64,000 bases of DNA. Source: Vibrio gallaecicus. GTDB taxonomy: Bacteria > Pseudomonadota > Gammaproteobacteria > Enterobacterales > Vibrionaceae. The notes beneath the pieces were generated by a model. The model had not been told where the DNA came from and searched no databases. It worked only from the letters and a program-made list of their open reading frames with translations. Position numbers and translations under genes: made by a program. The stretch spans positions 248,001 through 312,000 of the forward strand of contig NZ_AP025491.1 in the NCBI RefSeq assembly GCF_024347495.1, given 5' to 3'. Shown here piece by piece: positions 1-64,000 of the stretch (the stretch's first letter is position 1; every line of letters begins with the position of its first letter).

Positions 1-296
1 TGCTGTTTTACCTGCTGGTTAGTGCGGTGACCTTTTTTGTTTATGCTTTCGATGCTTCTGCTAATAAGAATAAGACTTGGCGAATTGATGACACTTTATT
101 TCATGCGTTATCGTTAATTGGTGGATGGTCCGGTGCTTTATTAGGGCAATGTATTTTCAACCATAAATATTCTGATAAAACGTTTGCCGTCATTTTCTGG
201 TGTACTGCCGCAATGAATTTTTTATTTTTTGTATGGACACTAACCGAGTCGGGAAGCAGACAGTTAGAGGTTATTCTAGGTTCATTATTGACCTAG
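1..296 (+). CDS. DUF1294 family membrane protein, 5' end missing
   Basis: The reading frame is open from the left edge (first full codon at position 3), so the gene starts outside the window. The visible part has two or three hydrophobic segments and the pattern typical of DUF1294: an aromatic-rich start with FVYAFDASANK, then WRIDD, LIGGWSGALLGQ and a later FNHKYSDKTF. In many gammaproteobacteria this domain is the C-terminal half of a protein with an N-terminal cold-shock domain; whether that half is present cannot be seen here. A GTG at 27 is only an internal codon in my reading. The biochemical function of the family is unknown. It is followed by a strong terminator shared with the opposite gene. 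Confidence 0.75.
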   Translation, partial: LFYLLVSAVTFFVYAFDASANKNKTWRIDDTLFHALSLIGGWSGALLGQCIFNHKYSDKTFAVIFWCTAAMNFLFFVWTLTESGSRQLEVILGSLLT

Positions 297-326
297 CGTA
301 GTGGTTAAGATTTATTTAAAGAATAG

Positions 327-354
327 AAAAGCCCCGAATGAATCGGGGCTTTTT
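327..354. terminator. Bidirectional intrinsic terminator
   Basis: A GCCCCGA / TCGGGGC stem with a 5-nt loop, with A residues on the left and T residues on the right. It sits between two convergent genes (the DUF1294 gene and the alcohol dehydrogenase) and can serve both. Confidence 0.85.
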
Positions 355-394
355 AGTTTAGCCAGGCTTTAGGTATCTAGAACCTAAGGCGTGA

Positions 395-1543
395 TTACAT
401 TGCTGCTTCGAAGATAGCTGAGATTTCTTCGTGCGTTGCTTGTTTAGGGTTAGTGAAACCACAAGCATCTTTAAGTGCGTTATCAGAAAGTGTTGGGATA
501 TCTTCTAGCTTAGCGCCAAGTTGTGCAATACCTGCAGGAATACCTACATCATTCGCTAATGCTACAATCGCGTCGATTGCTGCTTCTGCGCCTTTCTCTG
601 GAGACATACCTTCAATATCAACACCCATAGCTTTAGCTACATCAGCAAGACGCTCAGGGCAAACTTGCGCATTGTAGCGTTGTACGTGTGGAAGAAGAAT
701 TGCGTTACAAACACCGTGCGGAAGGTCGTAGAAGCCTCCTAGTTGGTGAGCCATTGCGTGAACATAACCTAAAGATGCATTGTTGAATGCCATACCAGCC
801 ATGAATTGTGCATAAGCCATTTGTTCACGAGCTTCAATGTCATCACCGTTGCTTACTGCTGTTCTTAAGTGTGCTTGAACAAGCTCAATAGCTTTGATTG
901 CTACAGCGTCTGTAATTGGTGTAGCAGCAATTGATACATAAGCTTCAACCGCATGTGTTAACGCATCCATACCTGTTGCAGCAGTCAAAGATGCAGGCTT
1001 AGCTAGCATTAGCTCAGGATCGTTTACAGAAACAAGCGGAGTTGTGTGCTTATCTACAATCGCCATTTTAATGTGACGATCTTCATCAGTGATGATGCAG
1101 AAGCGAGTCATTTCAGATGCAGTACCAGCTGTTGTATTGATAGCAATCAATGGCATCATTGGTTTTTCAGAAACGTCTACGCCTTCGTAGTCAGCAATGC
1201 TGCCACCATTTGAAGCGACAAGCGCGATACCTTTTGCACAGTCGTGCGGAGAACCACCGCCTAGAGAAATAACGAAATCACAGTCATTGTCTGTTAAAAG
1301 CTGTAGACCGTCACGAACGTTGCTCATTGTTGGGTTTGGTTGAGTGCCATCAAAAACAACGGCTTCTACATCGCGATCGCTAAGTAAATCTTGTACTTGT
1401 TTAACAACACCGATTTGGTTAAGAATTTTATCAGTTACGATAAGACCCTTTTTGAAGCCTTGAGACTGAATATTGTCTGCTGCGTCTTTCAGGCAACCAG
1501 CGCCCATTAAGTTTACTGTAGGGATATAAAATGCACTCGCCAT
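395..1543 (-). CDS. Iron-containing alcohol dehydrogenase (YiaY/AdhB type)
   Basis: Group III (Fe-dependent) NAD-linked alcohol dehydrogenase of 382 residues, the usual length. The N-terminal nucleotide-binding half carries [13 protein letters not shown] near residue 100; the C-terminal metal domain carries [24 protein letters not shown] and [13 protein letters not shown], which hold the Asp and His ligands of the family. The sequence is closest in memory to E. coli YiaY and Zymomonas AdhB, enzymes that interconvert ethanol and acetaldehyde or act on short 2-alkanols. The substrate in this organism is an inference. The ATG is preceded by GGAG about 9 nt upstream. It appears to be a single-gene unit ended by the terminator at 327-354. 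Confidence 0.9.
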
Positions 1544-1812
1544 GGGAATACTCCAAGTTAATTATGATTTTTTGTTGGGTTCATATTGGCGAGTTAAGGG
1601 CTTTGAATTCTTGATCTGAAGCAATTTTAAAAGATAACTAACACTTTATAGGTACAGGTTGTGATTGCGCGCATATAGCAATCGTTTTTATGGAAGTAAG
1701 TGATGTTTGTATAAATAAGGTGTGTATGTTTTATTTGATTATAAATGGAGCAATTCAGTCCGAAAGCTCCATTTAAGGTACAGGCGATTGTTTACTTTAT
1801 TCTTTTCAATAG

Positions 1813-1956
1813 TTATTTATCAGTGGTCTCAAGTACTTCATTATTCTCGTTTTGATCTTCATCAGATGAAAGTTCTGAGTTTCCTTCAGGTTCTTCATCG
1901 TAGTATTTAACTAAAAAAGGGGTCAGCATGACGGATGATGGTAAGAAGTGCTTCAT
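1813..1956 (-). CDS. Small protein of 47 residues, unknown function
   Basis: A short frame starting MKHFLPSSVMLTPFLV with a strong ribosome-binding site (GGAGG, 4 nt before the ATG at 1956). The frame stays open further upstream, but the Shine-Dalgarno supports this start. The first half is hydrophobic with two prolines; the second half is very acidic (EEPEGNSELSSDEDQNENN). This amphiphilic layout, a hydrophobic head and an acidic disordered tail, is coding-like, but I do not recognise the family. It stands alone between the alcohol dehydrogenase and yjjG. No function is proposed. Confidence 0.55.
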   Translation of the reverse strand: MKHFLPSSVMLTPFLVKYYDEEPEGNSELSSDEDQNENNEVLETTDK

Positions 1957-2204
1957 AAAACCTCCACTATAAGTAATAGAAAGTTGAGTGATAATACTTG
2001 TGCTTGTCACTATGGTAGTGTGCTCAAATTAAGAAGGCTTTGCGGCGCATCATAGCTTTCTTGGCTAGCTCAATTATGTTTCATAATTACTAACAAGATC
2101 ACAGCATCAATGATTAACTTTAACTAAAGGTGGTGCATATCCGATTTAGTTTTACGAATCTTGAAAATGTGTTTAGAGTTGCGCCAAAAAATTAGGAATG
2201 ATTT

Positions 2205-2882
2205 ATGAAATACGATTGGATTTTCTTTGACGCGGATGAGACCTTGTTTCACTTTGACTCTTTTAGAGGTTTGGCGCTGATGTTTTCACGCTTTGGTATA
2301 GAGTTTGGCAAATCAGAGTTTGCTGAATACCAAAAAGTTAATTTGCCTTTGTGGGTTGATTATCAAGACGGTCGTATTACTGCAGAAGAATTGAAGCATA
2401 CCCGTTTTGTGTCTTGGGCTGAAAAGCTTGAAACCACCACTGCAACACTAAACAGTGCGTTTTTAGAAGCGATGGCGGATATCTGTACATTGTTACCTGG
2501 AGCAAAAGAGTTAATGAATGCGCTGCACGGCAAAGTAAACATGGGCATCATAACCAATGGTTTTACAGAGCTTCAGGCAATTCGTTTAGAGCGCACTGGG
2601 ATGACAGACTACTTTAAGCATGTAGTGATTTCAGAAGAAGTAGGTATTGCTAAGCCTGATTTTGGCATTTTTGACCACACTCATAAGATGATTGGCTCAC
2701 CAGATAAAGCCAAAATGCTAATGGTTGGAGATAATCCACATTCCGATATTTTAGGCGGTATTGATTTTGGCATTGAAACTTGTTGGCTGAATGTAAACCA
2801 AAAAGAAACGCCAGAAGGTGTAACGCCTCACTATCAGGTTTCTTCTTTAAAAGAACTACAACAGTTACTGGTGAAGAGCTGA
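2205..2882 (+). CDS. yjjG: Pyrimidine 5'-nucleotidase YjjG (HAD family)
   Basis: A 225-residue HAD-superfamily phosphatase matching YjjG, which dephosphorylates dUMP, dTMP and UMP and helps to clear non-canonical pyrimidine nucleotides. HAD motif I is FFDADETLF near the N-terminus (nucleophile Asp and acid/base Asp), motif II is IITNGF, motif III Lys lies in GIAKPDFGIFD, and motif IV is MVGDNPHSDILGG. The helical cap lies between motifs I and II, as in subfamily IA. The ATG is preceded by AGGA. It is monocistronic, convergent with the GGDEF gene that follows. Family assignment is firm; substrate preference is from family knowledge. Confidence 0.92.
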   Translation: MKYDWIFFDADETLFHFDSFRGLALMFSRFGIEFGKSEFAEYQKVNLPLWVDYQDGRITAEELKHTRFVSWAEKLETTTATLNSAFLEAMADICTLLPGAKELMNALHGKVNMGIITNGFTELQAIRLERTGMTDYFKHVVISEEVGIAKPDFGIFDHTHKMIGSPDKAKMLMVGDNPHSDILGGIDFGIETCWLNVNQKETPEGVTPHYQVSSLKELQQLLVKS

Positions 2883-2987
2883 TTAAACTGGCTAAACATT
2901 TATGGGTGTGAGGTCGATTAGATAAATTATTGGTTTGAGTGATGAAAGAGGGTGGGTCTTGAACTTGCCCTTTAAATCCCCAAGCCT

Positions 2988-5150
2988 TTAAATAAAGGGA
3001 ATGGTAGGTAGCGAAGTCATTTTAGCTGAGTTAGGTGTGATTTTTTTAATAAGAACACCGTTTCTCCCCTTGGCTTTGACGCTATATAGAGCCTCGTCTG
3101 CTCGCTGAATTAACTCTGAATCGAGTAGGGTGTTTTTAAAGTCACTTTCAAACCTTGCACCGCCAATTGATAGAGTAATTCGATCACTACATTTTGAAGA
3201 ATTATGTTCAATGTTGAGGCTGTGCAATTCAGCCTGAAGCTGACTTATTTTCTTTTCTATTTCTTGAAGCTTTAAACACTCCGTAAGAATCAAAAACTCG
3301 TCCCCTCCATATCGAAAAACTTTACATGTTTCACTTGAAAACGTAGTGCGTAGCAGGTGAGCTAAAGCCAGCAGTACTTCATCTCCTCGAATATGACCAT
3401 AACTATCATTAAATTGCTTGTAATAGTCGATATCAATCAGCAGTACAGCAAGCTGGTTCGATGTTCTTGCGCACTCTTGTAAATTCTTGATAGAGGATGC
3501 AAGTGAAACACGGTTATATAAACCAGTAAGAGGATCTAAATTGACAAGATTATTGAGTTCTTTTTTCTGTTCTTCTAACTGTTTTTTGTGCTGTTTATTT
3601 TGTAAATCAACCGCGATATAAGAGCAAAGGTGCTTAATTAAAGACACATGGTAATCTTGGTAAGCGTGACGAAGATGGCTTTGGATTGTTAATATTCCCA
3701 AAATCTTGTCATCTAGAGTGAGTGGGATCATCATTATCGAAGGGTAATCTTCTTCTGTTGTGCCAACAAAAGCGTTAGCAGTGGGTTTTCCACTCAGAAG
3801 GTTTTGTAAAATAGCGGGTGAAAAGTGCCCATGAACGAAAGTTGATTTATTCTTAATGCAATAAGTACTTAAGGTTGATTCATCTTCACAATTGATCGAA
3901 AAAGGGTCGAGAAGCTGACCTAAATCGATGAATTGGTTGTATTGTATTTGTTTTTTTTCTTCGTTATAAAGCCCAAGAGCTAGGCAGTCCACGCTCATTA
4001 TCTTACCTAGATCTTTATTTAATCTAAAAGCCATATCTGTCAGGTTGTTATGCGACCCTAAGTATTCACCAAATGATGAAATTAGCTTTAGGTTGTTTGC
4101 TAGAGATTGGGCATCTTCCAGCTTTGGTCGTTCTGAATGCAGTTGGTATAATTGAGAAATCGACTCATTAATACTCTCTGTATGTATAACAATTGCTTTA
4201 GATTGTAATTCTAGTGCGTGTTCGTATATGTCACAGCGGTGATCTAGGTCTTCAGTTCTACGACCCACAGCTTTTAGTATCTCTGCAAAGTCTCGCATTA
4301 AGTTTGCGCTTCCGTACTCATAAGCGAGCGAGATCGCTTTTGATAGATACGAGTGTATGACATCAAAGCGTTGATGCTTAGAAGCACAGCGGCAGTATTC
4401 GTGCAGTGAATCTAGCAGGTAAATGTTGTCATTTAACTTTTCAGCACTATCAATTGCCACCTTGAATTGTTCGAGTGATTCATCAATTTCCCCTAAGATC
4501 TCAAGATGTGCACCGTAGGCATTACCATAGAAGAAACTGCCAAGTAAATTAGGATTTTGGCTTAAATGCTGACGGTACTGGGCGAATTGCTGCTCTGCTA
4601 TGTCATATCTACCTAACTTAGTATTGCTGTAAGCTAAATTCGTCAGGATAGGCTTCGTCGCAATATTTTCGTTTTGATCACAAGTTTCCCAAGATAGTTC
4701 ACAGTAAGAGTGGGCTTTAGAGTAATCATGCGTTTCTAGAAAGATGTAACCAAGATTGCCGTATATACGAGCGGCTAACTTTATGCTGTCAAGGTAGGTG
4801 CACTCAGTCGCTTGAGTCAGCGCTACAATAGCTTCTGCGTAATTACCCGCGCGAACCAGAGCAATACCGACACCATAATCAATATAGTATTTGAGCGCGA
4901 TAGATGGAGATGCGGCAGACTTGTGTTTTGCCTCAGCTAATTGCACAAGTGACTCTTGAAGTCGACCTTGCTTAAGCATCAAGAAGCCATGAATAAAGAA
5001 TTTAACGGCACTTGGAATGGTTTCGTCTAAACGAATAGCAGCGTCTTCGATCTCTTGCCTAATGATCATAATATCATTTGGGCTAGGAGCTTCGATTACA
5101 TTAATTAATCGAACATCCAAATAGTGAGTAAAGCTCTTTGCATAATTCAT
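2988..5150 (-). CDS. TPR-GAF-GGDEF diguanylate cyclase
   Basis: A 720-residue cytoplasmic signalling protein with no clear membrane segment. Residues about 50-330 are tetratricopeptide-like helical repeats (for example YGNLGYIFLETHDYSKAHSYCELSW), about 365-520 look like a GAF sensor domain, a coiled coil follows (QNKQHKKQLEEQKKELNNL), and the last 170 residues are a GGDEF domain with an intact GGDEF at about 615. It should therefore make c-di-GMP. The RxxD inhibitory site just upstream of GGDEF is absent (SETC at that place), so product inhibition through the I-site is not expected. Ligand and partners are unknown. It is divergent from yddG with about 145 bp between the genes. Confidence 0.88.
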   Translation of the reverse strand: MNYAKSFTHYLDVRLINVIEAPSPNDIMIIRQEIEDAAIRLDETIPSAVKFFIHGFLMLKQGRLQESLVQLAEAKHKSAASPSIALKYYIDYGVGIALVRAGNYAEAIVALTQATECTYLDSIKLAARIYGNLGYIFLETHDYSKAHSYCELSWETCDQNENIATKPILTNLAYSNTKLGRYDIAEQQFAQYRQHLSQNPNLLGSFFYGNAYGAHLEILGEIDESLEQFKVAIDSAEKLNDNIYLLDSLHEYCRCASKHQRFDVIHSYLSKAISLAYEYGSANLMRDFAEILKAVGRRTEDLDHRCDIYEHALELQSKAIVIHTESINESISQLYQLHSERPKLEDAQSLANNLKLISSFGEYLGSHNNLTDMAFRLNKDLGKIMSVDCLALGLYNEEKKQIQYNQFIDLGQLLDPFSINCEDESTLSTYCIKNKSTFVHGHFSPAILQNLLSGKPTANAFVGTTEEDYPSIMMIPLTLDDKILGILTIQSHLRHAYQDYHVSLIKHLCSYIAVDLQNKQHKKQLEEQKKELNNLVNLDPLTGLYNRVSLASSIKNLQECARTSNQLAVLLIDIDYYKQFNDSYGHIRGDEVLLALAHLLRTTFSSETCKVFRYGGDEFLILTECLKLQEIEKKISQLQAELHSLNIEHNSSKCSDRITLSIGGARFESDFKNTLLDSELIQRADEALYSVKAKGRNGVLIKKITPNSAKMTSLPTIPFI

Positions 5151-5295
5151 GGAGACAGATACCTAAAGTTAAGTCTTTATATTGTACGAAGTATTGTTAA
5201 GTCTTTAAAGTAAAATGTATCAATTTGTAATCAGCTCGGTATCATCATCTGAATTAATAACCTATTGCAGTGGTTTTACTTAGGAAAGGAAGTTT

Positions 5296-6225
5296 ATGTT
5301 ACATACTCATCGGTATAGCTTATATGGCTGTATAGCAATTTTACTATGGAGTTGCTTAATGGCGCTTTCACGTAGCGTCTCTGAACAGTTAGGTCCCATT
5401 GGTGGTGCTGCCTCGCTTTATACTGTGAGTTCAATTCTGCTCGTACTTATTATGGGTATTCCTAAACTGTCGAAGTTTTCAAAGTCATACCTATTGATTG
5501 GTGGTGCACTATTCGTTTGTTACGAAATCTTCTTATCACTGGCATTAGGCATGGCAAATAGCCGTCACCAGGCTATTGAAATGGCGGTTATTAATTACTT
5601 ATGGCCAGCGATGACCGTATTAGTCGCTGTTATTCTGAGTAAGAAGAAAACCAACCTTTTAGTCTATCCTAGTATCGTGCTTGCCTTTTTCGGTGTGGCA
5701 TGGAGCATTAGTGGCGATCAAGGTTTATCGGTCAGTCAGATTAGCGCGAATATTGCGACAAACCCTGTGACTTATTCCATGGCGTTTTTCGGTGCGATAA
5801 TTTGGGCAATTTACTGCAACTACACACAAAAAGTAGCCAATGGTGAAAATGCGATCACTTTATTCTTTATTGCCACGGCTGTGACTTTATGGATTCAATA
5901 CGCATTAAGTAATGAAACTGGCATGACATACACTCTAGGGGCAAGTCTTGATTTGTTCTTAGCGGGCGTTGTGATGGGAGCGGGATACGCTCTTTGGAAT
6001 ATGGCGATTCTAGGTGGGAACATGGTGCTATTGGCAACGATGTCTTATTTCACTCCAATTTTTTCGACCCTGTTTTCGTCTCTGATTTTGGGACTAACGT
6101 TGAGTACCACTTTTTGGCAGGGTGTGGTGATGGTGACAATCGGTTCGATAGCCTGCTGGTGGGTAACGAGAGAGAAAGCGGGATCCAGCGAAGCTGTTGG
6201 TCAAATTGAAAAAGTAGAAGGTTAG
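5296..6225 (+). CDS. yddG: Aromatic amino acid exporter YddG (DMT/EamA)
   Basis: A 309-residue inner-membrane protein with about ten transmembrane segments, the drug/metabolite transporter layout. The N-terminal stretch with LLWSCLMALSRSVSEQLGP and the LALGMANSRHQAIEMAVINY region match YddG, which exports phenylalanine, tyrosine, tryptophan and related compounds. AAGGAAG precedes the ATG. A 10-bp inverted repeat overlaps the stop codon (arms at 6213-6222 and 6236-6245) but lacks a T tract, so it is at best a weak terminator. The neighbouring genes do not form an operon with it. Family call is firm; substrates are from characterised homologues. Confidence 0.9.
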   Translation: MLHTHRYSLYGCIAILLWSCLMALSRSVSEQLGPIGGAASLYTVSSILLVLIMGIPKLSKFSKSYLLIGGALFVCYEIFLSLALGMANSRHQAIEMAVINYLWPAMTVLVAVILSKKKTNLLVYPSIVLAFFGVAWSISGDQGLSVSQISANIATNPVTYSMAFFGAIIWAIYCNYTQKVANGENAITLFFIATAVTLWIQYALSNETGMTYTLGASLDLFLAGVVMGAGYALWNMAILGGNMVLLATMSYFTPIFSTLFSSLILGLTLSTTFWQGVVMVTIGSIACWWVTREKAGSSEAVGQIEKVEG

Positions 6226-6339
6226 CTATCGAATGACCTTCTACTATGTTGATACCGATTCAATGGTGATTACATAGCAGAAGGCATCTATAAAGGTGTA
6301 TTAGCTTGCGATGCTGATTATCTCGCAATAAAGATTATA

Positions 6340-7236
6340 TTAACTCGCGATGTTCAAGTTTAATTGCAGCTCATACGGGAGTTTAGATAATCTGCGCTTT
6401 AATTTGCGTCGAGTGCGTTCTAAATCATCGACTGCAATGGTATGGGAGTTATCAGAGTGAACATCCACATTGATACGAAGCTCTTGCCCGACTTTTGTAA
6501 CGCCAGTGAGTTCTAAACCTTGGTCCGCTTCTTTATCTACTGCATTCACGTTTTGGTCTACTTTGTCACAAATCTCTTGTGTCGCAGACATCATTAACAA
6601 TTCACGCATGGCTTCTTTCAGCATGTTGAATGGAACTTTGATGAAGTAAAAAGACATCAACAACATCATCATTGGGTCAGCATAAACTGCATACCCAGCA
6701 AGTGGTGACCATGTCATCCCCCAAGCCATTACAAAACCAGCCGTTACTGCAACGCTTAATAGTGTATCCATCTGCCATTGTTTAGATTCAGCTTCAATGA
6801 GGCCTGAAGAAAAGTGGCGACTCTTACGTGCGATATACCACCATGCATAGCTGCAGCCAATAACGTTTACTACTCCGAACAAGGTTGCGATTGAAGCGTC
6901 CACTTCACGGCCACCTGTAAATAATGCTTCTATTGCCGAGTAGAGCGAATAGCCGACAACCAGTAAAATCACAATGGCTTTAATCGCGATGACTATAGGT
7001 TCAATAATTGCTTTACCGAAAGGGAATTCAGATTGTGAAGGGCGATTAATATAGCGAGAAGCAGCTAGTGACAATAAAGTTAACAGTAAACTGATTAATG
7101 AATAGACACCATCAAATACTATGACCAGAGAGCCAACCATTAACCCTAATATCAACCCACCGCCAGCAAAGCCAGAAGCTAAAAGGGCTGAGAAGATTAA
7201 GACACGGTTTTCGTTTTGGCTTTTCCTGTCACACAT
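6340..7236 (-). CDS. Cation diffusion facilitator family protein with altered metal site
   Basis: A 298-residue inner-membrane protein with about six membrane segments followed by a cytoplasmic ferredoxin-like domain of about 85 residues, the CDF architecture. The family normally has a DxxxD pair in TM2 and HxxxD in TM5. Here TM2 reads FDGVYSLIS (Asp then Ser) and TM5 reads QWQMD (Gln then Asp), so two of the four expected ligands are replaced. The conserved post-TM2 motif is also changed (FPFGKAIIEP instead of the usual HPFGHGK-like pattern). It may move a different cation, or have lost Zn-type transport. It lies alone in the same orientation as the LysR gene upstream. Confidence 0.82.
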   Translation of the reverse strand: MCDRKSQNENRVLIFSALLASGFAGGGLILGLMVGSLVIVFDGVYSLISLLLTLLSLAASRYINRPSQSEFPFGKAIIEPIVIAIKAIVILLVVGYSLYSAIEALFTGGREVDASIATLFGVVNVIGCSYAWWYIARKSRHFSSGLIEAESKQWQMDTLLSVAVTAGFVMAWGMTWSPLAGYAVYADPMMMLLMSFYFIKVPFNMLKEAMRELLMMSATQEICDKVDQNVNAVDKEADQGLELTGVTKVGQELRINVDVHSDNSHTIAVDDLERTRRKLKRRLSKLPYELQLNLNIAS

Positions 7237-7414
7237 GATGTTTTCCTGATGCTCTTGATAACTTCATTGTTCTCAGAACAGCGTGGTTTTACAAACTTTA
7301 TCTGTGTGTTAGATAGGTTAAAGAATTGATATTTATTCTTATTTTAATAATTTCAATGTGTTAGTGATTATTTTACCTGTCAATATATTTGACTGTGACT
7401 GATTTATGTCCAAT

Positions 7415-8293
7415 CTAGAAGTCAAATAAGTAATCGCTGAGTTTATCTGCAAGCCAACTCATCCCCGGGTGTTCTGTCATACCTGCTGCAATAAACATGC
7501 AGTAATCTTCTTGATCAAGACCGTAGGTATGTTTGATCACCGCCAGTTTTTGTTGGCGAAGAAGGTGGCGAATTAAAGGTTCAGGTAATACGCCCCATGC
7601 ATCATCACGAAGAATGGTATCTAGCATGTAATCAAAGCTAGAAAAGCCGATGTAGCGACGTGAAAACGGTTCCAACTCTGGGTTATCTTTCTCGTTCAAA
7701 TACACCATAGTGGCTTGCATAGCATTTCGCAGATCTTCGTCCGAAACTCGGCGCATAGCACTGAGAGGGTGTTCTTTATTGCACACCGACATCATGCGAA
7801 TCTTACCTAGTGGGTTATAGATCATTTTTGGGTCATCAACTCGTTCGTAGTCGACTCCGAAAGCGAAATCGACTTGTTGAGTTTCAACGAGGTTGGCGAG
7901 ATCACCGCTAGAAGCCAGTACAAAGTTAAATGAAGTTGAAGGGTAACGGCTGTTTAGTGTGTGAGACAAATCTTGCCACATTTCATCAGGGAGGGAGTCA
8001 TCTCTGGCTATCCAAATCTCCGCATTAAATTCGGCAGAAGCTTGTGAACATGTTTGCTTGATTCGAGCTGCAATAGCAAGCATGCCCTCACAATCTTTAT
8101 AGATGGCTTTACCCGCCTCGGATAATTCTACGTGGTTACCACTTCGAATAAACAACTCAACGTCTAAGTCTTTTTCAAGTGCTTTGATCGACATGCTTAA
8201 CTTGGTTCGGTTACATTCTAGCTGGCGAGCAGCTTCTGAAACTGAGCCTAAATCGGCTATTGAACAGAATGCTTGAATTTGAGAGAGGTTCAT
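7415..8293 (-). CDS. LysR-family transcriptional regulator
   Basis: A 292-residue LysR-type regulator. The N-terminal winged helix-turn-helix is clear (SVSEAARQLECNRTKLSMSIKALEKDL), followed by an effector-binding domain with alternating beta strands (about residues 90-290). The helix sequence ECNRTKLSMSIK departs from the common VSQPAVSRQI form. It is divergent from the methyltransferase gene, so that gene is a possible target, but no clear dyad operator was picked out. Ligand unknown. Confidence 0.88.
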   Translation of the reverse strand: MNLSQIQAFCSIADLGSVSEAARQLECNRTKLSMSIKALEKDLDVELFIRSGNHVELSEAGKAIYKDCEGMLAIAARIKQTCSQASAEFNAEIWIARDDSLPDEMWQDLSHTLNSRYPSTSFNFVLASSGDLANLVETQQVDFAFGVDYERVDDPKMIYNPLGKIRMMSVCNKEHPLSAMRRVSDEDLRNAMQATMVYLNEKDNPELEPFSRRYIGFSSFDYMLDTILRDDAWGVLPEPLIRHLLRQQKLAVIKHTYGLDQEDYCMFIAAGMTEHPGMSWLADKLSDYLFDF

Positions 8294-8454
8294 TTCACTT
8301 CCGAGTGGGATTGAGTTCGTGAGACATAATACGAATATTGTGCTGACTATCTTAGAATTAGTCCATCATTGAGTGATAAGTCTATGACGAATTGATGGAT
8401 TTAGTTTACTCTGATGAAGTTCCGAATCTACAAGAAGTAACGATGGAGGCCATG

Positions 8455-9054
8455 ATGGCGAATGAATGGGACGAATACGCACCTAATTGGGAAAAAGACC
8501 AAACAACAGGCGTGTTCGCACAATCAGTTTTTGAACAGCTCACGCAGTTGGTTGATCTAGAGGGAACTCGTGTTCTTGATTTTGGTTGTGGTACTGGGTT
8601 ACTCAGCCAAAAAGTATCCCCTTTAGCAAAAGAGATCATCGCGATGGATATCTCTGAAGCAATGATTGAAGAACTGGATAAAAAAGAGCTAGAGAATGTT
8701 GAGCCTGTCGTGGATTATCTTTCTCGAGGTTTAGCCGCTCAGCACCCTGCATTTAGACATCAATTCGATGTAGTTGTCGCTTCTTCAGTGTGTGGCTTTG
8801 TTCCGAACTTGCAAGATACCGTAAGTTTAATTTACACATTACTTGAAGAAGACGGTTCATTTATCCACTGGGATTGGTGTGTTGAAAGTGATGATGAAGA
8901 GTTTGGTTTGACGATAGAGCGCTCTGAAAGCGTATTATTAGCGGCTGGCTTTTCTTCTGTTGTAGTGTCTACACCATTTTCAATTGATACACCTAAAGGT
9001 ACTTTCTCGGTATTAATGGGTGTCGGTAAAAAGTCTTCATTACCCAATTTATGA
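8455..9054 (+). CDS. Class I SAM-dependent methyltransferase
   Basis: A methyltransferase of 199 residues from the chosen start (MANEWDEYAPNWEKD). I prefer the ATG at 8455 because TGGAGG lies 5 nt before it; an open frame continues upstream to a TTG at 8392, which would add 21 residues without a good ribosome-binding site. Motif I is VLDFGCGTGLLS, followed by the acidic end of strand 2 in IAMDIS and motif IV near FDVVVASSVCGFV. This is the Methyltransf_11/25 pattern of small-molecule methyltransferases. The substrate cannot be told. It is divergent from a LysR gene and followed by a long hairpin. Confidence 0.83.
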   Translation: MANEWDEYAPNWEKDQTTGVFAQSVFEQLTQLVDLEGTRVLDFGCGTGLLSQKVSPLAKEIIAMDISEAMIEELDKKELENVEPVVDYLSRGLAAQHPAFRHQFDVVVASSVCGFVPNLQDTVSLIYTLLEEDGSFIHWDWCVESDDEEFGLTIERSESVLLAAGFSSVVVSTPFSIDTPKGTFSVLMGVGKKSSLPNL

Positions 9055-9134
9055 CAATATGATGAGTGCGTGATAGTAGGCTCTGAAAGTTCTCAACATA
9101 CGCTCACCTGATAGATATTGATAAATATATTACC

Positions 9135-9180
9135 ACAAAGGGTATGTTTCCATTATGGAAATGTACCCTTTGTTTTATTT
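9135..9180 (+). terminator. Long inverted repeat with T-rich tail
   Basis: Two 19-bp arms (9135-9153 and 9155-9173) match at 17 positions and almost touch, giving a very long hairpin followed by TTTTATTT. It is likely the terminator of the methyltransferase gene, although it also lies about 80 bp before yjjI and could act on that transcript if the yjjI promoter lies upstream of it. Confidence 0.65.
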
Positions 9181-9253
9181 CATTAGTGGAAAGGCATTTC
9201 ACCACCTAAAATAAGCCCATAACGTATCTCTTTCTAGGTAAAAGGGTTTATTC

Positions 9254-10819
9254 ATGAGTCAACAATCTTCTGCTGCACCGCTTTCTACTCTTACTAAACA
9301 GCAACAACGATTCAGCGATATTATTTCTGATATGAGTTTGTCTCCAAAACAGAAATCGAGCTATCTAGCGTTGGAAGCTGAAGCAAGCTTACCCTATGTT
9401 GAGGTGAGTGATGAGGTGAAATCAGCTTTAGATGAAGGTGTGTTGTGCGACATGTTTGAAGGCCATGCCCCATTTAAGCCGCGCTATGTCTTACCGGATT
9501 ATTCCAAATACTTGTATCAAGGCTCAGAGTATTTAGAACTTAGTGCGGCGACCAATTTTGATGAAGCATTGAACATGCTGACCATCATTTATCACCATGT
9601 GCCATCGGTAACGTCTATTCCAGTTTATTTAGGTCAACTCGATGACGTTTTGATGCCATTTGTCGGTGATTTAACCGATGAACAAATTTATCAAAAATTG
9701 AAGCTGTTTTGGATAATGCTGGATAGAACGCTGCCAGATGCATTTATGCATGTGAATATTGGCCCAGCCGACAATATTGTTTGTCGAACTATCCTACGTG
9801 TCGATGCTGAGCTGAAGAAAATTGCTCCTAATTTAACTTTCATGTATGACCCAGCAATTACACCTGATGATTTGCTGCGCCAAGCGACTTCAAACATTTG
9901 TGAATGCAGTAAGCCTCACATTGCCAATTATCCGCTTCATGCTAAAGCGTACGGTGATAAGAAATTTGGCATTGTAAGTTGCTACAATTCTCTGCCTCTT
10001 GCCGGGGGTTCTAACACTTTAGTTCGTATGAACTTGAAAGAAGTTGCTCTCAAATCAGCCGATAGAGTTGATTTTCTTAATCAGGTTTTACCTGCATATA
10101 GCCGTATCATGGTTGAACTCATGGATGCGCGATGTACTTTCTTACATGAAGACTCTCATTTCTTCGAAGGCTTTTTAGCTAAAGAAGGGCTTATTGAAGA
10201 AAGCCGTTTTGCGCCTATGTTTGGTATATATGGCATGGCAGAAGCGGTGAATATTTTGCTAGACAAAGAAGCCAAGCAGGGCGCTTATGGCTTGGATGAT
10301 GAATCGAATCAGTTAGGTCATCGCATTTCAGAAAAGCTTGCTGAGATTGTTGAAATGTCAGATGTGAAGTATGGCTTAGCTGGAAAGGCTTTACTGCATG
10401 CTCAAGGCGGTATCAGTTTAGATAAAGAAGTGACACCGGGCGTGAGAATCCCTTATGGGACAGAACCTGATCCCGTCTCTTATGTTCGTGCAACTGCTGG
10501 GCATCATAAATTTTATACTTCAGGCATCAGTGACATCTTAACTATTGATGAAACCGTTAAATCAAACCCCGAAGCGATGTTTAACTTGTGTAAAGGTGCG
10601 ATTCAAGCTGGTTACCGTGAATTTACCGCGAATGTTGCATCTAATGATTTAGTCCGTGTGACGGGCTATATGGTCAAGCTGTCTGACATTGCAAAATTTG
10701 ATGATGAAGGTTCTCGAACAAATACGACTTTCTTGGGAGCAGAAGCCGCTAAAAATACCGGTATCCTAGAAAGAAAACCTCGTGTCGCCAGTTTAGAAGT
10801 GTCACCCGTTTACGAATAA
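9254..10819 (+). CDS. yjjI: YjjI family glycyl radical enzyme, function unknown
   Basis: A 521-residue protein matching the YjjI branch of glycyl radical enzymes. The C-terminal glycyl radical fingerprint is RVTGYMVK with the radical Gly at about residue 471, and SCYNSLPLAGG at about 242-252 supplies the likely thiyl-radical Cys (about 243). It lacks the overall length of pyruvate formate-lyase (about 760), as expected for YjjI. Members of this branch have no established reaction to my knowledge. It is followed 52 bp later by yjjW, its radical SAM activase, so the two should act together under anaerobic conditions. A half FNR-like element at 9118 is too weak to rely on. Confidence 0.9.
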   Translation: MSQQSSAAPLSTLTKQQQRFSDIISDMSLSPKQKSSYLALEAEASLPYVEVSDEVKSALDEGVLCDMFEGHAPFKPRYVLPDYSKYLYQGSEYLELSAATNFDEALNMLTIIYHHVPSVTSIPVYLGQLDDVLMPFVGDLTDEQIYQKLKLFWIMLDRTLPDAFMHVNIGPADNIVCRTILRVDAELKKIAPNLTFMYDPAITPDDLLRQATSNICECSKPHIANYPLHAKAYGDKKFGIVSCYNSLPLAGGSNTLVRMNLKEVALKSADRVDFLNQVLPAYSRIMVELMDARCTFLHEDSHFFEGFLAKEGLIEESRFAPMFGIYGMAEAVNILLDKEAKQGAYGLDDESNQLGHRISEKLAEIVEMSDVKYGLAGKALLHAQGGISLDKEVTPGVRIPYGTEPDPVSYVRATAGHHKFYTSGISDILTIDETVKSNPEAMFNLCKGAIQAGYREFTANVASNDLVRVTGYMVKLSDIAKFDDEGSRTNTTFLGAEAAKNTGILERKPRVASLEVSPVYE

Positions 10820-10871
10820 ATAAAAGGTATTTCCAGTGAATACGTTTAACCAATTTCTGATCTAACAACTC

Positions 10872-11762
10872 ATGGCTAGGGTTTATAATAATAAGACAGA
10901 AAAACAAGCGAAGGTCAGCCGTGTGCTGACCTTTTCTTGTGTTGACGGGCCTGGCAACAGGCTGGTCCTTTTCCTTCAAGGATGTAACTTTGATTGCATC
11001 ACATGCCACAATCCCCACACTATTAATCACTGTAACCACTGCGGTGATTGCGTATCAGCATGCCCAAGTAATGCGTTGCAAAAAGACGCCTCAGGTAAAG
11101 TCATTTGGAACGTGGCAGCATGCACTCATTGCGATCAATGTATTGATATTTGCAGCCATAAATCCAGCCCGAAGATTACAACAATGACAGTGTCTGATGT
11201 GATGGCTGAAATACAAAAAAATCAGTTCTTTTTAAGTGGCATTACTATCTCGGGTGGGGAAGCTACTCTACAGTTGCCCTTTATTATCGAGCTGTTTAGA
11301 GAGATCAAAGAAGACCCGCAGCTCGCTCATTTGACTTGCTTTATTGATAGTAATGGCTCATTGCCTATTTCGGGGTGGGAAAGAGTCTTGCCTTACCTAG
11401 ATGGGGCGATGATTGACCTAAAATCCTGGCAAGAAGAGACCCATCAATGGCTTGTTGGACGAGGGAATCACCGGGTCTTTGAAACAATTCGTTTTTTGAA
11501 CGAGACAAACAAATTACACGAAGTGCGGTTACTACATATTCCAAACAAGAGCGATTTAGACTCAGAAGTGGAACAAGTCGGGCAATATCTAAAAGCTCTG
11601 TCTAGCTCGGTTCAAATTCGTTTAAATGCATTTCAGCACCACGGTGTAGTAGGGCAAGCTTTGCAGTGGTCAAAATGCAGCCGAGAACAAATGGAAACTT
11701 TCCACGATAAGCTGCATCTTATTGTTCAGCGACCTATGCTCACTCCTGATGTGTATACGTAA
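10872..11762 (+). CDS. yjjW: YjjW family glycyl radical enzyme activase (radical SAM)
   Basis: A 296-residue radical SAM protein. The SAM-cluster motif CX3CX2C is at about residues 38, 42 and 45 (CNFDCITC). It is followed by an inserted two-cluster ferredoxin domain with Cys at about 54, 57, 60, 64 and again 84, 87, 90, 94. The pattern fits activases of the PFL-AE type that carry two auxiliary 4Fe-4S clusters. TISGGEATLQ is the SAM-binding GGE motif. Its job is to abstract hydrogen from the Gly of YjjI. Ribosome-binding site is weak, consistent with translation coupled to the gene upstream. Tail-to-tail with the next LysR gene (30 bp). Confidence 0.92.
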   Translation: MARVYNNKTEKQAKVSRVLTFSCVDGPGNRLVLFLQGCNFDCITCHNPHTINHCNHCGDCVSACPSNALQKDASGKVIWNVAACTHCDQCIDICSHKSSPKITTMTVSDVMAEIQKNQFFLSGITISGGEATLQLPFIIELFREIKEDPQLAHLTCFIDSNGSLPISGWERVLPYLDGAMIDLKSWQEETHQWLVGRGNHRVFETIRFLNETNKLHEVRLLHIPNKSDLDSEVEQVGQYLKALSSSVQIRLNAFQHHGVVGQALQWSKCSREQMETFHDKLHLIVQRPMLTPDVYT

Positions 11763-11792
11763 TTGTTGTTTTTCGATCTAAGCATGCTTAAA

Positions 11793-12722
11793 TCATGAAC
11801 TAGCCTTATTACACGACACTAAAAATTGCTCACATAGCCACTTAATTGCAGGGTCGTTCATATTAGGTTTGTTCCATACAAGGCTGTACGCAACTTTCCC
11901 GTAATCGAACGGCAAAGGCTTACTGATCAGCCCTTTGGCTTGCAGGGCGCTGTTTGACCAAGCTTTTGAGCAGGTAAACAAGAATGGGGTGTGGTGGCAA
12001 AGCACCGCAGCTGCTCCAAAATCCGCTACATTAATCGCAATATCTCGTGGCTTGTACTGCTGCACTAAATTTTGCTCAAAGTATGGCTGTGTCAGCTCGT
12101 TTTCTAAGATCCCAATATGCTTATGGTTCAGGTATCCATCTATGGTCAAAGGTTTATCTGCGAGTGGATGGGTAGCGTTCATCAAACAAATCATTTCATC
12201 TTCACAAATTGTCTTCCAGATAAGATCTTTGTTTTCGGTTGGGGGTTGTGAAATATCGTGAGGCAAAAGAATACAATTCACTTTCCCGCTTAATAGAGCA
12301 TCAAACCCCAGTTGCTGTTTTGAATAAATGTTAAGCGTGGCGCTGGGCGCTAGCTCGGTTGTGATATGACTAATCGTTGAAGCAAACACTTCAAAAGTAC
12401 TTTCACGCATGGAAAGTGAAAAACTGCCTTTGTATTCAGAGGGGCAAAAATTCTGCTGGTGTAAAAGCCCATTCATACTAGAAAGAATAGCATGGATAGT
12501 CGGGGCTATTTTGATGGCGAAGGGCGTTGGAATGAGCTTGGTGCCATCTCGGTAAAATAAGTCGTCACTCAAGATTTCACGAAGTTGAGAAAGCGTTTTA
12601 CTCACACTTGATGGACTAACACAAAGCTGTTCTGCAGTTTGAGTGACGCTATGAGTATTAAGCATTATATGCAAAGCAGTGAGGTGCTTTAAACTGATAC
12701 GAGAAAGGTGTAGGTAATCCAT
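11793..12722 (-). CDS. LysR-family transcriptional regulator
   Basis: A 309-residue LysR regulator with helix-turn-helix SVTQTAEQLCVSPSSVSKTLSQLREIL at about residues 25-51 and the usual two-lobed effector domain. It starts MDYLHLSRISLKHLTALH, the form seen in NodD/LeuO-like LysR proteins. It lies between yjjW (convergent) and aacS (same strand, 220 bp away), so gene order gives no strong target. Effector unknown. Confidence 0.88.
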   Translation of the reverse strand: MDYLHLSRISLKHLTALHIMLNTHSVTQTAEQLCVSPSSVSKTLSQLREILSDDLFYRDGTKLIPTPFAIKIAPTIHAILSSMNGLLHQQNFCPSEYKGSFSLSMRESTFEVFASTISHITTELAPSATLNIYSKQQLGFDALLSGKVNCILLPHDISQPPTENKDLIWKTICEDEMICLMNATHPLADKPLTIDGYLNHKHIGILENELTQPYFEQNLVQQYKPRDIAINVADFGAAAVLCHHTPFLFTCSKAWSNSALQAKGLISKPLPFDYGKVAYSLVWNKPNMNDPAIKWLCEQFLVSCNKASS

Positions 12723-12941
12723 TGAAGGCTCAAAGGTGATTATTTTTGTAGTGGGTGCATTATACGTGTGCCCAAATTAAATTGGGCACATAAATTATAA
12801 AATAGCTGTTTATATTTCAGCAAAACGGCTTTGACTACTTTTCTTGAATAGCAGTTAATAAGGCTTAAAGGTACCAAGCAATAAAGTCTATAGCTTTACT
12901 CTTGTTCTTCCTTGCTTGATGACATGTCTTGTCTTGCCTTG

Positions 12942-15023
12942 TTAAGTCAGAGATACCGTTTGTTCAAAGACTCGCTGCACTTCATCTAGGGCGGTTGGGT
13001 TAGCAATTGCCCCTATGTTTTTGACCGTCTGACCATGAATGATCTGTTTTACGGCTAGTTCGACAAGTTTGCCCGATTTAGTTTTCGGTATATCAGACAG
13101 CGGGAGAACAAGCCTTGGTACATGCCTTGGTGAACAGCGCTTTCGAAGCAGGGTTTTGATAGTGTTGACAAGTTCGTCGGTGAGTTTTTGTTTTCCAGTG
13201 GTTTGGACAAATAGTACGATCACTTCATCTGTGTCTTGCTGTAATCCTACCGCGATTGAATCGACGATTTCGTCCATCGCATTAACTTGCTGATAAATTT
13301 CTCCAGTGCCAATCCTTACTCCGCCTGGGTTTAAAGTGGTGTCGCTGCGACCAAAAAAGATCATGCCTTGATTTTTAGTTGGTAAAACATCATCTCCATG
13401 GTGCCAAATTCCTTCAAACTTATCCCAATAGCTAGCATGATATTTTTCGCCATTATCTCCCCAAAATCCGATGGGCTGATTTGGAAAACTGTTTAAGCAT
13501 GCTAGTTCACCTCTCTGATTACTAAGTGGGCTGCCTTGTTCATCAATTGCCTGAATATCTAAGCCTAGAGCACTGCTTTGGCACTCTCCTCTGAAAACTG
13601 GGCTGATGGGGTTTCCTAAGACAAAACAGCCACAGATATCTGTCCCTCCTGAAATCGAAGCCAAATGCAGATCACGTTTGATGTTTTGATAAACAAAATC
13701 AAACTGCTCTGGGTACAGAACAGAACCGGTGGAACAAAGGGTTTTTAGATGATGTAGGTTATGAGCTGAAGTGGGAATGTAATGCGCTTTTTGTAGTGCT
13801 TCTAAGTATTTCGCGGATGTGCCGAATAGCGTTACTTGCTGCTGTTCGGCTAACTCCCATAAAACACTGGGTGATGGGTACATTGGGCTGCCATCATAAA
13901 TGACAAGGGTGGCACCGCTTGCTAAAGCTGAAACGTGCCAGTTCCACATCATCCAACCACAGGTTGTGTAATAAAACACGCGATCTTGAGGCTTGATATC
14001 ACTATGAAGTTGATGTTCTTTTAGGTGATTAAGTGTGGTACCACCAACAGAGTGGACAATGCACTTTGGTTTTCCTGTGGTGCCTGACGAGTAAAGAACG
14101 AATAACGGTTCATTAAAACCAATACGCTTAAATTCTATGTTAGTGGGCTCAAAAGACCTGACCATCTTTTTCCATAAAAGAGGCGTTATATCAGAAGTGA
14201 CTTTTTTATCTGGTTGTTGTGCCGGTAGGCTACCTGAACCTGAACCTGAACCTGAACCTGAACCTGAACCTGAACCTGAACCTGAAAGCGACTCGGTATT
14301 TGGGCTTGCTTGATATTGAACTTCTACGCATCGAATTAAACTGGGTAAGCGATTGGATATTTGATGATTTTTACTCGCCATAGAATGATGCTTACCGTTG
14401 AATGAATAGCCATCACAATAGAATAGAACTTTAGGTTTAACTTGGCTAAAGCGCTCTACAACACTTTCAACTCCGAAATCTGGCGATGTTGAGGTCCATA
14501 CCGCACCAAGACTTGTTGTTGCCAACATAGCAATTAACGTTTCCGTTAAGTACGGTAAATAGCCAGCAACAGTGTCACCTTTTTTAACACCTTGAGTGCG
14601 TAACCATTGCTGTACAGAAGAGACTTGTTCGTAAAGCTGTTGCCAGGTGATTGAGCTGTTTTCGCCCCTTTCATTCGAGAAAATGACGGCTAATTCGTTT
14701 GGGTATTGAGTTGTGGATTCGAGCAGGTTTTCTGCGTAGTTGAGTTTTGCCTGTGGAAACCATTGAGTGTCTCTAGCGCCGACAAACTCCTGCCATTTAG
14801 CTTTACCCGCGGCTTTGATAGCATGCCCTTGAGCACCCTTTATATTGCAAAAATTCCAGATTTCTTCCCAAAAGACAGCGTCGTTTTTTATTGACCAATC
14901 ATGAAGTTGCGTGAAATTAGTGATGTCTGCATGGTGATGACAGATTCGCTCAATAAAACGCTGGATGTTCGAGCTTTTAATGCGCTCTGTTGTTGGTGTC
15001 CAGATCGGTTGTTGGATCGACAT
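12942..15023 (-). CDS. aacS: Acetoacetyl-CoA synthetase with a Gly-Ser repeat insert
   Basis: Acetoacetate-CoA ligase of the adenylate-forming superfamily, 693 residues from the chosen start MSIQQPIWTPT (GAGGGA 5 nt upstream). An open frame 27 codons longer exists but lacks a good ribosome-binding site. The P-loop-like motif is YSSGTTGKPKCIVHS; later motifs include GWMMWNWHVS, SGGTDICGCF and the C-terminal Lys region IPKTKSGK, all typical of AacS. The family is usually about 650 residues; the excess comes from a run of nine Gly-Ser pairs encoded by a hexamer repeat in a linker before the P-loop. The enzyme uses ATP and CoA to activate acetoacetate, the end product of phenylalanine/tyrosine breakdown, fitting its place opposite phhAB. 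Confidence 0.92.
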   Translation of the reverse strand: MSIQQPIWTPTTERIKSSNIQRFIERICHHHADITNFTQLHDWSIKNDAVFWEEIWNFCNIKGAQGHAIKAAGKAKWQEFVGARDTQWFPQAKLNYAENLLESTTQYPNELAVIFSNERGENSSITWQQLYEQVSSVQQWLRTQGVKKGDTVAGYLPYLTETLIAMLATTSLGAVWTSTSPDFGVESVVERFSQVKPKVLFYCDGYSFNGKHHSMASKNHQISNRLPSLIRCVEVQYQASPNTESLSGSGSGSGSGSGSGSGSGSLPAQQPDKKVTSDITPLLWKKMVRSFEPTNIEFKRIGFNEPLFVLYSSGTTGKPKCIVHSVGGTTLNHLKEHQLHSDIKPQDRVFYYTTCGWMMWNWHVSALASGATLVIYDGSPMYPSPSVLWELAEQQQVTLFGTSAKYLEALQKAHYIPTSAHNLHHLKTLCSTGSVLYPEQFDFVYQNIKRDLHLASISGGTDICGCFVLGNPISPVFRGECQSSALGLDIQAIDEQGSPLSNQRGELACLNSFPNQPIGFWGDNGEKYHASYWDKFEGIWHHGDDVLPTKNQGMIFFGRSDTTLNPGGVRIGTGEIYQQVNAMDEIVDSIAVGLQQDTDEVIVLFVQTTGKQKLTDELVNTIKTLLRKRCSPRHVPRLVLPLSDIPKTKSGKLVELAVKQIIHGQTVKNIGAIANPTALDEVQRVFEQTVSLT
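14233..14286. repeat. Hexanucleotide tandem repeat, 9 copies of CCTGAA
   Basis: Nine perfect copies in a row inside the aacS gene. On the coding strand they give alternating Gly and Ser. A 6-bp unit changes protein length by two residues per copy without shifting the frame. Such perfect repeats are prone to slipped-strand length change. Confidence 0.97.
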
Positions 15024-15135
15024 AGTTCCCTCATTTTTTACGAATTCCATTGAGTTATTTTTGTGGCACACGAGCCACTTGTCAAAAAATAGGCGATAAA
15101 ACATTCAGTTGATTAATAAGGTAAAAAAGTGAAAA

Positions 15136-15153
15136 TGTAAATTATTTGTTACA
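15136..15153. promoter_or_regulatory. Strong TyrR/PhhR-type box
   Basis: TGTAAA, 6 bp, GTTACA: 11 of 12 conserved positions of the TyrR consensus TGTAAA-N6-TTTACA. It lies between the divergent aacS and phhA genes, about 113 bp before the aacS start and 113 bp before phhA, where a regulator of aromatic amino acid use would be expected. Confidence 0.7.
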
Positions 15154-15215
15154 TAAGGTGGCGTGCTGATTTTACTCGTATTATTGGCAGTGAAGCATCA
15201 AGTGGGTAGGCTTAA

Positions 15216-15233
15216 TGTAAATAGGTTGTTAAC
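15216..15233. promoter_or_regulatory. Weak TyrR-type box near phhA
   Basis: TGTAAA, 6 bp, GTTAAC: a perfect left half and a poor right half, 80 bp from the strong box and about 32 bp before the phhA ribosome-binding site region. TyrR systems often pair a strong with a weak box; this pairing is an inference. Confidence 0.4.
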
Positions 15234-15265
15234 TGAATGGCAATTTTTACAAAGGAGAAGGGGTG

Positions 15266-16060
15266 ATGACTCAATATCATTCCAAGCCTGTTGATGAAGC
15301 TGGAATCGTCGATTGGAGCAAGGAAGAAGATCGAATTTGGCATGATTTAGTTGTTCGCCAATTAGACAAGGTTAATGATAAAGCCTGCCAAGCCTATTTG
15401 GATGGTTTAGACACGCTAAATCTTTCAATAGATAGGGTACCGCAGTTACCTGAAATTAATGCAGTATTACAAAGAGAAACGGGTTGGAGTGTTGAACCTG
15501 TACCTGCTTTGATTAATTTCGACCGATTTTTTGATTTATTGGCGAATAAAAAATTCCCTGTAGCGACTTTTTTACGAAGTAGGGAAGAGTTTGATTATCT
15601 ACAAGAACCTGATTTTTTCCATGAGGTTTTCGGGCATTGCGCAATGCTGACTCACCCTGATTTTGCATCATTTACTCACAAATACGGGCAACTCGGGCAG
15701 AAAGCAAGTAGCAAGGAAAGGGCTTATTTAGCAAGGTTATATTGGTTTACGGTTGAATTTGGTTTAGTAAAAGAAAAAGGACAAACCAAGATTTACGGCG
15801 GTGGAATACTCTCTTCACCTGGGGAAACCATTTATGCTTTAGGTAACCCTGAACAACTGCATCAACCATTTAATGTAGAGAACGTATTAAGAACACCTTA
15901 CCGAATCGATATTATGCAACCCACCTATTTCGAGTTAGGTGATATTAAAGAGCTCTATCAATTGAGCCAAATGGATTTAATGGCGCAAGTTCATAATGCT
16001 ATGGAATTGGGCTTATTCACACCACTTTTTGAACGAAAGGAAGTTACACATGCTGGATGA
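15266..16060 (+). CDS. phhA: Phenylalanine 4-monooxygenase
   Basis: Bacterial-length phenylalanine hydroxylase (264 residues) that converts phenylalanine to tyrosine with tetrahydropterin, O2 and Fe(II). The iron ligands are visible: His119 and His124 in FFHEVFGHCAM and Glu164 in FTVEFGLV. It lacks the N-terminal ACT regulatory domain of animal enzymes, as usual in bacteria. Translation probably starts at ATG 15266 behind AAGGAGAAGG; a GTG one codon upstream is possible. The 3' end overlaps phhB by 11 bp, so the enzyme and its cofactor-recycling partner are co-translated. Regulation by a TyrR-like protein is suggested by the boxes upstream. Confidence 0.95.
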   Translation: MTQYHSKPVDEAGIVDWSKEEDRIWHDLVVRQLDKVNDKACQAYLDGLDTLNLSIDRVPQLPEINAVLQRETGWSVEPVPALINFDRFFDLLANKKFPVATFLRSREEFDYLQEPDFFHEVFGHCAMLTHPDFASFTHKYGQLGQKASSKERAYLARLYWFTVEFGLVKEKGQTKIYGGGILSSPGETIYALGNPEQLHQPFNVENVLRTPYRIDIMQPTYFELGDIKELYQLSQMDLMAQVHNAMELGLFTPLFERKEVTHAG

Positions 16061-16379
16061 ATTACGTTGCGAAGCCTGCAGTACAGACGCTCAAGCTTTA
16101 TCTGCTGAAGATCGCAGGTTGTTGTTCACAGAATTGACTGGATGGGAAATGCTAGAAAGAGAAGGCATTCCGCAGTTAGAAAAAGTATATAAGTTTAAAA
16201 ACTTCAAGCTAGCATGGGCATTTTCAAATAAAGTCGCAGAACTTGCTGAAGACGAATTCCATCACCCATCAATATTGTTGGAGTGGGGGCAAGTCACTGT
16301 TATATGGTGGAGCCATTCGATTAAAGGTTTGCATCGTAATGATTTTATTTGCGCCTCAAAGTGTGATTCGTTGGCTTAG
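16050..16379 (+). CDS. phhB: Pterin-4a-carbinolamine dehydratase
   Basis: A 109-residue DCoH/PhhB protein that dehydrates the 4a-hydroxytetrahydropterin made by phenylalanine hydroxylase and so regenerates the cofactor. The active-site pattern is the His-His-Pro stretch in DEFHHPSILLEWGQV with a later His in WSHSIKGLHRNDF. The ATG at 16050 lies inside the end of phhA and follows AAGGAAG at good spacing, so the longer upstream open frame is not used. It ends 57 bp before the convergent GGDEF-EAL gene, with a shared terminator. Confidence 0.93.
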   Translation: MLDELRCEACSTDAQALSAEDRRLLFTELTGWEMLEREGIPQLEKVYKFKNFKLAWAFSNKVAELAEDEFHHPSILLEWGQVTVIWWSHSIKGLHRNDFICASKCDSLA

Positions 16380-16416
16380 AACTGTTTAGTTCACGACTTT
16401 AATTGTAAATAACACT

Positions 16417-16450
16417 TAGCCTAAAGGTGTTCCTTTTAGGCTATTTTTTT
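16417..16450. terminator. Terminator between phhB and the CHASE-GGDEF-EAL gene
   Basis: TAGCCTAAAGG pairs with CCTTTTAGGCTA (one bulged base), loop TGTT, followed by seven T. It terminates phhAB and overlaps the last codons of the opposite gene. Confidence 0.85.
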
Positions 16451-18925
16451 AGCTTTATTATCCTCAACCTCAAGGCTATTGGCTTTGAACGTATCAGATT
16501 CCATACTTTTGTTCGACTCTAACGTATTATTCGGTTCGACAGGTTCTGCTGGTTTGATAACTTTATGAGTTTCAATGCTCTGCTTGAAGTTGTGAGTTTC
16601 AAGCAAATCCGTGAGGACACAAACGCTCACGGGTTTAGACTTTAAGTAACCTTGAATATAGTCACATTGATAGTCAGCGAGAGTCGCTAATTGAGACTTT
16701 GTTTCTACGCCTTCAGCAACCACTGGTAAGGAAATCGTATGAGCCATGTTTATGATCGCTTTACATAGCTTGGCTGACTTACAATCAGGGCTGTCGATAT
16801 TATCGATGAAACTTTTATCCATTTTGAGTATATCAATGGGGTAATCACATAGCACTGCAAGCGAGGAGTAGCCGGATCCAAAATCATCAAGGTAAATCGA
16901 AATACCCAGTTCTTTGATTTGTTTCAGTGCTCTTACTGTGCATTCAGAATTGCTCAGCAGCAGTGATTCGGTTATCTCGACTCCCAGTAGTTGAGGGGGA
17001 AAACTGGCATGTTCCAGAACAGCTTGTAGCGTATGCAGTATATGGTTGGATTCGAACTGTTTTGCCGAGACATTGATATTAATCCGAGGAACATGTTTAA
17101 CCAAAGGGTTCAGCCATAACTGTTCGAGTGTTCGGCAGGCTCTTTTTACCACCCAATCTCCAATTTTTATAATCAGCCCAGTTTCCTCGGCAATTGGAAT
17201 AAAATCTGCAGGTGAAATGGGTCCATAGTCTTTATGGGTCCAGCGCAGTAAAGCTTCAACACCAGTAATGGCGTGTGTTTTTTGGCAGTAGATGGGTTGA
17301 TACGCGAGGAACAGTTGTTGTAACGCCACTGCTTGTGTCAATTCTTGCTCTAAGGTGAATCTTTGCTTGGCTTGAATAAACATCGTATCGTCGAAAAAAA
17401 CAATTCGGTCATTAGCTGAACGCTTAGCTTTATACATGGCGGTATCGGCTTCACGTAAAATTTGCGCGACAGAATGACAAGGTTCATTGACCATAGAGAT
17501 ACCAATACTTGCACCCACATGGCAAGTACGCCCTTGGATATTGTAGGGCTGAGCAAGTAATTCATTATAGCGTTTTGCAATCATTCCAAGAGATTCAGGG
17601 TCAACATTGTTGTACAGACAAACAACAAATTCATCTCCTCCAAATCGATAACACTTATCGCCGAGCCGTGTACTTTCCGTTAGCCTCAAAGCAACTTGTT
17701 GTAAGACGTTGTCACCCACCAAATGTCCCATAGAGTCATTAATGACTTTAAAACGGTCTAAGTCGATGAATAACACCGCGAACCCATTTTCAGGGTGCGT
17801 TTTTAAACTGGCGACTTTATGAGTTAGGTGTAAATTTAGTGCTTGTCGGTTATATAGATTAGTGAGGTCATCACGAATGGCTTGCTGCTCAATAGAACGA
17901 GTTTTGTCCTCTACAAGCTTATTTGAAATGGCTAAACGATTTGAATAAAAGCGAGCTCCCCAAGCTACGGAATAAGTCAGTAAAGCGATGAGAAAAACGC
18001 AAAATCCACCATAAAGAAATGTGCTATGGCTATTGTCTAGTTGTGAGACTTGTATCTTCCAAGTGGTATCTAAGGCTGAAATATATAACTCTTTGGAACG
18101 TGATACCTCTTGCTCAAGGCCTGTAACTTTTTTAAATCGGCTATTTATGTGGGATTCAAAAATAGGAACGGAAGAAGAATCATCCGCTTGGAAAACATTA
18201 ATGTTGAATGATTGAGCGTTAACTTCGTCTTTCCATGCTTTTCCTAAAAATTCATAGAAAAAGATATGCGAAACCACAAAACCTGCCAGCTCCTGTGATT
18301 CTAAAATAACGGGAAGAAATAAGCGGCTTCCGATGAAACCATCTTGTATGAAAGGAGCGGCAACAATTTGATTGTTTTTAGCGGCACGATGCATGGCTTG
18401 GAGTTGTTCACAATTTCCCGCAACTGGGCTACCTAAGTAATCACTACCTTCAAATTTAGGGGAAACATAAAGTGCAGGAAAAAACGTGTTATCAGTGTTT
18501 TCTACACAATCAATAAATGCAGGGTCATTAGCTTCACGAGTTAAAACAGCATATCCGAGTAAGCCTTGTTGGGCTGCTTCTTGCTCTAGGGATTCAATAT
18601 TTTGAGATGTGACGCTTGGAGCCCAAATTACGGATTGAATTGCTGAGTCGATACCCGTTTTTTGATCAAGAAAATATTGAAATTGTTCCTGGCTGGGGTT
18701 GTTGGCATGGAGGAGAAATGCACGCGTGGAGTACATTAATTCGGAGAGATCTTCGAAAGATGCATTTAATGCTTTAATCTTATTGTTGAACTGTCTATCG
18801 AGTTGGTCGTGTAACCGTCGAGATTCATAAAACCCAATGGTAAGAAAGCTCGCGATAGCGGTAAGAATACCAATAGACCAAATTATACGGTTCATCTTTT
18901 GATTAATGAAACGAAGCACATCCAT
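16436..18925 (-). CDS. Membrane CHASE-GGDEF-EAL c-di-GMP enzyme
   Basis: An 829-residue inner-membrane protein. An N-terminal membrane segment (about 12-30), a periplasmic CHASE-like sensor (about 40-290), a second membrane segment (about 305-325), then GGDEF and EAL domains. GGDEF is intact and preceded by an RLGD inhibitory site. In the EAL domain GVEALLRW, ININVSAKQF, VEITESLL, LDDFGSGYSS, LKMDKSFI, VAEGVET and QGYLKSKP keep the catalytic and metal residues, so phosphodiesterase activity is likely; the cyclase may be active as well. The last 50 residues are a low-complexity tail rich in Glu, Asn and Ser. GGAG precedes the ATG. A Fur-like site and an octamer repeat lie upstream. Confidence 0.9.
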   Translation of the reverse strand: MDVLRFINQKMNRIIWSIGILTAIASFLTIGFYESRRLHDQLDRQFNNKIKALNASFEDLSELMYSTRAFLLHANNPSQEQFQYFLDQKTGIDSAIQSVIWAPSVTSQNIESLEQEAAQQGLLGYAVLTREANDPAFIDCVENTDNTFFPALYVSPKFEGSDYLGSPVAGNCEQLQAMHRAAKNNQIVAAPFIQDGFIGSRLFLPVILESQELAGFVVSHIFFYEFLGKAWKDEVNAQSFNINVFQADDSSSVPIFESHINSRFKKVTGLEQEVSRSKELYISALDTTWKIQVSQLDNSHSTFLYGGFCVFLIALLTYSVAWGARFYSNRLAISNKLVEDKTRSIEQQAIRDDLTNLYNRQALNLHLTHKVASLKTHPENGFAVLFIDLDRFKVINDSMGHLVGDNVLQQVALRLTESTRLGDKCYRFGGDEFVVCLYNNVDPESLGMIAKRYNELLAQPYNIQGRTCHVGASIGISMVNEPCHSVAQILREADTAMYKAKRSANDRIVFFDDTMFIQAKQRFTLEQELTQAVALQQLFLAYQPIYCQKTHAITGVEALLRWTHKDYGPISPADFIPIAEETGLIIKIGDWVVKRACRTLEQLWLNPLVKHVPRININVSAKQFESNHILHTLQAVLEHASFPPQLLGVEITESLLLSNSECTVRALKQIKELGISIYLDDFGSGYSSLAVLCDYPIDILKMDKSFIDNIDSPDCKSAKLCKAIINMAHTISLPVVAEGVETKSQLATLADYQCDYIQGYLKSKPVSVCVLTDLLETHNFKQSIETHKVIKPAEPVEPNNTLESNKSMESDTFKANSLEVEDNKAKKIA

Positions 18926-18974
18926 AACTCCACTTTATAGAACTGAAATTATAATAGTGATAAGAAAGTTAATT

Positions 18975-18993
18975 GCAAATGATAATTGTTACT
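18975..18993. promoter_or_regulatory. Possible Fur box
   Basis: A 19-bp stretch with the core AATGATAATTGTTA matches 13 of 19 positions of the classic Fur consensus and lies about 50 bp before the start of the CHASE-GGDEF-EAL gene. Sites of this quality also arise by chance in AT-rich DNA. Confidence 0.4.
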
Positions 18994-19191
18994 AAAGATG
19001 GTCGTTGTATGATTTATGCTCAGAATAAAGTGCTTATCCTTTAAAGTGCTTATTTTTCGGGGTTTACCTGCCTTACTTACTATCTGTCTTGGATGGTGCA
19101 CCACGAAGAAGCCATGAGCTAGTGATAGCCGATTTATGAATGTTGGAGATTGTGGGTGAGCGGAAATGTAAATGACTAATAATGAAAGATA

Positions 19192-19239
19192 GATAGAAAG
19201 ATAGAAAGATAGAAAGATAGAAAGATAGAAAGATAGAAA
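19192..19239. repeat. Octanucleotide tandem repeat, 6 copies of GATAGAAA
   Basis: Six perfect copies, with partial GATA-rich copies on both sides (from about 19187 to 19254). It lies in the 395-bp gap between the CHASE-GGDEF-EAL gene start and the hmgR stop. A 12-bp direct repeat (TAAAGTGCTTAT at 19026 and 19042) lies in the same gap; no gene is seen there. Confidence 0.95.
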
Positions 19240-19277
19240 TATAAAGATAGATAGAGCTTATGAAGTACAGCTATCAA

Positions 19278-19301
19278 GCCTATCCTTATAGCTGGATAGG
19301 C
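19278..19301 (-). terminator. Hairpin after hmgR, possible terminator
   Basis: GCCTATCC / GGATAGGC with an 8-nt loop just past the hmgR stop. On the minus strand it is followed only by TTGATAG, so termination strength is doubtful. Confidence 0.45.
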
Positions 19302-19319
19302 ATGTTAACCACTGTACTC

Positions 19320-20579
19320 TTATCGTGCTAATTTATGATGAGCTCTTGAAAAGTGTCCCGCACAGAAGGCTCCGACAATGGAAAGCTCCCCAGCTAAACA
19401 CAATGCAGCGCAAACTTCAGCTAAGGCTTGTGATTTACCGTTACCATGTAACTCCATTAAGTCTAAGCAGGCTTTTTGACTAGGCAGAGAAGTACCGCCA
19501 CCCACTGTCCCTAGCATTAAGTTAGGTAAAGTCACACTCGCGTATAAACCACCTTCATTGTTCAACTCCATGCGAGTCATTCCAATGGCTGATTCGGCAA
19601 CACAAGCGGCATCTTGACCACAAGCTATATAAAGAGCAGCTAAGGCATTTGCATAGTGTGCATTAATACCAATTGTGCCACTTAATGCTCCGCCTACTGT
19701 GGTCATTTGACCGAATTGAACCATCTTTTTAGGTGTCGTATGCAAATACTTTTGAACTAGTTCGGCTGGAATATTCACTTCAGCGGTGACTTTCTTGCCA
19801 CGGACACTGCGTAAAGTTTGCGTATTCGCTTTTTTATCTCCAGATAGATTACCGTCTAAGAAAGCATGATCTGGAGTTACTGGAGTATTTTCTATAATGA
19901 ATTCAAACACGGCATTAGTGGCAATAGTCACCATGTTTTGACCAGATGCATCTCCCGTTAAAAACTCAAAAACTAAGTAAACGTGGTTACCTTCAATATT
20001 AATATTGATGTCTGTAAGCTTGCCATGGGAGGTGGTTGACTCTGCAATATCTTTAAATATTTGATATTGAGTTACTGCCCAAGCAACGAATTGACCTGCT
20101 TCTACCAACCCTTTAAATGCAAAACCTGGTGTTCGTGTCACCCCTTCATTAAGCAGCATTGCGCTTGCTCCACCACATGCGGTTAAAAGCTTTGAACCAC
20201 GATTGTACGAAGCAACCAAGGCTGCTTCAGTGGTTGCTAGTGGCACAAGGTAATCTCCTTCAGCAAATAAGCCATTTACTCTTAGTGGACCAGCAATACC
20301 AACAGGAACTTTGACGGTACCAATAAAATGCTCAATGTTTTTCTCATAAACCTGAAATTGGTTTTGAGTATGGCTATCGAGAAGCTCGGCTTGTGCTTGG
20401 GTGTTACTGAGTTTATCCCAGCGACGTTCAAGGTTTTTTTCTGTTAGGTATGGGCTTGGTGTCAGTTTGTTTGTTGGTTTTTCAAAATGAGGTTCAAGCT
20501 TTTTTGCTAAGTCTTCTGCTGAAATATCGCCCCCTAAGATAGAGACATAGTCACGGCGATGCAGATTGAGTTTTGGCAT
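19320..20579 (-). CDS. Class I hydroxymethylglutaryl-CoA reductase
   Basis: A 419-residue soluble HMG-CoA reductase, which reduces HMG-CoA to mevalonate with NADPH in the class I form. Class I features seen: KVPVGIAGPL, the catalytic Glu in ATTEAALVASYNRG (about residue 118), the DKK motif, GQDAACVAESA with the catalytic Asp, GTVGGGTSLPSQ for nucleotide binding, and a C-terminal His in HFSRAHHKL. There is no membrane anchor. No other mevalonate gene lies in the window. Bacteria mostly use the MEP route; Vibrio species are known to carry a class I enzyme thought to come from another domain of life. Its physiological role here is open. Confidence 0.93.
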   Translation of the reverse strand: MPKLNLHRRDYVSILGGDISAEDLAKKLEPHFEKPTNKLTPSPYLTEKNLERRWDKLSNTQAQAELLDSHTQNQFQVYEKNIEHFIGTVKVPVGIAGPLRVNGLFAEGDYLVPLATTEAALVASYNRGSKLLTACGGASAMLLNEGVTRTPGFAFKGLVEAGQFVAWAVTQYQIFKDIAESTTSHGKLTDININIEGNHVYLVFEFLTGDASGQNMVTIATNAVFEFIIENTPVTPDHAFLDGNLSGDKKANTQTLRSVRGKKVTAEVNIPAELVQKYLHTTPKKMVQFGQMTTVGGALSGTIGINAHYANALAALYIACGQDAACVAESAIGMTRMELNNEGGLYASVTLPNLMLGTVGGGTSLPSQKACLDLMELHGNGKSQALAEVCAALCLAGELSIVGAFCAGHFSRAHHKLAR

Positions 20580-20803
20580 AGTGGTACAAGGTCAATAATT
20601 TTCGATGATTTTACCGAGTAAAATCTCAGAAACAAGAGTTGGATATAATGAGTTACAGTTTGTTGAACTTAATCTGTTCTTTGAGCTTTTTATCGCCGAA
20701 CTTGAGAGCGATTATTTATAAAACTAATCGGTTTAAAGGGGAGTATTTGATGGTTTAGGTCGCTAAATGGGTAGGGTAAATGAATGAATAAGGAACAGGG
20801 ATT

Positions 20804-21124
20804 TTAAATATGAATGTCGAGTAAGCTACCGATCATTTCATTGTTGCGCTCAACGACACTCGCCCCAATTCTGTTGTAGTTAGAGCTCTGGGTTAGTTTC
20901 ATCATCGCATCTGCGTGGGAAGGAATAGGCTCTGATGGTTTAGCTTCGGTTACTTGGTTTGGTTGCGGTGCTTCAACTTGGTTAAAAGCTAAGTCATTTT
21001 GTTGTGGATTATTGAGCTGGGCTTCACGTTGAGATGCTTGGTTTATTTCAACCGCTGCTTCTTCAGCCATCTGCGAAGATTGCTGAATCATTTGGTAGCC
21101 AGATTGAATACCTGAAATCGACAT
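20804..21124 (-). CDS. Conserved small protein, rod/hook-like ends
   Basis: A 106-residue hydrophilic protein beginning MSISGIQSGYQMIQQSSQ and ending with VVERNNEMIGSLLDIHI. The middle is rich in Gln, Pro and Asn and looks disordered; both ends look like amphipathic helices. The paired N- and C-terminal helices with a final LLD motif resemble small proteins related to flagellar rod/hook subunits, but this is only an impression. AGGG lies before the ATG. It stands alone between hmgR and another small gene. No function is claimed. Confidence 0.6.
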   Translation of the reverse strand: MSISGIQSGYQMIQQSSQMAEEAAVEINQASQREAQLNNPQQNDLAFNQVEAPQPNQVTEAKPSEPIPSHADAMMKLTQSSNYNRIGASVVERNNEMIGSLLDIHI

Positions 21125-21373
21125 ATATACCCTAGAAAATAAATGTACTTAGTAATTTTAGTTTGGTGAATAAATGTACGCAAGCTAGATCGTATATCTA
21201 GTGCTTAAATTTGTTGGTGAGAACTAAATTTTTATGTTTATGCCCATGTTTTTCATGAGATAGCTTGGGTAAAAAAGGCTTTCTGGAGGGAGAGCCACTG
21301 CTATGGCTTCATTGTGTATCGTATTTTTATAGTTTTGTTTAGTGCTTAGTCTTGTTGAAATTGGAGTTCTAGG

Positions 21374-21535
21374 TTAGTTAAACAAGGTTGCGATGACATT
21401 GCGTTCTTCATCTGTGAGTAAGTCTTTTTTAGGCTCTTCAATCGAACCGTGAATTTCACCTTGTAGCATTCTAAGCTGTTGTGGTGTGAGCTGTTGTATC
21501 TGTCGTTTAAAGTTTTCAAATTGTTGTGTATTCAT
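21374..21535 (-). CDS. Small protein of 53 residues, unknown function
   Basis: A short frame starting MNTQQFENFKRQIQQLTPQ and ending ERNVIATLFN. An ATG directly before it (21538) is an alternative start; AAGG lies a few bases upstream. Codon content and the strongly amphipathic helix pattern (LTPQQLRMLQGEI) make it coding-like. The N-terminal pattern with LTPxQLxxLQ resembles the short helical leader seen at the start of some transposases and small regulators, but no domain is assigned. It sits between the 106-residue protein gene and yccS, same strand, each with its own spacing of about 250 bp. Confidence 0.55.
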   Translation of the reverse strand: MNTQQFENFKRQIQQLTPQQLRMLQGEIHGSIEEPKKDLLTDEERNVIATLFN

Positions 21536-21734
21536 CATAAGCCTTACGTTTTAATTCTTGTGGGATGTAACAAGTTGAGTCTGCAAAAAATTGCGGAACA
21601 GACTTTTTGTTTTGCTTTTATACAACTATAAATTTAGGTGGTTGTTTTTTGTCCGAGAATTGTCAGGCTAGGTTAAGAGTAGGTCAATCTGAATGGGCAG
21701 TTGTTAGCGGTATTGTTAAATACAAAAAGAGTTG

Positions 21735-21778
21735 CAGCTTCACTTAGTTACATCGGAAATAGAACATAAGTGAAGCTG
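21735..21778 (-). terminator. Terminator after yccS
   Basis: Perfect 12-bp arms (CAGCTTCACTTA / TAAGTGAAGCTG) with a 20-nt loop, followed on the minus strand by CAACTCTTTTTG. Confidence 0.75.
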
Positions 21779-21793
21779 ATGTAAATTGCGAAG

Positions 21794-23932
21794 CTATTTT
21801 ACTCGAACGGCAAATTTGGTCGCAAGAGAATGTAACTCGGGCAGCATTCGATAAATGAGGTACAGCTGTTGAAGCACCATACGAACGTCACTTTCATCAT
21901 CTTCTCGCCACTCATTGAGCCGTTTCTCTAACTCTGGGTCAAAAAAGCTGCTGACCTCGCATTCCTCTCGGTGTGCGTGAAGTTGCTTATGTAGCGCGTC
22001 TAAATGAAGGTGAATAACGCGGTGAGCATCAAGCACCAGTTTATGAGTCGATTCATCATCAATGCGAGTTCTATGCGCACCAAGTGCAGAAATATAACTG
22101 AGTAGGGCATGATTTAGGGTTAGAAAACGGAAGCTTTCATCTGCAGCCATTCGGTATTTCCCGGGTTCGACTAACATACTACTGATAGCGGATGTTAAAT
22201 TAGCATCGCAGTTATGGGCACCCCGACGAGCAATTCTATAATTCAGGTTATCTTTTTTACCCACTCGGTACTGACCAATGATTTGCCCGAGATAAACTTT
22301 ATTAGAATCCAATGCGTCAGCCATTACTTTGTGCAAGCGTTTTGATTGCCAGTCAGGTAATACAAACATTACAGCTAAAACTGCAAGCGCACAGCCAATC
22401 AAGGTATCAGCTAGCCTTGGCAGTACCACCGCATAGCCTTCCCCTAGTTGATTGAAACAGAATAAAACTAATAAGGTGATGAACCCCGTTGCAAACCCGT
22501 AGTTATTGATGCGGAAAGCAAAGAACATCACACCACTTACGACAATGAAAACAAGCTGACTTTCTTGTGAAGGGAAGAAAGTTAGCAGTGGCACTCCAAT
22601 AAGTAACCCTGCTAAGGTTCCAATCACTCGAGCAGTAAGCTTTTGCCGTGTAGCACTATAGTTTGGTTGGCAAACAAATAGTGTGGTTAAGAGAATCCAA
22701 TAGCCACGTTCAATCTCAAAGCTTTGAATGATTCCGTAGCCTAAAGTCAGCGCTAATGACATTCTGATGGCATGCCTAAAGAGTATGGAGTCTTTATTCA
22801 AGTTTGCTTTTATTTTATGCCACATCGCTTTAAGCGTGTGAGGATTTGTATCGTCTAGAGTACCTTCTTCTAACTTCTCTGCGTCAGGGTTGCTGATGTT
22901 CGATAGCTGCTTTTCTACGGTCGCTAAATTATTAAACAAATAGCCCAGTTGACTGAGTAGTATTTTCCATTCAGGTTTATTTTTTTCTTTAAGGTGAGCT
23001 AATGAAAATTGCAGCTCATCTAATGCTAGGGTGGATTTATCACCATGTTGGTATTCGTTACCCACTTTTAAAGATGCGGCAACTTCTCGACATGCTCGAG
23101 CTTGTGTCTCTAGGAGATATTTGAAGCGAAATAGAACATCCGAACGTTCAAAATGCTTAGCGAGATCTTGATATAAGTAATGGCTTGAACTGACTCTTTC
23201 ATGGATGTCTTGCGCAATAAAGTAGGTATTAAGAAAGCGGTCACTGGGACCGTCTACATGACCTCGTTTAGATCGGTTGAGCAGTGTAGCTTTGCAAGTA
23301 TTAAGAGCATTGACCGTACTGGCGTTGTGTTTAGCTTCTATGATGCGATGAGGTTGAGGCGTTAAATTGGCGACAGGATAAAACAGTTCTGCCTTGGATT
23401 GCATGTAGGTGCCAATTTGGTCAAAGACTGTGGCTAAGTTTTGCTGTACAGGTTGCATTGGCCAGATGATTTGCCACACCATCGACATGAAATAGTACCA
23501 AGCTGCACCGGAAAGAAGCAGCAAAGGTTGGAACCATATATTGGTGCTCTCATGTGCGCCTAACATTGCGTAAATAGCCACGAGTAGAGATCCGAAAGCA
23601 ATACTCGCATATTTGGGACCTATCGCCCCGAGCATGATGAATGAGAAAGTAGAAACAAATAAACCTAATGCGAAAAATAGGGGAGTATTGAAGAGTAGTT
23701 CAATAGAAAAAGCGGCGATCGCGAAACATATGAAGGTGAGGGTCAGCGCTTTTAAGCGACCGGTGAAACTGTCGTCACTTTCTGCCAAGGCTGCTGCAAT
23801 GACACCTAGAATTAGCGGAGTAATTAGTGTGTTTTGCTCAAAATACCATGCAGGGATCACCACACCTAAAAGAGTAATGAGGATTAGAACGCTGTAATTA
23901 ATGGTTTTGTTTGCCCAATAGAGGCGCAGCAT
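21794..23932 (-). CDS. yccS: YccS/FUSC family inner-membrane protein
   Basis: A membrane protein of about 712 residues with the FUSC layout: six N-terminal membrane segments (about 10-170), a large cytoplasmic region, a second set of segments (about 390-530) and a C-terminal cytoplasmic domain. This matches YccS, related to AaeB and aluminium-activated malate transporters. An efflux role is proposed for the family, but the substrate is not established. Two starts are possible: GTG at 23947 and ATG at 23932; neither has a good ribosome-binding site and I use the ATG. A strong hairpin terminator follows. Divergent from helD. Confidence 0.87.
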   Translation of the reverse strand: MLRLYWANKTINYSVLILITLLGVVIPAWYFEQNTLITPLILGVIAAALAESDDSFTGRLKALTLTFICFAIAAFSIELLFNTPLFFALGLFVSTFSFIMLGAIGPKYASIAFGSLLVAIYAMLGAHESTNIWFQPLLLLSGAAWYYFMSMVWQIIWPMQPVQQNLATVFDQIGTYMQSKAELFYPVANLTPQPHRIIEAKHNASTVNALNTCKATLLNRSKRGHVDGPSDRFLNTYFIAQDIHERVSSSHYLYQDLAKHFERSDVLFRFKYLLETQARACREVAASLKVGNEYQHGDKSTLALDELQFSLAHLKEKNKPEWKILLSQLGYLFNNLATVEKQLSNISNPDAEKLEEGTLDDTNPHTLKAMWHKIKANLNKDSILFRHAIRMSLALTLGYGIIQSFEIERGYWILLTTLFVCQPNYSATRQKLTARVIGTLAGLLIGVPLLTFFPSQESQLVFIVVSGVMFFAFRINNYGFATGFITLLVLFCFNQLGEGYAVVLPRLADTLIGCALAVLAVMFVLPDWQSKRLHKVMADALDSNKVYLGQIIGQYRVGKKDNLNYRIARRGAHNCDANLTSAISSMLVEPGKYRMAADESFRFLTLNHALLSYISALGAHRTRIDDESTHKLVLDAHRVIHLHLDALHKQLHAHREECEVSSFFDPELEKRLNEWREDDESDVRMVLQQLYLIYRMLPELHSLATKFAVRVK

Positions 23933-24124
23933 AGCGGGTAATTTCACGGCAATTCATTGATATAGGGAAAACACAATCCTAGCAGAAATCAACCGTTAGG
24001 ATTTGATACATGTACAGTTTTGTTATCAGGTGGTCATGATTTCATCGATAAGCAGTCGAGTATTATTATTTCCAAGAACATCATGATATAAAACACTCAT
24101 TCAGAATTTTAAGAGCACTTCCCA

Positions 24125-26230
24125 ATGCAGCACGCTTCAATACAACTTCGCGCGAATAAGACTGCCCAGTTTTTCATCCAAAATGAATATCATCAAGTGG
24201 AACTCAACGGGCAGCTCCTGTTATTGTCATCTATTGGTAGTGAAGAGCGAATTCCTTTCACCGTTTGGAATGGAAAAGTGGCATTACGTCGTGGATTATT
24301 TTGGGGATCGTTGCAGTTTTTTGCTCATGAAGTAGATGGAAAGCAGCAGAGCTGGTTGGTACAAGGGTTACCTTGGGATATGTGCCGTAAATTCGCCCGA
24401 ACTGCAATCTCAGCTTATCAGCATTGGCATGATACGCAGTGTGAGCAATTGATCACAAATCTACCAGAGTGGGAAGCGGCACTGACACATTTAGAGCAGC
24501 TACCCGCTTTTTTATCTCATTCTAAAGTAAATAAATGGGTCGATTTAGTCACCACTCAGTTAGATACCATGACGATGACATTAGAGGAAGCCGCTCAGCG
24601 TATGCCGAAGCGCGTTTCCCGTCTATTACCTTGGCTCACTGACACTGAGAATATGCAGTCTGAGCGTAATCAGAAGTGGTTAGACACGGAAAGAGCTAAT
24701 TGGGAAGTCTTGTTCGCACAATGTGAATCTTCTCCTTTGAATTTATCACAGCAATATGCAGTTCTGATGAACGATGATCATAATCTAATTTTGGCAGGAG
24801 CTGGTTCGGGGAAAACCAGTGTGCTGACTGCGCGAGTGGCTTACTTGTTACAGAGCCACCAAGCTCAAGCTGAGGAAATGCTACTTCTGGCATTTGGTCG
24901 AGAAGCCGCTCAAGAGATGAAGCAAAGGCTAGACAGCAAAATAGGCATGTCAGCAGAACAAGTTCAAGTGAACACGTTTCATCAGCTTGGGTTGAAAATA
25001 CTGAACCACGTAGAAAATGAATCTGTGGTCATTTCTCCACTAGCTTTAGATAATAACCAGCGCCAAGCTTGGTGTATTGATTGGCTTAAAAAGCACTGGA
25101 TGACGCCAACAAACTTTAAGCGTTGGCAAAAACATTTATCTAAGTGGCCAATCGCCTACCTAACTGGTGATGATGAACTCGGTAGCCATGCTTCTAACCC
25201 TAAACTGATCAATTGGTTAGAAAATCAACTCGATCAGTTGAATGCCTCGGGTTTGACGAAAAAACAGATACAACAAGAGTTGATTGACCATGCAGACTAC
25301 ACTCGACTAAATAGCGAGTTAAATCTTTGCTGGCCATGTGTCACAGCTTGGCAAAAAATGCTTAAAGAGCAAAATCATATAGATTTCCCGACAATGATCA
25401 GTCGAGCGACTCAGTATGTGGCGAAAGGACGCTTTGTCCCGACTTGGAAGTTTATTATGATCGACGAATATCAAGATATTTCACCGGATCGACTTGAGCT
25501 TGTGGAGGCGTTATATAAACAAACGCAATGTGCGCAAACAAAAGAATCTCATCAGGCGTCTATTTTTGCAGTGGGCGACGACTGGCAGTCTATTTATCAG
25601 TTTGCAGGCGCTGATGTTGATTTAACGACAGGTTTTAAAGACCGTTTTGAAAGTTCTACTGTTCATCACCTAGATACTACTTACCGATTTAATAACCAAT
25701 TAGGTGAAGTGGCTAATCGGTTCGTTCAGCAAAACCCAGCTCAACTCTCTAAAACCCTCAATAGTTTTAAGCAACAAAAGCAGAAGTCTGTTTATACCAT
25801 TCCGAGTAAAGATGTTGAAAAGACGCTCGATAATCTACATACACAAGCAAAAAACAAAGTTCAAAAATCGGTACTGTTACTAGGACGTAATCACTACCAT
25901 AAACCTGAGTTATTAGAGGATTGGAAGAAAATCTATACAGGGCTTAACCTTACGTTTATGACTTGCCATGGCAGTAAAGGTAAAGAAGCAGACTTTGTGA
26001 TTATATTGGCAGTCGATGAGGGGCAATTCCCGACTAAGAAAAAACAACTTCATATAGACGGTGCGTTAACGGAGTCATCTGATACTTTCCCATACGCAGA
26101 AGAAAGAAGGCTGTTCTATGTTGCGATGACTCGTGCAAAAGAAAAGGTTTGGATTGCACACAATGGTGATGGTTCTGGCTTTGTACAAGAACTACATGGC
26201 GAAGATTATCCGATCATTCGTAAAAAGTAG
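24125..26230 (+). CDS. helD: DNA helicase IV
   Basis: A 701-residue UvrD/Rep-type superfamily 1 helicase with the N-terminal extension of E. coli HelD. Walker A is AGAGSGKTSVL (about residue 225), motif II is IDEYQDIS, motif III region GDDWQSIYQFAGA, and the late motifs include TCHGSKGKEADFVI and VAMTRAKEKVW. The first 170 residues, with aromatic-rich strands, are typical of HelD and not of UvrD. It unwinds DNA 3' to 5' and has a minor role in recombination. 43 bp separate it from the VOC gene, which may share its transcript. Confidence 0.95.
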   Translation: MQHASIQLRANKTAQFFIQNEYHQVELNGQLLLLSSIGSEERIPFTVWNGKVALRRGLFWGSLQFFAHEVDGKQQSWLVQGLPWDMCRKFARTAISAYQHWHDTQCEQLITNLPEWEAALTHLEQLPAFLSHSKVNKWVDLVTTQLDTMTMTLEEAAQRMPKRVSRLLPWLTDTENMQSERNQKWLDTERANWEVLFAQCESSPLNLSQQYAVLMNDDHNLILAGAGSGKTSVLTARVAYLLQSHQAQAEEMLLLAFGREAAQEMKQRLDSKIGMSAEQVQVNTFHQLGLKILNHVENESVVISPLALDNNQRQAWCIDWLKKHWMTPTNFKRWQKHLSKWPIAYLTGDDELGSHASNPKLINWLENQLDQLNASGLTKKQIQQELIDHADYTRLNSELNLCWPCVTAWQKMLKEQNHIDFPTMISRATQYVAKGRFVPTWKFIMIDEYQDISPDRLELVEALYKQTQCAQTKESHQASIFAVGDDWQSIYQFAGADVDLTTGFKDRFESSTVHHLDTTYRFNNQLGEVANRFVQQNPAQLSKTLNSFKQQKQKSVYTIPSKDVEKTLDNLHTQAKNKVQKSVLLLGRNHYHKPELLEDWKKIYTGLNLTFMTCHGSKGKEADFVIILAVDEGQFPTKKKQLHIDGALTESSDTFPYAEERRLFYVAMTRAKEKVWIAHNGDGSGFVQELHGEDYPIIRKK

Positions 26231-26273
26231 AGCTTTAATAAATGTAAATATCGCGAGTCTGAGAGGAAGATAA

Positions 26274-26630
26274 ATGGAATTTGAACATGGTTCGATCAAT
26301 TACATAGAGTTTGCAGCTAGAAATATCACCCAATCGAAAACATTCTTTGAAACGGTTTTTGATTGGAAGTTTGAAGATTATGGCGACGAGTATTCGGCTT
26401 TCACTGCAAAAGGTTTGATGGGAGGTTTTTATAAAGCTGACTTAGAGTGTGTCCAAGGTTTGGGTGGGGCATTAATGGTCTTCTATAGTGCAAATCTTGA
26501 ATCTACGGAGCAAGCGGTTCTAAAAGCTGGTGGTATCATCAATAGAGAAATCTTTCCATTTCCTGGTGGTCGACGCTTTCATTTCAAAGAGCCAAGCGGT
26601 AATGAAATGGCAGTGTGGAGTGATAAATAG
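26274..26630 (+). CDS. VOC (glyoxalase/dioxygenase fold) protein
   Basis: A 118-residue vicinal-oxygen-chelate protein with one pair of beta-alpha-beta-beta-beta units: INYIEFAARNITQSKTFFETVFDW at the start and FPGGRRFHFKEPSGNEMAVWSD at the end. It likely works as a dimer. The metal-ligand pattern is incomplete to the eye (Glu in NEMAVW and His in RRFHF are candidates). Substrate unknown. GAGGAAG precedes the ATG, and a strong terminator follows. Confidence 0.82.
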   Translation: MEFEHGSINYIEFAARNITQSKTFFETVFDWKFEDYGDEYSAFTAKGLMGGFYKADLECVQGLGGALMVFYSANLESTEQAVLKAGGIINREIFPFPGGRRFHFKEPSGNEMAVWSDK

Positions 26631-26703
26631 CGCTGACTGAAAGCATTCAGTTCGATTTTTAGCTTCAAACCTTAACTTTATTTACTTTTAAAAGCTCAAA
26701 TAT

Positions 26704-26740
26704 AAAAAAAGAGCCGACCATTGAGGTCGGCTCTTTTTTT
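26704..26740. terminator. Bidirectional terminator
   Basis: GAGCCGACC / GGTCGGCTC stem with a 5-nt loop, seven A on the left and seven T on the right, between the convergent VOC and MFS genes. Confidence 0.93.
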
Positions 26741-26855
26741 ATGAGTTATGTCTAGTGATTCGTTATAAATAAGAGCTGGTTATCAAACAACAACTCACTA
26801 GTACATAAATAGCAGCTTATAGCTTAATTAGTTTAAAGCTAAAGTCGAATATAGC

Positions 26856-28094
26856 TTATGCGTGAGCAGCTTTAAGTTCTGCAGCTTTCGCTTCGCTGAT
26901 TGGTTTAGTCACCAATGCAAGAACAATACATACGCCCATCATTACTGCTGAAACTGTGTACGCTAATCCGTAACCACCGCCATTTGTCATAGAGAAACCA
27001 ACAATAGCTGCACCGATTGCACCACCAATACCCCATGATGTGTATAGAACGCCGTAGTTAGTACCGTAGTTTTTAAGCCCGTAGAACTCAGCAGTTAGTG
27101 ATGGGAATACTGCTAGAAGTGTTCCGTAACCAACTGCTGCAATTGCAGTACCGATGATTAAAGTGATTTCTGTGTTGAATGTTGCGAATAGCACCATGTT
27201 CGCGCCTTGCAGGATGAATGCAAGAAGCAGAGTACGTACACCACCAATCTTATCTGAAAGGATACCAGCAGCAACACGACCACCAGAGTTGAAGATAGCC
27301 AAGATAGACGCTAAGTAAACTGCGTTTGGTAGGTTTGCTTGAACACTTGCGATGTTCGTGATGTTACCAATAACCATTAGACCAACAGAAGCAGCAAATG
27401 CGTACATAACCCATAGAGAATAAAACTGAGGCGTTTTAAGCATGGCTTTCCAGTTAATGTCCGTTGACTTTTTAACTGTAACTGGCGCTTGACCTGCCTT
27501 TACTTTTGGTTCAGCTGGAACGTACTCAGAAGGTGGGTTGTTTATCGTACATGCAAGAGGTACGGCAATAGCTAGAACACCAACACCTAGAATCATAAAT
27601 GCAGTGTTAATACCCATTTCAGTGATTAGCATAGATGTTAACGGAGCCAAGTAGATAGCGGCTAGACCGAAACCAGCAGCGATAAGACCGTTTACCATGC
27701 CTTTCTTAGAAGGGTGGAACCATTTCATTGCTGATGGAGATAGACATGCATAACCGAAGCCAATACCTGCACCCGTGATCATACCAAACGTAATGTTTAG
27801 CATTAGGGGCGAAGTTGCGAAACCAGATGCGATCATACCTAGACCTGTTAATACAGTACCTAAGATAAGGATCTTACGTGGTCCCATGCGATCTTGTAGG
27901 ATGCCTGCAACAAGAAGACAAACAGAGAATGTGATAGTTGCGATAGCATAAGGAGAAGAAGCCTCAGCAGCACTCCAGCCGAAATCGGTTACTAACGCTT
28001 TGTTAAATACACTCCAAGCATACAGGATGCCAAGACAAAGGTTGATACAGAAACCTGCTAGCAGGATACGCATTGCTTTATCAATCTTGCTCAT
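26856..28094 (-). CDS. MFS transporter, oxalate/formate antiporter (OFA) family
   Basis: A 412-residue twelve-segment transporter from the chosen start MSKIDKAMRILLAGF; a frame 13 codons longer exists but lacks a ribosome-binding site. Features of the OFA branch: LGILYAWSVFNKAL in the first segment, GILQDRMGPRKIL in the loop 2-3 motif, GAGIGFGYACLSPSAMKWFHPSKKG, and the repeated-half motif AAGILSDKIGGVRTLL. OFA proteins exchange monocarboxylates or related anions, but most members have no known substrate. No neighbour points to one. Confidence 0.88.
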   Translation of the reverse strand: MSKIDKAMRILLAGFCINLCLGILYAWSVFNKALVTDFGWSAAEASSPYAIATITFSVCLLVAGILQDRMGPRKILILGTVLTGLGMIASGFATSPLMLNITFGMITGAGIGFGYACLSPSAMKWFHPSKKGMVNGLIAAGFGLAAIYLAPLTSMLITEMGINTAFMILGVGVLAIAVPLACTINNPPSEYVPAEPKVKAGQAPVTVKKSTDINWKAMLKTPQFYSLWVMYAFAASVGLMVIGNITNIASVQANLPNAVYLASILAIFNSGGRVAAGILSDKIGGVRTLLLAFILQGANMVLFATFNTEITLIIGTAIAAVGYGTLLAVFPSLTAEFYGLKNYGTNYGVLYTSWGIGGAIGAAIVGFSMTNGGGYGLAYTVSAVMMGVCIVLALVTKPISEAKAAELKAAHA

Positions 28095-28332
28095 TTTTAT
28101 TCTCAGTTTTGTCTTTTCTGAATGTTCATTCATTCAAGTAAAGACGGGTTATTGTGGTGGTTTACTCAAAATTAGTTTGCGTTTTTCAACGGATAGCGCA
28201 AAAGAGCGCGGATTATAACCAATATAAATGTGATTGGAATCTCTTTTTCCCATTTAATCTAAATAAAATTTGAAATGTTAAATTAATGTTTGTGTTAGGT
28301 TTTTTTTATGTTTTTCCAAGGGGTTTCCTGTG

Positions 28333-28408
28333 TATGTTTTCAGCAAATCCTCAGGTTTCCTATGGCACGGATGCCAATATCATGGGCATAAACCTCACTG
28401 AAAATATG
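28333..28408 (+). other. Long imperfect hairpin, possible structured RNA or operator
   Basis: In the 595-bp gap between the MFS gene and a rightward small membrane gene. Nested pairings line up on one axis: 28333-28343 with 28398-28408 (11 pairs, two or more wobble), 28353-28358 with 28390-28395 (AGGTTT/AAACCT), 28359-28364 with 28381-28386 (CCTATG/CATGGG, one wobble), 28365-28367 with 28372-28374. A further dyad (AACTTAA, 2 bp, TTAAGTT, then CG and TTTTT) is at 28536-28558. The rest of the gap shows no gene. It could be a leader, a small RNA or protein-binding DNA; the class is not recognised. Confidence 0.45.
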
Positions 28409-28689
28409 GAGATCACAGTGTGGAAATTTTTTTAAAATTATTTCCATAGTTAAATTTTTGTAACAAAGTGAATCTGGATAGAGTGTGAACCTCTAGGTGC
28501 CTGTCGTATCAGTACCTTTGAAAATTCAACTTGTTAACTTAATGTTAAGTTCGTTTTTCTTCGTAATCTTTGTACACATTTTGTACGTTTGTTGGGCTTG
28601 TTTTGTATTCAAAAATAAGGAAAATGGCGTGCAATATGAGATTGCAAATTTGAAAGGATGCATTTCTAGTTGATTACGAGGCGAAAATT

Positions 28690-29058
28690 ATGAAATTGTT
28701 TTTAATTCTTTTGATGTCCATTTCTGGTGGTGTAGCAGCCGCTGATCACATTCATTCGTTTCTATTTGGTTTTTATGTAGCTTCGCTAGCGGTAGGCAGT
28801 TGTTATTGGTTGGCATTCCGCAGTACGCGCTTCCCTCAATTGGCGCTGGTGCTATTGTTGTGTGGTTTCTTTGCTAAAATTGCAGTTACAGTGGCTGGTG
28901 TTTCTTGGGGTATTTCAAACGACGCTATCTCATCACCGTTTGTTTTCTCTCTCTCATATTTATTCTTTTCTATTGTCGCAACCTATATGTGGTTTGCATA
29001 TAGAGAAAAGATCACCGGAATAAAGAAAAACTTATTCAAAAGTAAAGCCACGGCTTAA
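28690..29058 (+). CDS. Small integral membrane protein, unknown function
   Basis: A 122-residue protein with about four hydrophobic segments: residues 1-17 (possibly a signal peptide ending near VAAAD, or the first membrane helix), about 25-43, 50-72 and 84-106, then a basic tail (REKITGIKKNLFKSK) that should lie in the cytoplasm. GAGG is found before the ATG. It is a single-gene unit with a terminator behind it. I do not recognise the family. Confidence 0.65.
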   Translation: MKLFLILLMSISGGVAAADHIHSFLFGFYVASLAVGSCYWLAFRSTRFPQLALVLLLCGFFAKIAVTVAGVSWGISNDAISSPFVFSLSYLFFSIVATYMWFAYREKITGIKKNLFKSKATA

Positions 29059-29073
29059 CGTAATAAATGAATT

Positions 29074-29103
29074 AAAAAAAAGCTCTCTTCGGAGGGCTTT
29101 TTT
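29074..29103. terminator. UUCG-loop terminator
   Basis: AGCTCTC / GAGGGCT with a TTCG loop, flanked by A and T tracts; serves the small membrane gene and probably also the convergent decarboxylase gene. Confidence 0.9.
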
Positions 29104-29149
29104 GATTTTATTGCATCAGAAAATAAGATGACATTAAGGCATGTACTCT

Positions 29150-31024
29150 TTAACGAAAAGATCGTCCTTTTAGTGGTAACCGTATCTGTTTTAGCGCGTT
29201 GTTTTCGGTTTTACGATATGTCCGTATATTGGATAGTTTCTGAAATAGACTGGAGTCAAAAGCATCTTTTTGTTTTAGGTCACAGCACAAATCGTCAATG
29301 AGAGACTGAGTGACATCCCACATCGTAAATAAGTGAACATAGTGGCGCACTTGGTCGCCTGTTTTTGCGCTTTCTTTTGCTAAAGAATACCGAAATATAA
29401 TGTCCTCATTGGGTTGGCAGAAGATTAGAGACAGAGAAAGAGGCGTTCTCTGCAACCAAAGACCATTTGGTAGTGTCACATCAGGTTGGCTTTGCCAGAA
29501 TACAGCAACTTCAGATAGCTTTTGAAAGGCATATTCTGCCACTTTCTGAGCTTGCATTATCATTTCAACCTGTTTTTGGTAGTCGTTTCGCGCAAAATAT
29601 TCCCACAGTACAAGGGGCGACAAACCATTACGTGAACCAGCAAAGGTTGTATCAGGTGACCCTATGTATTCAGGGTTATCTGGAGGGGAAACCATAAACT
29701 TTTGTTTAGTCATATACACACCCGTAGGCCAAGGAGCGCCGGGCCATTTATGACCACTGGTCACTATCGAATGCACCATAGGGTTACTAAAATCAAAATC
29801 TGGTCCGCTATAACCAGAATTCTTCTCGAAGACATCATTAAATTGACCTGACTTTTTCGCCATTTTCATGAATGGCACATAACTAGCTCCAAGAGCCCCA
29901 TCAACATGAATCCAATATCCAGTTCTTTTTTCGAAGCCTTTACTGACATCATTTTTGTCAATTGGGACGGTGCGTTCAAGCATGTTATAAGATTCTAAAA
30001 CGGTTTTTAGTTGCTCAGTGACTTGCGTTATATTGTCGTATGCACCTTTAAAAGTGGTTCCACAATTGAGTACAACTAGAATTGGGTAGCCCTTCTGCGC
30101 AAAAAACTCGACATATTGAATTAATTTATCGACATCGATGGCTCCAGAGCCAGCTGGAAGTTTTTCTGTTGGGCTTTCAGAAGGGATTTCAGTCGGCCAT
30201 GGTGCGTTGGGTCTAATCGGGTTTTCTTTGGGATAGAGCCTATTTCCAAGCTCGCCAAATGTGTCAATTTTCTCTACCGCCATCGCTTTCACTATCGAGT
30301 AATGCGTGTCTTCTGAAAAAAAAGCAACGGGCGTATAAGCATTTGGGTTGTTGTCTGGAGGGCTAGGGTAATGCGCGTAAATCTGGCAATTTGAAACGGT
30401 TTTCCCAGATTCATCTTCACCGCGTATTTCTTCTTCAAGTAACATGACGCCACTGAGGTAATCTCGTGCGTTGAGCATTGCGTAAAGGTTACCTTCTGTA
30501 CTTCCCATTGTTAAGACATAGCCCCAATAGCTTTCGGGGTCGCCTTGTTTAAAATTCCCATCTTCATCTAAATATGGGCCTTGAGATGGCCATTTAGCAT
30601 TCCATAATGAAGCGTAATAATCGAGAACAGACCTTTCAACACATTTTGAGTTAATAGTGTAGTTACCATTTACAAATGGGTCTCCAACATTATTCAAGCT
30701 AACATTCAGAAAGGGGGCAAGCCGAGCTTGGTACTCAATGTTTTCTTCGGTTTGATAACCTAAGAAGTGACTCTTTTGTGTATCGACGAAAGCTTGGATT
30801 TGTTGAAAAGCATTGTCTTGTTCTTGAGCCGTTTGCCCTGTTGCTGGTAACTCAATATCAAAACCATTAATCGCATGTTCGGTGTGGTAAAAGTCGTAGT
30901 TTCTATCTTGATATACCTTGATAGGGTCTGCACTTGGGGGAGAAACTGAACCCTGTGCAAACTTGGGTAATTGCTCTATCCAAGGCACTCTTTTAGGGCC
31001 ATATTTAATTTCTTTTTTTGTCAT
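29150..31024 (-). CDS. PLP-dependent group II decarboxylase, histidine-decarboxylase-like
   Basis: A 624-residue pyridoxal-phosphate decarboxylase from ATG 31024 (GGAG 7 nt upstream). The PLP Lys lies in TSGHKWPGAPWPTG; GSTEGNLYAMLNARDY, SEDTHYSIVKAM, NCGTTFKGAYDN and WIHVDGALGASY are further group II motifs (cofactor ring stacking His, Asp for the pyridine nitrogen). The spacing and motifs resemble bacterial histidine decarboxylases, but this protein is much longer than the 378-residue Hdc forms, with extra N- and C-terminal parts. The true substrate (histidine, an aromatic or another amino acid) is not settled. No antiporter or tRNA synthetase partner lies alongside. Confidence 0.85.
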   Translation of the reverse strand: MTKKEIKYGPKRVPWIEQLPKFAQGSVSPPSADPIKVYQDRNYDFYHTEHAINGFDIELPATGQTAQEQDNAFQQIQAFVDTQKSHFLGYQTEENIEYQARLAPFLNVSLNNVGDPFVNGNYTINSKCVERSVLDYYASLWNAKWPSQGPYLDEDGNFKQGDPESYWGYVLTMGSTEGNLYAMLNARDYLSGVMLLEEEIRGEDESGKTVSNCQIYAHYPSPPDNNPNAYTPVAFFSEDTHYSIVKAMAVEKIDTFGELGNRLYPKENPIRPNAPWPTEIPSESPTEKLPAGSGAIDVDKLIQYVEFFAQKGYPILVVLNCGTTFKGAYDNITQVTEQLKTVLESYNMLERTVPIDKNDVSKGFEKRTGYWIHVDGALGASYVPFMKMAKKSGQFNDVFEKNSGYSGPDFDFSNPMVHSIVTSGHKWPGAPWPTGVYMTKQKFMVSPPDNPEYIGSPDTTFAGSRNGLSPLVLWEYFARNDYQKQVEMIMQAQKVAEYAFQKLSEVAVFWQSQPDVTLPNGLWLQRTPLSLSLIFCQPNEDIIFRYSLAKESAKTGDQVRHYVHLFTMWDVTQSLIDDLCCDLKQKDAFDSSLFQKLSNIRTYRKTENNALKQIRLPLKGRSFR

Positions 31025-31300
31025 ATTTAGCTCCAAAAATTAGCATTATTAGTATTCGGAACAAGGTGCAATAACGACTTTGCAACCTAGCCAATGCGGT
31101 ATGTCCTCATGAAGTGACTATAGTTTGGTAAAAAATCACTATGTGACTTTGCTTCCAAAGTACTGTGTGTATCGCAAAAATTGGCGTTTTTACTGAGTTG
31201 TTGATTACTAAGGAAGGTGATTGCTCTCTTTTTATAAAATGACATTGCTAATTACATGTATCTCAACTAACTATTATAAGGATTCAATTGCATATGTTTG

Positions 31301-31373
31301 TCGCGTAATAAATTGCCGTCACGTAATCAAATAGCTTTCACGCAAAATATAGTTTTCACGTGATAAATCGCTG
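31301..31373. repeat. Four degenerate 18-19 bp direct repeats
   Basis: Units begin at 31301 (TCGCGTAATAAAT), 31319 (TCACGTAATCAAAT), 31338 (TCACGCAAAATAT) and 31356 (TCACGTGATAAAT), close to two helical turns apart. They are 165-235 bp before the chemoreceptor start and could be a tandem operator. The rest of the 512-bp gap shows no gene. Confidence 0.6.
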
Positions 31374-31536
31374 TGTGATGCATTCGCTTTGTGATTGAAA
31401 TCGACAGTTGGCTGGGTGAGTAATTGGTTTAAACCGTTTATCTGCGTTTAAAATTCGTGAGCAAAGATATTCGAGAATAAAAATAAAGCTGAACTCACTC
31501 TAGACTTAAAATTCAACTCGCTATTAGTGAGGCTAT

Positions 31537-33432
31537 ATGATGAATTTAGGCTTTAAATCAAGGATCTACCTAGGTGTTGGGGCACTTGTTGCGGTTTCAT
31601 TGATCGTACTTGGTTCTCTAAATATGTTATCGATGAAAGATAATATGATTGACTCTCTTGAGTCTAAAACTGAAGACAAGCTGAGTTTCCATGTCACAGA
31701 GCTAGAGCAGATGATGACATTTAAAATCAATGCTATAGCTCAAGGGGCATCGAGTTTTACGAATGAGTTGTCTAATTCTGAAAATAAGAAATTGGTCGAT
31801 GTTCTTGCCACTAGCGCTTCACTGTCTAATGTCATTATGACCTATGAAGATGGTCGCTCTTACATGTCACTAAGCGGGGATAAGTTCGACTTTAGAGATC
31901 GAGAATGGTACCAAAATGCTAAGAGTGCTTCAGGTGCTGTATTAACGGAGATCTATTTAGATCAAGTGACTCAAGAGCAAGTGGTCAGCGTTACAATGCC
32001 GGTAAGGAGAAACGGTACATTAGTGGGTGTGTTACTTGGTGATATTCAGCTCGGTGAGGTTATTTCAACCGTGAGTAATATGCGTTTTGCTGGTGGTGCT
32101 GCCACGTTAACGGATAAGAATGCAGTATTCTTTGCTAGTGATGACCCGAGTGATTTGGGGCGGACACCTTCTCAAATCAGTCCGAATTTTAATGAAATGG
32201 AGCGGATGTTTTCTAGCCAGCAAAGTGGGCACCTTGTTTTCCCGTATTTAGGTATTCAATTCGATGGGTATTTTGAACGTGTAAACTTAACAGACAGTAT
32301 GTATTGGACATTGATGGTGTTTGTTGATCAAGATACGGCATTGTCAGGTGTTTTCGATGCTATGAATAGCTCGCTAATAACGGGAGTGGTTTTACTCTTA
32401 ATCAGCTTAGGTTCAATCTCTCTTATTGTTCATTATGCGTACAGACCTGTTCTAAAACTTAAATCGGCAGTTTTGGACTTATCACAAGGTAATGGTGATC
32501 TTACGCAGCGTTTAACTGTTGATGGGGATGACGATTTAGCTAAAATCAGCTTGGGCTTCAACCAATTCCTTGAAAACCTTCAGGATATGATGCTGCATAT
32601 TTCTCATGCGAGTGAAAATATTTCGGTCAGTATCCATCAATTGGGTACTACGGCGAGAGATAACGAATCTAAACTGGTCACGCATTCAGCAGAAACAGAA
32701 CAAGTCGTTACGGCTATTACGCAAATGAGTGAAAGCGCGAGAACTGTTGCTGAAAACGTTCACCAGTCTAATCGAATTACTGCTGAAGCAAACAAAGAAG
32801 CAGACTCTTCCCTGAGCATGGTAAACAATGCCGTGAGCACTGTGAGTGCGCTGGTTTCTGAAGTAGACGATATGTCAAAAAGTATCATACGGATGAATAC
32901 AGACGCAAATAAGATCAGCAGTGTACTGAATGTGATTGGTGAAATTTCCGAACAAACAAACTTGCTCGCTTTAAATGCCGCAATAGAAGCGGCGCGTGCT
33001 GGTGAGCAAGGACGAGGTTTTGCAGTTGTTGCTGATGAAGTGAGGGCACTTGCCGCTCGTACACAAAATAGCACGACGGAAATTTCTGATATGTTGAGCC
33101 AGTTACTTGGAGGCACGGAAGGTGTTGTGAGGGCGATGGAAGCGACGAAAAGAAAGTGCCAAGAAACGGCGGATAAAACATCTGAAGTTTCTGATAGCTT
33201 AACAATAATGAGCGGTTCGGTGACGGAGATTGATGATGTGAGCACTCAAATTGCGGCTGCAACTGAAGAGCAAAGTACTGTAGCAGAAGAGCTTAGCCGT
33301 AATATGCTTTCTATTCGCGATATTGTCGACTCACTGGTCAATAGCGGTCAACAAACGGTTGAAGCAGGGGAAGTGCTTAAGGATTCAAATGAAGATCTAA
33401 AAAGACAAGTGGCAAATTTTAAACTCAGTTAG
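31537..33432 (+). CDS. Methyl-accepting chemotaxis protein with Cache sensor
   Basis: A 631-residue chemoreceptor: membrane segment at about 10-28, periplasmic double-Cache-like domain at about 35-275 ([22 protein letters not shown] is typical), second segment at about 280-302, HAMP at about 305-355 ([24 protein letters not shown]), and the signalling hairpin whose tip reads [20 protein letters not shown]. No C-terminal CheR-binding pentapeptide is seen. Cache domains often bind amino acids or small carboxylates; the ligand here is unknown. GAGG precedes two adjacent ATG codons (31537, 31540). Upstream tandem repeats may control it. Confidence 0.93.
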
Positions 33433-33511
33433 ATTAAGTTCAATAAGCTGATGACAGGTGATTAAATCAATAAACGAGTTAAGCAGTACTCACTGATTAA
33501 TTGATAAAACT

Positions 33512-33545
33512 AAAATCCAAGAGCGTTCATGCTCTTGGATTTTTT
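33512..33545. terminator. Bidirectional terminator
   Basis: ATCCAAGAGC / GCTCTTGGAT with a 6-nt loop and a T6 tail, between the chemoreceptor and the convergent E2 gene. Confidence 0.92.
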
Positions 33546-33646
33546 ACGCATGTAACTTTCTATACGCAGCAATGCTAAGTGAACATTGATTAGAGATCCG
33601 GTATTACGGCTCCTACATTGTATCTGTTTTCTCATTTAATCTGTCT

Positions 33647-34891
33647 TTACGCGTTCCCATGTTCACGTTCCAGGTGTTTCACTAATGCTTTAACGAAACG
33701 AGCAGCTTCTCCACCGGTACATGCTCTGTGGTCAAAAGTGACGGATAATGGCATCGCTTTTACTTCAGTTGGCTTTCCATCTTCCATGATCACTTTTTTA
33801 ATAATGCGCCCAGCTCCGACTATTGCTACTTGAGGCGGAGAAACCACTGGTGTGGCATAAATGCCTGCGATTGCACCAAAGTTAGATAAAGTAATCGTGG
33901 CATTTTGAAGTTGTTCTCTGCCAATTCGTCTATTTCGGATTCCTTTCACCGTTCCATCTAGCCATGTTCGAATATCTTGCGCATTGTAGCTATCAGCTTG
34001 GCGTAAAACTGGAACATACAAGCCATGGGAACTATCAACAGCTATACCTATGTTTACGGTGGTGTGAACACAGCGAGTCATAGTGGTGGCATCGAACCAA
34101 GCATTCATCGCTTTTTCTTGTTGGCTGGCATAACTGACGGCTTGGATTAGGCGGATAGAAATATCTTCATCTTTGTTCCAATGATTTAATAATGCTTCTT
34201 CTGTAATCGTTACGGAAGCAACATTATGATGGGATTCCGCCATCGACTTAACCATTGCCCTCCGAGCACCTTTTAATACTTCGGTTCCTGGTTGTTGTTT
34301 ATCTGCAGCATTGTATATATCTACATCAAGTATTAGCCCGCTATCACCGCTACCATCTACTAAATCAATGCTTATACCTAAACGCTTGGCAAGTAACCTT
34401 GCAGAAGGGAGTGCAGAAACTTGATTGTTTGAACGTTCAGAATTTCCTTGTGTATACCCTGATCCTTCTGCGTAACTACTCCCTTGCGCAGAACTAGCAT
34501 CGCCAACCCAGAAACTATCAATGTCGACCTGATGGTTTTGGTGAGAAACTTTGCCAACCACGGTTGCCGCATCTTTTGACTGTTCAGCACTAGATTCATA
34601 TTCATTTACGCTTTCAGCTTCTAACTGACCATGGGTATGGTTACTGAACTCTGTGGTGACTTCTTCTATTTCAAGTAACACACTGCCAACGTTAATTACA
34701 TCGCCTTCATTACCAAAACGTTTCAGGATTTTTCCGCTGTAAGGGGCTGGTACATCAACAATGGCTTTCGCGGTTTCAAGTGTCACGACAATTTGATCCA
34801 CTTTAACTACATCGCCCACTTTAATGTGCCATTCAACGATTTCTGATTCGGCAAGACCTTCTCCAAGATCTGGTAGCGTAAAAGATTTCAT
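33647..34891 (-). CDS. bkdB: Branched-chain 2-oxoacid dehydrogenase E2 (dihydrolipoyl acyltransferase)
   Basis: A 414-residue E2 core subunit. A lipoyl domain at residues about 1-78 with the lipoyl Lys in ETAKAIVDVP (about 42), a Gly/Ser-rich linker, a peripheral-subunit-binding domain (ALPSARLLAKRLGISIDLV) and a C-terminal acyltransferase domain. The active-site region reads FDHRACTGGEAARF: the family normally has HxxxDG, and here Thr stands where Asp is expected. The start at 34891 shares ATGA with the stop of the E1 beta gene, and GGAGG lies 7 nt before it; an ATG two codons upstream is less well placed. It ends the three-gene operon that degrades valine, leucine and isoleucine keto acids. 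Confidence 0.93.
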   Translation of the reverse strand: MKSFTLPDLGEGLAESEIVEWHIKVGDVVKVDQIVVTLETAKAIVDVPAPYSGKILKRFGNEGDVINVGSVLLEIEEVTTEFSNHTHGQLEAESVNEYESSAEQSKDAATVVGKVSHQNHQVDIDSFWVGDASSAQGSSYAEGSGYTQGNSERSNNQVSALPSARLLAKRLGISIDLVDGSGDSGLILDVDIYNAADKQQPGTEVLKGARRAMVKSMAESHHNVASVTITEEALLNHWNKDEDISIRLIQAVSYASQQEKAMNAWFDATTMTRCVHTTVNIGIAVDSSHGLYVPVLRQADSYNAQDIRTWLDGTVKGIRNRRIGREQLQNATITLSNFGAIAGIYATPVVSPPQVAIVGAGRIIKKVIMEDGKPTEVKAMPLSVTFDHRACTGGEAARFVKALVKHLEREHGNA

Positions 34892-35863
34892 TTCCATCCC
34901 TCCACTAATTCATGAGCCGCAAGCTCAATATCTTGTTGTTGAATCATGAAAAACTGTTCATTTCGGTAATAAGGCATGACGGTGTCCATCCCTGTTAATC
35001 GCTTCGGCGGGGCTTTTAGCAAACACATGGCGTGCTCAGCTGTCCGAGCCAAAATTTCCGCCCCAACACCACAGGTTCTTGCAGCTTCATGAACCACGAG
35101 CAATCGTCCAGTTTTTTCGAGTGACTTGAATATGGTAGCCATGTCTATTGGTTTGATACTGGCTAAATCGATGACTTCGACTTCAATACCTTGTGATGAA
35201 AGGTTACTTGCGGCCTCAAGTGATTCAACGACACATGCCCCCCATGTTACTAGGGTCAGATCTCTTCCTTTGCGAAGCGTGAAACAGGAATCAAGAGGGA
35301 GTGCTTCTCCGTTATCGACGACATTCGATTTTACAGTGCGATAAATACGCTTGGGTTCAAAGAACATGATGGGATCGTTACTACGAATTGATGCGAGTAG
35401 TAGTCCGTATGCACGTTGAGGTGAGGAAGGAATAACAACTTTGAGCCCTGGAGTATGAGCAAAAATGGCTTCAACACTTTCAGAGTGATGTTCTGGAGCG
35501 TGAATGCCTCCGCCAAAAGGTGCGCGGAATACCGCAGGGCAGGTTAATCGCCCTCGGGTTCTATTTCTGATGCGAGCAGCATGGCACATAATGTGCTCAA
35601 TCGCCGGGAATACAAACCCTTGGAATTGAAATTCTGCAACCGGTCTTAGCCCTTGAGCTGCCATGCCAACCGTTACACCACTGATTAACGCTTCAGCAAG
35701 GGGCGTATCGATGACTCGCTTTAAACCAAAGCGCTCTTTTAATCCAAGCGTAGCTCTGAATACACCTCCGTTGTCACCAACGTCTTCCCCTAAAACTACC
35801 ACATTAGAGTCTTGGTTCATTTCATGGTGTAAAGCGAGGTTGATTGCTTCAATGATTGTGATT

Positions 35864-35871
<8 letters not shown>
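34888..35871 (-). CDS. bkdA2: Branched-chain 2-oxoacid dehydrogenase E1 beta
   Basis: A 327-residue transketolase-type beta subunit with TITIIEAINLAL-like start, the LGEDVGDNGGVFRATLGLK motif, and FGGGIHAPEHHSESVEAIFAHTPGLKV, a pattern typical of 2-oxoisovalerate dehydrogenase rather than pyruvate dehydrogenase. It forms the heterotetramer with the alpha subunit. ATG 35871 follows GGAG by 7 nt; that ribosome-binding site lies at the very edge of the hexamer repeat at the end of the alpha gene, and the genes overlap by 8 bp. The stop overlaps the E2 start by 4 bp. Confidence 0.94.
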
Positions 35872-37003
<1,132 letters not shown>

Positions 37004-37409
37004 CTCACGCTCCTTTTGACAAGGATCTTCTTACAAGATCGTTATCACCGAAAGGTTGATAGCTATGATGAGAGAGTCTTTTCACTATGATCAAGTTATG
37101 AACTTGAGGCAGCATTGATTAAGCAGTAAAGGTTCTATTCAAAATGCTGTACTAGAGACTTGCTATGTCATGATGCATTTAGCTACGCAAAACAAGCTCT
37201 TCAGTGATTGATCTCGATATAGCCGATACACTAAGTGTAATCAAAGTTGTGTATTTTGCTTAGACTATAAGAAACTTTGTCATTCATTGCTCTGGGTTAT
37301 GGTAGTGTTAAGTTTCATAATGCTGATGATTACCCAGTGGTTTTTTGTTACTCATGGAAATGATTAAGCGTTTCAAATGTAGGTTCTTAACCTCAGTTGT
37401 GGAGTGAAT
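37004..37409. other. Divergent promoter region, no gene seen
   Basis: A 406-bp gap between the branched-chain dehydrogenase operon (leftward) and a GGDEF gene (rightward). AT-rich and must hold both promoters; no convincing operator, RNA or small gene was picked out. Confidence 0.5.
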
Positions 37410-39191
37410 ATGAGTAGACTTCGAGAACCTTTCCTAATTCCCCTTTTCTTCGCGATTGTTTTTTTTATTGGTCATCGTGGGTTGTCCATCATTGAAAATG
37501 AACATCGCTTGTCTGTTGGCGAATCCCTTAATACGGTTATTCATACGATTGAAGAAGCGTTATCTTTATGGACAAACAACCACCGCGCAAAAGTTGAAAC
37601 CATTGCCCATCGAACAGACCTTATTGATTTAACCCAGCAGATTTTAGATGCAAAAGATGTGCACCAGTTTGAGCTTGTACAAGGGAAAATTCGAGATTTA
37701 CTTAATCCTGAAATTATTGCATTTGGGTATAAGGGCTTTTTTATTATTAGCCCAGAAGCAATTAATATGAGTTCAATGCGAGATACCAATATTGGTCAAG
37801 CAAACTTAATTGCTCACCAAAGAAGGGATCTATTTGAAAAGGCGCTTGCGGGTGAAACACTTATTGTCCCACCGATTTTCTCTGATGTGCCACTGCAATA
37901 CCGCGATAGTCGATTTAAAGTATTACCACCTACTATGTTCGCTGTTTCCCCAATTAGAAATCATGAAAACTCGATTATTGCTGTCCTTGCGATTCGAATT
38001 GATTCCGTTAATAGTTTTAGCCGCTTAATGCGTTTAGGCCGAATTGGAAACAGTGGCGAGACCTACGTGTTTGATCATCAAGGGGTTATGCTTACGGAAA
38101 GTCGCTTTGAAGATCAACTACTTGCTCTGGATCTTATTGATTACAAGGAGGGTTCAAGCTTGAATATACAGTTACTTGATCCCGGTGTTGATCTCACTAC
38201 AGGGGCTGATGCGGTCTATCCTCCTTCTCAACAACCTTTTACTTATCTAGTTCAAAGTGCCTTAAATCAAGTCGATGGCGATAATGTAAATGGGTATCGG
38301 GATTATCGAGGGGTTATGGTGATAGGAAGCTGGAAATGGTATGAAGAGCTTGGTGTAGGAATTGCTACTGAAATCGATGTGTCGGAAGCGATGAAGTCAT
38401 TCGTTATTTCACGAAACGCCATTTTCGGGATTTTGTTCCTCACAACAGCATTAGCGGTCACGCTGACTTCTATTTTACTAAGAAATCGTTCTAAAGCGGT
38501 GGAGTTATTGGAACAGAATAAGCTGTCATTAGAGGGGAAAGTTGCCGAACGAACTGAAAGTTTGTTGAAAGTGAATTCAGACTTGCAAAGCCAAATTGTA
38601 GAAAGAGTTCGAACCGAAGAAAAGTTGAAGCTTGTACAAATGGATTTGGAAAACACAAACCAAAAGCTGACAAGGTTAGCGTCTACTGATGGCTTAACGG
38701 GGATTTCAAACCGCAGAACATTTGACATTAAGTTAAGTGATGAGTGGCAGTTAGCTTTGAAGTTAAATACGCCTATATCTTTATTGTTGATGGATGTTGA
38801 TGACTTTAAAAAGTACAACGATACATTCGGTCACCAAGCCGGCGACCTATGCTTAAAGCAGGTTGCTGAGATTTTAAAGTTAAGTGATCAGCAAGCACTC
38901 TCAAATGATATTGTTGCTCGTTATGGTGGTGAAGAGTTTGTGATTGTTTTAAGGAATACCAAGCTTGAAGATGCAAGAATAGTTGCGGAAACCATTCGTT
39001 CTAACCTGCTATCAGCTGCACTTCCGTACAGCAATTCGGGGGTAGAAGGGGCGCAAGTTGTAACCCTGAGTATTGGTGTTGCGACAGTGACACCTAAGTT
39101 TGGTCAAAGTTTTGAATCTTTGGTAAAGCAAGCTGATGAAGCACTTTATCGGGCTAAGGCGTTAGGAAAAAATAGAGTCGTTGGCGGTTAG
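37410..39191 (+). CDS. Membrane Cache-GGDEF diguanylate cyclase
   Basis: A 593-residue inner-membrane protein from ATG 37410 (GGAG 5-7 nt upstream; a GTG two codons earlier overlaps that site). One membrane segment at about 8-24, a large periplasmic Cache-like sensor (about 30-335, with MSSMRDTNIGQANLI and FAVSPIRNHENSIIAVLAIR), a second segment at about 340-360, a coiled coil (AERTESLLKVNSDLQSQ) and a C-terminal GGDEF domain with intact GGEEF (RYGGEEFVIVL). No RxxD inhibitory site is seen. It should make c-di-GMP in response to a periplasmic cue. Single gene. Confidence 0.9.
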   Translation: MSRLREPFLIPLFFAIVFFIGHRGLSIIENEHRLSVGESLNTVIHTIEEALSLWTNNHRAKVETIAHRTDLIDLTQQILDAKDVHQFELVQGKIRDLLNPEIIAFGYKGFFIISPEAINMSSMRDTNIGQANLIAHQRRDLFEKALAGETLIVPPIFSDVPLQYRDSRFKVLPPTMFAVSPIRNHENSIIAVLAIRIDSVNSFSRLMRLGRIGNSGETYVFDHQGVMLTESRFEDQLLALDLIDYKEGSSLNIQLLDPGVDLTTGADAVYPPSQQPFTYLVQSALNQVDGDNVNGYRDYRGVMVIGSWKWYEELGVGIATEIDVSEAMKSFVISRNAIFGILFLTTALAVTLTSILLRNRSKAVELLEQNKLSLEGKVAERTESLLKVNSDLQSQIVERVRTEEKLKLVQMDLENTNQKLTRLASTDGLTGISNRRTFDIKLSDEWQLALKLNTPISLLLMDVDDFKKYNDTFGHQAGDLCLKQVAEILKLSDQQALSNDIVARYGGEEFVIVLRNTKLEDARIVAETIRSNLLSAALPYSNSGVEGAQVVTLSIGVATVTPKFGQSFESLVKQADEALYRAKALGKNRVVGG

Positions 39192-39279
39192 TTCATTGTC
39201 GAATGACTATTAATGGATTATCAATAGTTTTAAATTGTCGTTACACTAGCGCTAATAATGATTAAAAAGGTAAAACCCA

Positions 39280-39603
39280 ATGTTTCATGGTCACGTTTAT
39301 TTCGGTTTACGTAATGCTCAGTTAGCAGAAGATTTTCGTCAAAAACTGATTCAGGAAAGAAAAGATGCGATTGAAGTGTTCCCTCTGGTTCAGCGCTTAG
39401 TCGGACCTCATAAAATGCCGATGTTTGAAATTCATTTTAAAAATAACGATAACAATCTAATTGAATGGTTAGAGGCTGAACGTGGCGATATGTCAGTACT
39501 TATTCACCCAGTGACTGGTGGTGAAGAGTTACTGGATCACACTGAACGAGCGATTTGGCTTGGTCGTGAATTAGGTGTATTTGAAGAAACGTTATCAAGT
39601 TAA
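39280..39603 (+). CDS. DOPA 4,5-dioxygenase family protein
   Basis: A 107-residue protein with the family pattern: HGHVYFGLRN at the start, PHKMPMFEIHF in the middle and LIHPVTGGEELLDHTERAIWLG near the end; His and Glu residues in these stretches are candidate metal ligands. Fungal members open the ring of DOPA in pigment synthesis; bacterial members have no settled substrate. AAGG precedes the ATG and a good terminator follows. The GGDEF gene upstream ends 88 bp before it. Confidence 0.85.
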   Translation: MFHGHVYFGLRNAQLAEDFRQKLIQERKDAIEVFPLVQRLVGPHKMPMFEIHFKNNDNNLIEWLEAERGDMSVLIHPVTGGEELLDHTERAIWLGRELGVFEETLSS

Positions 39604-39637
39604 TTCAGTCTATTTCTTTTATGTACCATTCTTTAAT

Positions 39638-39664
39638 AAAGCGCTGTTTTTCAGTGCTTTTTTT
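39638..39664 (+). terminator. Intrinsic terminator
   Basis: AAAGCGCTG pairs with CAGTGCTTT (one wobble), short T loop, followed by further T. Confidence 0.88.
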
Positions 39665-39712
39665 ATGGGGCAAACTCAGTCAACTAGTTATTATATCGTA
39701 TGACTTTATTAC

Positions 39713-40660
39713 CTATTTAATACCTAGCCAATGGTATTGGTTAGCCAACTTTCGAAGTACATCAATCTCTTTTTCAGTTTCTTCCTTGAGCCACTCAATT
39801 AAATCATCAATAACAGGGGTATGAGTTTGTTGGTGACCATAGTAAGTCCAAGCACTCCGCTGAATTTTCGCGTTCTCAGGGCAATACAAAAAATCTCTTT
39901 CAAGTTCCTGCAATACTAAAAGTAAATCCGTTACAGTGACACCTTGACCAGATAAGCATGCACTTAACGCTAAATCTAAAGAGTGGAAACTGGTGTTTCT
40001 AACCACTTGTTGAGGAGGGTATTCGACTGCTGATAACCACACTTTCCAATCATGATGGTCAAGCGTGGGGTGCAGGCGTGGCATCGTTAGAATCGAATTT
40101 AAGTCTGTGGTGTCTTCCGTTAAAATTTTTGCACAAACTGGAGCCATGTATTCATCTCTTAAGAAGAAAATATTGGGCTTATTATCGTAATGTTTTTTTA
40201 AACGGGTATGAAAAATGAGTAAGTCATAGTCAGCCTTATTAAGCGCTTCGTCCTCTTCAATTACAGGAATAATCGCGATTTCGTAATCTGGGTAACGCTC
40301 ATTCAGATCGTGGACCTTATTAATCATCACGCGAGTAGCAAAACTTAACGCCGCCTTTATCACAATACGTTTTTGCTTTGGTTCTTTCCACGAAGCAACA
40401 ACGGCTTCAATCGAGGTGTAATTATCTCTTAGTGCTAAATAAAGCTCTTGCCCTTGAAGTGTCAGGGTTATCGTCCTGTGATGTCTCATGACTAGTGATG
40501 CGTTGAGGTCATCCTCAAGCTGTTTTACCTGACGACTTATTGCACTCTGGGTCACGTTTAGCTCATCCGCTGCAAGGGTAAAACTCATAAGCCTTGCCAC
40601 GGATTCAAAGGCTCTAAGTCCGTTATGTGAATAAGGGAGGTTTGGATAAGGAGTTATCAT
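39713..40660 (-). CDS. LysR-family regulator, divergent from MATE gene
   Basis: A 315-residue LysR regulator of the GcvA/AmpR-like branch (starts near PYSHNGLRAFESVARLMSFT). Helix-turn-helix: ADELNVTQSAISRQVKQLEDDL. It is divergent from a MATE efflux gene with 97 bp between start codons and a T-N11-A dyad in that gap, the classic layout for a LysR regulator and its target. Effector unknown. Confidence 0.9.
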   Translation of the reverse strand: MITPYPNLPYSHNGLRAFESVARLMSFTLAADELNVTQSAISRQVKQLEDDLNASLVMRHHRTITLTLQGQELYLALRDNYTSIEAVVASWKEPKQKRIVIKAALSFATRVMINKVHDLNERYPDYEIAIIPVIEEDEALNKADYDLLIFHTRLKKHYDNKPNIFFLRDEYMAPVCAKILTEDTTDLNSILTMPRLHPTLDHHDWKVWLSAVEYPPQQVVRNTSFHSLDLALSACLSGQGVTVTDLLLVLQELERDFLYCPENAKIQRSAWTYYGHQQTHTPVIDDLIEWLKEETEKEIDVLRKLANQYHWLGIK

Positions 40661-40682
40661 TATTTCTCATGAGTTTTTGGAA

Positions 40683-40695
40683 TGCCAGATTGGCA
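40683..40695. promoter_or_regulatory. LysR-type dyad TGCCA-N3-TGGCA
   Basis: A perfect 5-bp inverted repeat that satisfies the T-N11-A rule, 23 bp before the LysR start and 63 bp before the MATE start. Confidence 0.5.
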
Positions 40696-40757
40696 GATAT
40701 ATCAATTGAATGCTAGTTCGATAAAGCTTACTTTGTGCGAAATATCTAGAGGTTCCT

Positions 40758-42110
40758 ATGAAAAAAATTCTCGCACTTGCATTCCCACTCATCATCTCAC
40801 AGCTTATCTCTATGGCATTGGTATTGACTGATGTTTGGATGATGTCACGAATCAGCGTATCTGCATTGGCTGCGGGTGGTTTAGGTGCCTCTATTTATTT
40901 CTTCATCTTCATTATTGCAGGGAGCACGGTAGGGTGCGCCGCAAACTTAATCGCCATTGCTTATGGGCAAAGAGTCAGCCGTCCTGAGCACGGTAATAAG
41001 CAAATTAGGTTAGCGGTAAAAGGTGCAGTGATGTTGTCATTTGTACTGAGCGTATTACTGATGAGCAGCTTTTGGCTAGCTCCGTGGGTTCTTGAAACCG
41101 CAAAACAACCGCCTGAAGTGGTGGTTCTCGCAATGGAATACGTACATGCTCTGAAATGGGTGATGTTTCCATCTCTGATATTGTTGGTGCTTCGTGGCTT
41201 AACCAGTGCGTTTGGACAAGTGCGCTCTATTTTAGTTATGTCTGTTGTGACGGTCATACTTAATGTACCTGTGAGCTATTTACTGACTTTCAAATTAGAC
41301 ATGGGATTAACTGGCTTAGGCTTAGGAACTGCCATTGCTGCATTAATTGTTATGGCTTGCTACACCATCTGGGTCTTTAAACGCGATGAATTTAAAGCAT
41401 TCTCTCCTTGGCTAAATATTGATGAGTATTCATTCAAACTAATGAACCCACTACTGCTTATGGGATTACCGATCGCAATGGCAGCCATACTGGAACACGG
41501 GTTGATTTATGGCGGAACATTAATGGCAGGGACGATCAGTATTGCTTCATTAGCATTGCATCAAATATTACTTCAATGCTTAAGCTTCACTTGGAACTTT
41601 AACTTCGGTTTCTCTCAAGCAGCCGCAATATTGGTGGGGCGTGACTACGGCGCACAAAATTATGAAGGGATTAAAAGAACCTCTATTCAAAGCTTTATTT
41701 TAGTCACACTGCTGAGTGTGGTTTTGTCTGCTATTTTCATTCTTTGGCCAGATTTTATTGCGGGCTTGTTTAAGCTAGACGAAGGCGCTGAAGGCATGTC
41801 TTCTTTACTTGCGTCAGTGATTTGGGTGGTAGCGCTGTGCTTCATTGTTGATGCGTGGCAATTACTCGCAATCAATCTCTTAAGAGGAATGAAAATAGTC
41901 TCAATGCCAACTGTGATGACAGCCATTGGTTATTGGTTGTTTGGTCTTCCAGCTGCTTGGTATCTAATGCTTGAATATCAGCTAGCTGGAATTTGGGGTG
42001 GAATTGGTGTTGGTTTGGGTGTGACCGGAATTTTATTATTGGTTAATTTAATGTTCGTTATTCGCCGCACTAATCGTCATGTTAACCCAACAGGGCTATG
42101 CCAAGCGTAA
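40758..42110 (+). CDS. MATE family efflux transporter
   Basis: A 450-residue protein with twelve membrane segments in two related halves, as in NorM/DinF-type multidrug and toxic compound extrusion pumps (ALAFPLIISQLISMALVLTDVWMM in the first segment; LPIAMAAILEHGLIYGGTLMAG opening the second half). Coupling ion is probably Na+ or H+. Substrate unknown. AGAGG precedes the ATG. Probably controlled by the divergent LysR gene. Confidence 0.9.
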   Translation: MKKILALAFPLIISQLISMALVLTDVWMMSRISVSALAAGGLGASIYFFIFIIAGSTVGCAANLIAIAYGQRVSRPEHGNKQIRLAVKGAVMLSFVLSVLLMSSFWLAPWVLETAKQPPEVVVLAMEYVHALKWVMFPSLILLVLRGLTSAFGQVRSILVMSVVTVILNVPVSYLLTFKLDMGLTGLGLGTAIAALIVMACYTIWVFKRDEFKAFSPWLNIDEYSFKLMNPLLLMGLPIAMAAILEHGLIYGGTLMAGTISIASLALHQILLQCLSFTWNFNFGFSQAAAILVGRDYGAQNYEGIKRTSIQSFILVTLLSVVLSAIFILWPDFIAGLFKLDEGAEGMSSLLASVIWVVALCFIVDAWQLLAINLLRGMKIVSMPTVMTAIGYWLFGLPAAWYLMLEYQLAGIWGGIGVGLGVTGILLLVNLMFVIRRTNRHVNPTGLCQA

Positions 42111-42285
42111 GGCTAAACGTGTACGGCTTGGATAAAATTTATTAATTCACCTCTAATTTCTAGATTACTCTATGGCATGTGCTAACGTTACAGTATGATG
42201 GTAAGCATAGTTAGAGGTGGATTTATCAGGCTGTGACCTTATAGAAATGCTTCAATGAGCATATTTTCTGGAAGGTTATCTCTGC

Positions 42286-44223
42286 ATGAGAAAAAGTAGT
42301 TTACTTTCGTTTTTAGTGATTGGACTGTGTATTTGGGCTGTTGTTACGGTCGATATCCTCGTTTTCCAAACGGAGACAGATACTGTTGATCATCCAGCAG
42401 CATCTTCACACCCTGAAATTGAATTAAGCCAATCAGACATTGGTCATCAGCTTATTTCTATCTTTGACCAAACAAAGGTAGATCCTCAAACATCTTCCAG
42501 CCGTTTCCAGGCATTAGAGTTAACTAACTTATCTAAACTGACCCCCACAGAAAAAGCGTATTGGCTGAAAATACAAATCAAGCTTGCAAAGAATATGAAA
42601 GATAGCAGGACGGTTGATGAACTTACACTGCAATTAAAAAAACTAGCAGATAATGAAAAACTGACTTGGCTAACCGTTTCACTTTTAATTGATGAAGCCG
42701 TAAACCATGCTAGGCATAGCCGTATTCCTCAAGCTGAAGCCCTGATCACGCAAGCCATCACTATAGCGAGAGAGCACCATATTATTTACCAGCTCCCAAG
42801 AGCCTATAATGTGGCTGGTTTTATCAGTAATTCGTCAAATGAACTTTTAAAGTCGCAAAGGTACTTTTCTGCGGGGATAAAAGTTGCCACCGAATTAGGG
42901 GATAGTCTGTATAACAGCACCATTCATAATAACTTGGGGCTCTTATATCTACATATAGAAAGGTGGCTCAAAGCTCTAGAATACATGCAAAAAGCCCGTC
43001 AGCTCTTGAATGAAAGTGGTGTGATTAATAACCCCTTAATGCATACCATTTATCTTAATGAAGCCTTTATCTACAATCGATTAGGTGATGTGGAGAATTC
43101 TATTGCTGCGTATTCTGAAGCTCAGTTGTATTTTGAGGAAGAGAAAGCTTCTGTGCGGGATAATTTGATTCAATTGAAAGGCAAAGCTGAAGTATTACTG
43201 TTATTGACGGAATATGAAGAGGCTCGAAAGACTGCTACCCACTGCCTTAATTTTCCTGGCAGTAAAGAATACCCATTGGAATTCGGTCAGTGTTATTTGT
43301 TATTGGCGAAAAGTTTAAATCAACTGAAAGAGTACCAATTAGCTTTGAATATGGTTGATGAAGCCATTGAAATATTTACTGATATTGACCATGAAAGATG
43401 GGTGATACGCTCATACAATCAAAAGGCTGAAGTGTATAGCAGCTTAGGGGATTTTGAATCAGCGTTGGACATGTACCGTATTTTTTATCAGCAAGATAAG
43501 CAACAGCTTTTAGGCAAGGTATATAACCTTGAAAATGCTTTTGCTACTCGCCGAATTGAGCAAGAGCGTGATTTGTTAGATGTCGAAAAAAAACTGACAG
43601 AAGCAAAACTGGCGAAAGAAAGGCTTCGCTTTCAGGTTGCTTGTATCTGGGGGATCATTGCTATCGTTATTATTACTTTAACGATACAAAAATCGGTATT
43701 AATGCATAGGAAAAATAAGGAATTAGAGAATCTATCATTCATCGATCCATTAACTGGTTTGAATAACCGCCGTTACTATAACTATCAAGTGAAATCCGGA
43801 AAAATCCTTTCAAAAACATTATTTTATCGGATTGCTTTATTAGATTTAGATTACTTCAAACAGGTCAATGATCAATATGGTCATGACATCGGGGATGTGG
43901 TTTTGAAAGAATCCGCTAAACGAGTGAGTAAGCTATTGGCTGATAATGAATTATTTATTCGCTGGGGCGGTGAAGAGTTTTTAATGGTATTGATTGACGA
44001 TAAGTCAGTAGAACAACGCATTCAACTAATTTTAGAAACCTTCAATAAAACAAAATTTGAAACCAGTGCTGGCAATTTGGATATCACAACCTCTATTGGT
44101 GTAAGCCACCCTGCGTTGCCTACTGAACTCCATTATAACGATGAATACTTTAGGAAAGCGGACCAGAACTTATATGAGGCGAAACGCTCGGGTCGAAATC
44201 AAGCCGTTTATCCAGACAGTTAA
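42286..44223 (+). CDS. TPR-membrane-GGDEF diguanylate cyclase
   Basis: A 645-residue protein with an N-terminal membrane anchor (about 7-26), a periplasmic region of tetratricopeptide-like repeats (about 110-430, for example YNSTIHNNLGLLYLHIERW), a second membrane segment at about 448-466 and a C-terminal GGDEF domain. The catalytic motif is intact (RWGGEEFLMVL); no RxxD inhibitory site is seen. This architecture of periplasmic TPRs feeding a cyclase is common in Vibrio and Shewanella. GGAAGG lies before the ATG. Single gene, tail-to-tail with a LysR gene. Confidence 0.9.
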   Translation: MRKSSLLSFLVIGLCIWAVVTVDILVFQTETDTVDHPAASSHPEIELSQSDIGHQLISIFDQTKVDPQTSSSRFQALELTNLSKLTPTEKAYWLKIQIKLAKNMKDSRTVDELTLQLKKLADNEKLTWLTVSLLIDEAVNHARHSRIPQAEALITQAITIAREHHIIYQLPRAYNVAGFISNSSNELLKSQRYFSAGIKVATELGDSLYNSTIHNNLGLLYLHIERWLKALEYMQKARQLLNESGVINNPLMHTIYLNEAFIYNRLGDVENSIAAYSEAQLYFEEEKASVRDNLIQLKGKAEVLLLLTEYEEARKTATHCLNFPGSKEYPLEFGQCYLLLAKSLNQLKEYQLALNMVDEAIEIFTDIDHERWVIRSYNQKAEVYSSLGDFESALDMYRIFYQQDKQQLLGKVYNLENAFATRRIEQERDLLDVEKKLTEAKLAKERLRFQVACIWGIIAIVIITLTIQKSVLMHRKNKELENLSFIDPLTGLNNRRYYNYQVKSGKILSKTLFYRIALLDLDYFKQVNDQYGHDIGDVVLKESAKRVSKLLADNELFIRWGGEEFLMVLIDDKSVEQRIQLILETFNKTKFETSAGNLDITTSIGVSHPALPTELHYNDEYFRKADQNLYEAKRSGRNQAVYPDS

Positions 44224-44322
44224 GTCTCAATGTAATATAAATATCGATGTAAATTTAATATCACTGTAAAGATAGGTTCGTACCTTTAAAAAGATTCGAA
44301 CCTATCTATTCATATTAGTAAG

Positions 44323-45216
44323 TTAGAGCTCGTTAGTTTTAAAATAGTCGGCGACAAAATCAATAAAAGTACGAATGCGTTGGGGCTGATGGTCGCTGTC
44401 TTTATAAACTAAATACATCGGCAGTTTTTTCTTTGTGTACTGTTCGAATAGCGAAACTAGTGTGCCTGACTCTAGCTCTTTTTCTATCATCCACCTTGGC
44501 ATTGCAGCAATACCTTGCCCAAGCTTAGCCATTTTAACCAGCATCTCTGGGCTATCACTTCGTAATTTTTCTCTTACTTTTACTCTTATTTCCTTGTTCC
44601 TATCATTAAAACGCCACAAGTTTGATGGTGATATAAGAGAATAGGTTAAACATTGGTGCAGGCTTAATTGCTCCGCTTTTAAAATTGGCGGGTGTGATTC
44701 TAAGTAGCCAGGCGATGCAAAATAGACTAATTCATTGTCTATTATCCATCTTGCTTTTAATCCAGAATCTTTGAGGTATGAAGCTCGAATAGCGATGTCG
44801 ATGTCGCTTTCAACTAAGTCGACGAACTTATCTGAAACAGATATATCAACAAGTAAATCTGGGTGTGAATTCATGAACAGATTCAGTGGCTTTGACAGTA
44901 ATTGAAGACTAAATGCACTGGGTGCAGATAGCTTTAATACTCCAGTGACTGAAGCTTGTTCTTCTCTGAGGTGAGATTCGAATACATCTATTTCACTGGT
45001 TAGTTTTAATGATAAATCCAGATATTGCTTTCCACTTACAGTGAGACTAATGGCACGGGCATGCCTGTGAAATAAAGTCACTCCAACGTCTTTTTCTAAC
45101 CAAGCAATCTTTTTGCTTACGGCACTTTGAGTGAGGTTGAGCTCATTTGCCGCAGCGGTAAATGTACCAAGTTGAGCAACATGTATGAACACTTTTAAGC
45201 AATCGAATTTATCCAT
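44323..45216 (-). CDS. LysR-family regulator, divergent from DoxX gene
   Basis: A 297-residue LysR regulator from MDKFDCLKVFIHVAQLGTFT; a longer open frame from a TTG exists but the shorter start is standard for the family. Helix-turn-helix: AANELNLTQSAVSKKIAWLEKDV. The layout (DKFDxLKVFIxVA start) is that of the large DsdC-unrelated group that often controls small oxidoreductase or DoxX genes next door. A dyad lies directly upstream. Confidence 0.9.
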   Translation of the reverse strand: MDKFDCLKVFIHVAQLGTFTAAANELNLTQSAVSKKIAWLEKDVGVTLFHRHARAISLTVSGKQYLDLSLKLTSEIDVFESHLREEQASVTGVLKLSAPSAFSLQLLSKPLNLFMNSHPDLLVDISVSDKFVDLVESDIDIAIRASYLKDSGLKARWIIDNELVYFASPGYLESHPPILKAEQLSLHQCLTYSLISPSNLWRFNDRNKEIRVKVREKLRSDSPEMLVKMAKLGQGIAAMPRWMIEKELESGTLVSLFEQYTKKKLPMYLVYKDSDHQPQRIRTFIDFVADYFKTNEL

Positions 45217-45221
45217 TAGGT

Positions 45222-45236
45222 ATTCCGTTTTGGAAT
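45222..45236. promoter_or_regulatory. LysR-type dyad ATTCC-N5-GGAAT
   Basis: Perfect 5-bp arms with T-N11-A spacing, 5 bp before the LysR start codon, so a site for autorepression; a further GGAAT half-site lies near 45276. Confidence 0.5.
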
Positions 45237-45317
45237 CGTAATTAGTCAAATATTAGCCTACTTATAAATTTTTTGGAATGCTTAAATAAGGGCACTGATT
45301 ACAGAGGAGTTCAGGTT

Positions 45318-45686
45318 ATGTTGTTTATCCAGGGTCTATTAATTGCGTTCTTTCTATTTGCTAGCTCAGTTAAATTGTTTGGTTGGATGAAGGTGATTTT
45401 TGAACCTCAGTTAGCATTTTTTCACCGTTATGGACTTAACCGGTTAGCCATGTTTCTTGTTGGAGTGATTGAAGCGACGGGAGCGATTGTTATGTTTGTA
45501 GGTTTGGTAACGCAAAACCCAATTTTAAGTGCCATAGGGGCAGGGTTAATTGCAGGTACATCCATTGGAGCAATGTTCTTTCATTTCCGTTTTGATACAT
45601 TCAAAGATGCCATACCATCTATCATCACGTTAGGGTTGTCTGCTTATGTGATGACACCTGCTATTGAAGTACTTATTCGACTCTGA
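45318..45686 (+). CDS. DoxX family membrane protein
   Basis: A 122-residue protein with four membrane segments (MLFIQGLLIAFFLFASSVKLFGW; LAMFLVGVIEATGAIVMFVG; LSAIGAGLIAGTSIGAMFFHF; final segment near TLGLSAYVMTPAIEV), the DoxX/DUF4870-like fold. ATG 45318 follows GAGGAG at good spacing; the open frame upstream is not used. Proteins of this kind have been linked to quinone-related redox processes, but no reaction is known. Probably controlled by the divergent LysR gene. Confidence 0.8.
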   Translation: MLFIQGLLIAFFLFASSVKLFGWMKVIFEPQLAFFHRYGLNRLAMFLVGVIEATGAIVMFVGLVTQNPILSAIGAGLIAGTSIGAMFFHFRFDTFKDAIPSIITLGLSAYVMTPAIEVLIRL

Positions 45687-45721
45687 GCGAATTCATTAGA
45701 TACTGTTCGAGCCAAAATAAG

Positions 45722-45756
45722 AAAGCCCCTTGTGGAGTTATCCAATCAGGGGCTTT
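45722..45756. terminator. Terminator between doxX-like gene and fruA
   Basis: AAAGCCCCT / AGGGGCTTT with a 17-nt loop; A and T rich flanks on both sides. Confidence 0.8.
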
Positions 45757-45836
45757 GAGGTTTTTAGTTGATGGCTAGGCTTAGATAGCTAGGTTTAGTT
45801 AACTAGACCTAGATAAACAAACTGTGATTATAAGTG

Positions 45837-47600
45837 TTAAGCAGTGACTGCTTTTTTGTCTTTGCTATCACCCATCTTTTTAAGTGCCGCGTAGCCGAAG
45901 CCTGTTACTGCTGTACCTGCTGCAATCGCTACTAGGTACATAAGTACTGGAGAGATAGCACCTGGAATCAGTAGTACAAACAAACCGCCGTGTGGAGCCA
46001 TAAGTTGCGCGCCAAACATCATTGATAGAGCACCAGTTAGTGCGCCACCCGCCATACAAGCTGGGATAACACGCATTGGATCTTTTGCTGCGAATGGAAT
46101 CGCACCTTCAGAGATGAAGCATAAGCCAAGAACAAATGATGCTTTACCTGCTTCACGTTCGCCTTCTTCAAACTTGTCTTTCACTAGGAAAGTCGCAAGA
46201 CCCATACCCAGAGCCGGAACCATACCAGCTGCCATGATAGCCGCCATTGGCGCGTAAGTTTGCGAAGCCAGTAGACCAACACCGAATGTGTAAGCCGCTT
46301 TGTTTACAGGGCCACCAAGGTCAAAACACATCATTGCGCCTAGAATCACACCCAGAAGAATCGCGTTAGACGTACCCATGTTGTTTAGGAAATCAGTCAT
46401 TGCGGTCATCACGCCAGAAACTGGACCACCCACGATGTACACCATCACAAGACCAGTGAACAAACTCGCAATAAACGGGATTATCAGTATAGGTTTTAGT
46501 GCTTCCATTGATTGTGGAAGCTGAACTTTGTCGGCAATGAATTTCGCTGAGTAACCTGCAATGAAACCTGCCGCGATACCACCTAGGAAACCAGCGCCAG
46601 TTGAGCTAGCCAGCATACCGCCGATTAGACCTGGAGCCAGACCTGGACGGTCAGCAATTGAGAATGCAATGAAACCAGCAAGTACAGGGATCATCAGTGC
46701 GAACGCCGAGCCACCACCGATAGTCATCAATGCTGCTGCTAGTGTGCCTTCTTCTTTAAACGCCTCAATACCGAATACGAAAGACAATGCGATGATCAGA
46801 CCGCCTGCAACTACCACAGGAAGCATGTGAGAAACACCTGTCATTAGGTGCTTGTACACGCCTTTCTTCTCGTCAGCAGGTGCTGAATTTGAAGAAGCAG
46901 TATGTTGGTATGGCTTAGCTTCTGCGAATGCTTTTTCCATCTCTTGCTTCGTTTTCTTCAAAGCAGGACCTGTTGTCGTTTTGTATAGCGTTTTGCCGTT
47001 AAAACGATCAAGAGGAACATCGATGTCTGCTGCGATGATAACAAGATCAGCGTCTGCGATTTCTTGGTCTGTCAGTTGGTTTTTCGCACCTACAGAGCCG
47101 CGAGTTTCTACTTTAATTTGGTGACCTAGACGTTTACCTTCTGCTTCAAGCGCTTCAGCTGCCATAAAGGTATGTGCAACGCCAGTTGGACAAGCGGTAA
47201 TCGCTACGATCTTTTTGCTGCCTGTAGTTTCTGTTGAAGCATTTGCTGAAGTACCAGTAACTTCCACTACAGTCTCAACTTGAGAAGCGTCTAATACTGT
47301 TGCTTCTGTTACTGCTTTCTCTAGGAATGATTTTGCATCAGTTGTGCACTCAGAGATAGCCGCTTGGTACACTTTCTTGCCGACAAAGCGCGCTTTATCA
47401 ACATCTGTATTTGCTGCGATAATCACAACATCTGCAATTTCAATCACACCGTCGGTTAATGGTGTATTAGGAAGCACGCTTGACTGACATTCAATTGATG
47501 CGTTCCATTCAAGGGATTTAGCCGCCTGTTCGAGCAACCCTGCTGCAATGATGCTGTTTGCTACGCCACTCGGGCAAGCTGTAATAATGGCAATATTCAT
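45837..47600 (-). CDS. fruA: Fructose PTS permease, EIIB'BC
   Basis: A 587-residue fructose-specific EII. Two IIB modules are in line: B' at 1-100 (ITACPSGVANS, Cys9) and B at about 130-230 (ITACPTGVAHTF, Cys137, the likely phosphorylated Cys because the VAHTF context is intact), then the membrane IIC domain with about nine segments. It imports fructose and phosphorylates it to fructose-1-phosphate. Last gene of the fruBKA operon; 16 bp separate it from fruK. Confidence 0.95.
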   Translation of the reverse strand: MNIAIITACPSGVANSIIAAGLLEQAAKSLEWNASIECQSSVLPNTPLTDGVIEIADVVIIAANTDVDKARFVGKKVYQAAISECTTDAKSFLEKAVTEATVLDASQVETVVEVTGTSANASTETTGSKKIVAITACPTGVAHTFMAAEALEAEGKRLGHQIKVETRGSVGAKNQLTDQEIADADLVIIAADIDVPLDRFNGKTLYKTTTGPALKKTKQEMEKAFAEAKPYQHTASSNSAPADEKKGVYKHLMTGVSHMLPVVVAGGLIIALSFVFGIEAFKEEGTLAAALMTIGGGSAFALMIPVLAGFIAFSIADRPGLAPGLIGGMLASSTGAGFLGGIAAGFIAGYSAKFIADKVQLPQSMEALKPILIIPFIASLFTGLVMVYIVGGPVSGVMTAMTDFLNNMGTSNAILLGVILGAMMCFDLGGPVNKAAYTFGVGLLASQTYAPMAAIMAAGMVPALGMGLATFLVKDKFEEGEREAGKASFVLGLCFISEGAIPFAAKDPMRVIPACMAGGALTGALSMMFGAQLMAPHGGLFVLLIPGAISPVLMYLVAIAAGTAVTGFGYAALKKMGDSKDKKAVTA

Positions 47601-47616
47601 AATAAACCTTCTGTCC

Positions 47617-48594
47617 TTATTTGCTTATGTCTAACTGGCTAGTTGGAGCACTAAGCGACTGTAATTGGATATTTTGTAGTACTGAATCCAGCTCTTGTTG
47701 GCTGGTTACGCCAACGCCTACCTGTGAAACTGCTAGGGCAGATAGGGCAGTTGCAAATTTAATAAGTTCTGTTTTTGGCATCTGTTGCATGTGACCCCAA
47801 CATAGACCAGCGACTAAAGTGTCACCTGCTCCTACCGTGCTTACTACTTGCATGCGCGGTGGTTGAGCGTGTAACCATTCACCTCGGTTAAGCCACATCA
47901 CGCCCTCTGCGCCAAGTGACACCACGATGTTCTCAATACCTTTTTCACTTAATACTTGACCTGCTTGTTGGCATTGGTCACGAGTGGATAATTCAGCATT
48001 GAATAGCTGAGATAGCTCTTCATCGTTTGGTTTGATTAACCAAGGTTGTGCATTAATACCTGCTTTAAGTGCGTCTCGGCTGCTATCAAATAGCACCTTC
48101 TTACCTAAATCGTGTAAGCGCTGAACCCAAGAAGCGCAGAGCTCAGGTGAGATACCTTGTGGTAAGCTGCCTGCAATCACGAAGTAATCGTGCGTTTCAG
48201 CAAGCTCTAACAAGGTTTCTTCAAACGCTTTAATTGCGTCAGCGTTAACAGGAACACCTGGGAAATTGATGTCACTTACTTGGCCTGAATTCTCTACCAA
48301 TTTAACGTTGATTCGAGTTGCGCCGTCGACACGAATAAAGCGGTCGGTTGCGCCCAGCTGTTCGAACAGTTGGCAGAACGCTTCTTCATTGTTACGACCA
48401 AGGAAACCAGTCACGGTCACTTGCGCGCCAAGCTCTGAAAGTACTTTGGCTACGTTTACGCCTTTGCCTGCTGCATGAAGTGAACCCTTGTTCACTAAGC
48501 TAACTGAACCTACGTTTAGCGCATCGATGCTACCAGTCAGATCCAGAGCAGGGTTTAGCGTTACGGTAACGGCTTTGATTTGTTTATCAGACAT
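47617..48594 (-). CDS. fruK: 1-Phosphofructokinase
   Basis: A 325-residue PfkB-family kinase that turns fructose-1-phosphate into fructose-1,6-bisphosphate. PfkB signature 1 region: GKGVNVAKVLSELGAQVTVTGFLG; signature 2: VSTVGAGDTLVAGL with the catalytic Asp. Middle gene of the operon, 9 bp after fruB. Fructose-1-phosphate, its substrate, is also the inducer that lifts Cra/FruR binding. Confidence 0.95.
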   Translation of the reverse strand: MSDKQIKAVTVTLNPALDLTGSIDALNVGSVSLVNKGSLHAAGKGVNVAKVLSELGAQVTVTGFLGRNNEEAFCQLFEQLGATDRFIRVDGATRINVKLVENSGQVSDINFPGVPVNADAIKAFEETLLELAETHDYFVIAGSLPQGISPELCASWVQRLHDLGKKVLFDSSRDALKAGINAQPWLIKPNDEELSQLFNAELSTRDQCQQAGQVLSEKGIENIVVSLGAEGVMWLNRGEWLHAQPPRMQVVSTVGAGDTLVAGLCWGHMQQMPKTELIKFATALSALAVSQVGVGVTSQQELDSVLQNIQLQSLSAPTSQLDISK

Positions 48595-48603
48595 GTCGAT
48601 TCC

Positions 48604-49737
48604 TTAACCTTCACCAAGACCAGATGCGATAGCTTTACCAATCGCTTCTATTGCTTGTGGAGCATCAATACCGTCTGCGATGAATTGAAGCTGGTGGCCG
48701 TGTTTAACACCAAGTGCGATAACTTTCATTAAGCTCTTCGCGTTTACTTCCTTTCCGTCACCATCTAAGTTTGAAACGCGGATAGTTGATTCGAATTTTT
48801 TCGCTTCAGCAACTAACATTGCACCTGGGCGTGCGTGTAGGCCGTGTGCGTTTTTGATTTTGAATACCGCGCAGTTGCCATCCTCTTGAGAAGCTGCAGA
48901 AACTACTTCACCTTTTAGAAGACCAATTACTTGCGCTGCGTCAGCGGTTAACAGTTGTTGCTGCTTACCTTCAAAAACCATTTTGCTTAGGTTTGCCAGA
49001 ATAGATTGATGAGCGCTATTACAAGCGGCGAAGGCGACAAGTGCTTTCACTGGTGTGCCTTCGTATTCACAATCGTTCGCTGTTGAAACATACGATACGC
49101 CAGTACGTGCCACGCCTTTATCGCTGCCTAGTAGCCACAGTCCATTACCAAGGTGTGTAGGCGACTTAGTTACTAGATCCGCTACGAAAGTGTTATCAGT
49201 GCAGCCTGTGTTTTTTAGTAGACCTCCCGCAACAGCAGACATTTGAATCATGTCACTTGCAGGGAACAGTAGTTGAACTAAAGAAGCGTCTAGGTCGGCT
49301 TCAAGCTGAACTTCACCGTTAAGTAGGGCGATGATTTCGTCTTCTGATTTCGCTTGCTTTAGCTTATCTTCAACACCGTCCGCTGCTAGCACTTTAGTAA
49401 GTTGCTTAAGAATACCTAGGTGCTCGTCAGATTTAGCTGCGATACCAATCGCCACGTACACACGGTTACCGTCCGCCCAATCAATGCCTTCTGGAAAATG
49501 GTGAACGACTACGCCTGTCTCTTTTACTAAGCAACGAGTATCCGTCGTCCCGTGAGGAATCGCGATGCCGTTACCTAGGAACGTCGAGTTCTGCTTTTCA
49601 CGGTTCAGCATTCCTTCAACATAGCCTGAATCAACTAAGCCTTTCGCGGTTAGGTCGCCAGCAATGTTCTGGATAGCTTTGAATTTGTCATCGGCCGTTT
49701 GACCAAGAGTGATGTCAGATTTTGATAATTTAAGCAT
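48604..49737 (-). CDS. fruB: Fructose PTS diphosphoryl transfer protein (EIIA-M-HPr, FPr)
   Basis: A 377-residue fusion: EIIA-Fru at 1-145 with active His62 in IPHGTTDTR, a middle domain, and an HPr-like domain at the C-terminus with His301 in GLHARPGAMLV and the later Ser-type regulatory region (AKSLMKVIALG). It passes phosphate from enzyme I to FruA. First gene of fruBKA, divergent from fruR across a 392-bp region with Cra operators. Confidence 0.96.
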   Translation of the reverse strand: MLKLSKSDITLGQTADDKFKAIQNIAGDLTAKGLVDSGYVEGMLNREKQNSTFLGNGIAIPHGTTDTRCLVKETGVVVHHFPEGIDWADGNRVYVAIGIAAKSDEHLGILKQLTKVLAADGVEDKLKQAKSEDEIIALLNGEVQLEADLDASLVQLLFPASDMIQMSAVAGGLLKNTGCTDNTFVADLVTKSPTHLGNGLWLLGSDKGVARTGVSYVSTANDCEYEGTPVKALVAFAACNSAHQSILANLSKMVFEGKQQQLLTADAAQVIGLLKGEVVSAASQEDGNCAVFKIKNAHGLHARPGAMLVAEAKKFESTIRVSNLDGDGKEVNAKSLMKVIALGVKHGHQLQFIADGIDAPQAIEAIGKAIASGLGEG

Positions 49738-49830
49738 GGTGCCTCTTTAGCATATCGCTTGAGAATTTGTGTATCGCTACGATTCAGTCTAGAGCAAGTG
49801 TTAGTGAACTTTACTCGTTTATTTATAATT

Positions 49831-49846
49831 GCTGAATCGGTTCAGC
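49831..49846. promoter_or_regulatory. Cra/FruR operator 1
   Basis: GCTGAATCGGTTCAGC, a near-perfect palindrome matching the Cra consensus (GCTGAAxCGxTTCAGC), 94 bp before the fruB start; the operator best placed to repress fruBKA. Confidence 0.85.
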
Positions 49847-50020
49847 ATTTGATGTAAAAAAATTCAGCAAAGCCGATTTTAGTTTTCAAAACAGTTTTGC
49901 TGCGTGTCGTTTATTCCGTTTGATTCATGAATCATAAAAAGTTAGATCATGAAAATTCGATTAACGACAAATGACGTTCAATTCATTCAAAAGGATGATT
50001 AAAGTCACTTTTCAGATTTT

Positions 50021-50036
50021 GCTGAATCCTTTCAGC
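50021..50036. promoter_or_regulatory. Cra/FruR operator 2
   Basis: GCTGAATCCTTTCAGC, same arms as operator 1, 94 bp before the fruR ATG. Confidence 0.8.
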
Positions 50037-50043
50037 TTTTATA

Positions 50044-50057
50044 CTGAATCGATTCAG
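50044..50057. promoter_or_regulatory. Cra/FruR operator 3
   Basis: CTGAATCGATTCAG, a perfect palindrome centred 22 bp from operator 2. The pair close to fruR suggests autoregulation. Confidence 0.85.
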
Positions 50058-50129
50058 CATATAATTCAACTAATCCGAGGATCAGATCATTGGTTATATG
50101 ATCCTACGCACAAAATACAGGTCACCCAT

Positions 50130-51131
50130 ATGACACTTGATGAAATTGCTAAATTGGCTGGCGTTTCAAAAACCACAGCCAGTTATGTCATCAACGGCAA
50201 AGCGCAGAAATACAGAATTAGTGAAAAGACTCAGCAGAAAGTAATGGCAGTCGTGGAAGAGTATAACTATCGACCAGACCATGCTGCTTCGTCATTGCGT
50301 GCCGGTAATAGCCGTTCATTTGGACTGATTATTCCTGATCTGGAAAACAGCAGTTACGCACGTTTAGCTAAATTGATAGAGCAAAACTCACGTAAAGTGG
50401 GCTATCAAATACTGATTGGCTGTTCAGATGATGATGCAGAAACAGAGCGTAAGGTGGCAGAAGCTTTGGTGAGCCGTCGCATTGATGCTTTGCTTGTTGC
50501 GAGCTCAATGCCAGATGCCAATGAATTTTACTTGAAGCTACAAAATTCAGGAACTCCAGTAATAGCGATTGACCGTCCTCTAGATGATGAGCACTTTGCC
50601 TGCGTGATCAGTGAAGATTTCGAAGCCGCATTTGAACTTACACATTCAATTCTTGATAACAATATCCAAAGCGTGGGCTTGATTGGCGCATTACCCGATT
50701 TGAATATTTCACGCGAACGTCAACTTGGATTTGAAGCGGCAAACAAGGCTCATGCGCAACAAACTGATCTCAAAGAGAACAAGCCAATGGTTGTTGGATA
50801 TGGTGAACACTTTGATCGTGAATCGGGTAGAGAAGTGTTTGAAGAGTGGATTGCAAAAGGCAAGGTGCCCGATGCGATTGTGACCATGTCATACACTTTG
50901 TTAGAGGGGGTGTTAGATGTGATGGTCGAAAAGCCAGAATTGATTAACCAAGTAAAATTAGCAACTTTTGGTGATAACCGTTTATTAGATTTTTTACCAT
51001 TCAAAGTACATTCGCTGCCACAGCAGTTTGAAGTGATTGCAGACAGCGCTTTTGCATTGGCGATTAATGCTTCAGCAAAGCGCTATCAAGCTGGGATTGA
51101 ATTAGTACCGAGAAAAATAACTCGCAGGTAG
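50130..51131 (+). CDS. fruR: Catabolite repressor/activator FruR (Cra)
   Basis: A 333-residue LacI/GalR regulator: DNA-binding domain MTLDEIAKLAGVSKTTASYV with hinge helix RPDHAASSLRAG, and a periplasmic-binding-type effector domain. The start at 50130 is standard for Cra. A longer frame back to 49971 would run through operators 2 and 3 and is rejected. In Vibrio and enterics the protein binds the TGAAxCGxTTCA palindrome and is released by fructose-1-phosphate. Three such palindromes lie between it and fruB. Confidence 0.95.
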   Translation: MTLDEIAKLAGVSKTTASYVINGKAQKYRISEKTQQKVMAVVEEYNYRPDHAASSLRAGNSRSFGLIIPDLENSSYARLAKLIEQNSRKVGYQILIGCSDDDAETERKVAEALVSRRIDALLVASSMPDANEFYLKLQNSGTPVIAIDRPLDDEHFACVISEDFEAAFELTHSILDNNIQSVGLIGALPDLNISRERQLGFEAANKAHAQQTDLKENKPMVVGYGEHFDRESGREVFEEWIAKGKVPDAIVTMSYTLLEGVLDVMVEKPELINQVKLATFGDNRLLDFLPFKVHSLPQQFEVIADSAFALAINASAKRYQAGIELVPRKITRR

Positions 51132-51169
51132 TTCTAACTTAAGTAGTCCCAGCCTAAAGTTGTGATTTT

Positions 51170-51742
51170 TTATTTGAATTGGTAGTCGACACCAACAGTA
51201 AATGCAGAAGCAGTAGAGCTGCTATTCAATAATTGGAAGTTATAGCTGGCATTGAATTTAAAGTTTTTCATTGGTGTTAGCATGTTGACCCCTAGGGACC
51301 CATACGGATATATACCAGTATCTTCAGTTCGGATATAAGCTTGGTTAGCTTGATCCCATGACTTCTCAGTAATGGTTAGGTGAGATGCTCCGCCTTTCGC
51401 ATAGACAGAGAAACGCTTACTTAAATGGTGTTGAAATTTAACTCCAGCTCCAAGTCCCTTATAACTGGTTACTAAGTCGTCACTAGTCGGGTTATTTTCT
51501 GGATCATCCAACGCTCTTGAGTCCGTATAACTTAGATCTAGTGCCATAAATGGTGAAAAGTAGTAGTTATAACCAAATCGGTGATACCAGCCCTGCGATG
51601 TAGATTTACTATTTTTGGTCGAAGACAGACCTATGTCGGTGTAAAGATCATGTTTAGATGATGCAGCATAAAGGTGGGTGCTCGTCATTAGAGTTCCACC
51701 CACAGCAGCAAGTATTAGATATGTTTTTTTTAGTCCGATCAT
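51170..51742 (-). CDS. Outer-membrane beta-barrel protein, OmpA/OmpW-like small porin fold
   Basis: A 190-residue secreted protein. Residues 1-26 are a signal peptide (LILAAVGGTLMTSTHLYAA, cut near AAS). The rest is a chain of alternating amphipathic strands with the end YNFQLL...VGVDYQFK, an outer-membrane C-terminus ending in Phe-Lys. The pattern fits an eight-stranded barrel of the OMP_b-brl type. It is a paralogue of the next gene upstream (same length, same strand order, shared YLSPFMALDLSY-like stretch: here YYFSPFMALDLSYTDSRALD). Confidence 0.8.
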   Translation of the reverse strand: MIGLKKTYLILAAVGGTLMTSTHLYAASSKHDLYTDIGLSSTKNSKSTSQGWYHRFGYNYYFSPFMALDLSYTDSRALDDPENNPTSDDLVTSYKGLGAGVKFQHHLSKRFSVYAKGGASHLTITEKSWDQANQAYIRTEDTGIYPYGSLGVNMLTPMKNFKFNASYNFQLLNSSSTASAFTVGVDYQFK

Positions 51743-51884
51743 TAAAGTTACAGCGCCATAAAGTTATAGTTTCAGCAAAGAAAAAATTATAACATACAGC
51801 GTTCTGTTTTGTTAATAATATTGGGCTAAATAATTTTCTATATTATGTACTCGACTAAGCAGCTTAATTGAGTAAAGGCTAAGA

Positions 51885-52439
51885 TCAGAATGTTAAATAC
51901 GCACCAGCGAATAAAGATGCAGCACTTTCATTGTTTGGTAGCCACTGATAAGACACACCGGCATCTAGTAGAAGAGGAGAGCCCTTTGGAGCGAATTTTA
52001 TTCCGGCACTCGCATAAGGTTCAATGCTGCTTTCTTTAGTTGTTTCAACCGCACTATTAGCAACACTCCAACGCGAGACTTCAGAGTCTATATAGCTTGC
52101 TCCTCCTATACCGTATAGATCAAACCAGCCAATTCCTTGTTCTAACTTCAGCCCTAATCCGTAAGAATTATATTTTGAAGCAAAGCTTGTACTGTTCGCA
52201 GCAACGCTACTGTCTAATGTGGCGGTATGGCGATAATTCAAATCTAAAGCAACAAATGGAGTGAGGTAATGATTATAACCAGCTTGTGCAAAGTAAGCTG
52301 TTTCGGAGTCAGACCCATCTGAAATCATCGTGGCTCCAACATTGGTATAGAAAGAACCAGGTTGAGATTGGGCGATAGCGCTGCCACTTGAGATAATCAA
52401 CGCTGTAGTGAATGCGAATAAACCCAGTGATTTGTTCAT
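51885..52439 (-). CDS. Outer-membrane beta-barrel protein, paralogue of neighbour
   Basis: A 184-residue secreted protein from ATG 52439 (AGGAAGG upstream; six extra codons upstream are not needed). Signal peptide at about 1-24 (ends SGSAIAQ), then amphipathic strands including HYLTPFVALDLNYRHTATLD and a final Phe (AGAYLTF), typical of BamA-recognised barrels. Its matching stretch in the neighbouring gene (FSPFMALDLSY) suggests a tandem duplication that has since diverged strongly. Role unknown; small barrels of this sort often act in adhesion or envelope stability. Confidence 0.8.
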   Translation of the reverse strand: MNKSLGLFAFTTALIISSGSAIAQSQPGSFYTNVGATMISDGSDSETAYFAQAGYNHYLTPFVALDLNYRHTATLDSSVAANSTSFASKYNSYGLGLKLEQGIGWFDLYGIGGASYIDSEVSRWSVANSAVETTKESSIEPYASAGIKFAPKGSPLLLDAGVSYQWLPNNESAASLFAGAYLTF

Positions 52440-52854
52440 GTTTACCTTCCTAGTCATGTAATTTCCCGATTTTTAAGTGGCAAATTAATGCCTTTAATAT
52501 TTATTAAAGCAAAATGTGCTCCAACATATTGAGTTAAAGATAAAATAATTGATCGAAAAAAGTGATTATTTAAAGGTAATGATGATTATTTTTAATAAAA
52601 CCTGGACTGAATCAGTTTAAATTGACTGAGTTTTAACCGGAATTTTAGTGACTTAATGCATGGTTTAAATAATAAATGTACCCGAGTGGGAATTTTAGGT
52701 TAGTAGCTCGTATGTTATTTGCGCAAAGGTTTGCGTCATGGATTCGGTTAAGTAGTTAATTTGCTTGGAAAAGTAATGAATAGAGGCTTTGTAGGGAAGT
52801 GGCTGGTATGCAGCTTTTCCGAATGGTATCACAAATAAAATTTTAATATCAGGC

Positions 52855-52882
52855 TTGTAGATAAGAAATCGCAGCCTATAAT
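52855..52882 (+). promoter_or_regulatory. Putative guaC promoter
   Basis: TTGTAG, 16 bp, TATAAT (52877-52882), a perfect -10 element. Transcription should start near 52889, at the foot of the hairpin that follows. The 415 bp to the left, up to the barrel gene, show no gene. Confidence 0.7.
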
Positions 52883-52886
52883 GCTG

Positions 52887-52921
52887 AAAACCGGAGCGTC
52901 TGCCAACGCTCCGGTTTTTTT
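52887..52921 (+). terminator. Start-proximal intrinsic terminator in guaC leader
   Basis: Perfect 8-bp stem CCGGAGCG / CGCTCCGG (12 bp with flanking A and T), loop TCTGCCAA, then seven T. It lies immediately after the expected transcription start and before guaC, so guaC must be read through it or transcribed from within. Confidence 0.88.
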
Positions 52922-52935
52922 GTGTCCGAAGAAAA

Positions 52936-52961
52936 GTAAATCCGTCTGCCAACGAATTTAC
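52936..52961 (+). other. Second leader hairpin with the same loop
   Basis: GTAAATCCG pairs with CGAATTTAC (one C-A mismatch) around the loop TCTGCCAA at 52945-52952. The loop and two closing pairs equal those of the terminator hairpin (12-nt identity CGTCTGCCAACG at 52897 and 52943), while the rest of the stem differs. A small third dyad CGCATTTGCG follows at 52964. Confidence 0.7.
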
Positions 52962-53008
52962 AACGCATTTGCGAGTGACACATATATTCATGAATCAAGG
53001 AAAACACT

Positions 53009-54052
53009 ATGCGTATCGAACAAGAACTTAAGTTAGGTTTCAAAGATGTATTATTTCGCCCGAAGCGTTCTACTCTTAAAAGCCGTTCCCAAGTAAATTT
53101 AACCCGCGATTTTACATTCAAGCATAGTGGTCGTCAATGGTCAGGTACGCCTGTTATTGCGGCTAATATGGACTCAGTTGCTACTTTTGAAATGGCAGCA
53201 GCTCTCGCTGAACACGGTGTGATGACGGCTATCCATAAGCACTACACAGTAGAGCAATGGGGTGAGTTTGTTAAAACTGCAGATAAAAACACGTTAAACA
53301 ATGTGTTTGTTTCTACGGGTACTTCTGATGCTGATTTTGAAAAAATCAAAGAGATCATGTCATTCAGTGAAGATTTAGTCTTTATCTGTATTGATATTGC
53401 CAATGGTTATTCAGAGCACCTAGTGGACTACGTAGAAAAAGTGCGCGCTGAATTCCCAGATAAAGTTATCTCAGCTGGTAACGTTGTAACTGGCGACATG
53501 GTTGAAGAACTTATCTTAGCGGGCGCTGACATCGTTAAGGTTGGTATTGGCCCTGGCTCTGTGTGTACTACCCGTGTAAAAACAGGCGTTGGTTACCCTC
53601 AACTTTCTGCCATTATTGAGTGTGCAGATGCTGCCCACGGTTTAGGTGGAACAATCATTGGTGACGGTGGCTGTTCATGTGCGGGTGATGTATCTAAAGC
53701 GTTCGGCGGCGGTGCTGACTTCGTAATGCTAGGCGGCATGCTAGCAGGTCACTCTGAGTCTGGTGGTGAAGTTGTAGAGCAAGACGGTAAGCAGTTCATG
53801 AAGTTCTACGGCATGTCTTCACAGTCGGCTATGGACAAGCACTCTGGTGGTGTTGCTAAGTACCGTGCTGCGGAAGGTAAAACTGTTTTACTTCCATACC
53901 GTGGTTCAGTTCACAACACAATTTCTGACATCCTTGGTGGTGTACGTTCAACTTGTACATACGTAGGCGCAGCAAAGCTTAAAGAGCTAACTAAGCGTAC
54001 GACTTTCATCCGTGTACAAGAGCAAGAGAACAACGTATTCGGTAAAGAATAA
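53009..54052 (+). CDS. guaC: GMP reductase
   Basis: A 347-residue enzyme of the IMPDH/GMPR family that reduces GMP to IMP with NADPH, allowing guanine to be reused for adenine nucleotides. Key parts: [20 protein letters not shown] at the start (GMPR-type), VIAANMDSV, the catalytic Cys in [17 protein letters not shown], the [22 protein letters not shown] phosphate-binding stretch, and no CBS insert, which separates it from IMP dehydrogenase. AAGGAAAA lies before the ATG. The leader has the two same-loop hairpins described above, so purine-responsive control of the transcript is plausible. Confidence 0.95.
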
Positions 54053-54084
54053 CATTTAAACGATTGTTTGAATTTTTAAGAATT

Positions 54085-54111
54085 GAGCCACTTTATAGTG
54101 GCTCTTTTTTT
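54085..54111 (+). terminator. Terminator after guaC
   Basis: GAGCCACT / AGTGGCTC with a TTAT loop and seven T. Confidence 0.92.
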
Positions 54112-54462
54112 ACCTGAAATTTGGCAAGTGGCAACAAAGTGGCGACAGCCGAGCAAAGAAATTGTGGCGGCAGGTTACAGGTTTGAAAGAGGATTATGGA
54201 TAATTGCTTCAGATAGGTGATCTGGTGCGAAGTGATTCACATCAAATAGAGTCTTAGTACATTCTTCTTGGATTCCAGAATACTACTGCCATTTTAAATA
54301 AAGTCATTTCGTCTGGAAGTAATCAGTTAAGTGATAATTCACGAAACATCTATAAATTCAATTAGTAAGCAAGATCACATTATGTGACAGTGTTTATATG
54401 CTATTTTATTTCAGTTCACTTGCTGTTTGAGCTGTAAATAATAAATATAAAAGGATATTAAT
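54112..54462. other. Intergenic region, no gene seen
   Basis: About 350 bp between the guaC terminator and the TerB-like gene. Short GTGGC repeats occur near 54126-54165; no promoter, RNA or small gene was assigned with confidence. It should hold the promoter of the TerB-like pair. Confidence 0.4.
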
Positions 54463-55107
54463 ATGAGTTTTTGGAAAATGTTAGGTGGTGCTGCTATTGG
54501 TGTGGGCGCAATTGCTGCAGCTCCATTTACAGGAGGAGGCTCATTACTCGGAGCTGCTACATTAGCCGGGTCTTTAGCTGGAGGCGCGACTGTCGCAGCC
54601 GCAGTTGGAGCGGGTGTCGCAGGTGCTGCAGTTGGTGCAAGTATGGATGGTGAAGAGGCTGCTGAAAAACGCGGTGCAGATGAGGCGATAAGAAAAACTG
54701 AGGCAGAATATGATCTTAAGTATCAAAAAATCAGTGCGGCTTTTAAAGATGCAGAAGCTCGACTCAATGATGTCGATGATTACTTTAACCTAATCATAGC
54801 GATGGAAGCTGTTGGGCTTTCATGCGCAGCATGCGATGGTGAAATAGCCGATGAAGAGCGAGCAGAAATTGATGAATTTATTAATGGGATAATGGGCAGT
54901 GCTTTACCTGCGCATATAAAATCGAAGATTGATGGCATAGCAAATAACCCACCCAATATCACTACTGCTTTTGAATATGCTAGTAAAGTTTCTCCAGAGT
55001 CGATGGGTTTATTTGAAGAAATTATTGATGTGGTAATGCATGCTGATAATCATATTCATGAGAATGAGACAGCCTTTTTAGAAGCTTGGAAAAAGCTTGC
55101 AGCGTAA
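54463..55107 (+). CDS. TerB-like protein with N-terminal glycine zipper
   Basis: A 214-residue protein. Residues about 5-65 are a long Gly/Ala-rich hydrophobic region (GGAAIGVGAIAAAPFTGGGS, then a second GAGVAGAAVGAS), a glycine-zipper-like membrane segment. After a charged coiled coil (about 75-105) comes a helical domain that looks like TerB: CDGEIADEERAEIDEF and later MHADNHIHENETAFLEAWK, two acidic loops spaced as in TerB domains that bind metal. TerB domains occur in tellurite resistance, stress and several anti-phage systems. It is followed 14 bp later by a large protein of unknown function, so the two form an operon. Function not known. Confidence 0.7.
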   Translation: MSFWKMLGGAAIGVGAIAAAPFTGGGSLLGAATLAGSLAGGATVAAAVGAGVAGAAVGASMDGEEAAEKRGADEAIRKTEAEYDLKYQKISAAFKDAEARLNDVDDYFNLIIAMEAVGLSCAACDGEIADEERAEIDEFINGIMGSALPAHIKSKIDGIANNPPNITTAFEYASKVSPESMGLFEEIIDVVMHADNHIHENETAFLEAWKKLAA

Positions 55108-55121
55108 TACTAGGAGCTCTT

Positions 55122-56612
55122 ATGACTACTCAATCGGAACGGTATCAGCAAAGAAAGAAAAAACGGAAATTATTTCGAGAAACAGCCCATATAAATGAAG
55201 TTGCCTCTCAAGAAATTGTTCATGAATTATTGCAGCAAAAACCTGATGATAAATTTCTACAGGACACATTTATATCTAGTCCAACATATGATTTAGAAGT
55301 CACCTCTCAAGAGGTGTCTGAATCATTGTCCTTACTAGACCAATCATTTACAAATGATAAATACGATGTTCTTTTTGAATCAAGTAAAGAAGTGTTAATA
55401 GATCAGCTTTTAGCACCATTGAAATTGAGCCGTTCAGATTTAGTAAATGTAGATCGTAGCTTTGAATATAATAGAGCCGATTACACCAAGTCTCCGAAGA
55501 GTGTTGGTGGGGATGGCGTCTCATTTGACACTCAAAAGAATAGAAGCAAATCCGAAGCTACAACAGCTGACGGTCAAATAAAAGATGTGAACACAGGTAT
55601 TTATCATGATGCTGGTGTAATGGACTTTGATCATAACAAGTCATTAAAAAGTGTACATGATGACGGTGGCTTTATGCTGTCTGATGCCAAAAAAGCTGAG
55701 TTTGGTGCGGATTCAGATAATCATAGCTTCACACATCAAAGTATTAACCGTTCTAAAGGGGACAAAGATCATAAAGAGTTTGTGGAAAACTCAAATAATC
55801 AGGATCTTGATAAAAGGCGTACTAATGCAGTTCATGCTCAAGGTGAAAAAGCAGCTGAGAAATATGTGCCTTCTGATCCTGTAGATAAAACAATATGGAT
55901 AGCTAAAGAAGGAGCTAAGGACGGTTTAAAAACTGGATCTCATCAAGGTCTCCAGCAAGCAATGGGTGCTATGCTTTCTAGTTTTATATCTTCAACGTTT
56001 GAAGAGGTAAAAGACATTTTATCTAATGGTTGGAAAAATGGGCAATACAACGATTCGTGGTTGAGTGTCTTAAAAACTAGACTTGGAAGAGTGGTAAAAA
56101 AAGTGCTGGGAGAGTGGAAGAATGTTGCAGCGGCTTTTTCTACAGGGGCAATATCGGGGCTATTTTCTGCTATATCCACAGCTGTTATAAATATGTTCGT
56201 TAGAACTAGTAAGAATGCAGTTAGGTTGATTAGGGAAGGTTTCATGTCTCTAATGAAAGCTATTAAAACATTAGTATTTCCTCCCGAAGGAATGACGATA
56301 AAGCAAGCAGCACATGAAGCTAGTAAAGTTTTTGCCACAGGTTTAGTTGTTACCGGGGGGATTCTGGCAACTGAGACTATAGCGACCTTTATTAATGGAA
56401 TCCCTTTTTCCAATACTATTTCTATGGTGATTGGCGGACTATTATCAGGTTTAGGGTCTCTATTCGTTGTCTACCTATTAGATAAATTAGATCTTTTTGG
56501 AGTGAATGCAGACGAACGTCATGAGTTTATTTTAGGTACTTTAGAACCTAGGATTAACAGCTCTATTGAGAGTAGCGAAGCAATCATTACTAGGTTAGGT
56601 TTAGAATATTAA
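55122..56612 (+). CDS. Large protein with C-terminal membrane helices, partner of TerB-like protein
   Basis: A 496-residue protein from ATG 55122, which follows AGGAG by 8 nt. Residues 1-260 are hydrophilic, charged and partly disordered (basic start RYQQRKKKRKLFRE; Lys/Asp/Ser-rich middle with two similar patches around KSPKSVGGDG and NKSLKSVHDDGG). The C-terminal half is helical with hydrophobic stretches at about 345-365, 405-425 and 435-460 (SMVIGGLLSGLGSLFVVYLL), followed by DKLDLFGVNADERHEFILG. No catalytic motif was found. I do not recognise the family. The pairing with a glycine-zipper TerB-like protein suggests a membrane-associated complex. Confidence 0.7.
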   Translation: MTTQSERYQQRKKKRKLFRETAHINEVASQEIVHELLQQKPDDKFLQDTFISSPTYDLEVTSQEVSESLSLLDQSFTNDKYDVLFESSKEVLIDQLLAPLKLSRSDLVNVDRSFEYNRADYTKSPKSVGGDGVSFDTQKNRSKSEATTADGQIKDVNTGIYHDAGVMDFDHNKSLKSVHDDGGFMLSDAKKAEFGADSDNHSFTHQSINRSKGDKDHKEFVENSNNQDLDKRRTNAVHAQGEKAAEKYVPSDPVDKTIWIAKEGAKDGLKTGSHQGLQQAMGAMLSSFISSTFEEVKDILSNGWKNGQYNDSWLSVLKTRLGRVVKKVLGEWKNVAAAFSTGAISGLFSAISTAVINMFVRTSKNAVRLIREGFMSLMKAIKTLVFPPEGMTIKQAAHEASKVFATGLVVTGGILATETIATFINGIPFSNTISMVIGGLLSGLGSLFVVYLLDKLDLFGVNADERHEFILGTLEPRINSSIESSEAIITRLGLEY

Positions 56613-56952
56613 AACCCACTTTGAACTTGACATAAGCTTTTTAAATCAAAGAGATTGATATAGAAGTGGTGAGTTCCCCCTGAGCTCGCCTAATCTAAAC
56701 ACAACAAGTAAAGACGTTTGGATTGGGCGCGTAAATACTTAATAATCGCTGTGCGATGAACCTCGATAAAGTGATGGCATTCATTGTAAAAATGCGTTGT
56801 TTATTAGCATTTATCGCCATTTTAAGCTGTTTTATCTATCAACTCTTTCTAATACTACTCTGATCGCACTTGAGCGTGCTTTTCGTACACCTCATCGAAA
56901 GTTAACGAAACCTCGAAGAAAGAGTATTCACTGGAGGGCTGGTTTTTGTGAC
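56613..56952. other. Intergenic region, no gene seen
   Basis: A 340-bp gap between the end of the large membrane-associated gene and the end of the EAL gene (convergent). A short rightward frame (56797-56997) overlaps the EAL gene end and has no ribosome-binding site. No clear terminator was picked out. Confidence 0.4.
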
Positions 56953-57684
56953 TCAAATAAGTGGCTGTGGCTTATCAAAAAGATAGCCTTGTGCTAGATC
57001 GATGTTCAGTTGCTCCGCCATATCGAGCTGTACTTGCTCCTCAATTCCTTCAGCTAAAACAGCACCACCGTAGTCATGAACCGCTTTAACGACCGCTTTT
57101 ATTTCATCGACTAGAGTAGGATCAAACGTAAGTCTGCTGATGATTTTGATGCAAAGTTTGACTACCTCTGGTTTGACTTCATCGATCAGCGCCAAATCAA
57201 AAAATCCGCAGCCAACATCGTCAAGCCAGAACTGATAGCCTTGCTTTCTCAATTGAGCCATTCGCTGTTTTATTGGTTGCCAGTCTCGTATCGGTAAGTG
57301 TTCAGTGAGCTCAATCTTAATTCTTTCAGCCAGTGCGTAGTGGTTTAGTATCTGAAATACGGTTTTATCTAACAACAGGTTAGGAGCAAGGTTAACGGTG
57401 TAACATCCTATAGATGTATGGGCGGCAATGTTTGCAAGATGAACTTCTAGGATGACAATTTCCAATTGCCTGCTGAGCTGTTGTGATTGAGCAGCGATAA
57501 ACAACTGATCGGGTCGATGCCACAAGGAGTCTGAAGGACCACGAACTAAAACCTCATGTCCATAAGTGGTCTGGCGTTTAAGATCTCTAATAGACTGAAC
57601 ATATGAATACAGTGAACGCTCACTTAAGATATCACTCAGTGAAACAGTAGTCCCTGTTTCAAGTGGTGTTTGGCTTTGGTTCAT
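56953..57684 (-). CDS. EAL-domain c-di-GMP phosphodiesterase
   Basis: A 243-residue stand-alone EAL protein without GGDEF or membrane segments. The signature reads GHEVLVRG (Glu kept, middle Ala changed to Val), followed by CYTVNLAPNLL, IKIELTEHLP, FWLDDVGCGFFD, VVKLCIKI, AEGIEEQVQ and AQGYLFDKPQP. The metal ligands and general-base Glu are present, so it probably cleaves c-di-GMP. AAGGAG lies before the ATG. Third gene of an operon with a cytosolic chemoreceptor (37 bp upstream) and an NrtS-like protein. Confidence 0.88.
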   Translation of the reverse strand: MNQSQTPLETGTTVSLSDILSERSLYSYVQSIRDLKRQTTYGHEVLVRGPSDSLWHRPDQLFIAAQSQQLSRQLEIVILEVHLANIAAHTSIGCYTVNLAPNLLLDKTVFQILNHYALAERIKIELTEHLPIRDWQPIKQRMAQLRKQGYQFWLDDVGCGFFDLALIDEVKPEVVKLCIKIISRLTFDPTLVDEIKAVVKAVHDYGGAVLAEGIEEQVQLDMAEQLNIDLAQGYLFDKPQPLI

Positions 57685-57721
57685 GTCGCAATTCTCCTTG
57701 CTTGCTTACATGCTATCGGAG

Positions 57722-58651
57722 CTAAGCATTTCTTTTCTGGTCCGTTTTATCATTCAGTTGCAGATAAGATAAAGAGTTGACGATCTGTTCCGCGAGTTCA
57801 TGATTGTTGCCCGAGAGGCTTATTGATAGCTTGGTGTCTTCAACTAGGGCTTCCATGTTTTGCTTAACCGTGTTGGAGTCGGACAGTTGAGCCTCAATGG
57901 CGTCCATGATGGTTTTAGAAGCTGTTTTACTATCAAGCGACATGTTCATCAAGTTCTGCATGTTATGCATGGTGTCTTTGGTTACTTCTGAGCTGAGAAT
58001 AATGACGTCCTCAACCTCTTTTTGTTTGTTGAAAATGCTGTCTGATATCTTTGAAATCGATGCCATTTCAGTATCGATGTTCTCAGCGGACTGATTCGCC
58101 GTGTTCGCAAGTTGACGAACTTCGTCTGCGACTACTGCAAAACCACGTCCGTGTTCTCCAGCTCGAGCGGCTTCAATCGCGGCATTAAGCGCCAACAGGT
58201 TTGTTTGTGCAGCGATACCTTTAATAGAATCCACCAATTGGGTGACGTTCTTGTTAATCTCATCCAGTGATTCGAGCAGTTCGCTAAACTGGCAGATCTT
58301 TTCTTTAGAAACCAATACCTGTTCTTCCAAAGCCTCCAGCTTGTCGATGGTATTAGCCGCAGTTTCTGCCGTTTGGCTGGAGTATTGATGACTCTCACAA
58401 GACAGCTTGTTAATACTTTCTGACTGCTCGATGAAGTGATTCACTAACTCATAGCTCTGTTCAATCGACTTCGCACGACTTCGTGATGCTTTATGAACAT
58501 TGGCCGCATTGACGTGAATTTTCTTCGCATAGTCGGTGGGATCATTTTGTTTGAATAGAGAGTACTTTTCAGAAGTTTTCTTCAGTTCTGCAAGATGGCT
58601 AGTATGAACTTCGACAGTATCCGATGACTGTTTTTTAAACGAAAATATCAT
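57722..58651 (-). CDS. Cytosolic chemoreceptor-like protein (MCP signalling domain)
   Basis: A 309-residue soluble chemoreceptor. There is no membrane segment or recognised sensor; a short N-terminal helical part (1-100) is followed by the MCP hairpin with the tip region [20 protein letters not shown] and [18 protein letters not shown]. It begins 2 bp after the NrtS-like stop (TAA then TA then ATG), so translation is coupled. How it senses is unclear; it may read the state of the NrtS membrane protein or act with the EAL protein downstream. Confidence 0.9.
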
Positions 58652-58653
58652 TA

Positions 58654-58893
58654 TTAGACGACCTTCTTTCGGGATTGAAGAGTTGCAGAAACGCTGGCTT
58701 GGGTAGACACACAGAAGGGTACGCAGTAAGTCATTAAGATCTTAATGATCAGCGTTGCGTCAATGTTGCTAGAGAGCAATTTGTCACCGTGATTAATGAA
58801 CATAAGAATGGTGCCAACTATGAAAGAAACCTTGAGTGAGCGTTTCAGTATCGTCGGTTCGCCTGCGGTTTTAATAAACTGAGCTAAAGGCAT
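58654..58893 (-). CDS. NrtS-like small nitrate/nitrite transporter domain protein
   Basis: A 79-residue protein with two membrane segments from [13 protein letters not shown] (GAGG 7 nt upstream of ATG 58893; the frame stays open further upstream without a ribosome-binding site). The pattern [20 protein letters not shown] and [19 protein letters not shown] matches the NrtS family, whose cyanobacterial members move nitrate and nitrite. First gene of an operon with a chemoreceptor and an EAL protein. Whether it transports or senses is not known. Confidence 0.78.
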
Positions 58894-59252
58894 CTGCAAC
58901 CTCTGTTTAGATGAATATTGTTTTGGTGAATCATACACCTTATTGAACGATTGTTCAAATTAAGGGTGGTGTTCAACTGCAACTTACGTAAAGTTAATTT
59001 CAGTAGTATATTCAATCGCTAAAAATTCTATGTGCCTTAGAAGTGTTCTTTCGCATTGAGGCTTTGTTGCGTAATTCGGTGTAAGTAAATGCTTTTACAT
59101 AAATTAATGATAATTCAGACTAATGGTGAGACCTTACTAAAACACTTACCGGAAGGTAATATGTTTGATCGATTCTAATAAAGTTTGTCATATTTCATCT
59201 GTCAGTTAATTTGGCAGAAGTTATGTGGACCGACTATAGCAAACGCACCTTT

Positions 59253-59278
59253 GCCCCAAAGTTTGTTAGGGGCTTTTT
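59253..59278 (+). terminator. Orphan rightward terminator
   Basis: GCCCC / GGGGC with an 11-nt loop and TTTTT, on the plus strand, while the genes on both sides (nrtS-like and nitrilase) point left. It may end an unannotated small RNA in the 445-bp gap between them; no ORF is seen there. Confidence 0.6.
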
Positions 59279-59293
59279 ATGAAATAATGGAAG

Positions 59294-59316
59294 CGCCAAC
59301 GTATTATTCGTTGGCG
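59294..59316 (-). terminator. Hairpin after the nitrilase gene
   Basis: Perfect 8-bp arms CGCCAACG / CGTTGGCG with a 7-nt loop, 23 bp past the nitrilase stop; the tail on the minus strand is only moderately T-rich (CTTCCATTATTTC). Confidence 0.55.
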
Positions 59317-59338
59317 AATGTTCAATAAGTGACGTCAC

Positions 59339-60298
59339 CTATTTTTGTGTCGAGAACCTTGCGTGATAAGGCGTCAATTCATCCCCTTCCATTGTTAAGG
59401 GAGCGTAGAGGTTAGGTCTACGACCTCTGATCCAGCGTTTGCCTGTACACATGTTTAGATCTTTCGCATTGAGTTCGGCAATAACCATATCATTATCGAT
59501 GCAGTCAGTTTCAACGATAATTTCACCATATGGATTGAGCACCATTGCATTCCCCGTTCTAACTTCATCCATATCAACCCCAACACCATTACTAAAGATC
59601 AGGAACATGCCATTGTCATGGGCACGCGCAGGTAGCCAACGCATTAACCATTTTCTTCCTTTAGAACCTTGCATTTCAGAACGAATCGAATCTGGATCTC
59701 GGTGACGATTATGCCAAAGTTGGGGATCAATCAACCCCATCGCATTAGGGCTGCGAGAGTTCGTTCCGCCTGTTTGATGGGGCGCGACTAGTATATCAGC
59801 CCCTTTTAATGCTGTTATTCGAGCATTCTCGACTAAATTATTATCCCAGCAAATTAAGATTCCTACACGGCATCCATGTGGCGTATCAAATACAGTGTAA
59901 TCATTGCCACTTCTCATGTGTTCACTGACAAACGTATGCAGCTTTCTGTGTTTGGCTATCTGGCCATCAGGCATTGCCATTACATAAGAATTATAGAGAT
60001 CTCCGTCCTTGTCCTTTTCAATTAAACCTGCGCCGATGCTGAGTTGGTATTGTTCAGACATTTTTAGCAAGCGTTGAGACGTTTCCCCTTGTGGAATGAA
60101 CTCGGACAAATCATTGATCTCTGATTTTTTAAGTTTCGAAACATGCCAATAACCAGTGACACACATTTCAGGGAAGGCGATGATTTTTACCCCTTGTTTA
60201 GCCGCCTTTTCTGCGTAACTTTGAATGACCGATAAGTTGTAGTCTTTGTCGTTCGCATGGTGGTTAAATTGGACAGTCGCAACACGGATATCTTTCAT
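59339..60298 (-). CDS. Nitrilase-family carbon-nitrogen hydrolase
   Basis: A 319-residue member of the nitrilase superfamily from MKDIRVATVQFNHHANDK (AAAGGA before ATG 60298; an in-frame extension of 40 codons upstream would run into the divergent LysR gene and is rejected). The catalytic triad is visible: Glu in AFPEMCVTGYW, Lys in KHRKLHTF and Cys in GILICWDNNLVENAR. The layout suits amidase/ureidopropionase-type branches rather than true nitrilases. Substrate unknown. Divergent from a LysR gene 95 bp away, which probably controls it. Confidence 0.88.
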   Translation of the reverse strand: MKDIRVATVQFNHHANDKDYNLSVIQSYAEKAAKQGVKIIAFPEMCVTGYWHVSKLKKSEINDLSEFIPQGETSQRLLKMSEQYQLSIGAGLIEKDKDGDLYNSYVMAMPDGQIAKHRKLHTFVSEHMRSGNDYTVFDTPHGCRVGILICWDNNLVENARITALKGADILVAPHQTGGTNSRSPNAMGLIDPQLWHNRHRDPDSIRSEMQGSKGRKWLMRWLPARAHDNGMFLIFSNGVGVDMDEVRTGNAMVLNPYGEIIVETDCIDNDMVIAELNAKDLNMCTGKRWIRGRRPNLYAPLTMEGDELTPYHARFSTQK

Positions 60299-60393
60299 AA
60301 TTGTTCCTTTTACTTGGTGAATATCAACCATTTTAAAAAACACTTTTGATTCCGTATAATGAATAAAATTCCTATTATTAATGAGCGCATGGA

Positions 60394-61272
60394 ATGGATT
60401 TTGTGGACTTACGTACATTTTGCCAGTTAGCGGTAGATGGTAACTATCGAATAGCTTCAGAGCACTTACACATCACTCAGTCAGCTTTAACTAAGAAGAT
60501 TCAGCGCCTTGAAGCTTTTTGTGGAGTGGTTTTATTTGAGAGAGGAAGGCAAGGAGCCAGTCTAACTGCGGCAGGCGTAGCTCTTTTACCTGAAGCGCAA
60601 CGAATTGTATCGAGTTTTGAATCTTATAAATCACTAACTCAACGAGTCGCCAAGGGAATTGCAGGAAATCTCAATATAGGTTTTGGTATATCTTCCTACC
60701 ACCTTGCTCCAGATTACATAGCTAAGTTTAAAAAACACTACTCAGAGATCCATATTACGCTTAACGATATACCATCTCAAAAGCAGTCAGAGCGTCTACT
60801 TCTAGGGGAGCTTCATCTCAGTTTTAGCCGACTACCAACTGTAGCTCCGCTGAAGGGGGTAAAGCTCTGTACAGATCACCTAGTGCTTGCGACGCATAGA
60901 AGTCAAATCATAGACAAAAACAAACTATGGTTTTCGTTAGATTCAATCGATTATTTACAGCTTAACCCTGAGCGAGGGAAGGGACTAAGCCAACAAATAA
61001 ACATGCTATTAGAGGAGCATGAGAAAAAATTGAATATAGTTCAGGAGGCCGATGATATTCAAACATTGTTGGCACTAGTATCAGCAAATTTGGGCTTCAC
61101 TATTGTTCCTGCAAGTGTAAAGCATATTGCGAATGAGCATGTCGTTTTTTGGGAACTGTCAGGGGAAAATAGCTCATGGGATGTCGGTCTAATTTGGAAT
61201 GAGCAGTTAGAGAGCTTTGCAAAAGATAATTTCATTCAATTTGTCGAGAAGATGACAATTGAACGGCGTTGA
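60394..61272 (+). CDS. LysR-family regulator next to nitrilase gene
   Basis: A 292-residue LysR regulator starting MDFVDLRTFCQLAVDGNYR, with helix-turn-helix ASEHLHITQSALTKKIQRLEAF. Divergent from the nitrilase gene. The effector domain is standard. The gene is the last intact one before a decayed region. A clear dyad was not identified in the intergenic 95 bp, although ATTCC and GAAT elements occur near 60350. Confidence 0.88.
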   Translation: MDFVDLRTFCQLAVDGNYRIASEHLHITQSALTKKIQRLEAFCGVVLFERGRQGASLTAAGVALLPEAQRIVSSFESYKSLTQRVAKGIAGNLNIGFGISSYHLAPDYIAKFKKHYSEIHITLNDIPSQKQSERLLLGELHLSFSRLPTVAPLKGVKLCTDHLVLATHRSQIIDKNKLWFSLDSIDYLQLNPERGKGLSQQINMLLEEHEKKLNIVQEADDIQTLLALVSANLGFTIVPASVKHIANEHVVFWELSGENSSWDVGLIWNEQLESFAKDNFIQFVEKMTIERR

Positions 61273-61299
61273 TTCTATTTGTGTGTGGTAACTCATTTC

Positions 61300-61581
61300 T
61301 GTCCATTACTGCACCGTTCTTTGTTTTAGCGGTAGAAATAGAGTTCAAGCCGTACTAAAGAAGCATTAGATGCCAAACGTAAGTGGGCATCATCCGTGGT
61401 AGACCAAAAGGACCGGCCAAAAACTTAAAGCTCGATAAGCAAAAAGATAAAGTAGTGGAACACTTACGCATGGGGTTAAGCCAGGCATCGATTGCCAAGT
61501 TGCTCGATATTTCAGCCCGTACGCTCATTGACTATCTTCGCCGGCAAGACCTTAAAGCGAAACTAAACGTGGGTTGTGAAA
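61300..61581 (+). pseudogene. Serine recombinase remnant, C-terminal part
   Basis: A decayed piece of a resolvase/invertase gene. Reading with two frame changes gives FFVLAVEIE, then RTKEALDAKRK, then GIIRGRPKGPAKNLKLDKQ and the helix-turn-helix SQASIAKLLDISARTLIDYL. This is the helix E to DNA-binding end of a serine recombinase; the RTKEAL-GRPKG junction is typical. The N-terminal catalytic part is absent upstream. A single frame covers only the HTH part and has no credible start. Confidence 0.8.
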
Positions 61582-61608
61582 CGAGCGTATGGTTGGATGA
61601 GTACATTA

Positions 61609-61908
61609 CTATTTATGATTTGTTTGCATGTTACTTTTAATTAAGAAGTAAGAAAAAAAACCGCCAACAAAAGGAAGTAACAATGAAAGAGCGATTATAA
61701 AAACTCTATTTTTCATGCTCTTATCAATAATGGCTATAACTATTGGTGTAAATGAAGTGAAGAATACACTTCCTACGGTTAGCCATAGGAAAAACCAAGA
61801 CACACTTTCTTTGTTAACTATTTCAGGGAAAAACTCTTGACCAATTAATCTAATAAACAATGAAAAAGCAAATGTTATCATGGAGTACTTTAATAACCGT
61901 ATAAACAT
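61609..61908 (-). CDS. Small membrane protein, unknown function
   Basis: A 99-residue hydrophobic protein with three membrane segments (about 5-22, 35-58 and 70-91) and a basic loop (DKSMKNRVF). GAGG lies 10 nt before the ATG. It lies between two recombinase remnants in opposite orientation to them, so it may be cargo of a decayed mobile element. Family not recognised. Confidence 0.5.
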   Translation of the reverse strand: MFIRLLKYSMITFAFSLFIRLIGQEFFPEIVNKESVSWFFLWLTVGSVFFTSFTPIVIAIIDKSMKNRVFIIALSLLLPFVGGFFSYFLIKSNMQTNHK

Positions 61909-62439
61909 TACTGCGAAACCTCTAATTCTGCGAATACCAAGCCACCAACTGCAGCTTCAAATTTATTTATACCCATAAAAGAAGACGATACCTTGTCTTT
62001 TTTTCTCGCTCTGGAATTACATTCATACTCTTCCTGCTAGGGCTAGCTGGGATGAAAGTAATATAAATACTCTATTGTTTATATAAAGCTCATTGATATT
62101 AATGATTTGTGTCACGCTTTATAAGGTGAGGAGGTCCTATTGTGCGTTTTTTCTTATTGGTGATGACTCGCATGGCTTTGGTTTAGAGAGTAAGTACAAG
62201 ATATTGCTCGACCAAAGGGGGAAGGTTAAGGACTATAGAGTGTGATGAAAATCTAATATCAGTAGAGAGTATCTTACCTTTATTTTTACTGATTACATCT
62301 AGGGTTACATTGCCCACAAAGGTGTACCTTTGGAACACTACCAACTTGTTGGCTCAAAGTGTTCATTTACTCTTCATTTTGCTAATGGGTCATGTTTCCG
62401 AATGTGACCGAACTTTACTTACATCATGAGGAGACGAAA
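61909..62439. other. Decayed intergenic DNA
   Basis: About 530 bp without a supported gene. A 47-codon frame at 62102-62245 (+) has an ATG but no ribosome-binding site. The stretch lies between recombinase pieces and is probably remnant mobile DNA. Confidence 0.4.
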
Positions 62440-62565
62440 ATGGAGATTGGGTACGCGAGGGTCTCAAGTGATGAACAAACGACACATTAGCATTGAGCTA
62501 AATTGCAGTCGAACAACGATATATTGAGTTATATCTAGTGAAAAGACCGAAGGGGATAAAGTATG
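62440..62565 (+). pseudogene. Serine recombinase remnant, N-terminal part
   Basis: GAGGAG then ATG at 62440 and MEIGYARVSSDEQT, the classic start of a resolvase/invertase with the catalytic Ser in ARVSS. A TAG follows after 16 codons and the frame decays, though another frame keeps residues such as VKRPKGIK that look like the continuing strand. Together with the C-terminal remnant 860 bp to the left it marks a lost mobile element. The following 250 bp to the AraC-type gene show no gene. Confidence 0.8.
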
Positions 62566-62815
62566 AATACCTCAAGTATCAATACTGGACACCAAGCTAA
62601 GTGTCTTTTCTATACCTGTACTAATTCAATAGTTGCTAATTTAGGAAAATCATTGATTTAACGCCATCAAGGTTTCGCTGTAGATTTCTATCAGAAGAAT
62701 GATTTACCATAGATTGATATTCAACACGTATTACTTAGCTCGTTCAGTTGCTTTGCTAATAAAGCAGGTAGCGTGAGGTTGAAGTGGTTTTTTCTCGAAC
62801 TTAAATGGACTTTTG

Positions 62816-63883
62816 ATGCTCGCCATTCCCTTACCATTTGTCGCTGCGTTGCTGTTATTCATGACTGGCGTACTACTTAGATATCGTTACCCACAAAACA
62901 GTCAAAAGCCATTTTGGTTTATCACTCTATGTGCGTTAATGATCACTGTGGTGGGGCTACGATGGACGGTAGATATTGCGTTGTTTCGTTTCCTACAGCC
63001 AATTCTCGGTGCGAGTGTACCAGTGGCGGCTTGGCTCTGCTTTGCGGGGGCTCATCGAAGTAAACCCAACACACGTGTGCATTGGTTAGGACCCGTTATT
63101 GTTCTGGTTAGCTCATTTTTGTACCCACATTTCTGGGTTGGGACCGTTGATGTATTGCTGATCTCGCTATACCTAGGTTATGGCAGCTTGCTGTTGAAGT
63201 CGTCGTTCAATATGCCGGAACAAGTAAGGCTAACCGATGTATCGAAAGTCTTGATTGCGGAGCGGGTTGCAGGAGGGCTTCTGCTATTTTCCGCTTTGGT
63301 CGATGGTGTACTCTCTTACGATATCTTGTTGTTGGGTGCACAACACACTAACTTAATCCTATCGATTGGGTATCTGGTTCTTATTCCCGCGGTTGTGTCC
63401 GCCGTGATTGTTGTCAGTCTGAGTACGCCTTCTTCGATAGAACACAACCAAGCGCACGTTCAACTTCACATGTCACACGGGTCTTCACAAGAAGCTGATA
63501 AGTCGTCACCTGCGCTGGTGAGTAGCTTGGATGAAGATGAAGAAACAGCGAATATCGTTGCCAAGCTCGATGCATTAATGAGGGAACACCAAGTATTCAA
63601 GGATCCTGACTTGTCACTCAATAGGCTAGCGCGAAAGTTAGGCATTCCTGCCCGAAAAATATCATCTGCGGTTAACCAAACTCATAATGAGAACATTTCG
63701 AAGGTGATCAACACCTATCGAATTGAGCATGCTAAGGCACTACTGAAGCAAAGTGATGAAGCGATAACTGAGATCTTCCTAAGTTCAGGCTTTCAGAGCA
63801 AGTCTAATTTCAATAGGGAGTTTTCAAGGATCACTGGGCAAACTCCGAGTGAGTTTCGAAGTTCACCGCAAGTGTCAGATTGA
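62816..63883 (+). CDS. Membrane-anchored AraC-family regulator
   Basis: A 355-residue protein: about seven membrane segments in residues 1-205, a charged linker (about 210-245), and a C-terminal AraC-type DNA-binding domain (NRLARKLGIPARKISSAVNQ as the first HTH; LSSGFQSKSNFNREFSRITG as the second). ATG 62816 is preceded by a TTG codon and has a poor ribosome-binding site. AraC domains fused to a multi-pass membrane sensor imply that a signal at the membrane is passed to DNA directly. Targets unknown. Confidence 0.88.
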   Translation: MLAIPLPFVAALLLFMTGVLLRYRYPQNSQKPFWFITLCALMITVVGLRWTVDIALFRFLQPILGASVPVAAWLCFAGAHRSKPNTRVHWLGPVIVLVSSFLYPHFWVGTVDVLLISLYLGYGSLLLKSSFNMPEQVRLTDVSKVLIAERVAGGLLLFSALVDGVLSYDILLLGAQHTNLILSIGYLVLIPAVVSAVIVVSLSTPSSIEHNQAHVQLHMSHGSSQEADKSSPALVSSLDEDEETANIVAKLDALMREHQVFKDPDLSLNRLARKLGIPARKISSAVNQTHNENISKVINTYRIEHAKALLKQSDEAITEIFLSSGFQSKSNFNREFSRITGQTPSEFRSSPQVSD

Positions 63884-63901
63884 GTTGGCTTGTTGTTCTG
63901 T

Positions 63902-64000
63902 TTATTGATTCAGAAAACCAACAATGTCATTTAACATCAATTGATGTAGCTCACTGCGTGAAGCGCCTAAGCCGTCTTTACAAATAATCCCATCGCCCGG
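63902..64000 (-). CDS. 3' end of a leftward gene, partial
   Basis: Thirty-two C-terminal codons ending GFLNQ and a TAA, open to the right edge of the window. The fragment begins PGDGIICKDGLGASR and goes on with HQLMLNDIVGFLN, which resembles the last helix of alpha/beta hydrolases with a His in a loop before it, but the piece is too short for a call. Tail-to-tail with the AraC-type gene. Confidence 0.55.
   Translation of the reverse strand, partial: PGDGIICKDGLGASRSELHQLMLNDIVGFLNQ

Follow-up and report, generated by a model that had tools for sequence, protein, structure and literature searches.

The gene for GMP reductase, guaC, poses a simple question in Vibrio gallaecicus: why does its leader appear to begin with a terminator hairpin, and why is the loop of that hairpin repeated in a second one a few nucleotides further on? 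We address this question in a stretch of 64,000 nucleotides (contig NZ_AP025491.1, positions 248,001 to 312,000; the window hereafter). An earlier note, made from the letters of the window, had described the promoter and both hairpins, and had read them as a selected RNA motif that acts as an attenuator or tandem purine sensor, or gives rise to a short RNA. Our comparison of relatives shows that the guaC leader is a real RNA motif, strongly selected and conserved family-wide in the Vibrionaceae. The reading of the locus as an RNA motif at the probable guaC start thus stands; the classic picture of a sensor followed by a terminator does not, as here the terminator comes first.

Architecture of the guaC Leader

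The features of the leader are collected in Table 1. The promoter has the letters and spacing that had been claimed for it, with 16 nt between TTGTAG and TATAAT, and this geometry is kept in relatives. Directly downstream lies HP1, a perfect 14-bp inverted repeat with arms GAAAACCGGAGCGT (52886–52899) and ACGCTCCGGTTTTT (52906–52919) on either side of a CTGCCA loop and a fold energy of −18 to −20.7 kcal/mol; the perfect stem followed by seven U's is present as first described (52886–52921). After a linker of 16 nt comes HP2, composed of GTAAATCCGT (52936–52945), CTGCCA, and ACGAATTTAC (52952–52961). This second stem still pairs, as had been proposed, but its pairing in the window is imperfect, with a single C·A mismatch between 52942 and 52955. 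The fold of 52884–53012 is more stable than 200 of 200 dinucleotide shuffles (z = −3.66).

The 12-nt identity between the two hairpins was also borne out: the shared 12-mer CGTCTGCCAACG has exactly two copies in the two-contig, 5.13-Mb genome, both of them in the guaC leader. The loop size of eight was not. The shared element is better described as a hexaloop, CUGCCA, closed by a U–A pair, because the closing pair becomes C–G or G–C in relatives.

Table 1. Features of the guaC leader, in window coordinates
Feature	Position	Strand	Basis
Promoter, sigma-70-type: −35 TTGTAG; −10 TATAAT	52855–52860; 52877–52882	+	Sequence
HP1, start-site terminator hairpin, GAAAACCGGAGCGU-CUGCCA-ACGCUCCGGUUUUU	52886–52919	+	Sequence, fold
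HP1 hexaloop CUGCCA	52900–52905	+	Loop counts across leaders
U7 tract of terminator (T7 in DNA)	52915–52921	+	Sequence
Outer stem around HP2, 5′ strand GUGUC (probable)	52922–52926	+	MFE fold; by-eye covariation
HP2, second hairpin, same loop, variable stem	52936–52961	+	Covariation
HP2 hexaloop CUGCCA	52946–52951	+	Loop counts across leaders
Outer stem around HP2, 3′ strand GACAC (probable)	52977–52981	+	MFE fold; by-eye covariation
Shine-Dalgarno AAGGA	52997–53001	+	Sequence
guaC, GMP reductase, 347 aa	53009–54052	+	NCBIfam PRK05096.1, 656.8 bits (cut-off 397)

A generic promoter and terminator scan listed neither the guaC promoter nor HP1 among its + strand entries, probably because the −35 hexamer shares only TTG with TTGACA and because the U-run can be drawn into pairing with the A-run of HP1. 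The same scan entered HP2 read on the − strand (52936–52961), where TTTTC follows it, as terminator-like. Upstream, two adjacent ORFs of 190 aa (window 51170–51742 and 51885–52457, − strand) have signal-peptide-like starts and resemble, by eye, tandem small outer-membrane barrels; the one at 51885–52457, divergent from guaC, has no match among NCBIfam models.

Conservation across Vibrionaceae

Every GuaC copy in 131 Vibrionaceae genomes was collected, giving 114 leaders from 113 genomes, the window included; a separate set drew on named genomes, in which 574 guaC loci were confirmed and the upstream sequence was read for the best 80. The closest guaC relatives from named genomes are Vibrio, at 98% identity (L003). 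Both hairpins are present in 109 of the 114 leaders, with HP2 sought as a 6-nt loop at most two mismatches from CUGCCA, and 105 of the 114 have CUGCCA in both loops. These 105 comprise 87 found by script, three found by script with an 8-nt HP1 loop (a C·A closing pair), and 15 read by hand, 13 of which have a mismatch in the HP1 stem and two of which have weak HP2 stems. The earlier note would have counted it against its own reading if other Vibrio guaC leaders had not kept the loop or stems, and we found the opposite.

The promoter and first hairpin vary little. TATAAT, three nucleotides, and G[A/T]AAA follow each other in 112/114 leaders, and in 108 of these 112 the spacing from TTG to TATAAT is 16 nt. 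HP1 lies in the same frame in 110/114, its 5′ arm being CCGGAGCG in 108 and its U-run exactly seven T in 105 of these; the start tract is GAAAA in 109 and GTAAA in one. This conserved spacing of promoter and hairpin makes it very probable that guaC transcription starts at the edge of HP1. The HP1 loop of the 110 in-frame leaders is CUGCCA in 106 (three with the C·A closing pair), CUGCAA in two, and CUACCA and CUGACA in one each. For HP2, CUGCCA is found in 106 and CUGCAA in three of 109 leaders (15 of them read by hand).

The departures are few. CUGCAA fills both loops in two of the 114 leaders, one from another genus (L166, genus g15) and one from the genus of the window (L177). One leader combines CUGCCA in HP1 with CUGCAA in HP2 (L228), and one CUGACA in HP1 with CUGCCA in HP2 (L235). 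A further leader (L131, genome G003) has three hairpins, with loops CUGCCA, UUGCCA (HP2), and CUGCCA. Five of the 114 (L133, L134, L135, L163, and L165) have no HP2 of the twin-loop kind, and their HP1 is without CUGCCA. At the genome level, a GuaC match at E ≤ 1e-120 was absent from the eight sampled genomes of genus g22 and the two of g19, both Vibrionaceae.

Several other features of these loci were observed. In one genome (G148, genus g20), guaC is present twice, at C1:608839–609879 and 617604–618644, with about 8.8 kb between the two; each copy has its own twin-loop leader (L156 and L157), the U-runs being eight and seven. Between the HP2 domain and the Shine-Dalgarno region, an AUYCGAU, UAUCGAU, or GUCCGAA element is conserved in genera g15, g18, g20, and g23, such an element occurring in most of 40 rows out of 59. 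Four IMG/VR contigs (L282–L285) contain guaC with a twin-loop leader, guaC being partial in L285; in two of them (L282, 2249–3364; L283, 1292–2407) the next ORF of at least 100 aa past guaC is integrase-like by eye, which suggests that phages or islands integrate on the 3′ side of guaC.

Covariation and Loop Changes

A shared loop on independent stems had been taken as the mark of a selected RNA, and the stems bear this out, together with the 105 canonical pairs of loops. In an alignment of 40 HP2 sequences (39 distinct), 96.8% of cells at the inner four pairs are standard pairs, and compensatory changes on both sides occur at all four. These pairs give a covariation score of 0.873. Shuffles score 0.267, and 0/500 come as high; shifting one strand against the other leaves no more than 0.131. 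The rows of this alignment were picked for CTGCCA, so that loop conservation rests on the count of 114 leaders, and one leader with CTGCCA but no stem (L063) was excluded. In HP1, the closing U–A pair is replaced by C–G in 13 of the 110 in-frame leaders, and the basal C–G pair is replaced by A–U, by eye, in L133 and L135. A loop-closing G–C pair occurs, again by eye, in L147. The outer stem GUGUC/GACAC lies in the same place in relatives and covaries by eye, although it is weak in each single sequence: in only 17 of 108 leaders does the longest helix give p ≤ 0.1 when set against 50 mononucleotide shuffles. We regard this stem around HP2 as probable.

Do the two loops change together? Among 329 family genomes, a pattern that requires unaltered HP1 arms, and so covers only leaders of that kind, finds a departure from C at position 5 of the HP1 loop only in the genomes of L166 and L177, the two with CUGCAA in both loops. 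The co-change has a hypergeometric P of 5e-4 over the 109 tandem leaders, a value that ignores phylogeny and follows a post hoc choice. The converse pattern, a canonical HP1 with a position-5 change in HP2, matched 20 of 324 genomes; one match is true (G113, the genome of L228, also listed as L272), and the remaining 19 have CTGCCA as their HP2 loop and were hit at another place. Read from these leaders, the HP1 and HP2 loops appear mostly to evolve together, and the single-loop changes of L228 and L235 count against a strict coupling.

Mimicry of an anticodon was considered as well, as CUGCCAA suggests that of tRNA-Gly; the 6-nt register of the loop and the CUGCAA variants do not preserve the anticodon, and the idea was dropped.

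Distribution of the Motif

With 150 of 1,062 first-look candidates scored, the HP2 model found two sites at E ≤ 10 in the genome of the window, both in the guaC leader. Over 31 genomes, with at most 150 first-look candidates scored in each, further matches outside guaC were among those listed. We examined 16 of these: nine lie inside open frames of 236–274 aa, five inside frames of 147–189 aa, and two, with frames of 75 and 101 aa, are ambiguous. A wider regulon for HP2 was rejected on this frame context, 14 of the 16 lying within open frames of at least 147 aa. A search of the order Enterobacterales with GCGTCTGCCAACGC matched nine of 119 genomes, seven of them of the genus of the window. The two others, which are the HP1-core matches among the 112 genomes outside the family, fall within open frames that have no guaC close by. 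As far as seen, the motif is restricted to guaC. Such an occurrence suggests that the regulator either acts mainly on other targets or is the product, or a metabolite, of guaC itself.

Beyond the family, a terminator hairpin with the same spacing from the −10 region is present in ten loci of Shewanella, Thalassotalea/Thalassomonas, Oceanimonas, Zobellella (with one related MAG), and Aeromonas. These loci read AAACCGG...CCGGTTTTTTT, with TGCC within 1–2 nt after it in seven of the ten, and their common core is the AAACCGG start region, the CCGG stem base, and at least seven T. The YCUGCCAR HP2 is absent from all ten, and their loops differ. Motilimonas (L051) has a similar hairpin by eye, and AACCGG was not found in the 260 nt upstream of guaC in 18 further loci (L065–L082; Moritella, Endozoicomonas, Kistimonas, Enterobacteriaceae, Yersinia, and others). 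The start-site terminator is therefore probably older than the twin loop, which would have been added in the Vibrionaceae.

A Proposed Mechanism and Its Alternatives

We propose, tentatively and at somewhat less than an even chance, that the leader is a start-site attenuator with two sites for one loop-reading factor, likely a protein, the first of them lying within the terminator. RNA polymerase would leave the promoter directly into HP1, an intrinsic terminator, and a fraction of guaC transcripts would end there, after about 32–36 nt; read-through would yield guaC mRNA whose 5′ UTR contains HP2. The YCUGCCAR loop would be recognised by a single factor acting in trans, most probably a protein, on nascent HP1 as its first site, where the factor could tune termination, and on HP2 as its second, where it could affect translation or stability of the read-through message. 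We infer the start site, termination at HP1 in vivo, the common factor, and its protein nature from the comparison of leaders. Since the terminator precedes HP2, the second hairpin comes too late to decide whether its own transcript ends at HP1, and an attenuator of the classic sensor-then-terminator kind is therefore the wrong picture.

In favour of this proposal, CUGCCA is also missing from HP1 in the five leaders that have no HP2. The near-invariant HP1 stem, which exceeds what loop binding would require, and the absence of HP1 from the generic scan count against it, and no candidate for the factor emerged. GuaC itself as the reader is unsupported, as no residue is exclusive to the GuaC proteins of the two CUGCAA genomes: Q143, present in both where the closest relatives compared mostly have E, recurs in 23 of 75 further proteins; A82 (8/75) and A276 (18/75), likewise common to both, are not unique either. 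It is rather unlikely, in our estimate, that the terminated HP1 RNA (about 35 nt, with its 5′ end in the stem and a U tail) acts as a decoy carrying the loop of HP2. If it did, each aborted transcript would titrate a regulator or ligand-bound partner off the guaC mRNA, and the leader would be a self-titrating switch: how often transcription ends prematurely would set how far the read-through message is translated or degraded.

A small-molecule riboswitch of two minimal hairpins, like guanidine-II, whose loops would pair via GC and enclose a ligand, perhaps a compound of guanine or adenine, with an effect on the read-through mRNA, is unlikely but agrees with much of the layout: two hairpins, a short variable linker, and an HP2 kept only in its loop and closing pair. 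GC is self-complementary, CUGCAA in both loops would give a UGCA/UGCA match, and a placement at guaC only, as far as seen, fits a metabolite of GMP reductase. The leader with CUGACA opposite CUGCCA (L235) would, however, disrupt the loop-loop pairs, and termination is decided before HP2 exists. Purine riboswitches usually serve several genes, whereas the model gave no second genomic site (150 of 1,062 candidates scored). Were the reader instead a small RNA with a UGGCAG-type seed that pairs with both loops, a conserved 6-nt loop shown twice could be its kissing target, and a change of seed would be followed by a concerted change of loops. To our knowledge, known sRNA targets seldom persist as structured loops whose stems drift; we consider this account improbable, although 5′ UTR fragments that act with sRNAs are known in E. 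coli (PMC7815308).

Two further accounts were weighed. In nucleotide-sensing initiation of the Bacillus pyrG kind, the A4 tract would slip, or the start would shift with NTP pools, and thereby alter the terminator, HP2 being a separate minor element. The core kept in the ten loci of lineages without the twin loop, namely the AAACCGG start, the CCGG base, and at least seven T, speaks for such a mechanism, and reiterative transcription that prevents attenuation has been reported for pyrG (PMC4448216). It leaves the identical loop of HP2 and the loop co-change unexplained, however, and the tract is A4 rather than G, so that an added A would pair with the U-run and not with the 5′ strand of the terminator; we hold it to be improbable. 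An operator acting at the DNA level, or inverted repeats arisen by chance, might be suspected from the perfect repeat of HP1 just past the promoter. Both are contradicted by the covariation of HP2, whose pairing is kept while the stem sequence drifts and whose score collapses when one strand is slid (0.873 to at most 0.131), and we give them a very slight probability indeed.

The leader belongs to a purine-salvage gene and is strongly conserved across the Vibrionaceae. Its natural loop variants (the double CUGCAA, the single changes of L228 and L235, and the three-hairpin L131) are ready test cases for a loop reader and could reveal the control of GMP reductase in this family.

Comparison with Known Systems

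The twin-loop guaC leader is apparently undescribed. The covariance models of Rfam 15 gave no match at gathering score in the whole window, in agreement with the earlier view that guanidine-II, purine, PRPP, and ppGpp riboswitches do not fit; near the leader there are three sub-threshold matches, the best of them, with E = 0.35, on the other strand. A literature search, mostly outside subscription journals and supplements, returned no description of this guaC leader, and the term guaC gave nothing in three Vibrio RNA papers (PMC7398697, PMC8577284, and PMC9732341). In V. cholerae, small-RNA reads have been placed in the interval between VCA0197 (guaC) and VCA0198 (Table 1 of PMC3136459).

The loops of guanidine-II (mini-ykkC) RNAs are ACGR tetraloops, whereas the guaC leader has the hexaloop CUGCCA, and its first hairpin is the terminator at the probable start. 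The likeness lies in two small hairpins, a short variable linker (16 nt in the window), and a possible loop-loop contact; guanidine-II is described with two stem loops, tetraloops, and a linker of 7–40 nt (PMC7544219). In pyrG, the terminator lies close to the start site, and G is added at the start, the +1 G tract being complementary to the 5′ strand of the terminator. The pyrG leaders of Bacillus and Streptococcus resemble that of guaC in belonging to a gene of nucleotide metabolism and in having a terminator near the inferred start; the start tract of guaC is, by contrast, A4 and not a G tract, and its second hairpin repeats the terminator loop. The pyrG leader contains a rho-independent terminator and is controlled at initiation (PMC4448216). 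In the case of 5′ UTR-derived sRNAs and sponges (ChiZ and IspZ), a short RNA with a role of its own can be set free when transcription terminates within the 5′ UTR (PMC7815308); the RNA predicted for guaC differs in being about 35 nt long, essentially one hairpin whose loop is the only single-stranded seed.

In RNAs of the ANTAR proteins NasR and EutV, two tandem hexaloop hairpins accompany a leader terminator and the protein reads loop positions, A1 and G4 being required (PMC3369931). The guaC leader likewise has two tandem hairpins with 6-nt loops, whose closing pair covaries, and a terminator. Its loops, however, have C1 and C4 (CUGCCA in both in 105 of 114 leaders) in place of A1 and G4. 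A search for ANTAR proteins found no match in the genome of the window; one of nine Vibrionaceae genomes searched had a match above the cut-off (G037) and another weak ones below it (G009), and as positive controls, all three genomes reached via Klebsiella and Raoultella loci had one above it. An ANTAR system was rejected on the loop positions 1 and 4 and on the lack of an ANTAR protein in the genome itself. The order of elements also differs: in ANTAR leaders, as described, the mini-hairpin lies upstream of the terminator, whereas in guaC the terminator is itself the first hairpin, an unusual layout in which the terminator is transcribed first and has its loop in common with the second hairpin.
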